The translations under genes were made by a program, and so were the position numbers. Positions 1 through 53,418 of a DNA stretch of 53,418 nucleotides are shown piece after piece; the stretch's first letter is position 1, and every line of letters begins with the position of its first letter. This DNA comes from Dietzia cinnamea NBRC 102147 (lineage in GTDB: Bacteria; Actinomycetota; Actinomycetes; Mycobacteriales; Mycobacteriaceae): NCBI RefSeq assembly GCF_001571065.1, contig NZ_BCSW01000022.1, positions 1 through 53,418 of the forward strand, written 5' to 3'. Under the pieces are notes generated by a model. The model saw only the letters and a program-made list of their open reading frames with translations, ran no database searches and had not been told where the DNA came from.

Positions 1-13
1 CCCGCGACCACCG

Positions 14-1297
14 TCACCGATGGGTGGGAACCCGTTCGATGTCGCCGCCGAGCGAGCGGACGTTGCCCACGAAGTCGGAATACCCGCGGTCGATGTGGAA
101 CACCTCGCAGACCTCGGTCACGTCATCCGCGCACATCCCCGCGAGCACGAGCCCGGCGCCGGCGCGGATATCGCTCGCCCAGACCGTCGCCGAGTCCAGG
201 CGCTCGCGACCGACGATCTTCGCGTGGTGACCGTCGGTCTCGGCGTCGACACCCATCCGCACCATCTCCTCGACAAAGCGGAATCGGGCTTCGAAGAGGT
301 TCTCGGTGACCACCGAGACCCCCTCGGAGACCGAGGCGAGGGCGATCGCCATCGGCTGGAGGTCGGTCGGGAACCCGGGGAACGGCAGGGTCCGGATGTC
401 CCGCGCCCGGGGTCTGCCCTCCTGACGGACGCGGATGTGGTCGGGTCCCGTCTCGACGTCGGCACCCACGGCGCGGAGGTTCTCCAGCACCACGTGGATG
501 AACATCGGGTCGATCCCGGTGACGGTGACGTCCCCCCGGGTCATGACCGCGCCCATCGCCCAGGTGGCGGCGACGATCCGGTCGCCGATCACCCGGTGAC
601 TGACGGGAGTGAGCTCGTCGACGCCGCGGATGGTGATGGTGCTCGTCCCCGCGCCGCTGATCTGTGCGCCCATCTCGTTGAGCAGGTCGCAGATGTCCAC
701 GATCTCGGGCTCGCGGGCGGCGTTCTTCAGCACGGAGGTGCCCTTCGCCAACACCGCCGCGGTCACGAAGGTCTCGGTCGCGCCGACGGAGGGGAAGCTC
801 AGTTCGTAGCTCGCGCCCCGGAGCTCGGTGGCCTCGGCGACCAGGCGACCGTGGTCCATCCTGGTGCGGGCGCCGAGACGATTGAGCCCGTTCTGGTGCC
901 AGTTGAGGGGGCGGCTCCCGATCGCGTCTCCGCCCGGCATCGCGATCACGGCCCGGTGGTGGCGGCCGACGAGGGGGCCCAGGATGCACACCGAGGCTCG
1001 GAGTCGCTGGGCTGCCTTGTCGTCCGCGATGTGCCCCGGTTCGGCGGGCGTGTCGATCACCACGGTGTCGCCGGAGATCTCGACGGTGCACCCGAGGTGC
1101 CTCAGCACATCGGCCATCGCCGGCACATCGGAGATCGAGGGACAGTTGGTCAGCGTCGTCCGGCCCTCGGCCATCAGGGCGACCGCCATCAACTTGAGGA
1201 CACTGTTTTTGGCCCCCGCGACGGAGATCTCTCCGGACAGTCGGGTGCCGCCTCTGACGAGGAAACTCTCCTCGCGGGACGTGGGATTACCGCTCAC
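14..1297 (-). CDS. murA: UDP-N-acetylglucosamine 1-carboxyvinyltransferase
   Basis: Cytoplasmic enzyme of the first committed step of peptidoglycan synthesis: it transfers enolpyruvate from PEP to UDP-GlcNAc. The 427-residue protein has the full family length. The substrate-binding Lys-Asn pair is at residues 30-31 (VAGAKNS). The active-site loop reads [15 protein letters not shown], so the usual catalytic Cys is Asp124, as in mycobacterial MurA; this replacement is known to give intrinsic fosfomycin resistance. The start is GTG, six nt behind a TAGGGT box, suggesting a leaderless mRNA. It is divergent from a cobalamin adenosyltransferase gene, an arrangement also found in Mycobacterium. Confidence 0.97.
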
Positions 1298-1303
1298 GGG
1301 TCC

Positions 1304-1309
1304 ACCCTA
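1304..1309 (-). promoter_or_regulatory. Leaderless -10 box for murA
   Basis: TAGGGT on the minus strand, 6 nt before the murA GTG. No Shine-Dalgarno lies between, so transcription probably starts at or near the start codon. Confidence 0.5.
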
Positions 1310-1355
1310 GGCGAGACCGCCGATTCGTCCGCCGACCGCGGGGCCCGCGGCCACG

Positions 1356-1361
1356 TAGGTT
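1356..1361 (+). promoter_or_regulatory. Leaderless -10 box for the cobalamin adenosyltransferase gene
   Basis: TAGGTT, 7 nt before ATG 1369, matching the TAnnnT-N6/7-start pattern seen through the window. Confidence 0.5.
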
Positions 1362-1368
1362 GACTGCC

Positions 1369-1941
1369 ATGGCTGTTCATCTGACGAAGATATATACCCG
1401 CACCGGCGACGACGGATCGACCGGACTGTCCGACTTCTCCCGAGTGAGCAAGAACGACCCGCGGCTCGTGGCGTACGCGGACTGCGATGAGGCCAACGCC
1501 GCGATCGGCGTGGCCCTGACCGTCGGCGGCCTCGACGACCGGGTCGCGGCGGTCCTCCGGGCGGTGCAGAACGACCTCTTCGACGCGGGAGCCGATCTGG
1601 CGACTCCCGCGGCCGAGAATCCCAAGTACCCACCGCTGCGGATCGAGCAGTCCTACATCGACCGGCTCGAGGGGTGGATCGACGAGTTCAACGCCAACCT
1701 GCAGGATCTCACGTCGTTCATCCTCCCCGGCGGAACCCCCGGCGGCGCGTACCTGCACGTCGCGCGCACCGTGGCACGCCGTGCGGAGCGGGCAGCGTGG
1801 GCGGCCGTCGAGGCACACCCGGAGACGACGTCCGTCCTGCCCGCCAAGTACCTCAACAGACTGTCGGATCTGCTGTTCGTGCTGGGCCGTGTCGCGAACC
1901 CCGAGGGCGATGTCCTGTGGGTGCCCGGCGGCGAGCGCTGA
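1369..1941 (+). CDS. ATP:cob(I)alamin adenosyltransferase, PduO type
   Basis: Transfers the adenosyl group of ATP to cob(I)alamin to make adenosylcobalamin, the cofactor of enzymes such as methylmalonyl-CoA mutase. The 190-residue protein is single-domain. The N-terminal ATP-binding segment (IYTRTGDDGSTGL, about residues 7-19), the central QNDLFDAGADLATP and the C-terminal RTVARRAERA helix are all family signatures. The ATG was preferred to a TTG three codons upstream because it sits 7 nt behind TAGGTT. It is divergent from murA and converges on the RamA-like gene with a 15-nt gap. Confidence 0.93.
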   Translation: MAVHLTKIYTRTGDDGSTGLSDFSRVSKNDPRLVAYADCDEANAAIGVALTVGGLDDRVAAVLRAVQNDLFDAGADLATPAAENPKYPPLRIEQSYIDRLEGWIDEFNANLQDLTSFILPGGTPGGAYLHVARTVARRAERAAWAAVEAHPETTSVLPAKYLNRLSDLLFVLGRVANPEGDVLWVPGGER

Positions 1942-1956
1942 CGGAGGCCGCGCGGC

Positions 1957-2841
1957 TCAGGGCAGCGCGCCCATGCGCCGCGCGGCGTTGACCGCCTCGA
2001 AGCGGGTGTGCGCGTCGAGCTTGCGCATCACCGATCGCAGGTAGCTCTTGACGGTCTCGGCACCGATGCCCATGTCGGCGGCGGTCTCGATGTTCGTCTT
2101 GCCCTGGGCGACACACGCCAGCACGTCGAGCTCGCGGCGGGAGAGGCGCGCGGTGGGCATCTCGGGCGGCGGTGAGACCATCTCCGCGCAGATCCGTTCG
2201 AGCTCCGCGCGGACGTCGGGGTCCTCGGTGCGTGAGGCGAGCATCCGCAGGCGGGCGTGGGTCTCGCGCATCCGCTCGTTGGACAGCACGTCGTCCCAGC
2301 GGCCCTCACCGGAGCCGGGACCGACCGGGGCCGAACCGCGCGCCGCCAGCGCGTCGTTCACGGCGATCTCCTGCTCGAGGGCGCGCGCGGTGGCGGCCAT
2401 CTGGTTGAGGACCTTCTCGCCGAACCGCACCGACGAGTGCACGCCGGCGTAGATGACGGCGCGCACGTCCTTGCCCACCACCACCGGGATCGCGGCCATG
2501 GACCGCAGGCCCTCGGAGAGCACCGGGAGGTCGTACTCGTGGGTGATGACGCCCGCGCGCGGGTAGTCGGCCACGCCGACCGGCTTGCCGGTGGCCATGA
2601 CCTTCCCGCCCACACCGGCGCCGTAGTGGACCTTGAGGTCCTTCATCGCCGAGGTGCGCATCCCGAGCGATTCGGACAGCACGAGCGTGTGTCCCTCGCC
2701 GACCACTCCCCCGATCGTCACGGGGATCCCGGTCGCCTCACGCAGGGCCGCGATAGCGCTGCGCACCGAGGCGAGGTCACGCTTGCGCCGCTGGGCATCG
2801 CCCGCTGCGCTCGGGCCGCGGCCCGCATTCTCCTCGTCCAC
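1957..2841 (-). CDS. LuxR-family regulator with GAF domain, RamA-like
   Basis: A 294-residue DNA-binding regulator. A GAF-type sensor domain covers roughly residues 30-170. A LuxR/FixJ helix-turn-helix fills the last 62 residues (LSRRELDVLACVAQGKTN... then ETVKSYLRSVMRKL). This architecture and size match RamA of Corynebacterium glutamicum, which controls acetate and central carbon metabolism; orthology is inferred. The GTG start is chosen because GGAGGAG lies about 7 nt upstream; the frame stays open further upstream but that part is low-complexity. Two tandem 23-bp repeats carrying RamA-like AC5A motifs lie just upstream, suggesting autoregulation. Confidence 0.85.
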   Translation of the reverse strand: MDEENAGRGPSAAGDAQRRKRDLASVRSAIAALREATGIPVTIGGVVGEGHTLVLSESLGMRTSAMKDLKVHYGAGVGGKVMATGKPVGVADYPRAGVITHEYDLPVLSEGLRSMAAIPVVVGKDVRAVIYAGVHSSVRFGEKVLNQMAATARALEQEIAVNDALAARGSAPVGPGSGEGRWDDVLSNERMRETHARLRMLASRTEDPDVRAELERICAEMVSPPPEMPTARLSRRELDVLACVAQGKTNIETAADMGIGAETVKSYLRSVMRKLDAHTRFEAVNAARRMGALP

Positions 2842-2860
2842 GAGGTCTCCTCCCTCGTTC

Positions 2861-2906
2861 GGTGCAGCACCCCCACCGCGGTCGGTGCAGCACCCCCACC
2901 GCGGTC
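2861..2906. repeat. Two perfect tandem 23-bp repeats upstream of the RamA-like gene
   Basis: Each unit starts GGTGCAGCACCCCCACC and ends GCGGTC. Copies are at 2861-2883 and 2884-2906. Each contains ACCCCCA (2869-2875 and 2892-2898), and TGGGGC follows at 2909-2914. These fit the AC4-6A/G/T and (A/C/T)G4-6(T/C) motifs reported for RamA. They lie about 28-75 bp before the GTG start, so they are operator candidates. Confidence 0.6.
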
Positions 2907-3046
2907 GGTGGGGCCCCTGTCGGTGCGACACTTCGCCGTCGTCAGCGCCACTATACGCACGTGGACGGGGTGATGCCGAACAGGAACATGAGACGACCGT
3001 CAGGTCGACGGGGGTAGTGCGCCGGGCGTTCCCACGCGGAAGACAC

Positions 3047-4261
3047 TCAGGGAGTGAAGGCTGGATCGAATGCCTCGGGATCCTCGGGATCGGCGAGCAT
3101 CGCCGCGGTCCCGGTGAGGGGTGCCGCGCGCTGTTCGTCGTAGATCCACTCCTCCACGTCACTGGAGTCCGGGTCACCGATCAGGTACGGGTGCAGGCCC
3201 AGGCCGGCGGCGGGGTCGACGTGCTCACCGGGCGTCAGAACGGCCTCATCGAGGAAGCGCGTCACCTCGTCGTCGTCCATCCCCACGCCGATCACCACCA
3301 GGCCGTCGGGTCCGGATCCCCCGGCGCGCAGCTCCAACCGGCGGCCCACCAGGGCCACCTCGTAGCGTCGCGGGCCGTCCGCGTCCGCCAGGGTCAGCGT
3401 GCCCTTGGCTCGGTAGGCGCCGGTCGGCGGCGCGGAGACCGCGGCGAGGAACCGGCGCGGGTGGAGGTGGCCGGCGGGCGCGACGGTGACGGCCGTGTAG
3501 CCGTCGTGGAGGTGGGAGTTGTTGTGCGCGTCGCCGCCCGGCGCGTGTCCCCCGTCCGGCGCGGCGGTCGACGCGGTGCGGGGCGCGGCGGGTTCCAGTC
3601 CCAGGAGCAGCCCGGCCGGCACGGCGGCACGCACCGCGGGTAGCACGGCCACGCGCGGGGCGTGGGCGCGGATCGTCGCGCGGAGCTCGCCGAACCGTTC
3701 ACGGGTGACGAGGTCGCATTTGTTGACGACGACGAGGTCGGCCTCCGCCAGGTGCGCCGCCAGACGCGGGTGGCGCTCCATGGCGTCGTCGAGGCCCTCG
3801 GCGTCGACCACCTGGATCATCCCGGCGTGCCGCACGACGTCGCGCGGCACGTCGTGGACCATCCGCGACAGCACCGACGGCTCGGCGAGTCCGCTGGCCT
3901 CGATCACGGCCAGGTCCAGACCCATCCCGGGATCGGCCAGCCGACCCAGCGTCCCGGCCAGTTCGCTGGCGTCGACCTCACAGCACACGCAGCCGTTGGC
4001 GAGGGAGACCATCGAGTCGACGCGGCCGGCCACGGCGGTGGCGTCGACGTCGATCTCGCCGAAGTCGTTGACGATCGCCGCGATCCGCAGCCCGGGCGCG
4101 CCGGAGAGCAGGTGGTTGAGAAGGGTGGTCTTGCCCGCGCCCAGGTAGCCGGTCAGGACCAGTACCGGCAACGGCTCGCCGGGGGCGCGGCGGGCGTCCG
4201 TACGCCCGTCACCGCCCCCGGCGAGGTGACCGTGCGCGAGACGGTTGCTCAGCGCTTCCAC
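3047..4261 (-). CDS. CobW/CobW_C-family GTPase (P47K; metal allocation)
   Basis: A G3E-family GTPase of about 404 residues, thought to pass metal (often zinc) to client proteins. The Walker A motif GYLGAGKT is at residues 38-45, the metal-binding CVCC at 91-94, and the NKCD guanine-specificity motif further on. A His-rich linker (HNNSHLHD) precedes the CobW_C domain. The start is uncertain: GTG 4261 overlaps the upstream enoyl-CoA hydratase gene by 13 nt and is the first usable start before Walker A. The 3' gene on the same strand is the RamA-like regulator. No zinc-uptake regulator site was recognised nearby. Confidence 0.88.
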
Positions 4262-5034
4262 TCGGGCTTCCGCTTCTCCGCGAACGCGGACATGCCCTCG
4301 GACTGGTCCTCGGTGGCGAACAGCGCGTAGAAGGCGTTCTGCTCGGCGAGCAGCCCCTCCTCGAGCGTGGTCTCGAAGGAGCGGTTGACCGCCTGCTTCG
4401 CGGCGATCGCGGTGGTCTTGCTCATGGAGGCGATCTTGTCCGCGACCTTGCGGGTCTCCTCCAGCAGGTCGGCGGCGGGCACGACGCGCGCGACCAGGCC
4501 GGATCGCTCGGCCTCGTCGGCGTCCATCTGTCGGCCGGTGAGGCACAGGTCCATGGCCTTGGCCTTGCCCACGGCGCGGGTCAGGCGCTGGGAGCCGCCC
4601 ATGCCCGGGATCACGCCGAGGGTGATCTCCGGCTGGCCGAACTTGGCGTTGTCACCGGCGATGATCATGTCGCACATCATCGCCAGCTCGCAGCCGCCGC
4701 CCAGCGCGAAGCCGGAGACGGCGGCGATGATCGGGGTGCGCGCGGCGGTGAGGCGCTTCCAGTCACCGAAGAAGCGCTCGAGGTAGATGCCGGGGTAGGA
4801 CTTGTCCTTCATCTCCTTGATGTCCGCGCCGGCCGCGAAGGCCTTCTCGGATCCGGTGATGATGATGCAGCCGACGTCGGGGTCCGAGTCCAGGCCCTCG
4901 ACGGCCTCGACGACCTCCTTCTCCATGGCGCTGGACAGCGCGTTGAGCGCCTTGGGGCGGTTGAGGGTGATGGTCGCGACCCGGTCGGTCTGCTCGACCA
5001 GGATGTTCTCGAACTGCTTCTCGGTCACGGACAT
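4249..5034 (-). CDS. Enoyl-CoA hydratase (crotonase family, EchA8-like)
   Basis: Hydrates trans-2-enoyl-CoA in fatty-acid beta-oxidation. The 261-residue length is typical. The oxyanion-hole segment [14 protein letters not shown] carries the first catalytic Glu, and [17 protein letters not shown] carries the second, so an active hydratase is expected. ATG 5034 is chosen because GGAG lies 7-8 nt upstream; an in-frame GTG four codons earlier is the alternative. The 3' end overlaps the CobW-type gene, suggesting translational coupling. The exact chain-length preference cannot be read from the sequence. Confidence 0.94.
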
Positions 5035-5108
5035 GCGCGTCTCCACTCTGTGTCTGCCTACGATTAGTTGGAAGTCCTTGTAAAAACTCCGGGTCCGATG
5101 CTAGCCGG

Positions 5109-8100
5109 TCAGCGCGCGAGCGGCCCGCCGTTCCACAGCCCCGACCGTACGGCCTCTCCGTGGTCGACGGTCGCCTCGCGCGCCTCGGGCACGAGCGGTG
5201 TGTACCGCACGAGCGATCCCCAGTCCCGGTCCCAGTCGTGCTCGAGGTAGGTGGGCACGGTCTCGCCCTCGAGCAGCAGCTCGATGAAGCCGAGCGGCCC
5301 TCCACCGTCCCACGACTGCCATGTGTTGGTGGAGCTCACCGCGAGACCGCGGTCGGGAAGGACGCGGTATTCGGGCAGCTCGTGGATGCCGGCGTACTCA
5401 TCGAACGGCCGCAGGCACGGCACGTGGAACGCCACGGCCCAGTCGGGCAGGACCGGTCGGGTGTCCCCGACCAGCTCCTGCATCGTCACGAGCTCCGGCA
5501 TGCGCGGCGGGGTGAATGCGATCCAGCGCGACGGGTCCGGGTCGAGGTCGCGCACGACCAGCCGGATCGCGGTGGTGTCGTCGGGCAGCGTATCCACGGG
5601 CACGCGCAGGTTGCGCCATGCCGGGGCCGGGCCGATGTCCAGGGGAAGGACGGAGCCGGCGATCTCGGTGCCACCGCCGGTCGCGTACTCGACGCGCAGG
5701 GCGTCCGGGGCGAAGGAGCCGGCCACGGCGATGGTGACGAGCGGGTTCTCGTCCGACCGCGCGGGCAGCGGATACCAGTCGGTGGTCGTCTCGGCGTTGA
5801 ACTGCGCACCGGTCTGGTGGCTGCCCAGGACGGGCACGCGGGCGGGGTCGAGACCGAACGGCAGGACGGCGTGGCTGCCGTTGATGCCCTCTCCGGCGCG
5901 GACACCGCCCTCGGTGCCGGCGGTGGTCGACGTGGTGTCGGAGCTCTCGCCGGTGCCCGGGGTGTCGGTGTCGACGTCCTGCGTCGCCGTGAGGTCGGTG
6001 GGGATGCCGTCGGGCTCGAACCGGATCGCCTCGGCCCCGGCCTCGAGCTGGTCACGCGGCTCGCTCATGGGCGCGAGGAGGCCCGCGTTGGCGTCCGGCT
6101 CGGCGAGGACCGCGTCGGCGATGCCGCACGGCTTCCCGGACAGTGCGCGCAGGTTCTGGAGACCCACCGAGTAGGCGGGGTACTGGTTGCGGACGGCCGC
6201 GGCCATGGAGGCGACGATGATGACGACGACGAGGGCGGCCGCGAGCCCGAGCGGGGCCCGCGAGATCTCGCGGGCGAAGCGACGGAGGGGCCCGCGGTCG
6301 CGGTCGGGCCGCTGCGGCCGGGTCCGCGTGACGAACAGCTCGCGGTAGTGCAGCACCAGCGCGGCCAGGAGAGCCAGCAGCATGAGGCCGACGAACACCG
6401 AGGACAGGGTGACCCCGGCGACGGCCGGCTGGGCGCCGCCCCACGGGATGCCGTAGATGGAGATGTACCACCAACCGTTGGTGGAGGTGAAGCTCAGCGC
6501 CAGGACGAAGAACACGGCGGCAAGGAACAGCATGCGGTTGCGTAGCGAGCGCGTCGCGGTGGGCAGGACCGCCATGGTCACGAGGGCGGCGAGCGCCGCA
6601 CCGATGGTCGCGAACGCGCCGAAGTGGTGCGTCCACTTGGTGGGGTTGAGCGCCATGAACGCGATGGAGATCGCCGCCAGGCCCACGATGCGCCGGGCCG
6701 GCCCGATCGCCACGCCGGGGACGCGTCCCTTGCGGAACAGTATCGCCGCGCAGGTGATGAGCGAGAGGAACATGGTGAGCACCGCGAACCGCCGCGCGAG
6801 CGAGCCGTCCGGGGTGGGGTTCATGAGCCACTCGTAGCGCCACACCTCCTCGAACCAGCGGCCGGTAGGCCCGACGTCGCCGAGCAGAGCCGACGACTGG
6901 AGCGTGGTGACCAGCGGCTGGTCCAGGAAGATCAGGTGCAGTACCCCGAGCCCCGCGGCCAGCAGGGGTGCCACGGTCGGGACCCACCCGTCGCGCCGCG
7001 CCCGCCGGATGATGAGCAGCAGCAGCGGGCGCGAGGCGGCGATGATGACGGCGATGCAGAACGTGCCCGTCGGCGCCGCGGACAGGGTGAGCCCGCCGAT
7101 GATGAATCCCGTCGCCGCCGGCAGCAGTCGGCCGGTCGCGAGGGCCCGTTCGAGCGAGACCCAGGTGGCCAGCACGCCGAAGGCGATGATCGGCTCGGGG
7201 CGCAGGCCGTTGTTGTAGGTGAGCCAGAACGCGAGGAAGACGGCGGCGGTGCTCCACCGGACGGCGGGCGCTCGACGAGCGGCGATGCCCAGGCGCGGGA
7301 TGACCTCCCGCGAGAGCAGGATCCACGATCCGATGCCCAGAAGTAGGGCGGGCAGACGGAGCCAGATGCTGCCCAACGACACCGCGCTCATCGCGGTGTA
7401 GAGGTAGTACGGCATCCCGAACGGGGCGTAGGGGGCACCGTAGTAGCGGAAGACCTCGGGCATGTAGCCGCTGGAGACCGCCGCGCGCGCCTCGGTGAGG
7501 ATGTAGCCGTCGTCGGCCGTGTTGGCGCCGATGACGTGCCACACGAGCAGGGTGCCCACGACGAGCACGTCCAGCGGTCGAGGCTTCCACCAGCCCGGCG
7601 GGAGGATCCGGCGGGCCAGCCGTCCGTCACGCAGGTCGAGCCGGTGTAGGGCGACCAGCGCGACGATGATGGCGAGGATGCCCACGACGATCGCGATCTG
7701 CTTGAGCGCCGTCGCCTGCGTGGTGTAGCGGGAGTCGACCGTGATGTCGACGGACATGCCCTCCGGGGCCGCGCCCTCCAGATCGGTGAAGACGCCCACC
7801 ACCTGGGGTCGCAGGTCGCGGTCGATGCGGCCACCGACGCCCTGCCCGTCGACGGAGAGTCCGGTGAACTCGGCACCGATCGAGCCGGAGTCGGCGATGA
7901 CGCGGATGCTCGAGCAGCCGCCGGGCGCGGCGACCGCCTCGGTCGGAGCGGAGGCGATGAGGACGTTGCGGCTGCGCACCTCGACGTTAGGGCCGGCCAC
8001 GGACACCATGAGGCCGCGCGCGCCGGCGTCCTCCCCCGCCTCGCGCGGCGCGGTGGAGACGAGGACCCCGTCCTCGCGGCCCTGCTCGCGCAGCTCGGTC

Positions 8101-8348
8101 ACCGCCGAACACGGGAGTTCCACCTCGATGTCGAGCGGGTAGTACGCCACCAGGGGCGCGGTGACCGGGTCGAGGGTGCCGCCCTCGGGCCAGCTGATAC
8201 TCGTCGTGGTCTGCGTGACGGGGAGCAGCGGCACGACGATCGCGAGCAGGATGCCGATCAGTCCACTGACAGCGGCGATGATCCCCCACCGAGGTCCCGA
8301 CTGGGTTCTCTCCGGCACGACAGGGACCTCGCTGGCAGTCGATGGCAT
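5109..8348 (-). CDS. emb: Arabinosyltransferase, Emb family
   Basis: A GT-C membrane enzyme that adds D-arabinofuranose from decaprenylphosphoryl-arabinose to arabinogalactan or lipoarabinomannan. The protein is about 1079 residues. It has one N-terminal membrane helix (IIAAVSGLIGILLAIVVPLL), an extracytoplasmic N-terminal domain, a central multi-helix bundle, and a large C-terminal carbohydrate-binding domain. The acidic motif ADDGYILTEARAA followed by APYAPFGMPYYLY is the catalytic region of Emb proteins. The C-terminal domain holds a Thr/Ser-rich low-complexity linker (GESSDTTSTTAGTEGG). ATG 8348 sits 7 nt behind TAGCGT. No embC-embA-embB cluster is visible, only this single copy, as in corynebacteria. 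Confidence 0.95.
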   Translation of the reverse strand: MPSTASEVPVVPERTQSGPRWGIIAAVSGLIGILLAIVVPLLPVTQTTTSISWPEGGTLDPVTAPLVAYYPLDIEVELPCSAVTELREQGREDGVLVSTAPREAGEDAGARGLMVSVAGPNVEVRSRNVLIASAPTEAVAAPGGCSSIRVIADSGSIGAEFTGLSVDGQGVGGRIDRDLRPQVVGVFTDLEGAAPEGMSVDITVDSRYTTQATALKQIAIVVGILAIIVALVALHRLDLRDGRLARRILPPGWWKPRPLDVLVVGTLLVWHVIGANTADDGYILTEARAAVSSGYMPEVFRYYGAPYAPFGMPYYLYTAMSAVSLGSIWLRLPALLLGIGSWILLSREVIPRLGIAARRAPAVRWSTAAVFLAFWLTYNNGLRPEPIIAFGVLATWVSLERALATGRLLPAATGFIIGGLTLSAAPTGTFCIAVIIAASRPLLLLIIRRARRDGWVPTVAPLLAAGLGVLHLIFLDQPLVTTLQSSALLGDVGPTGRWFEEVWRYEWLMNPTPDGSLARRFAVLTMFLSLITCAAILFRKGRVPGVAIGPARRIVGLAAISIAFMALNPTKWTHHFGAFATIGAALAALVTMAVLPTATRSLRNRMLFLAAVFFVLALSFTSTNGWWYISIYGIPWGGAQPAVAGVTLSSVFVGLMLLALLAALVLHYRELFVTRTRPQRPDRDRGPLRRFAREISRAPLGLAAALVVVIIVASMAAAVRNQYPAYSVGLQNLRALSGKPCGIADAVLAEPDANAGLLAPMSEPRDQLEAGAEAIRFEPDGIPTDLTATQDVDTDTPGTGESSDTTSTTAGTEGGVRAGEGINGSHAVLPFGLDPARVPVLGSHQTGAQFNAETTTDWYPLPARSDENPLVTIAVAGSFAPDALRVEYATGGGTEIAGSVLPLDIGPAPAWRNLRVPVDTLPDDTTAIRLVVRDLDPDPSRWIAFTPPRMPELVTMQELVGDTRPVLPDWAVAFHVPCLRPFDEYAGIHELPEYRVLPDRGLAVSSTNTWQSWDGGGPLGFIELLLEGETVPTYLEHDWDRDWGSLVRYTPLVPEAREATVDHGEAVRSGLWNGGPLAR

Positions 8349-8355
8349 GGCGTCC

Positions 8356-8361
8356 ACGCTA
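8356..8361 (-). promoter_or_regulatory. Leaderless -10 box for emb
   Basis: TAGCGT on the minus strand, 7 nt before ATG 8348. It lies just downstream of the tRNA-Phe terminator, so emb has its own promoter. Confidence 0.5.
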
Positions 8362-8393
8362 TAACGAGGGGTCGACGATCCCCGAAACGACGA

Positions 8394-8423
8394 ACGCGCC
8401 GGAGGGATAACCCTCCGGCGCGT
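8394..8423 (-). terminator. Hairpin terminator after tRNA-Phe
   Basis: A perfect 13-bp stem (ACGCGCCGGAGGG paired to CCCTCCGGCGCGT) with loop ATAA. It directly follows the tRNA-Phe gene in the minus direction and separates it from the emb promoter. Confidence 0.75.
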
Positions 8424-8431
8424 CATGTCCG

Positions 8432-8508
8432 TGGTGGCCAGAGTCGGGATCGAACCGACGACCTTCCGCTTTTCAGGCGGACGCTCGTACCAACTGAGCT
8501 ACCTGGCC
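8432..8508 (-). tRNA. tRNA-Phe (GAA)
   Basis: Acceptor arms GGCCAGG and TCTGGCC pair. The anticodon stem TCCGC/GCGGA frames loop CTGAAAA, giving anticodon GAA. The T arm is GTCGG-TTCGATC-CCGAC. Discriminator A is followed by an encoded CCA (included in the coordinates). Confidence 0.96.
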
Positions 8509-8516
8509 ATAAGACC

Positions 8517-8549
8517 ACCGGCGCACCCGGTGAAACCGAATGCGCCGGT
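8517..8549 (-). terminator. Hairpin between tRNA-Asp and tRNA-Phe
   Basis: Nine-bp stem ACCGGCGCA/TGCGCCGGT with a small inner CGGT-GAA-ACCG hairpin. It could terminate tRNA-Asp or act as a processing structure in a tRNA-Asp/tRNA-Phe transcript. Confidence 0.45.
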
Positions 8550-8555
8550 TGCCTC

Positions 8556-8632
8556 TGGCGACCCTGACGGGACTTGAACCCGCGACCTCCGCCGTGACAG
8601 GGCGGCGCGCTAACCAACTGCGCCACAGGGCC
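8556..8632 (-). tRNA. tRNA-Asp (GTC)
   Basis: Acceptor arms GGCCCTG and CAGGGTC pair (one G-U). The anticodon stem CCGCC/GGCGG frames loop CTGTCAC, giving anticodon GTC. Discriminator G is followed by an encoded CCA. Confidence 0.96.
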
Positions 8633-8793
8633 GTGCTCTCCGCACGAGAAAGAACATTAGTGGACGCCGCCGTCGATGCGCAAATCGGGCCCCGGTCCCC
8701 CGGTCGTGCGCTGGTCAGCGCCGCGTTCGAAGCGGGGCGCCCCCGATCCCGAGGGGGGCGCGGTGGCGCCATCGTCGCGAGGCACTGAACGCA

Positions 8794-8830
8794 CGAGGTC
8801 CCGGCCACCTGCTCGGTGACCGGGACCTCG
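8794..8830 (-). terminator. Hairpin terminator after tRNA-Glu
   Basis: Eleven-bp stem CGAGGTCCCGG/CCGGGACCTCG immediately 3' of the tRNA-Glu gene on the minus strand. The stretch from here to tRNA-Asp (8633-8793) shows nothing else I can support. Confidence 0.7.
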
Positions 8831-8836
8831 ACTGTG

Positions 8837-8909
8837 TACCCCCTACGGGATTCGAACCCGCGCTGCCGGCGTGAAAGGCCGGTGTCCTAGGCCGCTAAAC
8901 GAAGGGGGC
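8837..8909 (-). tRNA. tRNA-Glu (TTC)
   Basis: Acceptor arms GCCCCCT and AGGGGGT pair, with a G-U at the first position. The anticodon stem CCGGC/GCCGG frames loop CTTTCAC, giving anticodon TTC. CCA is not encoded, unlike the other three tRNAs here. Confidence 0.95.
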
Positions 8910-9012
8910 CTACGCCACGTCCGGGATCGCCGGTCCGCAGCGCGCTCCAGTGTAGGGCACCGCCCGCCGGGCGGATAAACCAACCGGGAGGCGGGGCGGT
9001 ATCGTGGCCGTC

Positions 9013-9088
9013 GCCCCTATAGCTCAGTTGGTAGAGCTACGGACTTTTAATCCGCAGGTCGTCGGTTCGAGCCCGACTGGGGGCACCA
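9013..9088 (+). tRNA. tRNA-Lys (TTT)
   Basis: Acceptor arms GCCCCTA and TGGGGGC pair. Anticodon stem ACGGA/TCCGC (outer A-C mismatch) frames loop CTTTTAA, giving anticodon TTT. The T arm is GTCGG-TTCGAGC-CCGAC. Encoded CCA is included. It lies 70 nt before the dus gene on the same strand. Confidence 0.95.
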
Positions 9089-9158
9089 CCGCGGTCGCCT
9101 GGTCGGCTGCTCGTCACCGATTTTGGACGCGTACGCCGACCACTGGGACACTTGATCC

Positions 9159-10337
9159 ATGTCCGCCCCCACCGCCACCGCCTCCCCCGCGCTGCGCATC
9201 GGCCCGCTCGAGCTCGCGTCGCCCGTCGTCCTCGCGCCGATGGCCGGGGTCACCAACGTCGCCTTCCGCACCCTGTGCCGCGAGATCGAGCGGGAGCAGC
9301 AGGGATCGGTGTCGGGACTGTACGTGTGCGAGATGGTCACCGCCCGTGCGCTGGTCGAGCGGCAGCCCGCGACCTTGCACATGGCGACGTTCGCGTCCGA
9401 CGAGTCGCCCCGCAGTCTGCAGCTGTACACGGTCGACGCGGAGTACACGTACGCGGCGGCCAGGATGATCGTCGACGAGAACCTCGCCGACCACATCGAC
9501 ATCAACTTCGGATGCCCGGTCCCCAAGGTCACCCGGCGCGGCGGCGGATCCGCGATCCCCTACAAGCGCCGCCTGTTCCGGTCGATCGTGGCGGCGGCGG
9601 TGAGGGCCACCGAGGGCACCGAGATCCCCGTGACGGTCAAGATGCGCGTCGGGATCGACGACGAGCACCACACTCACCTCGACGCCGGTCGGATCGCCGT
9701 GGAGGAGGGCGCCAAGGCGGTGGCGCTCCATGCGCGGACCGCAGCCCAGCGGTATTCGGGGGAGGCGGACTGGTCGCAGATCTCGCGACTGGTCGAGCAC
9801 GTCGGCGCGGTATCGGACGTGCCGGTTCTCGGTAACGGCGACATCTTCTCCGCCGAGGACGCGGTGCGGATGCGCGAGCAGACCGGGTGCGCGGGCGTGG
9901 TGATCGGCCGCGGTTGTCTCGGCCGTCCGTGGCTGTTCTCCGAGCTGGCCGCCCGCCTCGCGGGCCGCGAGGCGCCGACCCCGCCCACTCTCGGAGAGGT
10001 CGCCCGGATCATGTACCGCCACGGCGAACTCCTCGCCGAGCACCACGGCGAGGACAAGGGCATGCGGGACATCCGCAAGCACGTCGCCTGGTACCTGCGC
10101 GGGTTCCCCGCCGGGTCGGAGAAGCGGGTGGCCCTGTCCGCCGTCCGCACCCTGAACGATCTCGCCGCGATGCTGGCCGACCTGCCGACTGACGAGCCGT
10201 TCCCCGCGGACGGCTACGGACCGCGTGGGCGGCAGGGCTCGCCGTCGAAGGTCCTGCTGCCCGAAGGGTGGCTGGACGACCCCGAGGACGACGCGGTGGC
10301 GCTCGCCGGCGCGGACGCCGAGAACTCCGGGGGCTGA
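9159..10337 (+). CDS. dus: tRNA-dihydrouridine synthase
   Basis: An FMN-dependent enzyme that reduces uridines to dihydrouridine in tRNA D-loops. The 392-residue protein has the N-terminal TIM-barrel start LAPMAGVTNVAFR (residues 25-37), the catalytic Cys119 in INFGCPVPKV, VTVKMRVG and the FMN-phosphate-binding GVVIGRG. A helical C-terminal tRNA-binding domain follows. It is closest to the DusB type found once in actinobacteria. It lies directly after tRNA-Lys and could be co-transcribed with it; four tRNA genes are within 0.8 kb. Confidence 0.95.
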   Translation: MSAPTATASPALRIGPLELASPVVLAPMAGVTNVAFRTLCREIEREQQGSVSGLYVCEMVTARALVERQPATLHMATFASDESPRSLQLYTVDAEYTYAAARMIVDENLADHIDINFGCPVPKVTRRGGGSAIPYKRRLFRSIVAAAVRATEGTEIPVTVKMRVGIDDEHHTHLDAGRIAVEEGAKAVALHARTAAQRYSGEADWSQISRLVEHVGAVSDVPVLGNGDIFSAEDAVRMREQTGCAGVVIGRGCLGRPWLFSELAARLAGREAPTPPTLGEVARIMYRHGELLAEHHGEDKGMRDIRKHVAWYLRGFPAGSEKRVALSAVRTLNDLAAMLADLPTDEPFPADGYGPRGRQGSPSKVLLPEGWLDDPEDDAVALAGADAENSGG

Positions 10338-10355
10338 CCCCCGGGGTGACCCCGA

Positions 10356-10377
10356 GTTCACCGGGCGTTCACCGTGA
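10356..10377 (+). promoter_or_regulatory. PHO-box-like direct repeat upstream of phoU
   Basis: GTTCACCGGGC followed immediately by GTTCACCGTGA: two 11-bp direct repeats of the form bound by actinobacterial PhoP. It lies about 40 bp before the phoU start. The same pattern precedes pstS. Confidence 0.7.
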
Positions 10378-10404
10378 GCGGAGATCACCGCGCTGACATG
10401 GGCG

Positions 10405-10410
10405 TATGCT
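10405..10410 (+). promoter_or_regulatory. Leaderless -10 box for phoU
   Basis: TATGCT, 6 nt before ATG 10417. The PHO-box repeats end 27 bp upstream, overlapping the expected -35 zone, as for a PhoP-activated promoter. Confidence 0.6.
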
Positions 10411-10416
10411 GGCGGT

Positions 10417-11199
10417 ATGCGTCTTGTCTACTCCGAAGAACTCGCGGATCTGGCCACCTCCATGGCCCGGATGTGCTCCCTCGCGACCGATGACATGGAG
10501 TTGGCCACCCACGCTCTGCTCCAGGTCGACCTCGTCGCCGCGGAGAAGGTCCTACAGTCGTCGTCGGAGATGTCGCGGCTGGCGACCGAGAACGAGGAGC
10601 GCGGTTTCGCGCTGCTCGCCCTCCAGGCCCCGGTAGCGCGTGACCTCCGCCAGGTGGTCACGTCGATACAGCTGGTGCAGGACCTGGTCCGGATGGGCAC
10701 CCTGGCGGGCCACGTCGCCAAGATCGTCCGCCGGCGCCATCCCGAGCCGGTTCTGCCAGAGCCGGTCAACGGCTACCTAGCGGAGATGGGCCGCGTGGCC
10801 GTCGCCCTCGGCCGCTCGGCCACCGAGGTGCTGCTCAACAGGGACCCCGAGCAGGCCGCGACCCTGGCACAGCAGGACGATGCGGTCGACGACCTGCGTC
10901 GCCACCTGTTCACCCTGCTCACCGTTCGCGAGTGGAAGTGGGGCGTGGCCTGCGCGGTCGACGTGACCCTGCTGGGCCGGTACTACGAGCGGTTCGCCGA
11001 CCACGCGGTCGAGGTCGCGCAGCGCGTGATCTTCCTGGCGACCGGCGAGTACGCCACCACCCCCGAGAGCGATCCCGAGGAGCCGTCGCCGTCGAGCGAG
11101 GAGCTGGTTCGCCGCTTCAACGAGACGGACCGTGCCTTCAAACAGCGGATGGCGCAGCACGAACCGGATGAGGACGAAGGGTCACCACAGGGGTCCTGA
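10417..11199 (+). CDS. phoU: Phosphate transport system regulator PhoU
   Basis: A helical cytoplasmic protein that links the Pst transporter to the phosphate two-component system and represses it when phosphate is ample. The 260 residues comprise two PhoU repeats; the second starts near [14 protein letters not shown]. The tail after residue 210 is acidic and low-complexity ([12 protein letters not shown]), longer than in E. coli PhoU. It is convergent with pstB, separated by a strong hairpin. It has its own PHO-box-like repeat, so it is probably induced with pstSCAB. Confidence 0.95.
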
Positions 11200-11237
11200 C
11201 CAGCGGGTGGCGCGCCACACGCGTCACGCACGACGAA

Positions 11238-11279
11238 GACCGCCCCGTCCCGGGGTTCCGAGCCCGGGGCGGGGCGGTC
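11238..11279. terminator. Bidirectional terminator between phoU and pstB
   Basis: A 17-bp stem with one G-U (GACCGCCCCGTCCCGGG against CCCGGGGCGGGGCGGTC) and an 8-nt loop, between convergent genes. Confidence 0.85.
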
Positions 11280-11333
11280 TCGTGTGTGGCGGGATCCGGC
11301 TGGTGCCGCGAGGCGATCCGGGTCGTGGTCGGC

Positions 11334-12110
<777 letters not shown>

Positions 12111-12119
12111 ATCGGGTCC

Positions 12120-13034
12120 TTACTTGGTCTTGGGCGCGAGCGCCTTGGCGGCGAACGTGGCGAGCACGTTCGCCAGCCCGATGATGATGATGAGCGTCAG
12201 GGCAGCACCCCAGATGCGGTACTGGCCGGCCTCGTTGGGGTTCGAGAGCTGGTTGTAGATCAGCAGCGGCAGCGAGGCCATGTTGCCCTCGAACACGTCG
12301 TAGTTGTAGCGGGCCGTGTAGCCCACGAGGATGAGCACCGGCGCCGTCTCGCCCATCACGCGGGCCAGCGCGAGGAAGATGCCCGAGATCATGCCCGACA
12401 GCGCGGTCGGGACCACGACGCTGACGATGGTCTTCCACTTGGGCACGCCCAGCGCGTAGGAGGCCTCCCGGAGTTCATCGGGGACCAGCTTGAGCATCTC
12501 CTCGGTCGACCGCACGATGAGCGGCAGCATGAGCAGCACCAGCGCCAGAGCCACGGCGAAGGCGCTGAGGTTGAACTTCAGCACCGAGATCCAGACGCCG
12601 AAGATGAAGATGGCAGCCACCACGGACGGGACGCCGGCGAGGACGTCCACCATGAACGTCGTGGGCCTGGCGAGCCTGGAGTCGGGGTACTCGACGAGCA
12701 TGATGCCCGCGGCGACGCCCAGAGGTATCGAGATGACGGCCGCGATCAGCGCCTGTACGAGGCTGCCGTAGATCGCGTGACCGACCCCGCCCGCCATCGA
12801 GGACGGCGCGACGAGATTGAACGAGTTGGTCCACCAGTTCACGTTGATGATCGCGGGGAAACCCGAGACGATCACCTTGAACAGCAGGGCGACCAGGGGG
12901 ATGACGGCCAGCACGAAGCAGACCGTGAACACCACGGTCGCCGCCTTGTCCTTGATCTTCCGGCCACCGGAGATCGGAAGGAATGTGTCGGCCGGCTTGG
13001 CCGGTTTGGCGAGGTCGGGGGTTGCCTGGGACAT
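12120..13034 (-). CDS. pstA: Phosphate ABC transporter permease PstA
   Basis: Inner-membrane permease subunit of 304 residues with about six membrane helices. The cytoplasmic EAA loop (LREASYALGVPKWKTI) that contacts PstB is clear. A Lys/Pro-rich N-terminal stretch precedes helix 1. Its ATG overlaps the pstC stop codon by one base, so the two permeases are translationally coupled. Confidence 0.97.
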   Translation of the reverse strand: MSQATPDLAKPAKPADTFLPISGGRKIKDKAATVVFTVCFVLAVIPLVALLFKVIVSGFPAIINVNWWTNSFNLVAPSSMAGGVGHAIYGSLVQALIAAVISIPLGVAAGIMLVEYPDSRLARPTTFMVDVLAGVPSVVAAIFIFGVWISVLKFNLSAFAVALALVLLMLPLIVRSTEEMLKLVPDELREASYALGVPKWKTIVSVVVPTALSGMISGIFLALARVMGETAPVLILVGYTARYNYDVFEGNMASLPLLIYNQLSNPNEAGQYRIWGAALTLIIIIGLANVLATFAAKALAPKTK

Positions 13035-14083
13035 CAGCCGTTGACCTTTCCACCGGACACCGAGCGCGCGATGAGGTTGACGATGAAGGTGAGGATGAAG
13101 AGCACGAGGCCGGCCGCGATGTACGCACCGGTCGGCAGCGGGTGGTTGAACTCGGCGCTACCGGACGCGATCTTGGAGGCGAAGGTGAACCCGCCGTCGA
13201 ACAGCGACAGTGTGCTGGGCGAACTCGCCGCGCGGAGGATGATCAGGACCGCCACCGTCTCTCCGAGCGCGCGACCGAGGGCGAGCATGGAGCCGGCGAT
13301 CATCCCCGACTTGGCGTAGGGGAAGCAGGTCATCCGGATCTTCTCCCACTTGGTGGCGCCCAGCGCGAGCGCCGCCTCCTGGTGCAGAGAAGGCGTCTGG
13401 CGAATGGTCTCGCGGGACATCGAGGTGATGATCGGCAGGATCATGATCGCCAGGACGACGCCGGCGGTGAAGATGGTGCCGCCGCCGGCGATCGTGACGT
13501 TGCCGTCGCCGAACAGGAAGAACCAGTTGAGGTTCTCGTTGAGCCACGTGGCGAACGGGACCATCCACGGCCCCAGGACGAGCAGACCCCACATGCCGTA
13601 GATGATCGACGGCACGGCGGCCAGCAGGTCGATGAGGGCCGACAGCGTCCGTGAGAGCCGGGGCGGCGCGTACTGCACCAGGAACGTGGCGATCCCGATG
13701 GAGACGGGCACCGCCAGCACCAGGGCGAAGACGGAGCTCAGCACCGTGACCTTGAGCAGGTCGAGGATGCCGAACGACATGTTCTCCGGGTCCGTGGTGT
13801 TCCACACGGACGACGTGAAGAAGTTGACGTTGTTCTGCATGAGCGACGGCGTCGCCTGCATGACCAGAACGATCCCGATGAGGGCGATGAGCGCGACGAT
13901 GACCGCGCCCGCGAAAACGGTGAGCCCGCGGAAGATCGCGTCGATCCTCTGGGACGACCCGGCGTCGCGCAGGCCGCTCCCGCCGCCCGTGTCCGCGTCC
14001 GACGCCGGGGCGGTGCCGTCGGCGGGCCCGCCGGACGAGGAGTTCTTGCCGGCGTCACGGTCGACGGATTCGTGAACTGTCAT
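13034..14083 (-). CDS. pstC: Phosphate ABC transporter permease PstC
   Basis: The second permease subunit, 349 residues. A disordered Gly/Ser/Asp-rich N-terminus of about 55 residues is longer than in E. coli. Then come six membrane helices and the EAA loop ([16 protein letters not shown]). It follows pstS after an 80-nt gap containing a hairpin that may lower downstream expression relative to the abundant binding protein. Confidence 0.97.
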
Positions 14084-14115
14084 GAGACCTTCAGTCGCTC
14101 AGGTGGGAAAGGGGT

Positions 14116-14157
14116 CGGTCACCGCGCCCGACCGTACAGGGGTGGACGCGGTGACCG
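14116..14157 (-). promoter_or_regulatory. Intercistronic hairpin between pstS and pstC
   Basis: An 11-bp perfect stem (CGGTCACCGCG/CGCGGTGACCG) with a 20-nt loop within the 80-nt gap. No T-tract follows, so it is more likely an RNA stabiliser or partial terminator than a full stop. Confidence 0.6.
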
Positions 14158-14163
14158 GAAATA

Positions 14164-15273
14164 TCAGGAGATTTCGGAGATCGCCGTCACCAGCTTCTCG
14201 CGGAACTCGTCGGGCACCGGGATGTAGCCCTCGGGCTCGAGCTGACCCTGGACGTCCTCGGACACCGCGATGTTGAGGAAGGACTTGACGGCCTCGGCGG
14301 TCTCGGGATCGCCGTAGGTCGAGCAGACGATCTCGTAGGTCGGCATGATGATCGGGTAGGCGCCCGCGGCCTCGGGGACGTAGAACGACGAGGTGTCGAT
14401 GACCAGGTCGTTGGAGCCCTCGTTCTTCAGGGTGGCCGAGTCGATCGTGGTGCCGGCGGTCTCGGCGTTGAGCTCGACGCCCTCGGAGTCGGCCGGGGTG
14501 ATGACCTTGACCATGCCGAGGTCCTGGCTCTTGGCGTAGGACCACTCGGTGTAGGTGATGGTGCCCGGGGTCTGCGCGACGGCGGCGGAGACGCCCTCGT
14601 TGCCCTTGGCGCCCTCGCCCGTGCCGCCGTTGAACGTCTTGCCGGCGCCCTCGGTCCACACCTCGGGCGCGGCCGCCTCGAGGTACTTCTGGAAGTTGTC
14701 GGTGGTGCCCGACTCGTCCGAGCGGAAGATCACGGTGATGTCCTGGTCGGGCAGCTCGACGCCCTGGTTCTCCTCGGCGATGGCCGGGTCGTTCCAGTTG
14801 GTGATCTCGCCCTTGAAGATCTTGGCGAGCGTGTCGGCCGACAGCGCGACCTCGACGCCGTCCAGGTTGTAGGCGATCGCGATCGGGCCGAAGACAGCCG
14901 GCAGGTTCCACGCCGGGCCCTCGCACCGCTGCTCGGCCTGCGTGTACTCCTCGTCCTTGAGGGGGGAGTCCGAGCCGCCGAAGTCGGTCTGGCCGCCGAT
15001 GAACTCCTTGACGCCGGCGCCGGAGCCGTTCGAGTTGTAGTCGAGGGTGTGGCCCTCGCAGCTCATGGCGTAGGAGTTGGCGAAGACGGTCATCGCGTTG
15101 TTCTGCGACGAGGCGCCGGAGGCCTTGAGTGCGGCCTTGCCGCCGCACTCCGCGTCGGCGACCTGCTGAGCGGCCTGATCGCCGGAACCGGCATTGTTAT
15201 CCGAGCAGGCGGCGAGGCCGACCGTCGTGAGGGCAGCGAGGCCGAGCAGAGCACCGGTGCGCTTGAGGTCCAC
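14164..15273 (-). CDS. pstS: Phosphate-binding lipoprotein PstS
   Basis: Extracytoplasmic phosphate-binding lipoprotein that feeds PstC/PstA. The 369-residue protein begins with a short signal peptide and lipobox (TTVGLAAC, Cys at about residue 23), followed by a flexible linker. Family motifs include SGASSQNNAM, the phosphate-contacting TDFGGSDSPL, and RSDESGTTDNFQKYL. GTG 15273 is chosen because AGGAG lies 6 nt upstream; an ATG six codons earlier overlaps that site. First gene of the pst operon, under a PHO-box-like array. Confidence 0.97.
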   Translation of the reverse strand: MDLKRTGALLGLAALTTVGLAACSDNNAGSGDQAAQQVADAECGGKAALKASGASSQNNAMTVFANSYAMSCEGHTLDYNSNGSGAGVKEFIGGQTDFGGSDSPLKDEEYTQAEQRCEGPAWNLPAVFGPIAIAYNLDGVEVALSADTLAKIFKGEITNWNDPAIAEENQGVELPDQDITVIFRSDESGTTDNFQKYLEAAAPEVWTEGAGKTFNGGTGEGAKGNEGVSAAVAQTPGTITYTEWSYAKSQDLGMVKVITPADSEGVELNAETAGTTIDSATLKNEGSNDLVIDTSSFYVPEAAGAYPIIMPTYEIVCSTYGDPETAEAVKSFLNIAVSEDVQGQLEPEGYIPVPDEFREKLVTAISEIS

Positions 15274-15383
15274 AAAATCTCCTAGGTTCATCTGGCGGGA
15301 TGCCCCACCGGTTCACGTTCTTGGCGATCTGGTCGCGGGGCCGGACCGCACACACCGGCCCGACGGGGAGAGAACCTAAAGCT

Positions 15384-15427
15384 CGGACGTGAACAGCCCC
15401 GAGGAAGTAGGTGAACCCGAGATGAAC
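15384..15427 (-). promoter_or_regulatory. PHO-box-like array upstream of pstS
   Basis: Read on the minus strand there are four consecutive 11-nt units: GTTCATCTCGG, GTTCACCTACT, TCCTCGGGGCT (degenerate) and GTTCACGTCCG. Three carry GTTCA at exact 11-bp phase, as in actinobacterial PhoP sites. The array lies 111-154 bp before the pstS start. Confidence 0.75.
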
Positions 15428-15525
15428 TCCCTGTTCGCGCGTAGTTCACCCTGCCCGCGGAGCCCTCCCGGCGAGGCCCCCACCTGGGGTGACACTGAGA
15501 ACGGGCACCCCCGCCATCCCGGTCA

Positions 15526-16464
15526 TCACCGCGAGGCGTACGTCACATCGCGGTGCTCGACCGTGAATCCGAGACGCTCGTAGGTACTGATCGCCGGGGA
15601 GTTGTCACCCTCGACGTAGAGCACCACCGACTCCGCGCCGACGGTGTCCTCGAGGTGCGCGACGCCGAGGGCGGTGAGTAGCCCGCCGAGACCGCGCCCC
15701 TGCTCCGCCGGGTCCACCGCGACGACGTAGACCTCGCCCTCCACCGGCTCCCCCGGCTCCGCGACGGTCTTGGTCCAGTGGAACCCGGCCAAGCGCGACC
15801 GCGGCCCCGTGACGTCGACGGCCAGGAACACGCCGGCAGGATCGACCCAGTCCACGGCCAGCCGCTCGTCGAGCTGATCACGACTCCAGCCGCCCTGCTC
15901 CGGGTGCCACGAGAACGCGGCGTTGTTGACGCGCAGGAACTCCGCCCGTGCGTCCAGGCCCGGCCAGCGCTGCCCGCCCTCGGAGGCGGCGTCGGCGAGC
16001 GTGCCGGTCTCGATCCCCTCGGCCGGGCGCTGGTCCGGCAGCGCCGGGACGTCGGCGGCGCGCCTGCGCATCATCAGCAGTTCGCGCGTGCGCGCGAGGC
16101 CCATGCCGTCTGCGAGACCCCGCGCGGCCGGCAGATCCCCGTGGGCCCACACGGCGACATCCGGTTCCGCCTCCAGCACCGCGCGCACGAGAGCGGTGCC
16201 CAGTCCCCGCCGGCGGTGTCCGGGGTGGACCACCAGCTCGGCGGACGACCCGGGTCCGCTGCCCGTCAGCTGCGCATACCCGGCCGGCCCGTCCGTGCCG
16301 GGAGCGCTCGCGAGAAAGTGACGGACCCGGGCGGACGGCGCCCGCAGCGCCCGTAGCGGCTGCTCCCCCAGCGGGGCCACCCCGTCCAGCGTCTCGGCCT
16401 CCGCGGCCATCGCCTCCACCCGGTCAGCGGTGGCGGCGTCCATGGATCGTTCATCGACCGTCAT
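15526..16464 (-). CDS. mshD: Mycothiol synthase
   Basis: The last enzyme of mycothiol synthesis: it acetylates Cys-GlcN-Ins with acetyl-CoA. The 312-residue protein has two tandem GNAT domains. The N-terminal one has the CoA loop [11 protein letters not shown]; the C-terminal active one has [15 protein letters not shown]. Its ATG overlaps the glnR stop (ATGA), so it is coupled to glnR, the same pair as Rv0818-Rv0819 in M. tuberculosis. The neighbour phoT found in mycobacteria is absent; pstS follows here instead. Confidence 0.95.
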
Positions 16465-17150
16465 GCGTCCCCTCCCTCCTCGCGGCGGTCCGTCGGTCTG
16501 ACCGCCTTGTACCCGACGTTACGGACCGTGCCGATGAGGGACTCGTGATCCGGGCCCAGCTTGGCGCGCAGGCGCCGGACGTGCACGTCGACCGTGCGCG
16601 TGCCGCCGAAGAAGTCGTAGCCCCACACCTCCTGGAGGAGCTGGGCGCGCGAGAACACCCGGCCGGGGTGCTGGCAGAGATGCTTGAGGAGCTCGAATTC
16701 CTTGTAGGTGAGGTCCAGGGGCCGGCCCTTGACGCGTGCGACGTAGGTCTCCTCGTCGATCACCAGCTCACCGACCGTGAGCAGGCCGCCGTCGGCCTCG
16801 CCCTGCGTGGTGCGGCGCGCGGCCGCCAGTCGGAACCGGGCGTCCACCTCCGCGGGCCCCGTGGTCGGCAGGAGGATGTCGTCCAGTCCCCAGTCGCCAC
16901 TGACCGCGATCAACCCGCCCTCGGAGACCACCGCGATGACGGCGAGGTCCGCGCCGCCCGCGAGAAGCCTGCACAACGCCCGCGACGCCGCCAGATCACT
17001 CCGCGCGTCGACCAGCGCGAGGGCCGCCCCGGAGAGCTCGCCCAACGAGGAGGCGAGCGGCGGGAGCACACGCACCGAGTGCGGGAGCAGAGGCAGTGCC
17101 GGGATGACCGCCTCCGGGTCTGCTTCAGCGGCGAGGAGCACTACGTCCAT
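16461..17150 (-). CDS. glnR: OmpR-type nitrogen regulator GlnR
   Basis: An atypical orphan response regulator that controls nitrogen assimilation genes in actinobacteria. The 229-residue protein has an N-terminal receiver-like domain keeping the [17 protein letters not shown] segment with the conserved Asp, and the GlnR-typical [19 protein letters not shown]. The C-terminal winged helix includes [20 protein letters not shown] and [15 protein letters not shown]. No histidine kinase is adjacent, as expected. The ATG has GAGAGGA upstream at about 7 nt. It is divergent from lmeA. Confidence 0.92.
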
Positions 17151-17234
17151 GTCGCTTCCTCTCCATCCGGGGGGCCGAGAGGAATACTAGCGACCTCCAC
17201 CCCCGAAACAGGGAGTGGAGTACACCTGGAGCCC

Positions 17235-17978
17235 ATGAGGATCCCCCGCCCCGCCGTCGTCGCGGTCGTCGCAGTGGCAACGGTCGCCCTCGGCGCCTTC
17301 GTCACGGAGACGGTGCACGCCTCCCGGATCGAGGCGGACCTGTCGACCCGGATCGGCGGCCCCGCGACGCCCGGGTCGGCGCCCCCGTCGGTCATGATCG
17401 GCGGCGGTCCGGGGTCGCGATGGGTCGGGCCCGACACTCTCGCGTCCGCGGCGATCCGGATCGAGGGGGTCGAACGGCCGGGTCTCGGCCCCGTCGCCGT
17501 CGAGGCGAGGGCCACCGACGTCCTCGTGCCGGACGATCCGGCAGCCCCGCCGATCGCCGGGGAGTCGACGGTCTCGGTCCAGATCACCGGCGACTCACTC
17601 GGCCCCGCTCTGGGGATGCGGGACGTGCTGGTCGGCGCCGCCGACGACCCGAGTCTCGCGGGCGGAACCGAACACCGGGCCCGCGTCACGGGGACCCTCG
17701 AGGGATCCGACGTCCGCGTCTCGGCGTTCGTCGACCTCGTCGTCGACACCCACGGCGCGCGGCTCGTCCCCGTCGCCCCGGCGACCGGACCCGCGGGGTT
17801 CCCCGACGGTGACGGCGAGCTCGCACTGCGCCGGACCGCCCTGACCCTGGAACCCGATGTCCTCCCCCTAGGAGCCACGGTCGACACCCTCACGGTGACC
17901 GGCGGCACCATCACCGCCGCCGGCGTCGCCGCGCGCGGCGGAGCGCCGCTCGACGGTCTCGCGCGCCCCGGCCACTAG
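17235..17978 (+). CDS. lmeA: LmeA-like exported protein (DUF2993)
   Basis: A 247-residue exported protein. It has an N-terminal signal/anchor (VVAVVAVATVALGAFVTETV), then a small beta-rich domain of the DUF2993 family. In mycobacteria the protein encoded next to glnR (Rv0817c, LmeA) is a phosphatidylinositol-binding periplasmic factor needed for full lipomannan mannan-chain elongation; function here is inferred from synteny and family. The frame is open far upstream across glnR and mshD on the other strand, but the signal peptide and position fix ATG 17235. Its stop codon overlaps the next gene's -10 box. Confidence 0.8.
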   Translation: MRIPRPAVVAVVAVATVALGAFVTETVHASRIEADLSTRIGGPATPGSAPPSVMIGGGPGSRWVGPDTLASAAIRIEGVERPGLGPVAVEARATDVLVPDDPAAPPIAGESTVSVQITGDSLGPALGMRDVLVGAADDPSLAGGTEHRARVTGTLEGSDVRVSAFVDLVVDTHGARLVPVAPATGPAGFPDGDGELALRRTALTLEPDVLPLGATVDTLTVTGGTITAAGVAARGGAPLDGLARPGH

Positions 17979-17981
17979 ACT
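17976..17981 (+). promoter_or_regulatory. Leaderless -10 box for the sulfurtransferase gene
   Basis: TAGACT, 7 nt before ATG 17989. Its first three bases are the lmeA stop codon. Confidence 0.5.
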
Positions 17982-17988
17982 CGGCCGC

Positions 17989-18819
17989 ATGAGTCGCGAC
18001 GACGTACTGGTCAGCACCAGCTGGGCCTCCTCGCGCCTGGCCGATGACTCGGTGGTCTTCCTCGAGGTCGACGAGGACGTGACGGCGTACCACACCGACG
18101 GCCACATCCCGGGCGCCGTCGCCCTCGACTGGCGGACCGAGTTGCAGCAGCAGTACACGCGCGACCTGGTCGACCGCGAACGCTTCGGCGAACTCATGTC
18201 CGAGCGGGGCATCAGCCGCGACCACACGATCGTCGTCTACGGCGGCAACCACAACTGGTTCGCGGCCTACGCGTACTGGTACCTGCGCCTGTACGGGCAC
18301 CGCGACGTCCGACTCCTCGACGGCGGACGCATGCTGTGGGAGCGCGAGGGGCGCCCCCTGGAGACCGAGGCGCCCCGGCGCCCGGTCACCGACTACGTGG
18401 CCGACCCCCAGGACCTGTCGATCCGCGCGTTCCGCGACGACGTCCTCGCCGGGCTGGGACGCGACGGCTTCGTGGACGTGCGCTCGGTGGACGAGTACAC
18501 CGGTCGCCTCGCCGCCCCCGCAGGGCTGCCGCAGGAGGGCGGGCGCCAGCGCGGTCACATCCCGGGCGCGGTCAGCATCCCCTGGAACCGCGCGGTCACC
18601 CGCGACGGCACCTTCCGCTCCGACGCGGAACTGCGCGAGATCTACTCGGACGTGCTCGACGACCCCGCTCGGCGCATCGTGGCCTACTGCCGGATCGGTG
18701 AGCGGTCCAGCCACACCTGGTTCGTCCTCCACGAGCTCCTCGACCAACCCAACGTCGTCAACTACGACGGCAGCTGGGTCGAGTACGGCTCCCTCATCGG
18801 GGTCCCGGTCGAGCGGTGA
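17989..18819 (+). CDS. Thiosulfate sulfurtransferase (rhodanese; CysA2/SseA-like)
   Basis: Transfers sulfane sulfur from thiosulfate or a similar donor. The 276-residue protein has two rhodanese domains: an inactive N-terminal domain (HIPGAVALDW) and a C-terminal domain with catalytic Cys234 in the loop CRIGERSS. The order LmeA, rhodanese, nitrobindin-like matches Rv0817c-Rv0815c-Rv0813c in M. tuberculosis, where this position is cysA2. The sseC partner gene that follows cysA2 there is not found here; a different 166-residue gene takes the place. Confidence 0.92.
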   Translation: MSRDDVLVSTSWASSRLADDSVVFLEVDEDVTAYHTDGHIPGAVALDWRTELQQQYTRDLVDRERFGELMSERGISRDHTIVVYGGNHNWFAAYAYWYLRLYGHRDVRLLDGGRMLWEREGRPLETEAPRRPVTDYVADPQDLSIRAFRDDVLAGLGRDGFVDVRSVDEYTGRLAAPAGLPQEGGRQRGHIPGAVSIPWNRAVTRDGTFRSDAELREIYSDVLDDPARRIVAYCRIGERSSHTWFVLHELLDQPNVVNYDGSWVEYGSLIGVPVER

Positions 18820-18851
18820 GACCTCGCGCCCCGCGCGGGTGCGAAGCTGGC

Positions 18852-18857
18852 TAGTCT
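18852..18857 (+). promoter_or_regulatory. Leaderless -10 box for the 166-residue protein
   Basis: TAGTCT, 7 nt before ATG 18865. Confidence 0.5.
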
Positions 18858-18864
18858 CGATCTC

Positions 18865-19365
18865 ATGTCTCTGCTGTCCCGTGCGCTCGGCATGGCCGGG
18901 CGGGCCTCGGTGGTCGCCGTCGGCGCCTCCATCGCCTCCGCAGTCCTCGTGGGTATCGATCAGCGTCGGGGGGCGACCCCGGAGGTACCCGATCACCCCG
19001 GCCCGTACTCCCCAGAGGAGCGCGAGGAGGCGGTGCGGATGTACCTCACCGCCCTCACCGCGCCGGCCGCGGCGTTCCGCGTCCCGTTCGCACCCGACTG
19101 CGTGCGGCGCGAGAACGGGATCAAGACCGGCTTCAACGCGGCCCAACTCCGCTGGGACCTCCACCTGCACCTGCAGTACTCGGTGATCCGTGAGGTGCGG
19201 GACATCGTCCTCACCGTGGACCCCCCGGGCCGGGAGGGCGTCGTACACGCGGAGTTCACGCTCGCGACCGTTCTGGGCGTGAAGGCCAGGGTCTCCGAGG
19301 ACTTCGTCGTGCCACCCGAGGACTGCCTCATCCACTCGATCGACGCCCGCATCGCAGTGGGCTGA
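18865..19365 (+). CDS. Conserved-looking hypothetical protein with N-terminal hydrophobic segment
   Basis: I do not recognise a family. The 166-residue protein opens with a possible signal or anchor helix ([25 protein letters not shown]). A helix beginning [23 protein letters not shown] follows, then a beta-rich part with alternating charged and hydrophobic residues ending [16 protein letters not shown]. Codon use is like its neighbours. It has its own TAnnnT box and lies between the sulfurtransferase and a 32-codon gene. It may be attached to the outside of the membrane, as an inference from the N-terminus. Confidence 0.8.
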
Positions 19366-19377
19366 ACGCCTCGGGGT

Positions 19378-19383
19378 TAGAAT
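19378..19383 (+). promoter_or_regulatory. Leaderless -10 box for the 32-codon gene
   Basis: TAGAAT, 6 nt before ATG 19390. It is one of the closest matches to TATAAT in the window. Confidence 0.55.
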
Positions 19384-19389
19384 CAGGCC

Positions 19390-19488
19390 ATGGTGCTCTT
19401 CTTCGAGATCCTCCTGGTCCTCTGCACGCTGGCCATCCTGTGGGCCACCTGCTACATCGTCTACCGCACGGTCACCGACGAGTCGTGA
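19390..19488 (+). CDS. 32-residue single-pass membrane peptide
   Basis: The peptide starts [18 protein letters not shown] and ends [11 protein letters not shown]: one hydrophobic helix of about 20 residues with a short polar tail. Its ATG is 6 nt behind TAGAAT, and its stop overlaps the GTG of the next gene (GTGA), so translation of the downstream gene probably depends on it. It is too short for routine gene callers. Function is unknown; it could be a small membrane partner or only a translated leader for the nitrobindin-like gene. Confidence 0.65.
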
Positions 19489-20174
19489 CGGAAAGCGGCC
19501 AGCCGAACGCCGGTGACCCCACGCCGCCCACCCCTGACGGGGTAGGGGGCGAGTCGGTGGTGCGCGGGTCCGGGAACGCTGCCGTCAACGCCGCCGCGCA
19601 GCGCTCCGAGGAGACCGCCCGCCGGAACATCCCCGCGTTCTCCGAACTCCCTGTCCCCGAGGACACCGCCAACCTGCGCTTCGGGCCCGACCTCCACCCC
19701 GGCCTACTCGCCCTGCTACCCCTCGTGGGTGTCTGGGAGGGCGAGGGCGAGGCGGACACCGAGGACCGCGGTCAGCACCGGTTCGGCCAGCAGGTGGTGG
19801 TCTCGCACGACGGCGAGAACTACCTGAGCTGGACGTCCCGCTCGTGGACCTACGACTCCGGAGGCGCCGTGAACGACGCGGCCTACCGCGAGACCGGGTT
19901 CTGGAGGATCTCGGCGGACGACCAGCTCGAGTTCCTCGTGGCCCACGCCTCGGGGATCATCGAGATGTACTACGGCACCCCCATCACCCAGTCGGCATGG
20001 GAGATGGCCACCGACGTGGTCCTCGCCTCCCCCACCGGCCCCAAGCGGGGCGGCGCCAAGAGGATCTACGGGATCGTCGAGGGCGGCGACCTCGGATGGG
20101 TCGAGGAACGGGTCCACCCGGAGAAGGGCCTGGTCCCACACATGTCCGCGCGCCTGCGCCGCGTCGCGGGCTGA
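19485..20174 (+). CDS. Nitrobindin-like heme-binding beta-barrel protein
   Basis: A 229-residue protein of the FABP-like THAP4/nitrobindin family, heme proteins that react with peroxynitrite and NO; the role here is inferred. A disordered Pro/Gly-rich N-terminus of about 60 residues precedes the signature GVWEGEG (82-88). The C-terminal PHMSARLRR carries the His expected to bind heme iron. The ortholog in M. tuberculosis is Rv0813c. The GTG start overlaps the stop codon of the 32-codon membrane peptide gene by 4 nt; no other start gives such coupling. Confidence 0.88.
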
Positions 20175-20199
20175 CCCGAACGGGTCCCGGGCCGCGCAA

Positions 20200-20254
20200 C
20201 CGACCCAGCCCCGAGTAGCCGACCCGCCCCGCGTAGCCGACCCGGCCCGTCCCG
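20200..20254. repeat. Three imperfect 18-19-bp GC-rich tandem units
   Basis: CCGACCC begins units at 20200, 20219 and 20237, with the join GTAGCCGACCCG recurring. It sits between the nitrobindin-like gene and the terminator. No function can be assigned. Confidence 0.5.
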
Positions 20255-20266
20255 CGGACTCCGCTC

Positions 20267-20296
20267 CCGCCCACCCGACCCCGGTCGGGTGGGCGG
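20267..20296. terminator. Bidirectional terminator
   Basis: A 14-bp inverted repeat (CCGCCCACCCGACC/GGTCGGGTGGGCGG) with a tight loop, between the convergent nitrobindin-like and aminotransferase genes; T-rich sequence follows on the plus side. Confidence 0.75.
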
Positions 20297-20299
20297 TTC

Positions 20300-21208
20300 T
20301 CATGCGCGTCCGACCGCGCGATCGACCATCCCGGCGACGTCGATCCCGGGGTCCCCGCCCGGCAGGGTCGTGTCGTCGATCCGGCGGACCCGGGCGTACA
20401 GCGTCACGGAGGACAGCAGCCACATCGCGTCGGCCGACACGAGGTCGGTGAGCAGGAGACGCTCGCGCCGCACGGGCACACCATCGCGTGCGGCGACCTC
20501 CGCCATCGCGGCCAGGGTCGTGCCCTCCAGGATCCCGACCTCCGCCGGTGGGCTCAGCAGTTCACCGTCGCGAGCGATCACCACCGTCGAGCGCGGCCCT
20601 TCGAGAACCTCCCCGTCCGAGGAGAGGTAGACCACGTCGTCGAACCCGGTCGCCGCGGCGTGCCGGAGCGCCGCCATGTTCGTGGCGTACGACAGGGTCT
20701 TGGAGCCGATCAGCAGCCACGGAGCGGATCCGGCGGCATCGGAGGCGTACCCCCGACCGAGGGCCGTCACGGCGATCCCCTCCGCCCGCGCCCGGAGCGC
20801 GGACCCACTGACGGGCGCGACGGTGATGTACGCGGTCTCCTGCCCGCCCCGCTCCGGTCCACGAGACAGCACCAGGCGCAGCATGGCCTCCGTCCGGGTG
20901 TCCCACTCGCGCGCGGCCAGGTCCATTCCGGCCCGCCACGCGGACTCCGAGGGCCCCGTGAGCCCCAACGCGGCCGCCGACCTCGCCAGACGCGCGAGAT
21001 GCCGCTCGGGCTTGGCCGGGCGGCCTCCCACCACCAGGAGGGTCTCGAAGCACCCGTCCCCCCGGACGGCGGCGAGGTCGTCCGCCAGGAGCAACGGCTC
21101 GTCCGCCGGGTGGACCCGTGGCCGCGGCCCCTCCGGTCCGCCGGAGACCAGGACGACGACCCTGGCCTCGTCAGGTCGATCGATCGCCGTTCCCGCTGGA
21201 GTGCCCAT
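20300..21208 (-). CDS. Class IV PLP aminotransferase, aminodeoxychorismate lyase-like
   Basis: A fold-type IV PLP enzyme of 302 residues, most like 4-amino-4-deoxychorismate lyase (PabC, p-aminobenzoate and folate synthesis); branched-chain or D-amino-acid transaminases are alternatives. The PLP Lys is in LLIGSKTLSYATNMAAL, and the phosphate-binding turn follows in EVGILEGTTLAAMAE. It is the positional ortholog of Rv0812. ATG 21208 is preferred to an ATG ten codons earlier because it is 7 nt behind TAGTGT; the upstream start would also overlap the divergent promoter. Confidence 0.88.
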   Translation of the reverse strand: MGTPAGTAIDRPDEARVVVLVSGGPEGPRPRVHPADEPLLLADDLAAVRGDGCFETLLVVGGRPAKPERHLARLARSAAALGLTGPSESAWRAGMDLAAREWDTRTEAMLRLVLSRGPERGGQETAYITVAPVSGSALRARAEGIAVTALGRGYASDAAGSAPWLLIGSKTLSYATNMAALRHAAATGFDDVVYLSSDGEVLEGPRSTVVIARDGELLSPPAEVGILEGTTLAAMAEVAARDGVPVRRERLLLTDLVSADAMWLLSSVTLYARVRRIDDTTLPGGDPGIDVAGMVDRAVGRA

Positions 21209-21215
21209 GGAGCCC

Positions 21216-21239
21216 ACACTACGACCTGGTACGTACACT
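21216..21239. promoter_or_regulatory. Overlapping divergent promoters
   Basis: Minus-strand TAGTGT (21216-21221) is 7 nt before ATG 21208. Plus-strand TACACT (21234-21239) is 7 nt before GTG 21247. Each promoter's -35 zone falls on the other's -10, so the two should exclude each other. Confidence 0.55.
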
Positions 21240-21246
21240 CGCGATC

Positions 21247-22410
21247 GTGACCGATCCAGCTGTGCCCGACCGGACCGACAGCCGCTACCGCAGCCCGATC
21301 CTGGCCCGCCCCGGAGCGGTGGACGCGAGCGACGACTCCGCTGACGCGGGGGTCCCCCACCACTACGGCGACCCCTTCGTCGAGCAGCGGGCCGCCGACT
21401 CCGGGTTCGTGGTCGTCGACCGCTCCCATCGGGATGTCCTGACCATCGGCGGTGGCGAGCGGCTGACGTGGCTCGAGGGGTTCGTCTCCCAGCACGTCGC
21501 CGAGATCGGCGACGGCGGCGGCGGCGAGACGCTGGTGCTGGACGCCAACGGGCGGATCGAGCACCACGCCGTGCTCGCCGACGTGGACGCCACGGTGGTC
21601 GTGGACACCGAACCCGGTCGGGGCGAGTCGCTGCTGCAGTTCCTCACCAAGATGGTCTTCTGGGCCGATGCGTCCCCCGCGGCCGCCGACCTCGCGGTCC
21701 TCACCCTCGCCGGGGCGGGCCTGCCCACGACCCTCACCTCGCCCGACGGCGCCGAGGTCGACCTCCCGACCGGGGACTACGCGAGCGTGGCGCTGCCGGG
21801 TGGCGGGATCGCCCGTCGGATGCCGTGGCCCCAGGCCGGCTCGGTCGACCTGGTGGTCCCCCGCCCGGCGCTGACGGCGTGGTTCGCCGCCGCGGTCGAC
21901 GCGGGCGCCCGGCCCGCGGGCTCCTGGGCGTTCGAGGCGCTGCGTGCGGCCGGGACGACCCCGCCGAGGGGGCGCCTGGGCGTGGACACCGACGAGAAGA
22001 CGATCCCCCACGAGATCCCCACCTGGATCGGCGGCGTGGCCGAGCGGGGCGCGGTGCACCTGGACAAGGGTTGCTACCGGGGCCAGGAGACGGTGTCCCG
22101 GGTCCATAACCTCGGACGCTCCCCCCGCGTCCTCGTGCGGCTGCAGCTGGACGGCTCGAGCGGCGACGACCTGCCCGCGGTGGGCGCCGAGGTCCGCGCG
22201 GGTGGCCGCCCGGTCGGCCGCGTGGGCACGGTCGTCCAGCATCACGAGGACGGCCCGGTCGCCCTCGCCCTGTTGAAGCGAGCGGTCCCCATGGACTCGG
22301 CCCTCGAGATCGGCGGGGTGGACGCCGCCGTCGATCCCGAGACCGCCCCGCAGGACGGCGGCTCGCAGGCCGGCCGCGAGGCGATCCGTCGGCTCCGCGG
22401 CCAGGCCTGA
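21247..22410 (+). CDS. ygfZ: YgfZ/GcvT-family folate-binding protein
   Basis: A tetrahydrofolate-binding protein related to the glycine-cleavage T protein; YgfZ (IBA57 in eukaryotes) helps maintain iron-sulfur enzymes. The 387-residue protein carries the diagnostic KGCYRGQE motif, with Cys276. It corresponds in position to Rv0811c. GTG 21247 lies 7 nt behind TACACT. Its divergent partner is an aminodeoxychorismate lyase-like gene, a folate-pathway enzyme, so the shared promoter region may link folate supply with folate-dependent repair. Confidence 0.9.
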   Translation: MTDPAVPDRTDSRYRSPILARPGAVDASDDSADAGVPHHYGDPFVEQRAADSGFVVVDRSHRDVLTIGGGERLTWLEGFVSQHVAEIGDGGGGETLVLDANGRIEHHAVLADVDATVVVDTEPGRGESLLQFLTKMVFWADASPAAADLAVLTLAGAGLPTTLTSPDGAEVDLPTGDYASVALPGGGIARRMPWPQAGSVDLVVPRPALTAWFAAAVDAGARPAGSWAFEALRAAGTTPPRGRLGVDTDEKTIPHEIPTWIGGVAERGAVHLDKGCYRGQETVSRVHNLGRSPRVLVRLQLDGSSGDDLPAVGAEVRAGGRPVGRVGTVVQHHEDGPVALALLKRAVPMDSALEIGGVDAAVDPETAPQDGGSQAGREAIRRLRGQA

Positions 22411-22554
22411 CGCCCCCCGCCGGGCCTGACGGCCCCGGCGGCCGGTCCTGACAGACCGCGCGGCTCCTGCCGGGGAGGCGCCGCCCACCCCCGTGTGTGG
22501 CCGACCCGCGGGCCGCTCCACGACACCCGGGCGGACATTCCGCGCCGGGCACGC

Positions 22555-22560
22555 TATCCT
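22555..22560 (+). promoter_or_regulatory. Probable -10 box of the DUF3073 gene
   Basis: TATCCT, giving a leader of about 70 nt before ATG 22637, unlike the leaderless genes around it. Confidence 0.45.
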
Positions 22561-22593
22561 GTGGGCAGGCAGATACTCACACTTGCAATGGGC

Positions 22594-22629
22594 ACCCCCG
22601 AGGTGGCCCAGCACCGTTTCCGAGGGGGT
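22594..22629 (+). promoter_or_regulatory. 5' leader hairpin covering the DUF3073 ribosome-binding site
   Basis: ACCCCC (22594-22599) pairs with GGGGGT (22624-22629), with an inner GGTG/CACC stem. GGGGG is the likely Shine-Dalgarno, 8 nt before the ATG, so the fold would hide it. Confidence 0.4.
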
Positions 22630-22636
22630 CAGGTCA

Positions 22637-22822
22637 ATGGGCCGAGGCCGCGCGAAGGCGAAGCAGACCAAGGTCGCTCGCGAACTCAAGTACAACACTC
22701 CGCAGACGGACCTAGAACGTCTTCAGCAGGAGTTGTCGGGTGGGGGGTCGTCCATGCGGCTCAGCACCGACGAGGACGACGACCCCTACGGGTCGTGGTC
22801 CGACGGCGACACCAGGTACTGA
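22637..22822 (+). CDS. DUF3073 small protein
   Basis: A 61-residue protein found throughout actinobacteria (Rv0810c in M. tuberculosis) and of unknown function. The basic N-terminus MGRGRAKAKQTKVARELKY is the family hallmark; a Ser/Asp-rich acidic tail (DEDDDPYGSWSDG) follows. A charge-split protein of this sort could bind nucleic acid, but that is speculation. It is convergent with purM, separated by two strong hairpins. A structured leader suggests control at translation. Confidence 0.93.
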   Translation: MGRGRAKAKQTKVARELKYNTPQTDLERLQQELSGGGSSMRLSTDEDDDPYGSWSDGDTRY

Positions 22823-22848
22823 CCACTCCCGCTCCCGCCAGACCTCTC

Positions 22849-22884
22849 GTGGGCCGGGCATCCCCCTACGGATGCCCGGCCCAC
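22849..22884 (+). terminator. Terminator after the DUF3073 gene
   Basis: A perfect 15-bp stem, GTGGGCCGGGCATCC/GGATGCCCGGCCCAC, with a 6-nt loop. Confidence 0.85.
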
Positions 22885-22917
22885 GTACGTGGCGCGGGCG
22901 GGGATAAACCGAGAACC

Positions 22918-22956
22918 ACAGCGACCCGGCCGGAACTGCCCCGGCCGGGTCGCTGT
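22918..22956 (-). terminator. Terminator after purM
   Basis: A perfect 16-bp stem, ACAGCGACCCGGCCGG/CCGGCCGGGTCGCTGT, with a 7-nt loop, 25 bp beyond the purM stop. Confidence 0.85.
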
Positions 22957-22980
22957 CGTCGTGCAGCCCGCGTGGGGCGG

Positions 22981-24063
22981 TCAGAACCGCGCGTGTGAGC
23001 CCTCGAGCACCACGCGGGGCGCGTCGGCGTCCTCGCCGGCCTTCTCCACGTGGCCGATCACCCAGTTCTCCACGTGGCGGGCGGTGAGGACGGCCTGGGC
23101 CCGGTCCACGTCCTCCTCGGGCAGAACTGCGACCATGCCCACGCCCATGTTGAACGTGCGCTCCATCTCCGCCTGCTCGACGCGGCCGTGGTGCGCGATC
23201 GTGCCGAACACGGCGGGCACGGGCCACCGACCGCGGTCGAGCCGTGCGACCAGACCGCGTGGCATCACGCGGGCCAGGTTCTCGGCCAGGCCACCGCCGG
23301 TGACGTGGCTGAACACGCGGACGTCGGTCTCGGCGATGAGGCTCAGGCAGTCGAGAGCGTAGATCCGCGTCGGCTCGAGCAGCTCCTCGCCCAGCGTGCG
23401 GCCGAACTCCTCGACGTGCCCCTCGAGGGGCAGCCGCGCGAGGTCGAGCAGTACGTGCCGGGCCAGGGAGTACCCGTTGGAATGCAGCCCCGAGGAGGCC
23501 ATTCCGACGATGACGTCGCCCGGCCGGACGTTCTCGGCCTGGAGGATCTCGTCGGCCTCCACGATCCCCACGCCGGTAGCGGAGATGTCGTACTCGCCCG
23601 GCGCCATGAGGCCCGGGTGCTCGGCGGTCTCGCCGCCCAGCAGCGCACAGCCGGCGCGGACGCATCCCTCGGCGATGCCCTCGACGATGTCGGCGACGTG
23701 CTCGGGGACGACCTTGCCGATCGCGATGTAGTCCTGAAGGAAGAGCGGCTCGGCGCCGCACACCACGAGGTCATCGACCACCATGGCGACCAGGTCGATC
23801 CCGACCGTGTTGTGCACGTCCATCGCCTGGGCGACCGCGATCTTGGTGCCGACACCGTCCGTGGACGAGGCGAGCAGCGGCTGGCGGTAGGTGTTCTTCA
23901 GTGAGAACAGCCCGGCGAAGCCACCGAGGCCCCCCATCACCTCCGGCCGGGTCGCCCGCTTGGCGTGCGGCGCGAACAGCTCCACCGCGCGCTCACCCGC
24001 GTCGATGTCGACGCCGGCGGCGGCGTACGAGGCGCCGGTCGGGGGGTGTGGGTTCTCGGTCAT
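22981..24063 (-). CDS. purM: Phosphoribosylformylglycinamidine cyclo-ligase (AIR synthetase)
   Basis: Closes the imidazole ring of AIR from FGAM and ATP, step 5 of purine synthesis. The 360-residue length is usual. Family motifs include TDGVGTKIAVA, GIDLVAMVVDDLVVCGAEPLF, GETAEHPGLM and the C-terminal NMGVGMVAV. ATG 24063 has GGAGAG upstream. It follows purF after 65 nt on the same strand and is probably co-transcribed with it. Confidence 0.98.
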   Translation of the reverse strand: MTENPHPPTGASYAAAGVDIDAGERAVELFAPHAKRATRPEVMGGLGGFAGLFSLKNTYRQPLLASSTDGVGTKIAVAQAMDVHNTVGIDLVAMVVDDLVVCGAEPLFLQDYIAIGKVVPEHVADIVEGIAEGCVRAGCALLGGETAEHPGLMAPGEYDISATGVGIVEADEILQAENVRPGDVIVGMASSGLHSNGYSLARHVLLDLARLPLEGHVEEFGRTLGEELLEPTRIYALDCLSLIAETDVRVFSHVTGGGLAENLARVMPRGLVARLDRGRWPVPAVFGTIAHHGRVEQAEMERTFNMGVGMVAVLPEEDVDRAQAVLTARHVENWVIGHVEKAGEDADAPRVVLEGSHARF

Positions 24064-24128
24064 GTGGTGTCTCTCCTCGTCGGCGCCGCTCTCGGGCGCC
24101 CGGTGGGGGTCGGCGGTCGACGCCGGTG

Positions 24129-25778
24129 TCAGAGCCTGTGGACGGCGTCCGCGATCTCGCTGCTGTCCGGGGCCTCGGCGATCTCCAGCTCGCCGACCTC
24201 GGCGGCGAGCGCACGCACGGCCGCGCTCATGGCCGAGTCGTCGGGGAGTTCGATGGGATAGTGCCCGTCGAAACACGCCGCGCACAGCTCCTCGCTGCGC
24301 TGGCCGCTCGCCTCGATCATCCCGTCGACCGAGACGTACCCGAGGCTGTCCGCGCCGATCGCGCGACGCACTCCCTCGAGCATCCCGTCCGACGCGTCGA
24401 CGCCGTTGGCGATAAGTTCCGCCGGGCTGGCGAAGTCGATGCCGTAGAAGCACGGCCAGCGCACCGGCGGCGAGGCGATCCGGACGTGCACCTCGAGGGC
24501 GCCCGCCTCGCGCAGCATCCGCACCAGGGCACGCTGCGTGTTGCCCCGGACGATCGAGTCGTCCACCACCACCAGGCGTTGCCCCCGGATCACCTCGCGC
24601 AGGGGGTTGAGTTTGAGGCGGATGCCCAGCTGACGAATGGTCTGGCTGGGCTGGATGAACGTGCGGCCCACGTAGGCGTTCTTCGTGAGCCCCTGCGCGA
24701 ACGGGATGCCCGAGCCCTGGGCGTACCCGACGGCCGCCGGCGTGCCGGACTCGGGCACCGGGATGACCAGGTCGCCGTCGGCGGGGTGTTCACGGGCCAG
24801 CCGGCGACCGATCTCGACGCGGGCGGAGTTGACCAGACGCTGGTTGATCACCGAGTCCGGCCGGGCCAGGTAGACGTACTCGAAGACGCACGTCTTGGGG
24901 GTCGGGGGCGAGAGCTTGCGGGACCGTACACCGTCGGCGTCGATCGCGATGAGCTCTCCGGGCTCGATGTCGCGGACGAACGAGGCGCCCACGATGTCCA
25001 GGGCGGAGGTCTCCGAGGAGACGACCCACCCGCGCTCCAGGCGACCGAGCGCCAGCGGGCGGACCCCGTGCGGGTCACGCGCCGCGTACAGGGTGTTCTC
25101 GTCGGAGAAGGTGAGGCAGTAGGCACCCCGCAGGTGCGGGAGCAGGCGGGCGGCGGCCTCCTCGAGCCCGCCCTCCCGCGCCTCGTGCGCGAGCAGGGTC
25201 GAGATGATGTCGGAGTCCGAGTGCGCGCTGTCCTCGGTGTACCCGCGGATGCCCAGCTCGGTGGCGTGCCGCTTGAGCTCGCGGGTGTTGACGAGGTTGC
25301 CGTTGTGCCCGAGGACCACGGAACCGCCCTCGGTGGTGGGGCGGAACATCGGCTGGGCGTTGTCCCAGCTCGCCGCGCCCGTGGTCGAGTACCGGCAGTG
25401 GCCGATCGCGACGTGGCCGTGCATCGACTCGAGCGTCTTCTCGTCGAAGACCTGGCTCACGAGGCCGAGGTCCTTGTAGACGAGGACCTGCTCGCCGTCG
25501 GCGACGGCGATACCGGCCGCCTCCTGGCCGCGGTGCTGTAGCGCGTACAGGCCGTAGTAGGTGAGTTTGGCGACGTCCTCGCCGGGGGCCCACACCCCGA
25601 AGACGCCGCACTCCTCGACGGGGCCGATCCGTTCGGTGTCGATCGGCAGACCCGCCGGTCCGGGCGCGGACGGGTCCGGCAGCCCGAGCCCCACGGCTGC
25701 GGGGACGCCGGTACGGCGCAGTGCCCCGGACGGTGCCGGACGTGACGACGTGCTCTCCACCAGCTGGTGCTCCCTCAC
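24129..25778 (-). CDS. purF: Amidophosphoribosyltransferase
   Basis: The first committed purine enzyme: PRPP plus glutamine to phosphoribosylamine. The 549-residue protein has a propeptide of about 56 residues that must be removed to expose Cys57 (EECGVFGVW) as the N-terminal glutaminase nucleophile. The PRPP-binding motif VVVDDSIVRGNT is present. Cys residues at KTCVFEY, WPCFYGIDF and LCAACFDGHYPIEL match the 4Fe-4S ligands of the Bacillus-type enzyme. The start is uncertain: GTG 25778 or a GTG seven codons later. Confidence 0.97.
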   Translation of the reverse strand: MREHQLVESTSSRPAPSGALRRTGVPAAVGLGLPDPSAPGPAGLPIDTERIGPVEECGVFGVWAPGEDVAKLTYYGLYALQHRGQEAAGIAVADGEQVLVYKDLGLVSQVFDEKTLESMHGHVAIGHCRYSTTGAASWDNAQPMFRPTTEGGSVVLGHNGNLVNTRELKRHATELGIRGYTEDSAHSDSDIISTLLAHEAREGGLEEAAARLLPHLRGAYCLTFSDENTLYAARDPHGVRPLALGRLERGWVVSSETSALDIVGASFVRDIEPGELIAIDADGVRSRKLSPPTPKTCVFEYVYLARPDSVINQRLVNSARVEIGRRLAREHPADGDLVIPVPESGTPAAVGYAQGSGIPFAQGLTKNAYVGRTFIQPSQTIRQLGIRLKLNPLREVIRGQRLVVVDDSIVRGNTQRALVRMLREAGALEVHVRIASPPVRWPCFYGIDFASPAELIANGVDASDGMLEGVRRAIGADSLGYVSVDGMIEASGQRSEELCAACFDGHYPIELPDDSAMSAAVRALAAEVGELEIAEAPDSSEIADAVHRL

Positions 25779-25914
25779 GGCTTTCGGGACTCCCCGCCCG
25801 GACGGACCCCGACGGTGTGTGCTGCAAGTCTACGTTCCCCGACCCCCGTGACCCCAAAGCCAGCGGCGGCACCCCCTCCAGCCGGCCGGCGAGCGGACCA
25901 CCCGAGGGCCGCGG

Positions 25915-26301
25915 TCACGCCCGGCGGACGACGGGCAGGCCCGCGGCGACCGCCGCCGCCCGCGTCCCCGAGGCCCGCACCCGGCCCTCGGCGACGGCGG
26001 TCTCCCACGTCACCCGGCCGGTGGCCAGCTGCAGCCACGTCCGCGGGTCCGTCTCGACGACGTTGGGCGGGCTCCCCCGCGTGTGCCTCGGCCCCTCGAC
26101 GCACTGCGCGGCGGCGTACGGCGGCACACGGACCTCCACCGACCGCCCCGGCAGCTCGGCCGCGAGGCTCTCCACGGTGCCGCGGACCGCCGCCGCGAGG
26201 GCCGACCGACCAGGTCTGGCGTTCGTCTCGTCGTCGTCGAGCCAGGGGGCCACCTCCTCGACGGCCGCCCGCACCGCCGCGGCGTCGGGGACGCGGCTCA
26301 C
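25915..26301 (-). CDS. Small sterol-carrier-family protein (Rv0807-like)
   Basis: A 128-residue protein of the family annotated as sterol carrier-like in actinobacteria, next to purF as in M. tuberculosis (Rv0807-Rv0808). It begins [20 protein letters not shown]; the middle [15 protein letters not shown] and the end [18 protein letters not shown] are the most family-like parts, resembling SCP2-fold ligand-binding or MDMPI C-terminal domains. Function is unknown. The GTG start overlaps the stop codon of the upstream LssY_C gene (GTGA), so the two are coupled. Confidence 0.75.
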
Positions 26302-27863
26302 GCCCGGGCCCCCGCGCCCGCCGGCAGGGCTCGCCGGCGCGCGCGCCGCTCCTGCGCGGTGCGTCGGCTCCACGTGCGCGCGGGCCGACTGGTGAGCAAC
26401 AACAAAATGAGAACGTTCACGGCCAGGACAGAATAGCCCCCGAGGAAAGTGTCCTGTTCGGCCTCGGTGGTCAGGCGGCCGTACTCGGTGGAGATCGTGC
26501 TGACCACCGTCATCGTCAGCAGCCACACGCGCGGCCGCGCGTACCCCAGCCACGTGAGCAACGCGAGGACGGCCATCGCCCCGTACACGGCGCCGATGAA
26601 CACCGCGAGCGCCATGACGGCCGGGACGACCTCGGACTCGTCCAGGCCGGCGAACTCCTCGAGGTCGGCCCCGCCCAGCACGTCGCGCAGCGCGAGGACG
26701 GTGAGGACGAGCACGGTCACCGCGACCAGCGCGCATCCCGCCGTCAGCGCGGCGGGGCGCGGCAGGTGCCCGGGGTCGGGGGCCGCGTCATCGGCCGGGC
26801 GGTCCGGGTCGCCCGACGCGATCCCGCCCTCGGCCCGGGGGTCGTCGTATCCGCGCGCCGCCCGGACGACCCCGGGCGGCAGCTCCGCCGCCGACACGTC
26901 GGGCACGGGCACGGCGCGCAGGTCCACGACCGGCAGGTCACCGTCGGTGCGGATCGCGTCGCCACCGCCGTTGCGGGAGTGGTAACCGGCCGAGAAGTTC
27001 TCCAGCACCCGCACCCCCGCCTCGGGCACGTGGTAGCGGATCGAGTCGACGATGTAATCCCGCTCGACGTCGATGTCCGCGTCGATCTTGTGGGTGACCT
27101 GGAGCGTGAACAGCGACAGGCCCACCGCGCGGTCGTACGTGCCGGCGCCCAGCCACTGCACCCGGTGACCGCCCGGCAGGAGCCAGCCGTCGGGGCAGCG
27201 CCAGAACCGGACGTGGTGCCGCCGGGACGCGTTGCCCTCGACCTCCTGCTGGTAGGCCAGGCAATGCCGCCGGCCGAAGAGCGTGAGGGGACTCACCGGC
27301 GCGGACGGGTACGACCGCCGCAGCACCGACGAGACGACGATGCCCCACGAGGACCTGACGGTGACGTCGTCGGCCAGCACCCAGCCGCAGGCCGTCATCG
27401 CCTCGTGGATCTGCCGCGCCGTGCCGTCCACCGCGAGGTTCACCGGATCCCCCAGCAGGCCGTCGGAGGTACGGGTGCGCGCGATGAAGTAGCCGGGCAC
27501 GTACACCGACGTGAGGAGGGTCTGCAGCCGCGGCAACACCAGGTAGGCGACCAGCGCCCAGAACGGGACGAGCAGAAACAAGTGCCACCACGCGTGGCGC
27601 CACACGTCGTCCAGGAGCCGCCAGCCCAACCACGCCGCCGCGACCGTGGCCAGGGCGAAGAACACGGTGTCCACCACGGTTCCCGGCAGCGGCGGCCGCA
27701 CCGTGTCGTCGCGGACCTTCGTCGGTGGACTGACGTAGACGGGCGGCCCGGCGGGGACCTGCTCGTCCCGGGACGCGGCCGGGGAGGTGGTCGGGGTCGC
27801 GGGCGGGGCGGCGGGGGCGGCGTCGCCGCCGGCAGCCGACGCCGTGCGCTCGCTGGTGGACAT
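26298..27863 (-). CDS. Membrane protein with LssY_C domain
   Basis: A 521-residue membrane protein. A Pro/Ala-rich N-terminus of about 60 residues precedes two membrane helices ([30 protein letters not shown]). A soluble LssY_C domain follows, recognised by [38 protein letters not shown] and [12 protein letters not shown]; further helices lie at the C-terminus. LssY_C occurs in PAP2/DedA-type membrane proteins and has no settled function. ATG 27863 is 6 nt behind TATCGT. It is coupled to the small sterol-carrier-like gene and divergent from another membrane protein. Confidence 0.82.
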
Positions 27864-27869
27864 GGCTCG

Positions 27870-27875
27870 ACGATA
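27870..27875 (-). promoter_or_regulatory. Leaderless -10 box for the LssY_C gene
   Basis: TATCGT on the minus strand, 6 nt before ATG 27863, in the 60-bp divergent gap. Confidence 0.5.
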
Positions 27876-27923
27876 GCGTCCGGTACGACCCGCCGGACCG
27901 CGGATCGCTGCGAGAATATCGCC

Positions 27924-29060
27924 GTGCCCACGCCCGATCCGACGCCCGCGAGCAGCCTGCCCGCACACGAGGACCACCTGCGTGCGCTGGGCCTGCCGCT
28001 CATGATCGCCCCCTCGACCCGACGCCGCGAGGTCCTGTCCCGGTCCGCCGGCGTCAGCGCCGCGCTCGCCGTCGCCGGAACCGGCCTCGCGGCCGCCGAC
28101 CGGTCGAACGACTACACGACCGCCCTCCTCGAGCGTGTCGGCCCGGACTCGGATCCCGAGCTGCTCGCCGCCCCCGAGCCGATCGTCCAGCTGCTCCTGC
28201 TCGCGATCGCGCTCGTGGCGATCGCCCCGCTCGTGGGGTGGCTGGTGTCGAAGACGGCCCGACGCGCCGGCCCGGCGACCGGCTCCGCCCTCGGACTGGT
28301 GTCGCTGATCGCCCTCGTCGTCGTCCCCCACGTCGCCTTCGACCCGCACGACGGCCCCTCCCACCGCACCACCCTCCTCGCCGCGGCCGCGGTGCTCGTC
28401 GGGACCTACACCGGGCTCGGGTCGCTCGTGCGCTGGTCGGCGCGCCGCGTGCGCCGGGAACTGACGACGACGGGGCCGATGGTCGCGCGCGTGCTGCCGA
28501 TCCTCATGCTGGCGGTCCTGTTCCTGTTCTTCAGCGTGGAGATCTGGCAGGTCATGGTGGAACTGTCCTGGCCGCGCACCGTCGCCGTGCTGGGCGTCGT
28601 CGTGGCCCTCACCGTCCTGCTGGTCGGCATCTCGACGCGCGACGACATCCTCCACGAGCTCCGGGACCGCGGACCCGAGCACCCGCTGCGCCGCGGCGAG
28701 CGGATCAACCTCGTGTTGGTGCCGGTCGTGGCGACCCTCATCCAGGCGGCGCTGTTCGCCACGCTCGTGTTCTTCTTCCTCACGCTCGGCTGGATCGCGG
28801 TGCCCGACATCACGGAGACCCGGTGGACGCTGCGCCCCCTGAACGACACGGGCGGCCTGCTGTTCGGACTCCCTGTGAGTGTGACCCTGGTGCGGGTGTC
28901 GCTGATGCTGGCGGTGTTCTCCGCGCTCAACCTGGCCGCCGCGGCGGCCTCCGACGCCGCGCACAAGGCGCGGTTCGTGCGTCCGATGCTCGACGAGGTG
29001 GTCCGTGGCCTCGCCGCGCGGGAGGCCTACCTGAGGGCACGACGACGAGGAGGACGCTGA
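27924..29060 (+). CDS. Multi-pass membrane protein, unrecognised
   Basis: About 378 residues with six or seven predicted membrane helices, for example LLLLAIALVAIAPLVGWLV, ALGLVSLIALVVVPHVAF, VLPILMLAVLFLFFSVEIW and LIQAALFATLVFFFLTLGWI. A cytoplasmic loop with alternating charges (TRDDILHELRDRGPEHPLRRGE) and a basic C-terminal tail are visible. I do not recognise the family. The frame is open for 2 kb upstream; GTG 27924 fits the short divergent gap, ATG 28002 is the alternative. Divergence from the LssY_C gene suggests a related membrane job. Confidence 0.72.
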   Translation: MPTPDPTPASSLPAHEDHLRALGLPLMIAPSTRRREVLSRSAGVSAALAVAGTGLAAADRSNDYTTALLERVGPDSDPELLAAPEPIVQLLLLAIALVAIAPLVGWLVSKTARRAGPATGSALGLVSLIALVVVPHVAFDPHDGPSHRTTLLAAAAVLVGTYTGLGSLVRWSARRVRRELTTTGPMVARVLPILMLAVLFLFFSVEIWQVMVELSWPRTVAVLGVVVALTVLLVGISTRDDILHELRDRGPEHPLRRGERINLVLVPVVATLIQAALFATLVFFFLTLGWIAVPDITETRWTLRPLNDTGGLLFGLPVSVTLVRVSLMLAVFSALNLAAAAASDAAHKARFVRPMLDEVVRGLAAREAYLRARRRGGR

Positions 29061-29066
29061 GCCCGG

Positions 29067-29091
29067 ACGCCCTGACGGGCCGTCAGGGCGT
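29067..29091. terminator. Terminator between convergent membrane-protein genes
   Basis: An 11-bp stem ACGCCCTGACG/CGTCAGGGCGT with a 3-nt loop. Its right arm overlaps the last codons of the DUF1275 gene. Confidence 0.75.
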
Positions 29092-29751
29092 TCGGAGGTC
29101 CCGGGCCCGCAGCCGGGCCGTCACGATCACGGCGGCGATCACGACCGCCGCGGCCAGGGCCAACGCGTCGGCCCCCATGACCACGTGCAGCAGGGCCCCC
29201 GCCACGCCGCCCAGCACGAGCGCCGACCACAGCGCCACCTGCTGGCGGTACGGCGCCCACGAGCCGCCGGCCAGCGCGTCGACCAGGCGGTGGGCGGACT
29301 TGACCACCGCACCCGTCATGTAGGTCACGCCCAGCGAGACCTCGCCGCCGGAGTGGAACACCGAGTTCATGGCGCCCATCGCCGTGGCCGCGACCGCCAC
29401 CGACAGCGGCACCGCGAGGACCTCGACGGTGGTGAGCCGCTGCGCCACGAGAGCCGCCACCAGCAGCGCCGCGACGAGGGTGAGGACGGCCGGCCGGTCG
29501 TCGAGGTTGCGGCGGCGCGTGACGACCGCGCCGGCCACCGCGCCGGTGAAGAACGACACCAGCACGACGGCCGCGATGCCGGCGGCGCCGAGGTCGCCGT
29601 CCGCGAGCGAGACGACCATGCGCGTGGAGTTGCCGCTCATGAACGACACGAAGTAGCCGCCCACCACGAGGAACCCGACCGCGTCGACGAACCCGGCCGT
29701 GCCGGCGAGCACCACGGCGAGCACCCGTTCGCGTCTCCGCAGATCACGCAT
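29083..29751 (-). CDS. DUF1275 (YoaK-like) membrane protein
   Basis: A 222-residue membrane protein with six to seven helices. The family signature is the N-terminal GTAGFVDAVGFLVVGGYFVSFMSG followed by NSTRM, and MGAMNSVFHSGGEVSLGVTYMTG in the middle. Role unknown; distant relatives are treated as transport or permease-like proteins. It lies downstream of purL on the same strand, 39 nt beyond in the direction away from the purL stop, and is transcribed toward its own terminator. Confidence 0.88.
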   Translation of the reverse strand: MRDLRRRERVLAVVLAGTAGFVDAVGFLVVGGYFVSFMSGNSTRMVVSLADGDLGAAGIAAVVLVSFFTGAVAGAVVTRRRNLDDRPAVLTLVAALLVAALVAQRLTTVEVLAVPLSVAVAATAMGAMNSVFHSGGEVSLGVTYMTGAVVKSAHRLVDALAGGSWAPYRQQVALWSALVLGGVAGALLHVVMGADALALAAAVVIAAVIVTARLRARDLRTP

Positions 29752-29790
29752 GCGCCCGCCTACCCCCGGCCCGGCCGTCGACGGCGACCG

Positions 29791-32091
29791 TCAGACGGGG
29801 TCGACGCCGAACAGCGCCGGCAGCGTCCCCTCGTGTGCCTCGCGCAGCTCGTCGATCGTCAGCGTGAACTGGCCCTGCACCTCGAACGTGCTCGGGTCCG
29901 GGTCGGTCACGCCGATTCGGGCATGCGGGATGTTCTGCGCGGTGAGCATCTGCTGGAAGCGGATCTCCTCGCCGCGCGGCACCGAGACGATGACGCGGCC
30001 CGAGGACTCGGAGAACAGCCACACGAACGGGTCCGCGCCCTCCGGCAGCACGATGCGCATGCCGCACTCCCCCGCCAGCGCCGACTCGACCAGCGCCTGG
30101 GCGAGGCCTCCCTCGGACAGGTCGTGGGCACCGGTGATCAGCCCGTCCTTGGAGCAGGTCGCCATGATGCGGGCGAGCGTGGCCTCCCACGTCAGGTCCA
30201 CGGTCGGGGGCGTCCCGCCGAGATGGTCGTGGGCGACCTGGGCCCAGATGGAACCGTCGAACTCGTCGCGGGTCACGCCCAGCAGGTAGATGCTCTCGCC
30301 GGGGGTGTCGCCGAACGCGGTGGGCGTGCGGCGCGCGACGTCGTCGATCACGCCGAGCACCCCCACGACGGGCGTCGGCAGGATCGGCGTGGTCCCGGTC
30401 TGGTTGTAGAAGGACACGTTGCCGCCGGTGACGGGGATCCCCAGCTCGGCGCACCCGTCGGCGAGCCCGTGGACGGCCTCGCGGAACTGCCACATCACAC
30501 CCGGATCCTCGGGCGAGCCGAAGTTGAGGCAGTTGGTCACCGCGACCGGGGTCGCGCCCGTGACGGCGACGTTGCGGTAGGCCTCCGCCAGGGCTAGCCG
30601 GGCGCCCGCGTACGGGTCGAGCCGGGTGTAGCGGCCCGAGGCGTCGGTCGACAGGGCGATGCCGCGGCCGGACTCCTCGTCGATGCGCAGGACGCCGCCG
30701 TCGGCGTACTCCGCGAGGATCGTGTTGCCGCGCACGTATCGGTCGTACTGCTCGGTGATGAACTTGCGCGAACACAGGGCTGGGCTGGAGACCATGTCCA
30801 GCAGCGTCTGCCGGAGCGCGTCGCCGGTCGCCGGGCGGGCGAGGCCGGCGGTGGTGTCGGCCTGCAGGGCGTCCTGATCAGCCGGGCGCTCGACGGGACG
30901 CTCGTAGACCGGCCCCTCGTCGGCCAGCGACTCCGGCGGGGCGTCAACGACGATCTCGCCGCGGAACTCGATGGTGAGCCGATCGCCGTCGGTGACCTCG
31001 CCGATATCGGCAGCCAGAACGTCCCAGCGGCGGCACACCTCCATGAACGCGTCGACGTTCTCCGGGGCCACCACGGCGCACATGCGCTCCTGCGACTCGG
31101 AGGAGAGGATCTCCGCGGCGCTCATCCCCTCCGCACGCAGCGGGACGTTGTCCAGAACGATGTGCATGCCGCCGTCACCGGCCGCGGCCAGCTCGGAGGT
31201 CGCACATGCGAGGCCGGCGCCACCGAGGTCCTGGATGCCCACGACCAGCTTCTCGCGGTACAGCTCGAGGCAGCACTCGATGAGCACCTTCTCCATGAAC
31301 GGGTCGCCTACTTGCACGCTGGGCAGCTTGCGCGGCTTCACGGGCGCGCCGTCCTCGCCCACGTCGAATGTCTCCGACGCCAGGACCGACACGCCGCCGA
31401 TCCCGTCGAGGCCCGTGCGGGCGCCGAACAGGATGATGCGGTTGCCCTTGCCCGACGCGAACGCCAGGTGGAGGTCCTCCACCCGCATCACACCGGCGCA
31501 CAGGGCGTTGACCAGCGGGTTGCCGGCGTAGGACTCGTCGAACACGGTCTCGCCACCGATGTTGGGCAGGCCCAGGCAGTTGCCGTAACCACCGACGCCC
31601 GCCACGACGCCCGGGAGCACACGGTGTGTGTCGTCGGCGTCCGCCGGTCCGAAGCGCAGCTGGTCCATGACAGCCACGGGCCGCGCGCCCATCGCCATGA
31701 TGTCGCGAACAATCCCGCCGACGCCGGTCGCGGCGCCCTGGTACGGCTCGATGTACGAGGGGTGGTTGTGCGACTCCACCTTGAAGGTCACGGCCCAGCC
31801 GTCGCCGATGTCCACCACGCCGGCGTTCTCACCGATGCCCGCGAGCATGGTGGACCGCATGTCTTCGGTGGTGGTCTCCCCGAAGTACTTCAGGTGCACC
31901 TTGGAGGACTTGTAGGAGCAGTGCTCCGACCACATGACCGAGTACATGGCCAGCTCGGCGTCCGTGGGGCGGCGCCCCAGGATCTCGCGGATGCGGGCGT
32001 ACTCATCCTCCTTGAGTCCGAGTTCTGCCCACGGCTGGGCGAGCTCGGGGGTGGAGGAGGCGTGCGAGATGGAGTCCACGTGAGAGGTCAC
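29791..32091 (-). CDS. purL: Phosphoribosylformylglycinamidine synthase, large subunit
   Basis: Makes FGAM from FGAR, ATP and ammonia delivered by PurQ, with PurS as bridging subunit. The 766-residue protein is the small PurL form, which needs separate PurQ and PurS, both encoded about 3 kb away. Motifs include [11 protein letters not shown] near residue 53, the ATP-site [10 protein letters not shown]-type segment (here [14 protein letters not shown]), and [18 protein letters not shown] 32091 is 7 nt behind TAGACT, so the message is probably leaderless. Confidence 0.98.
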
Positions 32092-32098
32092 GGGGCCG

Positions 32099-32104
32099 AG
32101 TCTA
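32099..32104 (-). promoter_or_regulatory. Leaderless -10 box for purL
   Basis: TAGACT on the minus strand, 7 nt before the GTG start. Confidence 0.5.
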
Positions 32105-32163
32105 GTCGGAGCCCCCCGGCGGGCGAATCCGCTCCCGTACCCCGTGACCGGCGCGGCACTCGA

Positions 32164-33375
32164 CTAGCTGGACAGGACCTCGAACGTCAGGCCGCCGCGC
32201 TGCACCCGCTCGAGGAGCGCGTCGCCCATCGCCTGGGCGGTGGTGAGCTGACCGGAGAGCGTGGGCAGGTCGTCGAACGCCAGGCACAGCGCCGACTCGG
32301 CCAGCATCATGGACGTTTCCGTGTAACCCGGGTCCCCGCCCGAGACGCGGGTGACGACTCGCCGCCCACCGGACAGGGCGACGAAGGTGACGTCGAATGA
32401 CGAGCGGGCCCGGCGGGACTCACTCGGTCCGGCGCCGCGGTCGATCCGCTTGAGGATCTGCGATCGGATCGGGCCGACCTGCGACCCCGCCGCGAGCGCG
32501 CCCACCCCGACGATCCCGGCGACGGCGGTGACGGGCGAGCCGACCGAGGCGTAGTGCGAGTAGGTGAAGTCGGGGCCGTAACTGTCCAGCGCGGCGGCCG
32601 AGCGCAGGATGACCTGCGGGTCGATGGTCGGCAGCGGCACGAGCCAACGGCCCAGCGCGCTGTCGTGGTGCGGCTTACCCGTGACCGACTTGATCCGCCG
32701 GCCGGCAACGCGCCCCTCCTTCTGCCGCCGCCGCGCGGCCGTCTTCGCCGCCTCTCGCAGTCGGGCGAACTGGCCGATCGCCGAGTGGAACGTCCCGCCC
32801 GAGAACCGGGCGTCCGCGTGGACCGCCCCGTAGACGACCGCGGGCACGCCCTCGGGCACGTGCTTCATGGTGTAGAACACGCCCATGTCGTGGGGGACCG
32901 AGTCGAAGCCGCAGGCGTGGACGATCCGGGCCCCGGAGGCGACGGCCGCGTCGTTGTGCTCGAGGTACATGCGGTCGACGAACTCGGGCTCGCCGGTCAG
33001 GTCCACGTAGTCGGTGCCTACCTCGGCGCAGGCTGCCACGAGGGGCTCGCCGTGCTCGAGGTAGGGGCCGACGGTGGTGATGACGACGCGGGCCGACAGC
33101 GCCATCTCGACCAGCGACCGCGCATCCTCGGTGTCCGCGACCACGACGCCCGGAGCGGGGACGTCCGGCATCTCGGACGCCAGGCGGGCGACGAGGGCGT
33201 CCAGCTTGGTCCGGTTGCGCCCGGCCACGGCCCACGAGCCGCCCTCGGGCAGGTTCCGCATCAGGTACTCGGCCACCAGTCCCCCGGTGAACCCGGTCGC
33301 GCCGTAGAGGACGATGTCGAACGGGCGATCGGCCTTGTCGGACGGGGACGCGGGCTGGATGCTGGATTCGCTCAT
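32164..33375 (-). CDS. Saccharopine-dehydrogenase-family oxidoreductase (trans-acting enoyl-reductase-like)
   Basis: A 403-residue NAD(P)H-dependent protein. The Rossmann motif VLYGATGFTGGLVAEYL is at about residues 22-38, followed by VAGRNRTKL. Further segments VVADTEDARSLVEMA, VITTVGPYLEHGEPLV and ACGFDSVPHDMGV are typical of mycobacterial trans-acting enoyl reductases (Rv2953/Rv2449c), which reduce polyketide lipid chains. The partner synthase and substrate here are unknown. A possible SD (GTGGA) precedes the ATG. The 0.5-kb region upstream carries three palindromes that could control this gene. Confidence 0.88.
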   Translation of the reverse strand: MSESSIQPASPSDKADRPFDIVLYGATGFTGGLVAEYLMRNLPEGGSWAVAGRNRTKLDALVARLASEMPDVPAPGVVVADTEDARSLVEMALSARVVITTVGPYLEHGEPLVAACAEVGTDYVDLTGEPEFVDRMYLEHNDAAVASGARIVHACGFDSVPHDMGVFYTMKHVPEGVPAVVYGAVHADARFSGGTFHSAIGQFARLREAAKTAARRRQKEGRVAGRRIKSVTGKPHHDSALGRWLVPLPTIDPQVILRSAAALDSYGPDFTYSHYASVGSPVTAVAGIVGVGALAAGSQVGPIRSQILKRIDRGAGPSESRRARSSFDVTFVALSGGRRVVTRVSGGDPGYTETSMMLAESALCLAFDDLPTLSGQLTTAQAMGDALLERVQRGGLTFEVLSS

Positions 33376-33527
33376 TCCACGGTTGTACCGCAATCAGGCC
33401 CTTCGTGACCGGGCCCCGATCTCGCCCGCGTGTCTGCCGTGGCAGCCACCGAGTGCGGCGGCCGCGCACGTAGTCGGCCCCTCGCTGCGAAGATCGCGCT
33501 GTCAACCCTTCGCGGCGACACCTTCAA

Positions 33528-33602
33528 ATGGTCGTAACCACGCAGGCGATGGTCGTAACCATGTCGGCGACACCCCCGGATTCGCACGATGGCTACGACC
33601 AC
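33528..33602. promoter_or_regulatory. Three phased operator-like palindromes
   Basis: ATGGTCGTAACCAC (33528-33541), ATGGTCGTAACCAT (33549-33562, perfect ATGGT/ACCAT arms) and ATGGCTACGACCAC (33589-33602, the same word on the opposite strand with two changes). Starts are spaced 21 and 40 bp apart, close to two and four helical turns. It lies in a gene-free gap between the oxidoreductase gene (minus) and the small ACG-start frame (plus). Confidence 0.55.
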
Positions 33603-33774
33603 AATCGAGATCCCGCTCGCCGCGGATCCGCCGCACCGGTGCCAACGCACCCGCGCGCGGGTCGACGTCACTCGGCGTGGGAGAGAAGACTTTTCCCAGA
33701 GTTCTTCCTACCGACCGCCCGCACACCAGGCGGACGAAGTGCGAACACTGCGCTCACCAGCACGTTTAGTACCA

Positions 33775-33803
33775 CAGTGATGTGCACCACTGCCTTATCT
33801 AAT
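33775..33803 (+). promoter_or_regulatory. Possible promoter for the 77-codon frame
   Basis: TCTAAT (33798-33803) matches TATAAT in five of six bases and lies in an AT-richer patch. CAGTG/CACTG arms at 33775-33792 form a palindrome around GTGCAC just upstream. No good -35 is seen. The leader would be about 100 nt; apart from these sites and the three palindromes I see nothing in 33376-33912. Confidence 0.35.
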
Positions 33804-33912
33804 CCTGAGCACAACCTCGGTCAGCTGTGCACAATCATCACGCACGCGTGACCACCCGGGTCGCCGGCACCCCGCCCCACTCCCCCCGGGGCGCCTACAT
33901 CAAGGAGTCCCC

Positions 33913-34146
33913 ACGGACCTCACCGGTTCGATCCTCAGAGAAACCCTTCCCCTCTCGGCCGAGATCACGAGCGGGTCGACGGGCACGGGCTCGTCTTTCA
34001 TCGACACCCTCGTGGGTGCGCCGTTCACGCTCCTGAACATGGTGGCGCTTTTCGTCGGCGGTCTCGGCGGAGACATCGGCAGCTCCGGTAGCGCCGATCT
34101 CGGCACCGTCATCGGCGAGATCGCCAAGGGCATGCTGCCGGCCTGA
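33913..34146 (+). CDS. 77-residue amphipathic protein, apparent ACG start
   Basis: The reading frame starts TDLTGSILRETLPLSAEI and ends LGTVIGEIAKGMLPA. AAGGAG (33902-33907) sits 5 nt before an ACG codon where ATG would be expected; no ATG, GTG or TTG occurs in frame upstream until the Shine-Dalgarno. Third codon positions are strongly GC, like real genes here. It has no signal peptide, a central hydrophobic stretch (FTLLNMVALFVGGLGG) and many Ser/Gly/Thr. Size and style recall the short mycolate-membrane channel peptides PorA/PorH of corynebacteria, but that is only a resemblance. A hairpin terminator follows. It could be a pseudogene with a lost ATG. Confidence 0.5.
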   Translation, partial: TDLTGSILRETLPLSAEITSGSTGTGSSFIDTLVGAPFTLLNMVALFVGGLGGDIGSSGSADLGTVIGEIAKGMLPA

Positions 34147-34186
34147 GCGAGCATCAGCAGCGGCCAGCCCGACTGGTCGTCAACAC

Positions 34187-34224
34187 CGAAGGGCCCGCCG
34201 GGGGAGATCCCAGCGGGCCCTTCG
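34187..34224. terminator. Bidirectional terminator between the 77-codon frame and purQ
   Basis: A 12-bp stem CGAAGGGCCCGC/GCGGGCCCTTCG with a 14-nt loop. It supports transcription from the plus strand here as well as from purQ. Confidence 0.75.
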
Positions 34225-34267
34225 CATTGACTGCGGAGCGGCGTCGACCGCGGTCAGCAGCGCCTGC

Positions 34268-34945
34268 CTAGACCTTGACGACCGCGTCGAGCGCGGACAG
34301 GAACAGGCCGAGGCCGTCGTCGGACGGGCCGGTGAGCGGGTCGATCGCGTGCTCGGGGTGCGGCATGAGCCCCACGACGCGTCCGTTCTCCGAGGTGATG
34401 CCGGCGATGTGGTTGGTGGAGCCGTTGGGGGCGTCGCTGGCGAAGCGGAACACGACGCGCCCCTCGCCCTCCAGCTCCTCGATCGTGTCGGCCGTCGCCA
34501 TGTAGCGCCCCTCGCCGGACTTGAGCGGGATGAGGATCTCCGCGCCCTTCTCGAAACGCGACGTCCAGGCGGTGTCGGTGTTCTCGACGCGCAGCCACTC
34601 GTCGCGGCAGATGAAGTGCATGTCGCGGTTGCGGCCCATGGCGCCGGGCAGGAGGCCGGCCTCGCAGAGGATCTGGAAGCCGTTGCAGATGCCCAGCACG
34701 GGCATCCCACCGCGGGCCGCGGTGATGACCTCACCCATGACGGGGGCCATGGAGGCGATGGCTCCGCAGCGCAGGTAGTCGCCGTAGGAGAAGCCGCCGG
34801 GCACGATCACCGCGTCGACGCCCTTGAGGTCGGCGTCGTCGTGCCACAGCGAGACGGCCTCGCCGCTGGCGCGGGTGACGGCGCGGGACGCGTCGATGTC
34901 GTCGAGTGTGCCGGGGAAGGTGATGACGCCGATCCGCGCGCTCAC
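34268..34945 (-). CDS. purQ: Phosphoribosylformylglycinamidine synthase, glutaminase subunit
   Basis: A class I glutamine amidotransferase supplying ammonia to PurL. The 225-residue protein has the nucleophile elbow VLGICNGFQ with Cys87. The partner His and Glu are in [13 protein letters not shown] 34945 overlaps the purS stop by 4 nt (GTGA), so the two small subunits are made together. Confidence 0.98.
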
Positions 34946-35196
34946 GAGGCGACCCCCGCGGTGTCGACGCGGACGACCTTCCAGTCCTCGATCACCGTGT
35001 TGGCCAGCAGTGACGAGGCGATCTCCTCGAGCTCGGCGTCGGTGACGGAGTCGGAGACCTCGAGCTCGAACCGCTTGCCCTGCCGGACGTCGGTGACGCC
35101 GTCGTGGCCGAGACGGCCGAGGGCGCGGTGGATGGCCTGACCCTGCGGATCGAGGATCTCGGCCTTGGGCATGACTTCGACGACGACTCGGGCCAC
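34942..35196 (-). CDS. purS: Phosphoribosylformylglycinamidine synthase, PurS subunit
   Basis: The small bridging subunit of the PurLQS complex. The 84-residue length is typical, with [19 protein letters not shown] at the N-terminus and [11 protein letters not shown] in the middle. GTG 35196 is chosen because AGGAG lies 7 nt upstream; the open frame continues far upstream without family sequence. Confidence 0.97.
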
Positions 35197-35293
35197 GTGG
35201 GAACTCCTCGTTCGGGGCGGTTTCGCGGGGCGGGCCCGGACCTGCCGGGACTCACCTGTCGATCCTACCCGCAGCCGTCGCCGCGGCCGAAGC

Positions 35294-35998
35294 TCAGGCG
35301 GCGCCCACCAGCGCGGCGGGTGACCACTCGTAGCGCGCGACCCGCGCTCCGTACTCGCCCGTGACGAGGTCCACGGCGTCGAGCAGCGCGGCCCGCGGTG
35401 CTGTGCGGGAGAGCTGCTTGGCGGAGACGTTGAGCCTGACGAGCCCGTCGGCGGCGGCGGTGCGGCCGGCGGCGGCGACGAGCGCCCGGCACCACCAGGC
35501 GTCGGCGACGAACCCCTCCCCGATCGACAGGGCGCGGCCGCGCTCGGTGGTGCCGCGGACGACGTCGTGGATCCCGGTGAGGGCGGCACACATCCGGAAC
35601 CCGACGTCGGGCAGGGCCCTGAGGCAGCCCGGAGAGGCGTTCCACCGCGGCGGCGCGAAGACCCGGGTCCGCAACCCCATATCGGCCATCAGCCGGTCGG
35701 CGGCGGTGAGACGCACGGTCGCCTCGGCGGGGCCGATGGACGCGAATTCCGGTCGTCGGGGCTTGGTCGCCGCGTCGTCGTAGCCGCCCAGCACGATCGC
35801 GTCACCCTGCCTGCGGCGGTGCCGCAGCCATTCCTGGGTGCCGTGGTCGGCGGCGAGCTCGTACTCGCGACCCCGTCGCGGGGCGACGAGGAGGGAGACG
35901 GGAACGGACCTGCGCTCGAGCTCACCGACGAGGTCGACGGCGTGGTCGAGGCTGGTGTCGCGCAGACCCGAGAGGGAGACGATGAGGCGCGGGGTCAT
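35294..35998 (-). CDS. DUF2334/polysaccharide-deacetylase-like protein
   Basis: A 234-residue protein beginning PRLIVSLSGLRDTS, then PVSLLVAPRRG and GDAIVLGGYDD. A later FAPPRWNASPGCLRAL resembles the conserved motif of DUF2334, a branch of the polysaccharide-deacetylase fold. The classic NodB metal ligands (HxxxH) are not obvious, so catalytic ability is unclear. From memory, a DUF2334-like gene (Rv0786c) also lies beside purS in M. tuberculosis. ATG 35998 is used; a start 19 codons earlier would add an Arg-rich stretch. A stretch of 97 bp separates it from purS. Confidence 0.72.
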   Translation of the reverse strand: MTPRLIVSLSGLRDTSLDHAVDLVGELERRSVPVSLLVAPRRGREYELAADHGTQEWLRHRRRQGDAIVLGGYDDAATKPRRPEFASIGPAEATVRLTAADRLMADMGLRTRVFAPPRWNASPGCLRALPDVGFRMCAALTGIHDVVRGTTERGRALSIGEGFVADAWWCRALVAAAGRTAAADGLVRLNVSAKQLSRTAPRAALLDAVDLVTGEYGARVARYEWSPAALVGAA

Positions 35999-36085
35999 GG
36001 CCGCATGCTGGCAGACCGGGGTGACATGACGACGACGACGAGGTGTACGTCTCATGGCCGGGCCCCGACGGGCCTGCTCAGGCCG

Positions 36086-36583
36086 TCAGATCGGGAGTGC
36101 CTCCTCGAGCGCCTCCACCAGTTCGGGGGCCCCGGGCTCGACCTTGGGCCGGAACCGGCCGACGACTTCACCCTCGGGAGAGATCAGGAACTTCTCGAAG
36201 TTCCACTGCACGTCGCCTGCCTCGCCGTCCGCGTCGGCGACCTTGGTCAGTTCGACGTAGAGCGGGTGCCGGTCGGGGCCGTTGACGTCGACCTTGGCGG
36301 CGAGCGGGAAGGTGATCCCGTACTTGTCGGACGTGAACTCCTTGATGGTGTTCTCGTCCCCCGGTTCCTGCCCCATGAACTGGTTGCACGGGAAGCCGAT
36401 CACGAACAGTCCGCGATCGCGGAAGTCGTCCGCGAGCTGCTGCAGGCCCTCGTACTGCGGGGTCAGACCGCACTCGCTGGCGACGTTGACCACGAGGACG
36501 GCGTGGCCCGCGTAGTCGACCATGCTGGCCTGCTCGCCGTCGATGGTGGTGAACGAGATGTCGTGGACGCTGCCGTTGCTCAT
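36086..36583 (-). CDS. Glutathione peroxidase-family thiol peroxidase
   Basis: A 165-residue peroxidase reducing hydroperoxides. Peroxidatic Cys38 is in NVASECGLTPQ where selenocysteine enzymes have Sec. The catalytic Gln is implied by the GFPCNQFMGQEPG block, and Trp/Asn by VQWNFEKFL. The second Cys in FPCNQF is the resolving Cys of thioredoxin-dependent members. In a mycothiol producer with no glutathione, thioredoxin or mycoredoxin is the likely reductant. It has a TAGGCT leaderless promoter and is divergent from the XRE regulator gene. Confidence 0.95.
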   Translation of the reverse strand: MSNGSVHDISFTTIDGEQASMVDYAGHAVLVVNVASECGLTPQYEGLQQLADDFRDRGLFVIGFPCNQFMGQEPGDENTIKEFTSDKYGITFPLAAKVDVNGPDRHPLYVELTKVADADGEAGDVQWNFEKFLISPEGEVVGRFRPKVEPGAPELVEALEEALPI

Positions 36584-36590
36584 GTGACCC

Positions 36591-36596
36591 AGCCTA
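36591..36596 (-). promoter_or_regulatory. Leaderless -10 box for the peroxidase gene
   Basis: TAGGCT on the minus strand, 7 nt before ATG 36583. Confidence 0.5.
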
Positions 36597-36610
36597 CTCG
36601 GAACCTTCTA

Positions 36611-36639
36611 TTGACAAACCGTTGGGTTTTCCCAACACT
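36611..36639 (+). promoter_or_regulatory. XRE-gene promoter with embedded palindromic operator
   Basis: Consensus -35 TTGACA (36611-36616), a 17-bp spacer, then AACACT (36634-36639), 7 nt before ATG 36647. The spacer holds the perfect palindrome GTTGGG-TTTT-CCCAAC (36621-36636). A protein bound there would block RNA polymerase. Confidence 0.7.
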
Positions 36640-36646
36640 TAGGTCC

Positions 36647-36922
36647 ATGAGCCCAGTACGACGGGGAGAAAAGCTCCCGATCTTCAACCGGATCGCCGTG
36701 CTGCGTGCGGAACAGAGACTGAGCCGCGCAGCACTCGCCGAGCGGATCTCGGTGAACCCACAGACCGTGGGTGCGCTGGAGCGCGGCGACCACTACCCGA
36801 GCCTCGACCTCGCCTTTCGCATCTGCGAGGTGTTCGACCTTCCGGTCGAGGCCGTGTTCTCCCGCGAGGAGTTCCGCCCGATGTCCGCAGAGATCTACCG
36901 CCGCGACCGAGAGGACTCGTGA
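36647..36922 (+). CDS. XRE-family transcriptional regulator (YozG-like)
   Basis: A 91-residue single-domain helix-turn-helix protein. The fold spans residues about 12-70, with recognition segment AALAERISVNPQTVGALERGDHYPSL and the typical DLAFRICEVFDLPVEAVFSREEF ending. The basic N-terminus (SPVRRGEKLP) is extra. Its stop overlaps the start of a four-helix membrane protein, a pairing widespread in bacteria and archaea. The palindrome in its own promoter points to autorepression. Confidence 0.92.
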   Translation: MSPVRRGEKLPIFNRIAVLRAEQRLSRAALAERISVNPQTVGALERGDHYPSLDLAFRICEVFDLPVEAVFSREEFRPMSAEIYRRDREDS

Positions 36923-37476
36923 TGACCACGCGCACTCACGACAACCCGACCCCCGACAGCCCGACCTCCGACACTCGTACCACCGCGGAGCGGCGGTACG
37001 AGAAGAACCTGGAGCGCACCGAGACGAGCCTGCCGACCTGGCGGACGGCAGCTCGTCGCCGTCTCCTCGTCCGTCTCAACTGGGCGAGCCTGAGCATCAT
37101 GGCCGCGATCGCGGTGGCCGGCTACTTCTGGTTCCCGATCATCCTGGCCTGGCTACCCATGACCGTGGTGATCTGCACCGTCTGGACCATGCTCCGGGTG
37201 ACGATCGACTCCAAGGACACCGCACCCGCCCGCTACCTCGACGAGTTCGAGACCGCCACCCTGCTCCAGGCCCGGTCCCGGGCGCTCAACCTGGTGACGA
37301 GCGGACTGTTCGTGATCTCGCTCGTCCTGATCTTCGGCTCGAGCCTGCAGCTCGGGGAGGGCCACCGTCTGGCCTACATGATGGGCGGGCTCGGCATCAT
37401 CCTGTTCCTCGCCGGTGCGGTCATCCCCGCCGCCGCGATGGCCAACACCATGGAGCCCGCCGACGACCCGGCCTGA
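36922..37476 (+). CDS. Four-helix membrane protein paired with the XRE regulator
   Basis: A 184-residue protein, possibly of the DUF2178 type. A polar N-terminus of about 55 residues precedes four membrane helices arranged in two hairpins: SLSIMAAIAVAGYFWF and IILAWLPMTVVICTVW, then LNLVTSGLFVISLVLIFG and GLGIILFLAGAVIPAAAM. The ATG overlaps the regulator's stop codon (TGATG). In such pairs the membrane protein may sense a signal and titrate or release the regulator; no function is established. GTG 36919 is an alternative start. Confidence 0.82.
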   Translation: MTTRTHDNPTPDSPTSDTRTTAERRYEKNLERTETSLPTWRTAARRRLLVRLNWASLSIMAAIAVAGYFWFPIILAWLPMTVVICTVWTMLRVTIDSKDTAPARYLDEFETATLLQARSRALNLVTSGLFVISLVLIFGSSLQLGEGHRLAYMMGGLGIILFLAGAVIPAAAMANTMEPADDPA

Positions 37477-37506
37477 GCCCGGGCGCGCCCACACCACCCC
37501 GCTGGC

Positions 37507-37547
37507 GAGCGCCCCACAACCCCGCCGTGGAGCGCCCCACAACCCCG
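37507..37547. repeat. Two direct 18-bp repeats
   Basis: GAGCGCCCCACAACCCCG occurs at 37507-37524 and again at 37530-37547 (23-bp period), directly before the inverted-repeat cluster. Confidence 0.7.
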
Positions 37548-37619
37548 GAATCCGCTACTCCCGCTCGGAATCCGCTACCCGTGTGGGAGTAGCGGATCCG
37601 AAGCGGGAGTAGCGGATCC
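37547..37619. repeat. Four-unit inverted repeat cluster
   Basis: Two GG(A)ATCCGCTAC-type units on the left (from 37547 and 37567) face two GAGTAGCGGATCC units on the right (from 37587 and 37607). Arms of about 32 nt can pair almost fully around GTGTGG. It sits between convergent genes and may terminate both. Confidence 0.75.
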
Positions 37620-37634
37620 TGGTGGCGGGTGGTC

Positions 37635-39884
37635 CTATCCGGCGCCGGCGGTGCGGATCGTCCACGCGTACTCGAACGCCGTCTGGCGCCACCGCTCGTA
37701 GCGACCCGACACGCCGCCGTGCCCGGCGCTCATCTCGCAGCGCAGCAGCACCGGCCGGTCGGCGGAGTTGGCCGACGGCGCCACGGCCCGCAGCTTGGCC
37801 ACCCACTTGGCCGGCTCCACGTACAGCACGCGGGTGTCGTTGAGCGAGGTCACCGCGAGGATGGCCGGGTACTCCTCGGCCGCGATGTTCTCGTACGGGG
37901 CGTAGGAGGCCATGTAGTCGTAGACCTCCTCCGAGTGCAGCGGGTCGCCCCACTCGTCCCACTCGATCACCGTCAGCGGCAACTCCGGCATGAGGATCGA
38001 GGTGAGCGGGTCGACGAACGGCACCACGGCCTGGATCCCCGCGAACAGGTCGGGGGCGAGGTTGGCGACCGCCCCCATGAGCAGGCCGCCCGCGCTGCCG
38101 CCCTCGGCGACCAGCCGGTCCGGCGCGGTGAGTCCCGAGTCGACGAGGTGCCGCGCGCAGTCGACGAAGTCGGTGAAGGTGTTGCGCTTGGCCAGCTTCT
38201 TGCCGTTCTCGTACCAGAGCCGGCCCATCTCGCCGCCACCGCGCACGTGCGCCACGGCATAGGCCATCCCCCGGTCGAGCAACGACAGCCTGGCCACCGA
38301 GAACGCGGGATCGATGCTCGACTCGTACGAACCATAGCCGTACAGCAGGGTCGGTACCTGCTCGTCGGCGTCGACGCGGGCGGCGGTGTCGGTCGACATC
38401 ACGAGTGAGATCGGCACGCGCGTGCCGTCCCCGGCGGTCGCCCATTCCCGCCGCTGCACGTAACCGCTCGGGTCGTAGCCGCCGAGCACCTCCTGCTCAC
38501 GCAGCAGCGTGCGTTCGCCGGTCGTCAGGTCGAGCGAGTAGACCCGCCCCGGTGTGACGAACGAGCCGTAACCGAACCGCAGGACCGGCGAGTTCCACTC
38601 CGGGTTCGATCCGGGACCGGAGGTGAACAGCTCCTCGTCGAACTCGACGGGATCGAATCGCGAATACCCACCGGTCCCCGCCGTGGAATCCGGGTCGATC
38701 GGCATGAGCGCGAAGCGCGGCAGCGCCCCCTCGCGGTAGCCCAGCACCAGCACCCGGGCGAAGGCGTCCACGCCCTCGACGCGGACGTCGTCGCGGTGCG
38801 CAACGAGCGTGCGCAGGTCCCGCAGCGGACCCTCGATCGGGCCCGCGGGCGCCTCGGCCACCACGTAGTTCGGCGCGCCGTCGTTGTGCGTGACGAGGAA
38901 CCGGTCCTCTCCGCCGATCACCGCGTGCTCGACGTCGTACTCGACGCCCTCCTCCCTCGGTCGGACGCACCAGAACTCACCCGCGGGATCGCTCGAGTCC
39001 AGACACCACACCTCGGTGGTGATCTTGGAACCCGCCGCTATCTGCAGGTACTTCTCGCTGCGGGTCTCGCCCACCCCGATCCAGTAGGACTCGTCGGGCT
39101 CGTGGAACACCTCGTCGTCGTCGTCCCTCGTCGTCCCGAGGCGGTGACGCCAGACGGTGTCCGGTCTCCAGGCGTCGTCGACGGTCACGTAGAACACGTA
39201 CCGGCCGTCGCGAGACCAGGTCACGCCCGCCGCGATGCCGGAGATCTCCTCGTCCGGCGCGGTGACCTCGGCGTCCAGCGAGCGGAAGCGCAGCGTGTAG
39301 CGCTCGTCGCCCTCGGTATCGGTGGCCCACGCCAGCATCGTCCCGTCGTGACTGACCGAGAAGGCGCCGAGCGCGAAGTACTCGTGCCCCTCGGCCTCGG
39401 CGTTTCCGTCCATGAGCAGTTGCTCGCCGGGCAGTTCCTCGTCCGGGGAGACCTCCGGCGGCGCCCACCCGGCCGGGTCCGCGGGGTCGTCGACGTACTG
39501 CTGCGGAACCGGCACGCGACAGTGCTTCGCGTACGAGCGGCCCTCCTCCGTGCGCGAGAAGTACCACCAGCCGCCGGAGCGCACGGGGACCGACATGTCG
39601 GTTTCCTTCACGCGCGAGCGGATCTCCTCATAGACCTCGTCCTCCAGCGGCTTGAGGTCGGCGGTCATGGCGTCGGTGTAGGCGTTCTCCGCCTCCAGGT
39701 ACTCGCGCGTCGCCGGGGCATCCTTGTCGCGCAGCCACTCGTAGTCGTCGACGAAGACGCGACCGTGGTGCTCGCGCCGGTGCGGGCGACGCTCGGCCAC
39801 GGGCGGCGCGGGCGGGGTCGTCGGAGTCGCGGGCGAGGTCGATTCGGTCGCGGAACTCCGCGAGGTGGCGTCGAAGGCGCTCAC
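37635..39884 (-). CDS. ptrB: Oligopeptidase B (protease II, S9A family)
   Basis: A cytoplasmic serine peptidase cleaving short peptides after Arg or Lys. The 749-residue protein has an N-terminal propeller starting at [15 protein letters not shown] and a C-terminal alpha/beta-hydrolase domain. The nucleophile is near residue 597 in [11 protein letters not shown], the Asp in [11 protein letters not shown], and the His in [11 protein letters not shown]. In M. tuberculosis H37Rv I recall this gene as split (Rv0781/Rv0782); here it is intact. Its start overlaps the purC stop by 4 nt (ATGA). Confidence 0.96.
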
Positions 39885-40774
39885 GCGTCGCCACCGCCGA
39901 TCCAGTCCGCGAACGACAGACCGGAGATCCGCTCATACGCCTCGATGTACCGCTCGCGCGTGGCGGCCACCACCGCGTCGGGGAGCACCGGCGGAGGGGT
40001 GTCGGCATCCTTGTTCCAGCCCGCCTCCGGTCCGGTCAGCCAGTTGCGCACGAACTGCTTGTCGAAGCTCGGCTGCACGCGGCCCGGCGAGTAATCGTCG
40101 GCCGGCCAGTACCGGGACGAGTCCGGCGTGAGCACCTCGTCGGCGAGGATCAGCTCCCCGTCGGCCAGCCCGAACTCGAACTTCGTGTCCGCCAGCAGCA
40201 CGCCACGGTCGGCTGCGATCTCCGCGGCCCGCGAGTAGATGTCGAGGGTCTCCGACCGCAGCCGCTCGGCGAGCTCGTCGCCGACGATGCGGGTGAGCTG
40301 GTCGAACGAGATGTTTTCGTCGTGGTCCCCCACCGCCGCCTTGGTGGCCGGGGTGAAGATCGGTTCCGGCAGCTTGCTGGCCTCCACCAAGCCGTCGGGC
40401 AGCTCGATGCCGCACACCGTGCCCGATTCGCGGTACTCGGTGATGCCCGACCCGGTCAGGTAACCGCGGGCGACACACTCCGCCTGGACCATATCGAGCC
40501 GACGCACCACCATCGCGCGCCCCAGCACCTCGGCCGGGATGCGCTCGTCGTCGAGTGGTCCCGCCAGGTGGTTGGGCACGTCGAGCGCGTCGAAGAAGAA
40601 CGCGCTCATCGCGGTGAGCACCCGGCCCTTGTCGGGGATGGGAGTCCCGAGCACGTGGTCGTACGCCGAGATCCTGTCGGTGGCCACCATGAGCAGCGTC
40701 TCGTCGTCGATCTCGTACATCTCGCGGACCTTCCCGGAGACGAGGTGGCGGTAGGAGGACAGATCGGGTCGCAT
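39881..40774 (-). CDS. purC: Phosphoribosylaminoimidazole-succinocarboxamide synthase
   Basis: Joins aspartate to CAIR to form SAICAR in purine synthesis. The 297-residue length fits the actinobacterial form. Motifs are [23 protein letters not shown] near the N-terminus, [12 protein letters not shown], and [13 protein letters not shown] 40774 is 7 nt behind TACGCT. It is followed by ptrB with an ATGA overlap, so the peptidase is translated in step with a purine enzyme. Confidence 0.98.
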
Positions 40775-40781
40775 GACGGCC

Positions 40782-40787
40782 AGCGTA
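40782..40787 (-). promoter_or_regulatory. Leaderless -10 box for purC
   Basis: TACGCT on the minus strand, 7 nt before ATG 40774. Confidence 0.5.
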
Positions 40788-40845
40788 GCCGGACGACGAT
40801 CACCGACGAGGCGGTGCGTCGAGCCGGCCGGCCCCGCGCGGAGAC

Positions 40846-41709
40846 TCAGCCCAGCCGGGCGTCGAGCCACTCCCCCAGAGCCGCGTACGCCTCGTCCGCG
40901 CAGAGGTCGTTGAACAGTTCGTGCAGCCCGCCCTCGATCTCCCGGTAGGTGATCTCCGGGCGCGGATCGTGATCCGTGCCTGCAACCTGCGCGAACCGGC
41001 GGGACCCCGTCGGGGAGGTGATGGTGTCGGCGGAACCGTGGAGGATGAGCGTGGGCAACCGCAGGGACCGGGAACGCTCGATCAGCCTGGCGCCGCCAGC
41101 CAACATCGTCCCCGCGGTCAGCGCCGGCACCCCGGATTGGTGCACCAGCGGGTCCGAGCAGTAGTCCTCCACGTACTCGGGCACCCGCGAGATGTCGTTC
41201 GCATCCAGTTTCTCGACCGGAAGGAACGGCAGCAGGCGCGCGACCACGGGAGCGACCGCCTTGAGCGCCGCTGGCGTGCCCTCACCCACGGCGAGCGCCG
41301 GCGAGGACAGGATGAGCCCTTTGAGGTCCCAGGGTCTCCTGAGCGCGGATTCACCGGCCACCTGCCCGCCCATGGAATGCCCCATGAGCAGTCTCGGGAG
41401 GGCGTCGGCTCCGGCCCCCTCCTCCGACCGGGACCACTCAGCCACCGCGTCACGCACCGCCAGGTTGTCCTCGATGTGGGTTTCCATCGCGACTTTGAAT
41501 CGCGGCCCCGGGGCGGTGCCGTGACCACGCAGGTCGTAGGTCGCGACCGTGATCCCGCGATCGGTGAGGAACCGGATGGTTCGCGCGTAGCGACCGGAGT
41601 GTTCGCCGAAGCCGTGGACCAGCACCATCAGAGCCCTCGGCTCGTCGGCGTGGTGCAGCTTCGCCTGTAGTCCAGAGGTGCCGGGGACGGGGATCACGGT
41701 CTCGTACAT
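40846..41709 (-). CDS. Monoacylglycerol-lipase-like alpha/beta hydrolase
   Basis: A 287-residue serine hydrolase of the Hydrolase_4 group, similar to the mycobacterial monoacylglycerol lipase Rv0183. The oxyanion motif [11 protein letters not shown] is near residue 31, nucleophile Ser112 in MGHSMGGQ, Asp in LHGSADTIT and His in [11 protein letters not shown] short helical lid lies between the Ser and Asp. No signal peptide, so cytoplasmic or membrane-associated. The substrate is inferred; lysophospholipase activity is also possible. Confidence 0.92.
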
Positions 41710-41716
41710 GGTGATG

Positions 41717-41722
41717 AGACTA
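41717..41722 (-). promoter_or_regulatory. Leaderless -10 box for the lipase gene
   Basis: TAGTCT on the minus strand, 7 nt before ATG 41709. Confidence 0.5.
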
Positions 41723-41952
41723 GTGCCCGCCCGCGCCGACCAGGGGCCGATCGCCGGGCGGTCCTCAGATGCCGAGCTGACGCAGGATGAGGCTGTCCAC
41801 GCCCAGTGACATCAGCGAGAAGGCGATAGGTACCTGGAACTGCTCCATGAACGCCGCCGGGTCGATCCCGACCGCCGAACTCGCGGTGGCGAGTCCTGAC
41901 TGGATCGCACCGGAGGACCGGGTGTTCCAGGGAGGCGAGCAAGGGCGGGGTC

Positions 41953-42062
41953 GAGGCGCCATCTCCAGGAGCGGCTGCCCGGAGGCCAACACTCCCGCCC
42001 CCGACGATGGCGTCTGGCCCCCGCGCCGGGGCAGGCGAGGCGCCATCCCCGGGAGCGGCTGC
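41953..42062. repeat. 26-bp direct repeat in a 0.4-kb gene-free gap
   Basis: GAGGCGCCATCTCCAGGAGC... at 41953-41978 and its copy with two changes at 42037-42062, 84 bp apart. The gap 41710-42122 otherwise holds only a doubtful 27-codon frame ending at 41765 (MEQFQVPIAFSLMSLG...), which lacks a convincing Shine-Dalgarno or -10. Confidence 0.6.
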
Positions 42063-42122
42063 GCGGTCCCCGGGGCGGCGCGTCAGCCCCTAACCGCGAG
42101 GCGGACGCGACCCGCTCGGGTT

Positions 42123-43580
42123 CTACAGAATCGAGCCCGGCGCGTAGCCGGCGGCCTCTGGGTGACGGGCGACGAGCGCCTCGACGCGGGCGACCACGGC
42201 ATCGACCTGGTCGCCGGCCGCACCGATGAACGCCGCGCGGTCCGCCAGCGCCTCCTCCAGCGCCGGACGGCCCAAAGGCAGCCGCTCGTCCGCGGCGAGC
42301 CGCTCGATGAGGTCGGGCTCGCGACCCTCCTCCCGCATGGCCAGGGCCACGGCGACGGCGTTCTCCTTGATCGCCTCATGGGCGAGCTCGCGACCGACGC
42401 CCGCGCGCACCGCGGCCATGAGCACCTTGGTGGTGGCGAGGAACGGCAGGTAGCGCTGCAGCTCCTTGTCGATCACGGCGGGGTAGGCGCCGAACTCGTC
42501 GAGCACAGTCAGGAAGGTCTCGAACATCCCGTCCAGCGCGAAGAACGCGTCGGGCAGTGCGACGCGTCGGACGACCGAGCAGAACACGTCCCCCTCGTTC
42601 CACTGCGCGCCCGCGAGCTCGGCGGCCATGGACCCGTAACCGCGCAGGACGACCTGGAGGCCGTTGACCCGTTCACACGAGCGGGTGTTCATCTTGTGCG
42701 GCATCGCCGAGGAGCCGACCTGCCCGGGCTGGAACCCCTCGGTGACGAGCTCGTGACCGGCCATGAGTCGGATGGTCTGCGCGAGCGAGGACGGGCCCGC
42801 CCCGAGCTGGACGAGCGCGGAGACGACCTCGTGGTCCAGCGACCGCGGGTAGACCTGCCCGACCGAGTCGAAGGTGCGGGCGAAGCCCAGGTGCTCGGCG
42901 ATCCGCCCCTCGAGCTCGGCCATCTTGGCGGCGTCACCGCCGAGGAGGTCGAGCATGTCCTGGGCGGTGCCCATGGGGCCCTTGATGCCGCGCAGCGGAT
43001 ACCGCTCGAGGAGCGACTCGACCCGCTCGAGGGCGACCAGCAGCTCGTCGGCGGCGGAGGCGAAGCGCTTACCGAGGGTGGTCGCCTGCGCGGCGACGTT
43101 GTGGCTGCGTCCCGCCATGACCGTGTCGCGGTGGGCCACGGCGTGCTCGGCCAGGCGACGGGCCGCGGCGACGCCCCGGTCGCGCACCAGCTCGAGCGAG
43201 CGCACCACCTGCAACTGCTCGACGTTCTCGGTGAGGTCACGGCTCGTCATGCCCTTGTGGATGTGCTCGTGCCCGGCGAGGTCGTTGAACTCCTCGATGC
43301 GTGCTTTGACGTCGTGCCGGGTGACCCGCTCGCGCTCGGCGATCGACGCGAGATCGACGCGGTCGACCACCGCCTCGTAGGCCTCGATCACGCCGTCGGG
43401 GACGTCGATCCCCAGGTCCCGCTGCGCGCGGAGTACCGCGATCCACAGCTGGCGCTCGAGCACGATCTTGTGCTCGGCGGACCACAGCGTGGCCAGGTCA
43501 ACGCTCGCGTAGCGCGAGGCGAGGACATTGGAGATCCGGGGCTTTGCGGCCCGGGCGGGCGAGGCGTTCTGGGCGGTCAC
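42123..43580 (-). CDS. purB: Adenylosuccinate lyase
   Basis: Catalyses two fumarate-releasing steps: SAICAR to AICAR and adenylosuccinate to AMP. The 485-residue protein belongs to the fumarase/aspartase superfamily. The signature GSSAMPHKMNTRSCERV holds the catalytic Ser loop. HKGMTSRDLTENV carries the active-site region, and RSHNVAAQATTLGKRFA the conserved His. The start is GTG. It is the seventh pur gene of the window, on the same strand as the rest. Confidence 0.98.
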   Translation of the reverse strand: MTAQNASPARAAKPRISNVLASRYASVDLATLWSAEHKIVLERQLWIAVLRAQRDLGIDVPDGVIEAYEAVVDRVDLASIAERERVTRHDVKARIEEFNDLAGHEHIHKGMTSRDLTENVEQLQVVRSLELVRDRGVAAARRLAEHAVAHRDTVMAGRSHNVAAQATTLGKRFASAADELLVALERVESLLERYPLRGIKGPMGTAQDMLDLLGGDAAKMAELEGRIAEHLGFARTFDSVGQVYPRSLDHEVVSALVQLGAGPSSLAQTIRLMAGHELVTEGFQPGQVGSSAMPHKMNTRSCERVNGLQVVLRGYGSMAAELAGAQWNEGDVFCSVVRRVALPDAFFALDGMFETFLTVLDEFGAYPAVIDKELQRYLPFLATTKVLMAAVRAGVGRELAHEAIKENAVAVALAMREEGREPDLIERLAADERLPLGRPALEEALADRAAFIGAAGDQVDAVVARVEALVARHPEAAGYAPGSIL

Positions 43581-43601
43581 GCCCCCAGTATCGCAGCCCG
43601 T

Positions 43602-43745
43602 TCAGGAGATGACCGAGCCGCCGGTGGACCCGGCGAGGATCTCGCGGGCATTGAGGTAGACCTGCTCGACCGTCAGCGGCGCCTGCAGCAGCAGCCACGG
43701 CCGGGTGATGAAGACGCTGACGGTGATGATCTCGGCTGAGCCCAT
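43602..43745 (-). CDS. 47-residue small protein, unrecognised
   Basis: It starts MGSAEIITVSVFITRPWLL and ends AREILAGSTGGSVIS. There is no signal peptide; a hydrophobic N-terminal half is followed by a short amphipathic helix (LTVEQVYLNAREILAG) and a Gly/Ser tail. The ATG is exactly 6 nt behind TACCGT, the leaderless pattern of neighbouring real genes, which is the main support. It lies between purB and the aminotransferase on their strand, ending 21 nt before the purB start. Function unknown. Confidence 0.55.
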   Translation of the reverse strand: MGSAEIITVSVFITRPWLLLQAPLTVEQVYLNAREILAGSTGGSVIS

Positions 43746-43751
43746 GCGCCG

Positions 43752-43757
43752 ACGGTA
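43752..43757 (-). promoter_or_regulatory. Leaderless -10 box for the 47-codon gene
   Basis: TACCGT on the minus strand, 6 nt before ATG 43745. Confidence 0.45.
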
Positions 43758-43821
43758 GCCGCCCGGCGTCACCGGCGGGGACGCCGCGTCCACGGGGCCC
43801 ACGGCGCACACGGGCGGGCGC

Positions 43822-44997
43822 CTACGGGGCCAGTTCCGCCTCGAGCCGGTCCATGGCCTCGGCGATCTCGTCGGTCGCCCCCGCGAAGCTCAACCGCACC
43901 GTGTGCCGGCCGTCGACGGTGTCGAAGTCGACGCCCGGCGTGAGCGCGACCCCGGTGCGGTCGAGGATCCGCGCGCACCACGCCACCGAGTCGTCGGTCC
44001 AGCGGGAGACGTCGAAGTAGGCATAGAACGCGCCGTCGGGTGGGGCGACCTCCTTCACCCCCAGATCGACGAGCCGACGCAGCACGAGGTCCCGGTTGCG
44101 GGCGTAGCGCTCGACGTGGAGGTCGAGCTCGGCGGTCGAGTCGTCGGTGAAGGCGGCGACGGCCGCGAACTGCGCGTCGGCGGGTGGGCAGATCGTCAGG
44201 TTGCCCACGAGCCGGTCGACGGGGTCCCGCAGGTACTCCGGCAGCAGCATCCACCCGATCCGCCAGCCGGTCATGGAGAAGTACTTGGACACCGAGCCCA
44301 TGACCACCGCCTCGCGGCTGGCCCGCCAGGCGCTCGCGCACTCCCGGCCGTAGGTGACGCCGTGGTAGATCTCGTCGCTGATGAGTAGCGTGCCGTTCGA
44401 CTCGCACCACCGGGCAAGCGCGGCGAGCTCGTCCGCGTCGATGATCGTGCCGGTGGGGTTGGCGGGGCTGGCGACGGTGAGCCCGGCGGGGGCGCGCCCG
44501 AGCTCCGCCGTGGCCGCCTCGAGTTGCGCGACGGTGGGCTGATACCGCGTGTCCGCCCCGCACGCGATCTCGTGGACGTGGCACCCCAGCGCCTGGAGGG
44601 TGTTGCGGTAGGCGGGGTAGCCGGGGCGCGCCATGACCACGATGTCGCCGGGGTCGAAAGCGGCGAGGAAGAGGGCGGTGAAGCCGCCGGAGGAACCGGT
44701 GGTGACGACGACGTCGTCGGCGCGCACGTCGAGCCCGTCCCGTCGCCGGTGATACGCGGCGATCGCCTCGCGGAGGGGCCGGATGCCCACGGCCTCGGTA
44801 TAACCGAGGATCTCGGTGTCCAGGGCCCGGTGGGCCGCGGCCAGTACCGGCGCCGGGGCCGGGGTCGAGGGCTGCCCGGCGCATAGGGAGATCACGTCCC
44901 CGTGGGTCTCCTGGCGCCTGGCCGCGGCCGCGAGGACGGTCATCACGTGGAACGGCTCGACAGCCGAGCGGCGGGAGGGTTCGCGTGGGACGGACAT
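43822..44997 (-). CDS. Class I/II PLP aminotransferase (aspartate-aminotransferase-like)
   Basis: A 391-residue fold-type I enzyme. PLP-binding Lys238 is in SVSKYFSMTGWRIGW. The cofactor-ring and phosphate contacts are TTGSSGGFTALF and SPANPTGTIID, and the DEIY segment follows. The FSMTGWRIG signature matches subgroup I gamma enzymes. The amino donor and keto acid are not deducible. ATG 44997 is 6 nt behind TAGCGT. The 250 bp upstream, to the transporter gene end, show nothing else. Confidence 0.93.
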   Translation of the reverse strand: MSVPREPSRRSAVEPFHVMTVLAAAARRQETHGDVISLCAGQPSTPAPAPVLAAAHRALDTEILGYTEAVGIRPLREAIAAYHRRRDGLDVRADDVVVTTGSSGGFTALFLAAFDPGDIVVMARPGYPAYRNTLQALGCHVHEIACGADTRYQPTVAQLEAATAELGRAPAGLTVASPANPTGTIIDADELAALARWCESNGTLLISDEIYHGVTYGRECASAWRASREAVVMGSVSKYFSMTGWRIGWMLLPEYLRDPVDRLVGNLTICPPADAQFAAVAAFTDDSTAELDLHVERYARNRDLVLRRLVDLGVKEVAPPDGAFYAYFDVSRWTDDSVAWCARILDRTGVALTPGVDFDTVDGRHTVRLSFAGATDEIAEAMDRLEAELAP

Positions 44998-45003
44998 GCC
45001 CCG

Positions 45004-45009
45004 ACGCTA
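45004..45009 (-). promoter_or_regulatory. Leaderless -10 box for the aminotransferase gene
   Basis: TAGCGT on the minus strand, 6 nt before ATG 44997. Confidence 0.5.
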
Positions 45010-45247
45010 GCGCCCCGATCGGCGGTGTCCACCACGGGCCGGTCGGTGGGATGCCGGGGGCGCGCCGGCGGACCAGCGGCGGACCCGTCGCAGGTCGACG
45101 GGTCCGACCCGGGTTCCGCGCACTGTTCGAGGCCGCGGGATCCGTCAAGGTCGCGGGCACGTCGTCGGTGACGGCGGGCTTCCCCCGGATCGTGATGAGG
45201 CGCGAACTCGGGGGAGACCGCGCTCGCGGTCTCCCGCGCCCCGTCCG

Positions 45248-46936
45248 TCAGACGGTCAACCCGAACACCCATACCAACAACGTCATGGTGACCAGCGTGA
45301 TGAGCAGGATCCCGATGAGGTTGAGCCACAGACCGCCCCGGATCATCTGACCGATCGTCACGTAGCCGGAGCCGTAGGCGATCGCGTTGGGCGGCGTCGC
45401 CACGGGGAGCATGAACGCGCACGTCGCGGCCAGCGCCACCGGCACCGCGAGCAGCATCGGGTCGAGCCCGAGGCCCAGGGCGACGCCGCCGGCGACCGGC
45501 AGGAACGTCGCGGCGGTGGCGGTGTTGCTGGTCAGCTCGGTGAGGAAGATGATCCCCGTGGTGGCCACCACCACCAGCAGGATGACCGGCAGGGCGCCCA
45601 GCGCACCGGCCTGCTCGCCGATCCAGTCGGTGAGACCCGAGCCGGAGAACTGCGAGGACAGCGCCAGTCCGCCGCCGAACAGCAGGAGCACGCCCCAGGG
45701 CAGTGCCAGCGCGGCGTCCCAGGTGAGCAGTCGCACGCCGCGCTGAGACCCGGCGGGCAGCAGGAACAGCAGCAGGCCGGCCGCGAGCGCGATGCCCGCG
45801 TCCGAGATCGGCGGCTCCTCGAACACCAGCGGGACCGCCACCCACGCCACCGCGGCCGCCGCGAACACGACCAAGACGCGCTTCTCGCCGGACGACGTCG
45901 GGCCGAGTCTGCGCAGCTCGTCGTCGAACAGCTTGCGCCCACCGGGGATCCGCTCTATCTCCGGCCTGAACAGGACCTTGGTGAGCAGCAGCCAGGTGAT
46001 CACCAGCATGACCACCGCGAGCGGCAGCCCGACCAGCATCCACTGGCCGAAGCCCAGCTGGATGTCGTGCTCGGCGCTGAGATATCCGGCGAGCAGGGTG
46101 TTCGGCGGGGTCCCGATGATCGTCGCCAGTGAGCCGACGGACGCCGCGTAGGCGATGCCGAGCATGAGGGCCGTGCCGAAGTTCGACTTGATCACCGCCT
46201 CCTTCACCGCATCGGAGGTCGGATCCGCCTGCGGGTCCATCTCGGGCATCGCGGTCTTCCCGTCGCCGTCGCCGCCGCTGAGTTCGGAGGCCAGCATCAG
46301 CACGGACACACCGATCGGCAGCATCATCACGGCCGTCGCGGTGTTCGACACCCACATGCTCAGGAACCCGGTCGCGATCATGAACCCGGCGATCACGCTC
46401 GTGGACCGGGTGCCCATCGCGCGCACGGTGAGCAGGGCGATCCGCCGGTGCAGGTTCCACCGCTGCATGGCGATCGCGATGAGGAACCCGCCCATGAACA
46501 GGAAGATGATGTTATTGCCGTACTGGGCGCCGACGTCGTCGACCGAGATGTCCTCCCCGAGCACCGGGAACGCGATGAGCGGCACCAGCGCGGTGGCGGG
46601 GATGGGGATGCACTCGGTCATCCACCAGATGCCCAGCAGCACGGCCACCGCCGCGGTGAGGCGCGCGTTGTGCTCGAGATCCCCCGGCATGACCAGGTAG
46701 ACGAGCGCGGCGACCGCCAGCCCCGCGATCGTGCCCACGACGCTCCGGATGAACTCCGCGCGCGGCACGGCCTCGTCGAGCTCGCCAGGTGACTTCTGAT
46801 CGACCTCGACCCCGCGATGGGGGTCCGGCTCCAGCCCACGCAGGTGCGGCGCCATGAGGAGTCGGCGATCCTCGGCACCGTCCTCCGTCGGGCGGACCGT
46901 GTCGTCGCCCCTCCGATCGTCGTCCCCGGTGACCAT
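45248..46936 (-). CDS. SLC13/DASS-family anion:sodium symporter
   Basis: A membrane transporter for C4-dicarboxylates, sulfate or similar anions. The 562-residue protein has a charged N-terminus of about 75 residues, then 11-12 helices in two inverted repeats. Each repeat has the substrate/sodium motif: SNTATAVMMLP in the first and SNTATAATFLP (after LTELT) in the second, as in VcINDY, which favours dicarboxylates. The segment PIPATALVPLIAFP is also typical. ATG 46936 has GGGAGG 4 nt upstream. It follows the GH43 gene by 51 nt and may be co-transcribed with it. Confidence 0.92.
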   Translation of the reverse strand: MVTGDDDRRGDDTVRPTEDGAEDRRLLMAPHLRGLEPDPHRGVEVDQKSPGELDEAVPRAEFIRSVVGTIAGLAVAALVYLVMPGDLEHNARLTAAVAVLLGIWWMTECIPIPATALVPLIAFPVLGEDISVDDVGAQYGNNIIFLFMGGFLIAIAMQRWNLHRRIALLTVRAMGTRSTSVIAGFMIATGFLSMWVSNTATAVMMLPIGVSVLMLASELSGGDGDGKTAMPEMDPQADPTSDAVKEAVIKSNFGTALMLGIAYAASVGSLATIIGTPPNTLLAGYLSAEHDIQLGFGQWMLVGLPLAVVMLVITWLLLTKVLFRPEIERIPGGRKLFDDELRRLGPTSSGEKRVLVVFAAAAVAWVAVPLVFEEPPISDAGIALAAGLLLFLLPAGSQRGVRLLTWDAALALPWGVLLLFGGGLALSSQFSGSGLTDWIGEQAGALGALPVILLVVVATTGIIFLTELTSNTATAATFLPVAGGVALGLGLDPMLLAVPVALAATCAFMLPVATPPNAIAYGSGYVTIGQMIRGGLWLNLIGILLITLVTMTLLVWVFGLTV

Positions 46937-46987
46937 GTCGCCTCCCTCTCTTCCGTTACCGACCGTCGTCGGTTCAGTTTCCGGCAC

Positions 46988-48436
46988 TCACGATCCGAGC
47001 GGTACCGATCCGAGCGCGCCGGACCCGAGCGACAGCGAGCCGTCCGGGGCCACCTCGAGCCCGAACACCGCGAGCTCCTGCGCCACACCGCCGGCGGGTC
47101 CGATCGAGACCACCAGCTCGTGGCGGCCGGCGGCCAGCGGGCGGGGCGGGCGCAGGGTCAGGGTGCGGTCGAGCGCTCCCCCGGCGGCGACCGCCGCCGG
47201 CGCGGCGGGCAGGTCCCCGCCCGTGGAGACGATCGGCAGCGCCGTGCGTCGCTTGTCGGGGCCGGTGATCGTGGCCCTGAGCTCGCCCGTGTACGCCGAC
47301 CCGGTGGAGGCGATCCGTATCGGGAGATCGAGCACCTCGTCGTCGTCGACCCGTCTCAGCGCGGCGTCTCCGACCGCGGTGAGGCGCACGGGCAGGTCCA
47401 CCACCGGGTCGACCCGTCGCGATTCGGACGGCGTCCCGTCCCCGACCACCGGCCAGCCACCCACCCAGTCCAGGCGGTCGATCAGCATGTAGCGGCGCTG
47501 GACACCGCCCGGCAGGACGGCCTGACCGCGCGGCGCCGCGTGGTAGAGCATCCAGTCCTGCCCGGCGTCATCGATGGCGACGTCGACATGCCCAGGCCCG
47601 ACCCAGTTCTCGTCGCCCCTGAGGATCACGTCGCCCGCGCCGCGCTCGAGCAACGGCCGACCGGTCCTGTCCTCGTACGGGCCGAGCAGGTCGTCCGCGC
47701 GTCCGCCGAGCACCCGGTACTGCGACCGCTCGCCGTCGCAACACAGGCCGGCGCTCGTGAACAGGTGGGTGCGCCCGGCGCGGGCGACCACGGCCGGCGC
47801 CTCGACGCCCGGACCGGCGACGAGCACCGGATCGCCGTCCAGTGCGGTGCCTGCGGCGTTCATCGGTACGGCGTGGATGCCCTCGAAGTTGCCCATGAGC
47901 ATCACCGGGCCGTCCTCGGTGAACACGACCTCCGGGTCCATGGGGTCGAGGTCCTGGTAGGGCTCGTCGGCGCCGTAGCAGACGATCGGGGTGGCGTCGT
48001 GGATCCACGGGCCGTCCGGACCGGGCGCGGTGGCGCGGCCGATGCAGGGCGCGGAGCCGCCGGTGGTGTAGTACATGACCGCCCCGGCGTCGGCGAGGTG
48101 GACGTCGGGCGCCCACAGCGATGATCCGGCCGGCGCCCACGAGGGCGGCGCGGCGAACGCGTCGCCCACGTACTCCCACTCCACCAGGTCGAAGGACCGG
48201 AAGTGCGGCACGAGGCGCCGCCCGGCACCGTCACCCCAGTCGTCCGAGGTGGCGTGGACGTGGAAGGCGCCGTCGGCGCCGCGCTGCACCGAGGGGTCGG
48301 GGGCGATCGACGAGATCACGGGGTTGGCCGCGGCCGTCGCGACGGTGGTGGTGGAGGTGACCGTGACCGCCGTGATGAGGGCGACGACGACGAGGGCCGC
48401 CGGCTCCGGGGAACGGACGGTGGCCGTGGGAGTCAT
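46988..48436 (-). CDS. Secreted glycoside hydrolase family 43-like protein
   Basis: A 482-residue exported protein. The signal peptide includes ALVVVALITAVTVTSTT. A five-bladed propeller follows, with the GH43 acidic residues expected in APDPSV (base), DPMDPEVVFTEDG (pKa modulator) and GVEAPAVV (acid). A beta-sandwich domain of about 130 residues completes it. GH43 enzymes remove alpha-L-arabinofuranose or beta-xylose; whether this one acts on plant polymers or on the cell's own arabinan is unknown. ATG 48436 is 6 nt behind TACCCT. The tail is Gly/Ser-rich (LSLGSGALGSVPLGS). Confidence 0.82.
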   Translation of the reverse strand: MTPTATVRSPEPAALVVVALITAVTVTSTTTVATAAANPVISSIAPDPSVQRGADGAFHVHATSDDWGDGAGRRLVPHFRSFDLVEWEYVGDAFAAPPSWAPAGSSLWAPDVHLADAGAVMYYTTGGSAPCIGRATAPGPDGPWIHDATPIVCYGADEPYQDLDPMDPEVVFTEDGPVMLMGNFEGIHAVPMNAAGTALDGDPVLVAGPGVEAPAVVARAGRTHLFTSAGLCCDGERSQYRVLGGRADDLLGPYEDRTGRPLLERGAGDVILRGDENWVGPGHVDVAIDDAGQDWMLYHAAPRGQAVLPGGVQRRYMLIDRLDWVGGWPVVGDGTPSESRRVDPVVDLPVRLTAVGDAALRRVDDDEVLDLPIRIASTGSAYTGELRATITGPDKRRTALPIVSTGGDLPAAPAAVAAGGALDRTLTLRPPRPLAAGRHELVVSIGPAGGVAQELAVFGLEVAPDGSLSLGSGALGSVPLGS

Positions 48437-48442
48437 GCGCTC

Positions 48443-48448
48443 AGGGTA
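48443..48448 (-). promoter_or_regulatory. Leaderless -10 box for the GH43 gene
   Basis: TACCCT on the minus strand, 6 nt before ATG 48436. Confidence 0.5.
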
Positions 48449-48485
48449 GTCCGGCGGCCGGGCCGCGCGTCCCGCTTCCTCGCCC

Positions 48486-50126
48486 TCAGGCCTGCCCGGA
48501 GCGCTCCTTGCGCAGCAGGAAGCGCTGGATCTTGCCCGACGGGGTCTTGGGCAGCTCGCGCACGAAGTGGACCCTGCGCGGGAACGCGTGGGCCGCGAAC
48601 TCGGTCTTGACCCACTTCTGCAGCGCGGACTCGGTCTCCGGGCCGCCGTCGACACCGTCGCGCAGGACGACGTACGCCTCGAGCACCTCGCCCGCCAGCT
48701 CGTCGGGGACGCCGATCACCGCGGATTCGAGGACGTCCGGGTGCTTGGCCAGCACGGACTCCACGTCGAACGGGCCGATGCGGTAGCCGGACATGATGAT
48801 GACGTCGTCGTCGCGGCTGGAGAAGTAGAAGTGGCCGTCGGCGTCGAGCTTGGCCGCGTCACCGGTGTAGTACCAGCGGCCGTCCGCACTGAACCGCTCG
48901 GCGGTCTTCTCCGGCGCCTCGTGGTAGCCGGTGAACCACATGAGCGGGCTGGCGGGGACGTCGATGGCCACCCGGCCCAGCTCCCCCACGGGCGCCGGCT
49001 CGTCCGAGTCCGCGGCCAGCACGGTGCACGACCAGCCCGGCAGGGGCACGCCCATCGAGCCGGGGCGGACCTCCTCGCGCAGGGAGTCGTGCCACGGGTT
49101 GATGATGAACATGCCGTGCTCGGTCTGCCCGTACTGGTCGCGCACCTCCACACCGAACTGCTCGCGCGACCACTCGATCACCTCGGGGGTGAGCGGCTCG
49201 CCGGCGGCCGAGGCGCGGCGCAGCTTCACGTCGGCCGGCGCGATGTCGCGCTTGGCGCGCATGGTCCGGTACACGGTCGGGGCGGCGGCGAAGTTGGTGA
49301 CGCGGTAGTACTGCAGCACGGCGAAGGCCAGCTCCGGCGTGTAGCGCGCGTGCAACAGCAGACTGCGGCGCCCGACGGCCAGCGGGCCGAGGATGCCGTA
49401 GTACAGGCCGTACGCCCAGCCCGGGTCGGCGCCGTTCCAGAACACGTCGTCCGCGCGGACGTCCAGGCCGGTCTCGATGTACTGGTGGAAGGCGGCCAGC
49501 GCGCGTACCGGCACGACGACGCCCTTCGGCGTGCCGGTGGTGCCGGAGGTGAAGAGCATGACCATGCCGGCGTCCGGGCCGGTGACCGCGGCCGGGTGAC
49601 CGGGCTCCCGCGCCGCGACGACGGTGGCGAGGTCGAGGTCGCCCTCGCGGGCCTCCGGGCAGTCCGCCAGTCCCGCGACGACCACGGGCACCGACGTGGT
49701 CTCGAGCTTGCCGCGCTGGTCGGCGTCGGAGACGATCACCTTCGCGTCGCCGCCGGTGATGCGCATCTCGATGGCCGGCCACGCGAACGCGGTGAACAGC
49801 GGCATGTGGACCGCGCCGAGCCGCCAGATCCCCATGAGCATGAACACGAGGTCCGCGGACTTGGACATGAGCGTGGCCACGCGGTCGCCCTGGGTCACAC
49901 CGAGAGCGGCCAGTGCGGCGGCGACCTTCTCGCTCTCCGTGCGCAGTTCGGAGTAGGTGATGTCGCGCCCGGACAGGTCCGGTTCGATGACGGTGAACGC
50001 GACCGCGTCCGGATCGTGCCGGTCGCACAGGAACTCCGCGGCGCTCGCGCCGGGGACGTCGTAGATCGCCAGCAGCTCCTCCGGCGTCAGGGGCGTGGAG
50101 GCGGTCGACGCGGTGTTCTCGGTCAT
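48486..50126 (-). CDS. Acyl-CoA synthetase (AMP-forming)
   Basis: Activates a carboxylic acid to its CoA ester through an acyl-adenylate. The 546-residue protein has the P-loop MLFTSGTTGTPKGVVV, the A5 motif DQYGQTEHG, the hinge WYYTGDAAKLDADGHFYF with SRDDDVIIMSGYRIGPFDVE, and the catalytic Lys in KTPSGKIQRFLLRK. Overall it is nearest to acetyl/medium-chain acyl-CoA synthetases (ACSM and benzoate-CoA-ligase side). It is divergent from an acyl-CoA dehydrogenase gene, so the pair probably serves activation and first oxidation of a short or branched acid. Confidence 0.94.
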   Translation of the reverse strand: MTENTASTASTPLTPEELLAIYDVPGASAAEFLCDRHDPDAVAFTVIEPDLSGRDITYSELRTESEKVAAALAALGVTQGDRVATLMSKSADLVFMLMGIWRLGAVHMPLFTAFAWPAIEMRITGGDAKVIVSDADQRGKLETTSVPVVVAGLADCPEAREGDLDLATVVAAREPGHPAAVTGPDAGMVMLFTSGTTGTPKGVVVPVRALAAFHQYIETGLDVRADDVFWNGADPGWAYGLYYGILGPLAVGRRSLLLHARYTPELAFAVLQYYRVTNFAAAPTVYRTMRAKRDIAPADVKLRRASAAGEPLTPEVIEWSREQFGVEVRDQYGQTEHGMFIINPWHDSLREEVRPGSMGVPLPGWSCTVLAADSDEPAPVGELGRVAIDVPASPLMWFTGYHEAPEKTAERFSADGRWYYTGDAAKLDADGHFYFSSRDDDVIIMSGYRIGPFDVESVLAKHPDVLESAVIGVPDELAGEVLEAYVVLRDGVDGGPETESALQKWVKTEFAAHAFPRRVHFVRELPKTPSGKIQRFLLRKERSGQA

Positions 50127-50227
50127 AGTCGGCGATTGTGGTCCAGTCGGCGGGGTGAGCACCACCACCACCCACCGACGGGCACCCCCGCTTTCGGGGC
50201 TACAGGGCCCGTGGTCCGAGCGTGCAC

Positions 50228-50233
50228 TCTAAT
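50228..50233 (+). promoter_or_regulatory. Probable -10 box of the acyl-CoA dehydrogenase gene
   Basis: TCTAAT, 39 nt before ATG 50273; GGAGG (50263-50267) gives a normal ribosome-binding site. The 146-bp divergent gap also holds a GCACCCCCGC motif resembling RamA sites. Confidence 0.5.
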
Positions 50234-50272
50234 GGGACCCAGTAGCTTTCCCGCACGCACCCGGAGGACCCC

Positions 50273-51412
50273 ATGGCCGTGGACCGACTGCTCCCCACCG
50301 ACGAGGCGTACGAACTCCTCGAGATGACGCGCTCGGTCGCGGACAAGCTCCTCGAGCCGATCGCCGCGGAACACGAGCGGAACCACACCTACCCGGAGGG
50401 GCTGTTCGCCCAGCTCGGTGACATCGGCCTGCTCGGTCTGCCCTACCCGGTGGAGTTCGGCGGCGGCGACCAGCCGTACGAGGTGTACCTGCAGGTCCTC
50501 GAGGAACTCGGCGCGCGGTGGGCGGCCGTCGCGGTGGCGACGAGCGTGCACGGGTTGTCCTGCTTCCCGCTGGCCACCGCCGGCACCGACGAACAGAAGG
50601 CCGAGTGGTTGCCCGGACTGCTCGCCGGTGAGCAGATCGGCGCGTACTCGCTGTCCGAGCCGCAGGCCGGATCAGACGCCGCCGCCCTGCGGTGCCGCGC
50701 CGAGCGGGACGGTGACGCGTACGTGGTGACCGGCACCAAGTCGTGGATCACCCACGGCGGGATCGCCGACGTCTACAACACCTTCGTCCGCACCGGCGAG
50801 GGCTCGCGCGGCATCTCCTGCCTGCTCGTGCCGCGCGACACGGAGAACCTGCACTTCGGCAAGCCCGAGGACAAGATGGGCCTCAACGGCGTGCCCACCA
50901 CCACGGCCTCCTACGAGGGCGCCCGCATCGACGCCGGCCGGCTCATCGGCGCCGAGGGCGAGGGCCTGCGCATCGCGTTCTCCGCCCTGGACTCGGGCCG
51001 CCTCGGGATCGCCGCCGTGGCCACGGGCATCGCACAGCGCGCGCTCGACGACGCGGTGGCCTACGCCAACGAGCGCGAGGCGTTCGGCAAGACCATCATC
51101 GGCCACCAGGGACTCGGCTTCCTGCTCGCCGACATGGCCGCGGCCGTGGCCTCGGCCCGCGCGGCGTACCTCGACGCGGCGCGCCGCAAGGACGCCGGCC
51201 GGCCGTACTCGCGCGAGGCCTCGATCGCCAAGCTCACCGCCACCGACGCCGCGATGAAGGTGACCACCGACGCCGTGCAGGTCCTGGGCGGCGTGGGCTA
51301 CACCCGCGAGTTCCCCGTGGAGCGGTACATGCGCGAGGCCAAGATCACCCAGATCTTCGAGGGCACCAACCAGATCCAGCGCCTGGTGATCGCCCGCAGC
51401 CTCGCGGGCTGA
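50273..51412 (+). CDS. Acyl-CoA dehydrogenase
   Basis: An FAD enzyme introducing the alpha-beta double bond into an acyl-CoA. The 379-residue protein has the usual three domains. AYSLSEPQAGSDAAAL is the first signature, WITHGGIADVY follows, VQVLGGVGYTREFPVERYMRE is the FAD-binding second signature, and QIFEGTNQIQRLVIAR carries the catalytic-base region. It is of the short-chain or branched-chain type. The ATG has GGAGG 5 nt upstream. Divergent from the acyl-CoA synthetase gene. Confidence 0.96.
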   Translation: MAVDRLLPTDEAYELLEMTRSVADKLLEPIAAEHERNHTYPEGLFAQLGDIGLLGLPYPVEFGGGDQPYEVYLQVLEELGARWAAVAVATSVHGLSCFPLATAGTDEQKAEWLPGLLAGEQIGAYSLSEPQAGSDAAALRCRAERDGDAYVVTGTKSWITHGGIADVYNTFVRTGEGSRGISCLLVPRDTENLHFGKPEDKMGLNGVPTTTASYEGARIDAGRLIGAEGEGLRIAFSALDSGRLGIAAVATGIAQRALDDAVAYANEREAFGKTIIGHQGLGFLLADMAAAVASARAAYLDAARRKDAGRPYSREASIAKLTATDAAMKVTTDAVQVLGGVGYTREFPVERYMREAKITQIFEGTNQIQRLVIARSLAG

Positions 51413-51446
51413 GGCGCGGGGCCGGCGGCGGGCTGCGGCCCGGGTT

Positions 51447-51480
51447 CGGCGGCCCGGGGTCGGCGGCCCGGGGTCGGCGG
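51447..51480. repeat. Tandem 14-bp GC-rich repeats
   Basis: CGGCGGCCCGGGGT at 51447-51460 and 51461-51474, then a partial third copy. It lies in the gap between the dehydrogenase gene and idi. No function can be assigned. Confidence 0.6.
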
Positions 51481-51546
51481 TCGGCGGCCCTCCCCCGAGC
51501 GGGCCGTCCGCCCGTCGGCCGCGGTACCGCCACCGGCGGAACTGCC

Positions 51547-51552
51547 TAGGCT
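51547..51552 (+). promoter_or_regulatory. Leaderless -10 box for idi
   Basis: TAGGCT, 6 nt before ATG 51559. Confidence 0.5.
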
Positions 51553-51558
51553 GGCCTC

Positions 51559-52122
51559 ATGTCCTCCCTCTCCGTGCCCGTCACCGGGTCAGCCTCCGGT
51601 CCGGTCGAACTGGTCGTCCTCCTCGACGAGGACGGGACGCCGACCGGCACCGCGGACAAGGCCACCGTCCACACCGCCGACACCCCGCTCCACCTGGCGT
51701 TCTCGTGTCATGTCGTCGACGACGAGGGCCGCGTCCTCCTCACGAGGCGGGCGCTGAGCAAGCGGACCTGGCCCGGAATCTGGACCAACTCGTTCTGCGG
51801 CCACCCCGGTCCGGGCGAGGATCCGATGGAGGCGATCGTCCGGCGGGCCGAGCAGGAACTCGGGACCCGGGTCGACTCCATCGAGACGGCGGTGCCGGAT
51901 TTCCGGTACCGGGCCGTCGACGACTCGGGGATCGTGGAGAACGAGATCTGTCCGGTGTTCACCGCCCGCATCCGCGCCGACGTGAACCCGCGCGCCGACG
52001 AGGTCTGCGCCCACCACTGGGCCCGTCCCGAGGACGTCCGGACGGCGGTCGACGCCACGCCGTTCGCGTTCAGCCCCTGGCTGGTGGCGCAGGTCCCGCA
52101 CATGGAGCTCTACGCACGCTGA
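51559..52122 (+). CDS. idi: Isopentenyl-diphosphate delta-isomerase, type 1
   Basis: Interconverts IPP and DMAPP for isoprenoid synthesis (decaprenyl phosphate, menaquinone, carotenoids). The 187-residue Nudix-fold protein has metal and catalytic residues in the usual order: HLAFSCHV, LTRRALSKRTWPGIWTNSFCGHP with catalytic Cys80, the Nudix-like EAIVRRAEQELG, and the catalytic Glu in GIVENEICPVF. Decaprenyl-phosphoarabinose, the Emb donor, depends on this pathway. Confidence 0.97.
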   Translation: MSSLSVPVTGSASGPVELVVLLDEDGTPTGTADKATVHTADTPLHLAFSCHVVDDEGRVLLTRRALSKRTWPGIWTNSFCGHPGPGEDPMEAIVRRAEQELGTRVDSIETAVPDFRYRAVDDSGIVENEICPVFTARIRADVNPRADEVCAHHWARPEDVRTAVDATPFAFSPWLVAQVPHMELYAR

Positions 52123-52170
52123 TCCGCGCACGGAGCGACCCTCGCGGGTCACCGCTCAGCTATGGGAGAC

Positions 52171-53418
52171 ACGCCCTAGGAGACTGCTGAACAATCAGGG
52201 TGTCCGCCCCGCGGGTTGACCCGGGCCTGAAATACTTGGTTCATGCAGGGTGAGTGGGATCGGCAGCGTGAGTTGCTGGATGTGGAGTCGGTGGCGGGGC
52301 ATCTGCTCGAGCCCGGCAGCGTGTTCGCGTTGCTGGCCGAGCATCGGGATCGCTTGTTCCCGGCGGAGTTGTTCGCCGATTTGTTTCCCTCGGGCCGGGG
52401 CCGGCCGTCGATCCCGGGGGAGGTGATCGCCTCGGTCATCGTGCTTCAGGCTCTGTTTGGGCACTCCGACCGGGAGGCCGTGGATGCGTTGACGTTTGAC
52501 CTGCGGTGGAAGGCCGCGTGCGGGTACGCGGTCGATGCCAAGGGCTTCGACTCGTCGACGTTGACTTACTGGCGGCGCCGGCTGGCCGCCAGCGAGAATC
52601 CGCAGCGGATCTTCGAGGTGGTGCGCCAGGTCATCGCCGAGACCGGAGCGGTCAAGACTAAGACCCGCCGCGCACTGGACTCGACGGTTCTGGATGATGC
52701 GGTGGCCCGTCAGGACACGATCACCCAACTCATCGCCCAGATCAGGCGGGTCGGCCGCGAAGTGCCCGGCGCGAAAGAGCTGATCGCCTCCGAGTGCACC
52801 CGGTTGGCGGCGGTGTGCGGGCACGATTACTCCGAGGCCGGTAAGCCGCGTATCGCCTGGGATGACCAGGCCGCCCGCGACGAGCTGGTCTCGGCCCTGG
52901 TTGCAGACGCTCTGGCACTGCTTGAGGCTCTGGATGTTGAGGCGATCACCGCCGCCGGCGGCAGACCAGCCGAGGCGGTGGCGCTGCTGGCATTGGTCGC
53001 CGGCCAGGACGTCGAGCCCGCCGAGGATTCCGATGGCACCGACGGCCGGTGGCGCATCGCCCGCCGCACCGTCCCGGACCGGGTGATCTCTACCGTGGAC
53101 CCCGATGCCCGGCACGCGCACAAGACCCAGCAGCGTCGCCAGGACGGGTTCAAAGCCCACATCGTGGTCGAACCCGATACCGGGCTGACCACTGCGGCCC
53201 GGCTGACTCGGGCCAGCGGTCCGGACAATTCCGACGCCGCCGTCGGTGCGGACCTGGTGACCACAGATCCCACCACTACATACGTCGAACACATTGAAGT
53301 GCTCGGAGACTCGGCGTACGCCACCGGCGACATGCTGGCCACCCTCGCCGGAAAGCAGTGGCTGCCCCTGGTCAAACCCTGGCCGACCAGGCCCGCTGTG
53401 GAGGGCGGGTTTGGTCTG
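52171..53418 (+). mobile_element. IS1182-like insertion sequence, left part only
   Basis: The transposase gene runs to the window edge. Sequence changes character after idi; the left end is placed roughly at CTAGGAGACTGCTGAACAATC (from about 52169), but no right end is available to confirm terminal inverted repeats or a target duplication. Confidence 0.7.
52243..53418 (+). CDS. IS1182-family DDE transposase (3' end outside the window)
   Basis: The frame is open for 392 codons with no stop before the window end. It starts MQGEWDRQRELLDVE. A helical N-terminal domain (GRGRPSIPGEVIASVIVLQ then LRWKAACGY, TYWRRRL) is typical of IS1182/IS5-like enzymes. The DDE core follows, with the first Asp in RALDSTVLDD, HKTQQRRQDGFKAHIVVEP, and the second Asp in VLGDSAYATGDM. 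The catalytic Glu would lie beyond the edge. Intactness cannot be judged. Confidence 0.9.
   Translation, partial: MQGEWDRQRELLDVESVAGHLLEPGSVFALLAEHRDRLFPAELFADLFPSGRGRPSIPGEVIASVIVLQALFGHSDREAVDALTFDLRWKAACGYAVDAKGFDSSTLTYWRRRLAASENPQRIFEVVRQVIAETGAVKTKTRRALDSTVLDDAVARQDTITQLIAQIRRVGREVPGAKELIASECTRLAAVCGHDYSEAGKPRIAWDDQAARDELVSALVADALALLEALDVEAITAAGGRPAEAVALLALVAGQDVEPAEDSDGTDGRWRIARRTVPDRVISTVDPDARHAHKTQQRRQDGFKAHIVVEPDTGLTTAARLTRASGPDNSDAAVGADLVTTDPTTTYVEHIEVLGDSAYATGDMLATLAGKQWLPLVKPWPTRPAVEGGFGL

What the first reader, a model, noticed from the sequence alone, without database searches (positions are those of the whole stretch)
33913..34146. Intergenic 77-codon protein with a strong Shine-Dalgarno but an ACG start
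AAGGAG sits 5 nt before ACG, in a frame with high GC at third positions, no signal peptide, a hydrophobic core and a terminator behind it. No ordinary start is in frame. Either a real ACG-initiated gene, which is rare, or a gene whose ATG has just been lost. The protein style recalls the short mycolate-membrane pore peptides (PorA/PorH) that gene callers often miss.
Basis: partly seen in the sequence, partly recalled or inferred. Interest (0 to 1): 0.72.

Follow-up and report, generated by a model that had tools for sequence, protein, structure and literature searches.

The report
Dietzia membrane peptide with ACG start
This overlooked small gene belongs to a family that appears confined to Dietzia and probably encodes an outer-membrane peptide; relatives start it with ATG or GTG at the very codon that reads ACG here, so this copy is either weakly translated or newly silenced.

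Summary
In detail: AAGGAG, 5 nt, ACG, then 77 open codons. The frame is a real gene. In 16 of 23 genomes of the genus (Dietzia; this genome included) it has a match; all 19 distinct homologues aligned start with ATG (17) or GTG (2) at exactly this codon, between the same two neighbours. The closest (D. massiliensis, 97%) has ATG. ACG was seen in this assembly alone, in a recombinant-looking 5' patch; body and stop are intact. Weak translation or recent silencing cannot be decided from sequence. The family is one branch of a set of 51-79-residue peptides without evident signal peptide, nearly free of Lys/Arg, with invariant Gly-Ser sites and a predicted helix-loop-helix form, often in tandem; this genome has four more. 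They resemble PorA/PorH in style, but no PorA/PorH model or profile matches significantly, so they are not filed there. Most likely they are O-mycoloylated mycomembrane peptides, perhaps channel formers: no Dietzia genome listed had an MspA match. Near-absence of Lys/Arg would hide them from tryptic proteomics. Function is inferred, not shown.

The parts
33902..33907 (+). Shine-Dalgarno AAGGAG, 5 nt before the ACG
   Evidence: AAGGAG-like sites at about the same distance in most relatives
33913..33915 (+). ACG at the position of the family's start codon (ATG in 17, GTG in 2 of 19 distinct homologues)
33913..34146 (+). 77-codon gene of family A, stop codon included
33988..33996 (+). codons for G26-S27-S28 at the loop/helix junction; G26 and S27 invariant in 20 of 20 rows, S28 in at least 90%; inferred candidate O-mycoloylation site
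   Evidence: role inferred
33793..33939 (.). 5' patch (leader, start codon, first nine codons) with 19 substitutions against D. massiliensis, while the stretches on both sides match it; the part nearest the gene resembles genome G008 instead
34187..34224 (.). strong G+C-rich hairpin between the gene and convergent purQ, without a T-run; likely shared terminator
   Evidence: similar hairpins in the 3' flanks of many relatives, by eye
34268..34945 (-). purQ-like gene, right-hand syntenic neighbour (name recalled, not tested)
32164..33393 (-). dehydrogenase-like gene, left-hand syntenic neighbour (label recalled, not tested)

Best explanation
The frame is a genuine gene of a family found here only in Dietzia (shown). 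It encodes a 77-residue, acidic, Gly-Ser-rich peptide without evident signal peptide (sequence shown), helix-loop-helix by a modest-confidence prediction. By analogy with PorA/PorH the peptide most likely crosses the inner membrane without Sec, is O-mycoloylated on Ser in the flexible Gly-Ser loop(s), and sits in the mycomembrane as a channel or wall-linked protein, together with its sibling peptides (inferred). In this strain the start codon is ACG, so output is low, carried by the strong SD, or has just been lost (undecided).
For: Homologues with start at this codon in the 16 of 23 genus genomes that match, own genome included; the same two neighbours for 20 of 20 rows of A1; invariant G5 S6, G26 S27, D31, G52, D54, G56 S57; pN<pS in 159 of 190 pairs. 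Related peptide families B and C link by profile (A-B 96.7%, B-C 97.5%). No Lys/Arg in 15 of 20 A, 6 of 6 B, 7 of 10 C rows, no Cys. Predicted helices 3-20, 28-58, 60-74 with S27 ending the loop; in an AlphaFold model of MytC-PorA, PorA Ser15, the mycoloylated residue, lies in a loop joining two helices (PMC11927696, passages). O-mycoloylation favours flexible Ser/Gly-rich stretches (PMC11066868, passages). PorA/PorH/ProtX also lack signal sequences (PMC12632848, passages). 52 of 151 relatives have an MspA match, none of them Dietzia.
Against: No experimental evidence of expression, location or modification. No homology to PorA/PorH shown. A-C direct profile match is weak (31.7%). Model confidence is low (pLDDT 66.8, pTM 0.29). 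The gene is dispensable: small gap or remnant in several genomes, so an inactive copy here would not be surprising. The hydrophobic stretch would also suit an inner-membrane protein. A published statement gives Dietzia MspA-type channels (PMC9233653).
Confidence: 0.5

Rival explanations
1. The ATG was lost recently and this copy is a fresh pseudogene, not yet decayed.
For: ACG found in no homologue; remnants in G001 (C-terminal half only) and G020 (truncated, inverted), and gaps of 61-105 nt in G002, G006, G022 show absence or loss at this locus more than once; other sibling peptides remain in this genome, so loss may be tolerated.
Against: Frame, SD and stop are intact; 0 substitutions in 204 nt of body against D. 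massiliensis while outside the gene 3.5% of sites differ. This is weak, because a 248-nt stretch upstream of the gene, apparently non-coding, is also identical, which suggests patchy recombination.
Confidence: 0.45
2. The ACG is a real but weak start, giving low or IF3-sensitive expression.
For: Strong SD at good spacing; intact body; Streptomyces sigR uses a GTC start repressed by IF3 (PMC5472188, passages), so non-canonical starts exist in actinobacteria.
Against: No second genome with ACG; the eight papers listed for 'ACG start codon' with bacteria and translation initiation show, by title and abstract start, no such bacterial gene (listing only).
Confidence: 0.35
3. Sequencing or assembly error, or a polymorphism of this one isolate, at 33914.
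For: One assembly only; draft of 159 contigs.
Against: Neighbouring differences in the same patch match another genome (G008), so the region is not simply noisy.
Confidence: 0.17
4. The frame is not coding; a chance open frame in G+C-rich DNA.
For: No Pfam or NCBIfam match for the window protein; an 84-codon ATG frame runs antisense.
Against: Synteny, conserved start and motifs, conservation pattern.
Confidence: 0.01
5. A small inner-membrane, holin-like or secreted antimicrobial peptide rather than a mycomembrane one.
For: Hydrophobic 19-residue stretch, mean hydropathy 1.9; two family members have sub-threshold holin matches (E 0.12 and 0.27).
Against: Net charge -5, almost no Lys/Arg, unlike typical antimicrobial peptides (recalled); conserved neighbours look like housekeeping genes; invariant Gly-Ser sites unexplained.
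Confidence: 0.25

Closest known systems
PorH/PorA two-component porins of Corynebacterium (NCBIfam NF033938, NF033925)
   Same: Short, acidic, no evident signal peptide, described as helical, behind a strong SD, genes in tandem; PorH also begins MDL
   Different: No model or significant profile match; richer in Gly-Ser and poorer in Lys/Arg; different locus (purQ/dehydrogenase, not groEL2-ppk2)
ProtX of C. glutamicum (signal-less mycomembrane protein)
   Same: Class description: signal-less mycomembrane protein (PMC12632848, passages)
   Different: Sequence not compared here
MspA family (PF09203)
   Same: Found in 52 of 151 relatives, all of the same family; stated in PMC9233653 (passages) for Dietzia too
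   Different: Longer, another model altogether; no match in the Dietzia genomes listed
Streptomyces sigR, GTC start repressed by IF3
   Same: Non-canonical actinobacterial start behind a strong SD (PMC5472188, passages)
   Different: There present in 32 of 34 Streptomyces genomes, by the paper; ACG here was seen in one assembly

Membership tests
PorH/PorA | match to NCBIfam porH_2 / pora_1 | tested here: not met
   Window protein none at E<=1; seven other Dietzia peptides matched neither porin model (two had unrelated sub-threshold matches); controls from L122 matched porH_2 at 2.1e-8 (over cut-off) and pora_1 at 8e-13 (48.1 bits, cut-off 50). porH_2 passed its cut-off in 2 of 151 relatives, both g3, no Dietzia; it missed a third g3 genome (G090), and G006 (Dietzia) has two matches at E 0.25-0.37 in other frames
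PorH/PorA | profile homology to PorH or PorA | tested here: not met
   A1 vs PorH 2.0%, vs PorA 0.1%; family C vs PorH 20% (E 0.0011), vs PorA 1.1%; the PorH and PorA profiles hold five rows each
PorH/PorA | about 45-65 residues, no signal peptide | tested here: inconclusive
   51-79 residues; 0-1 Lys/Arg in the first 10 residues, no Cys; no signal-peptide predictor was run
PorH/PorA | alpha-helical | tested here: inconclusive
   All-helical model, pLDDT 66.8, pTM 0.29
PorH/PorA | tandem gene pair between groEL2 and ppk2 | tested here: not met
   purQ/dehydrogenase slot, single copy of family A in this genome; tandem copies of family A in G012, G013, G014, G017, G018; locus rule from PMC5944148 (passages)
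PorH/PorA | Ser O-mycoloylation | not testable with these tools
   Invariant Gly-Ser sites fit, nothing more
PorH/PorA | channel activity | not testable with these tools
   needs lipid bilayer experiments
MspA | match to PF09203 | tested here: not met
   Window protein has no Pfam match at E<=1; no match in own genome (its controls were silent, but the same model matched 52 of 151 relatives)
ACG-initiated gene | translation starts at the ACG | not testable with these tools
   position conserved as start codon, initiation not shown

The most novel reading that the evidence does not exclude
Dietzia has replaced MspA porins by a genus-specific set of tiny signal-less, nearly Lys/Arg-free, Gly-Ser-repeat peptides (families A, B, C, D) that are mycoloylated and assemble as the mycomembrane channels, evolved independently of PorA/PorH and hidden from both gene callers and trypsin; in this strain one of them is initiated from ACG.
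Probability: 0.2. Interest if true: 0.8.

Novelty: new variant of a known kind. Interest (0 to 1): 0.52.

Why it matters
How signal-less mycomembrane peptides leave the cell is an open question (PMC12632848, passages). A second set, not shown to be related by sequence and with invariant Gly-Ser sites, gives natural comparisons for export and mycoloylation signals, and candidates for the Dietzia cell-wall channel. The near-absence of Lys/Arg would explain how they could be missed in tryptic proteomes. The ACG allele offers one clean natural test of a non-canonical start.

Tried and rejected
Rejected: non-coding frame (homologues); start at GTG 34012 (inside the conserved region, no SD by eye); membership in PorA/PorH; wider spread: the family A profile matched 17 genus genomes and one other (G182, E 0.0031) among 201; the family C profile gave 3 weak hits outside the genus among 251 (E 0.001-0.04; under the filters their loci L106 and L108 showed no such small frame and L107 only an unrelated one).

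Led nowhere: Pfam (no match for the window protein; sub-threshold only for relatives); PDB profile search, one unrelated match at E 0.69; promoter/terminator consensus scan, nothing. Identity of the body with D. massiliensis does not decide between function and fresh loss. A fold search was not made because the model is of low confidence. Carel 2017 and Hecht 2017 are not held; Mafakheri 2014 (D. maris porin) was not looked up and was seen only as cited.

Rows dropped or mishandled: G013 copies L009 and L019 were left out of A1 as identical in protein to G014 copies L010 and L020; L043 (second copy in G017, ATG) and a partial G013 copy were not put into A1; the divergent L023-L025 went to family B (L025, same protein as L023, left out of A2; so was L046, same as L045). 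In A3 the first copies of L064 and L066 were left out as near-identical to the G000 copy. In A1 the row L002 lacks its last codon by a slip of mine; one search used it whole. One search failed on a file name and read minus-strand loci in the wrong direction; one search replaces both. An earlier count gave the G001 gap as 340 nt; one search printed 475 nt.

Full report
WHAT IS THERE. At 33902-33907 lies AAGGAG, then five bases, then ACG (33913) and 77 open codons to TGA (34144-34146); no ATG, GTG or TTG lies upstream in frame before a stop. The third-position G+C is 0.86 against 0.58 and 0.55. A strong hairpin at 34187-34224 (fold z -3.9) lies between this gene and the convergent purQ-like gene; it lacks a T-run, and the consensus scan lists no terminator or promoter.

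IT IS A REAL GENE. The window lies in G000, a draft genome of 3.6 Mb. Of 23 genomes of its genus, 16, G000 included, hold a match at E<=0.01. The genus is Dietzia: the matched contigs of seven handles have the same length as named records found by the pattern scan, among them D. maris IMV 195T (G007), D. massiliensis Marseille-Q0999 (G009), D. natronolimnaea S-XJ-1 (G011) and D. cercidiphylli YIM 65002T (G010). One search read each homologue in its proper orientation. Of 19 distinct homologues put into alignment A1, 17 start with ATG and 2 with GTG, all at the codon that is ACG here; the two G013 copies left out as duplicates are also ATG, and so is L043. In one search all 20 rows of A1 show the purQ-like gene on one side and the same dehydrogenase-like gene on the other; four loci of G013, on a short contig, show only the purQ-like gene. 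Substitutions keep the protein more than the silent sites in 159 of 190 pairs, although the family evolves fast (median pN 0.39, pS 0.47).

THE START CODON. The nearest relative, D. massiliensis, is 97% identical in protein and has ATG. Against it, the body 33943-34146 has 0 substitutions while the first 30 nt have 5, and 33793-33939 as a whole is a divergent patch with 19; outside the gene 3.5% of 2991 aligned sites differ. The leader nearest the gene is instead almost the leader of G008, which has ATG. So homologous recombination probably swapped in the 5' patch, and the change to ACG came with it or later (inference). A pattern scan of the species-genome collection that admits both ATG and ACG found 68 matches in 67 stretches. 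One search printed only frames under 130 codons: eight of them, in seven Dietzia records, encode this family and all read ATG; the other printed ones encode other things (many look like EF-Tu, recalled); longer frames were not inspected. The tool warns that the window's own genome may be left out there. Thus ACG was seen in this assembly alone. Absence is common at the locus: of the seven genus genomes without a match, G002, G006 and G022 have only 61-105 nt between the two neighbours, G003 has 296 nt without a recognisable frame, G001 keeps a C-terminal remnant, G020 a truncated inverted copy, and in G004 the contig ends (remnants judged by eye).

A LARGER SET OF PEPTIDES. Family B (M(W)GSL..., 9 of 23 genus genomes at E<1e-30, not G000) and family C (MGSL..GS.EFALDSGST..., often tandem) are related to it: hhalign probability A-B 96.7%, B-C 97.5%, A-C only 31.7%. 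G000 holds a C pair at C1:127885-128046 and 128197-128355, and a more divergent pair D at C33 (L126:5581-5739 and 6097-6249). The second D peptide (D2) matches in 14 of 23 genus genomes at E<1e-9. D is linked to C only weakly (C profile to D2 of G000, E 0.065; D2 profile to a family C copy of G001, E 3.8e-4) and was not compared with A. With the window gene G000 thus has five such genes. Lys/Arg are absent from 15 of 20 A (the window protein has two), 6 of 6 B, 7 of 10 C, 2 of 2 D2 and 1 of 2 D1 rows; there is no Cys; GS occurs 2-5 times. AlphaFold2 on A1 gives helices 3-20, 28-58 and 60-74 with the invariant G26-S27 at the end of the loop, at modest confidence (pLDDT 66.8, pTM 0.29).

FUNCTION. 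Inferred: a mycomembrane peptide of the PorA/PorH manner. PorA, PorH and ProtX lack signal sequences and their route out is unknown (PMC12632848, preprint; passages and section 5). PorA is mycoloylated on Ser15, which lies in a loop between two helices in an AlphaFold model (PMC11927696, passages). O-mycoloylation sites are flexible and rich in Ser and Gly, without a strict motif (PMC11066868, passages). In one search, 52 of 151 relatives have an MspA match; all 52 are listed and none is of this genus (20 Dietzia rows are shown without match; G010, G013 and G014 are not shown). None of the three g3 genomes named (g3 taken as Corynebacterium because it holds PorH) is among the 52 either. PMC9233653 says that Dietzia channels belong to the MspA superfamily, citing Mafakheri 2014 (passage; the 2014 paper was not read). 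This conflict is open.

MEMBERSHIP. PorH/PorA-like pairs were found in g3 genomes (L122-L125) and served as controls. The L122 pair matches NCBIfam porH_2 (2.1e-8) and pora_1 (8e-13, just under its cut-off), while the window protein and seven other Dietzia peptides match neither; porH_2 reaches its cut-off in no Dietzia genome, though it also misses one of three g3 genomes, and one of 14 control genomes is over the cut-off (C. glutamicum is among the six that ring; which one passes is not stated). Profile comparisons are not significant for A and suggestive at most for C against PorH (20%, E 0.0011). The locus differs too. I therefore do not file it as PorA/PorH; 'works like' remains open.

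NOT IN PRINT? Searches for Dietzia with porin (32 papers, 15 listed), with mycoloylation (2), and for two of Dietzia, small proteins, mycomembrane (27, ten listed) showed no description of these peptides in the listings and passages seen (passages). Subscription papers are largely outside that library. The Dietzia vesicle proteome (PMC8027190, passages) used trypsin and recorded proteins with more than three peptide counts, which would miss proteins without Lys/Arg.

VERDICT. The start-codon question is unresolved: recent loss is slightly favoured over a weak ACG start (0.45 against 0.35), with error or polymorphism as the remainder. The wider interest is the Dietzia peptide set.

Noticed in passing
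L065:1501-1662 and 1813-1971 (G000:C1): Tandem pair of 54- and 53-residue Gly-Ser peptides (family C) with SD and ATG, beside a gene that looks like an ECF sigma factor (label recalled, not tested).
   Followed up: partly
L126:5581-5739 and 6097-6249 (G000:C33): Second tandem pair (family D), the first with TGSTAAEG repeats; similar pair in G003 (L071), 51% and 71% identical.
   Followed up: partly
L117:1507-1692:- (G013): Another signal-less Gly-Ser peptide, MGSITDIALGS..., of a further type.
   Followed up: no
Dietzia genomes: No MspA (PF09203) match in the Dietzia genomes listed, against a published statement that Dietzia channels are of that superfamily.
   Followed up: partly
33793-33939: Divergent 5' patch between stretches identical to D. 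massiliensis: mosaic locus, probably recombination.
   Followed up: partly
L084 (G001) and L037 (G020): Remnants of the family A gene: C-terminal half only, and a truncated copy in inverted orientation.
   Followed up: partly
33900-34154, - strand: 84-codon ATG frame antisense to the gene, which a gene caller might choose instead; no Pfam or NCBIfam match, conservation not tested.
   Followed up: partly
L124 (G074): Two PorH/PorA-like pairs in tandem in one Corynebacterium-like genome.
   Followed up: no
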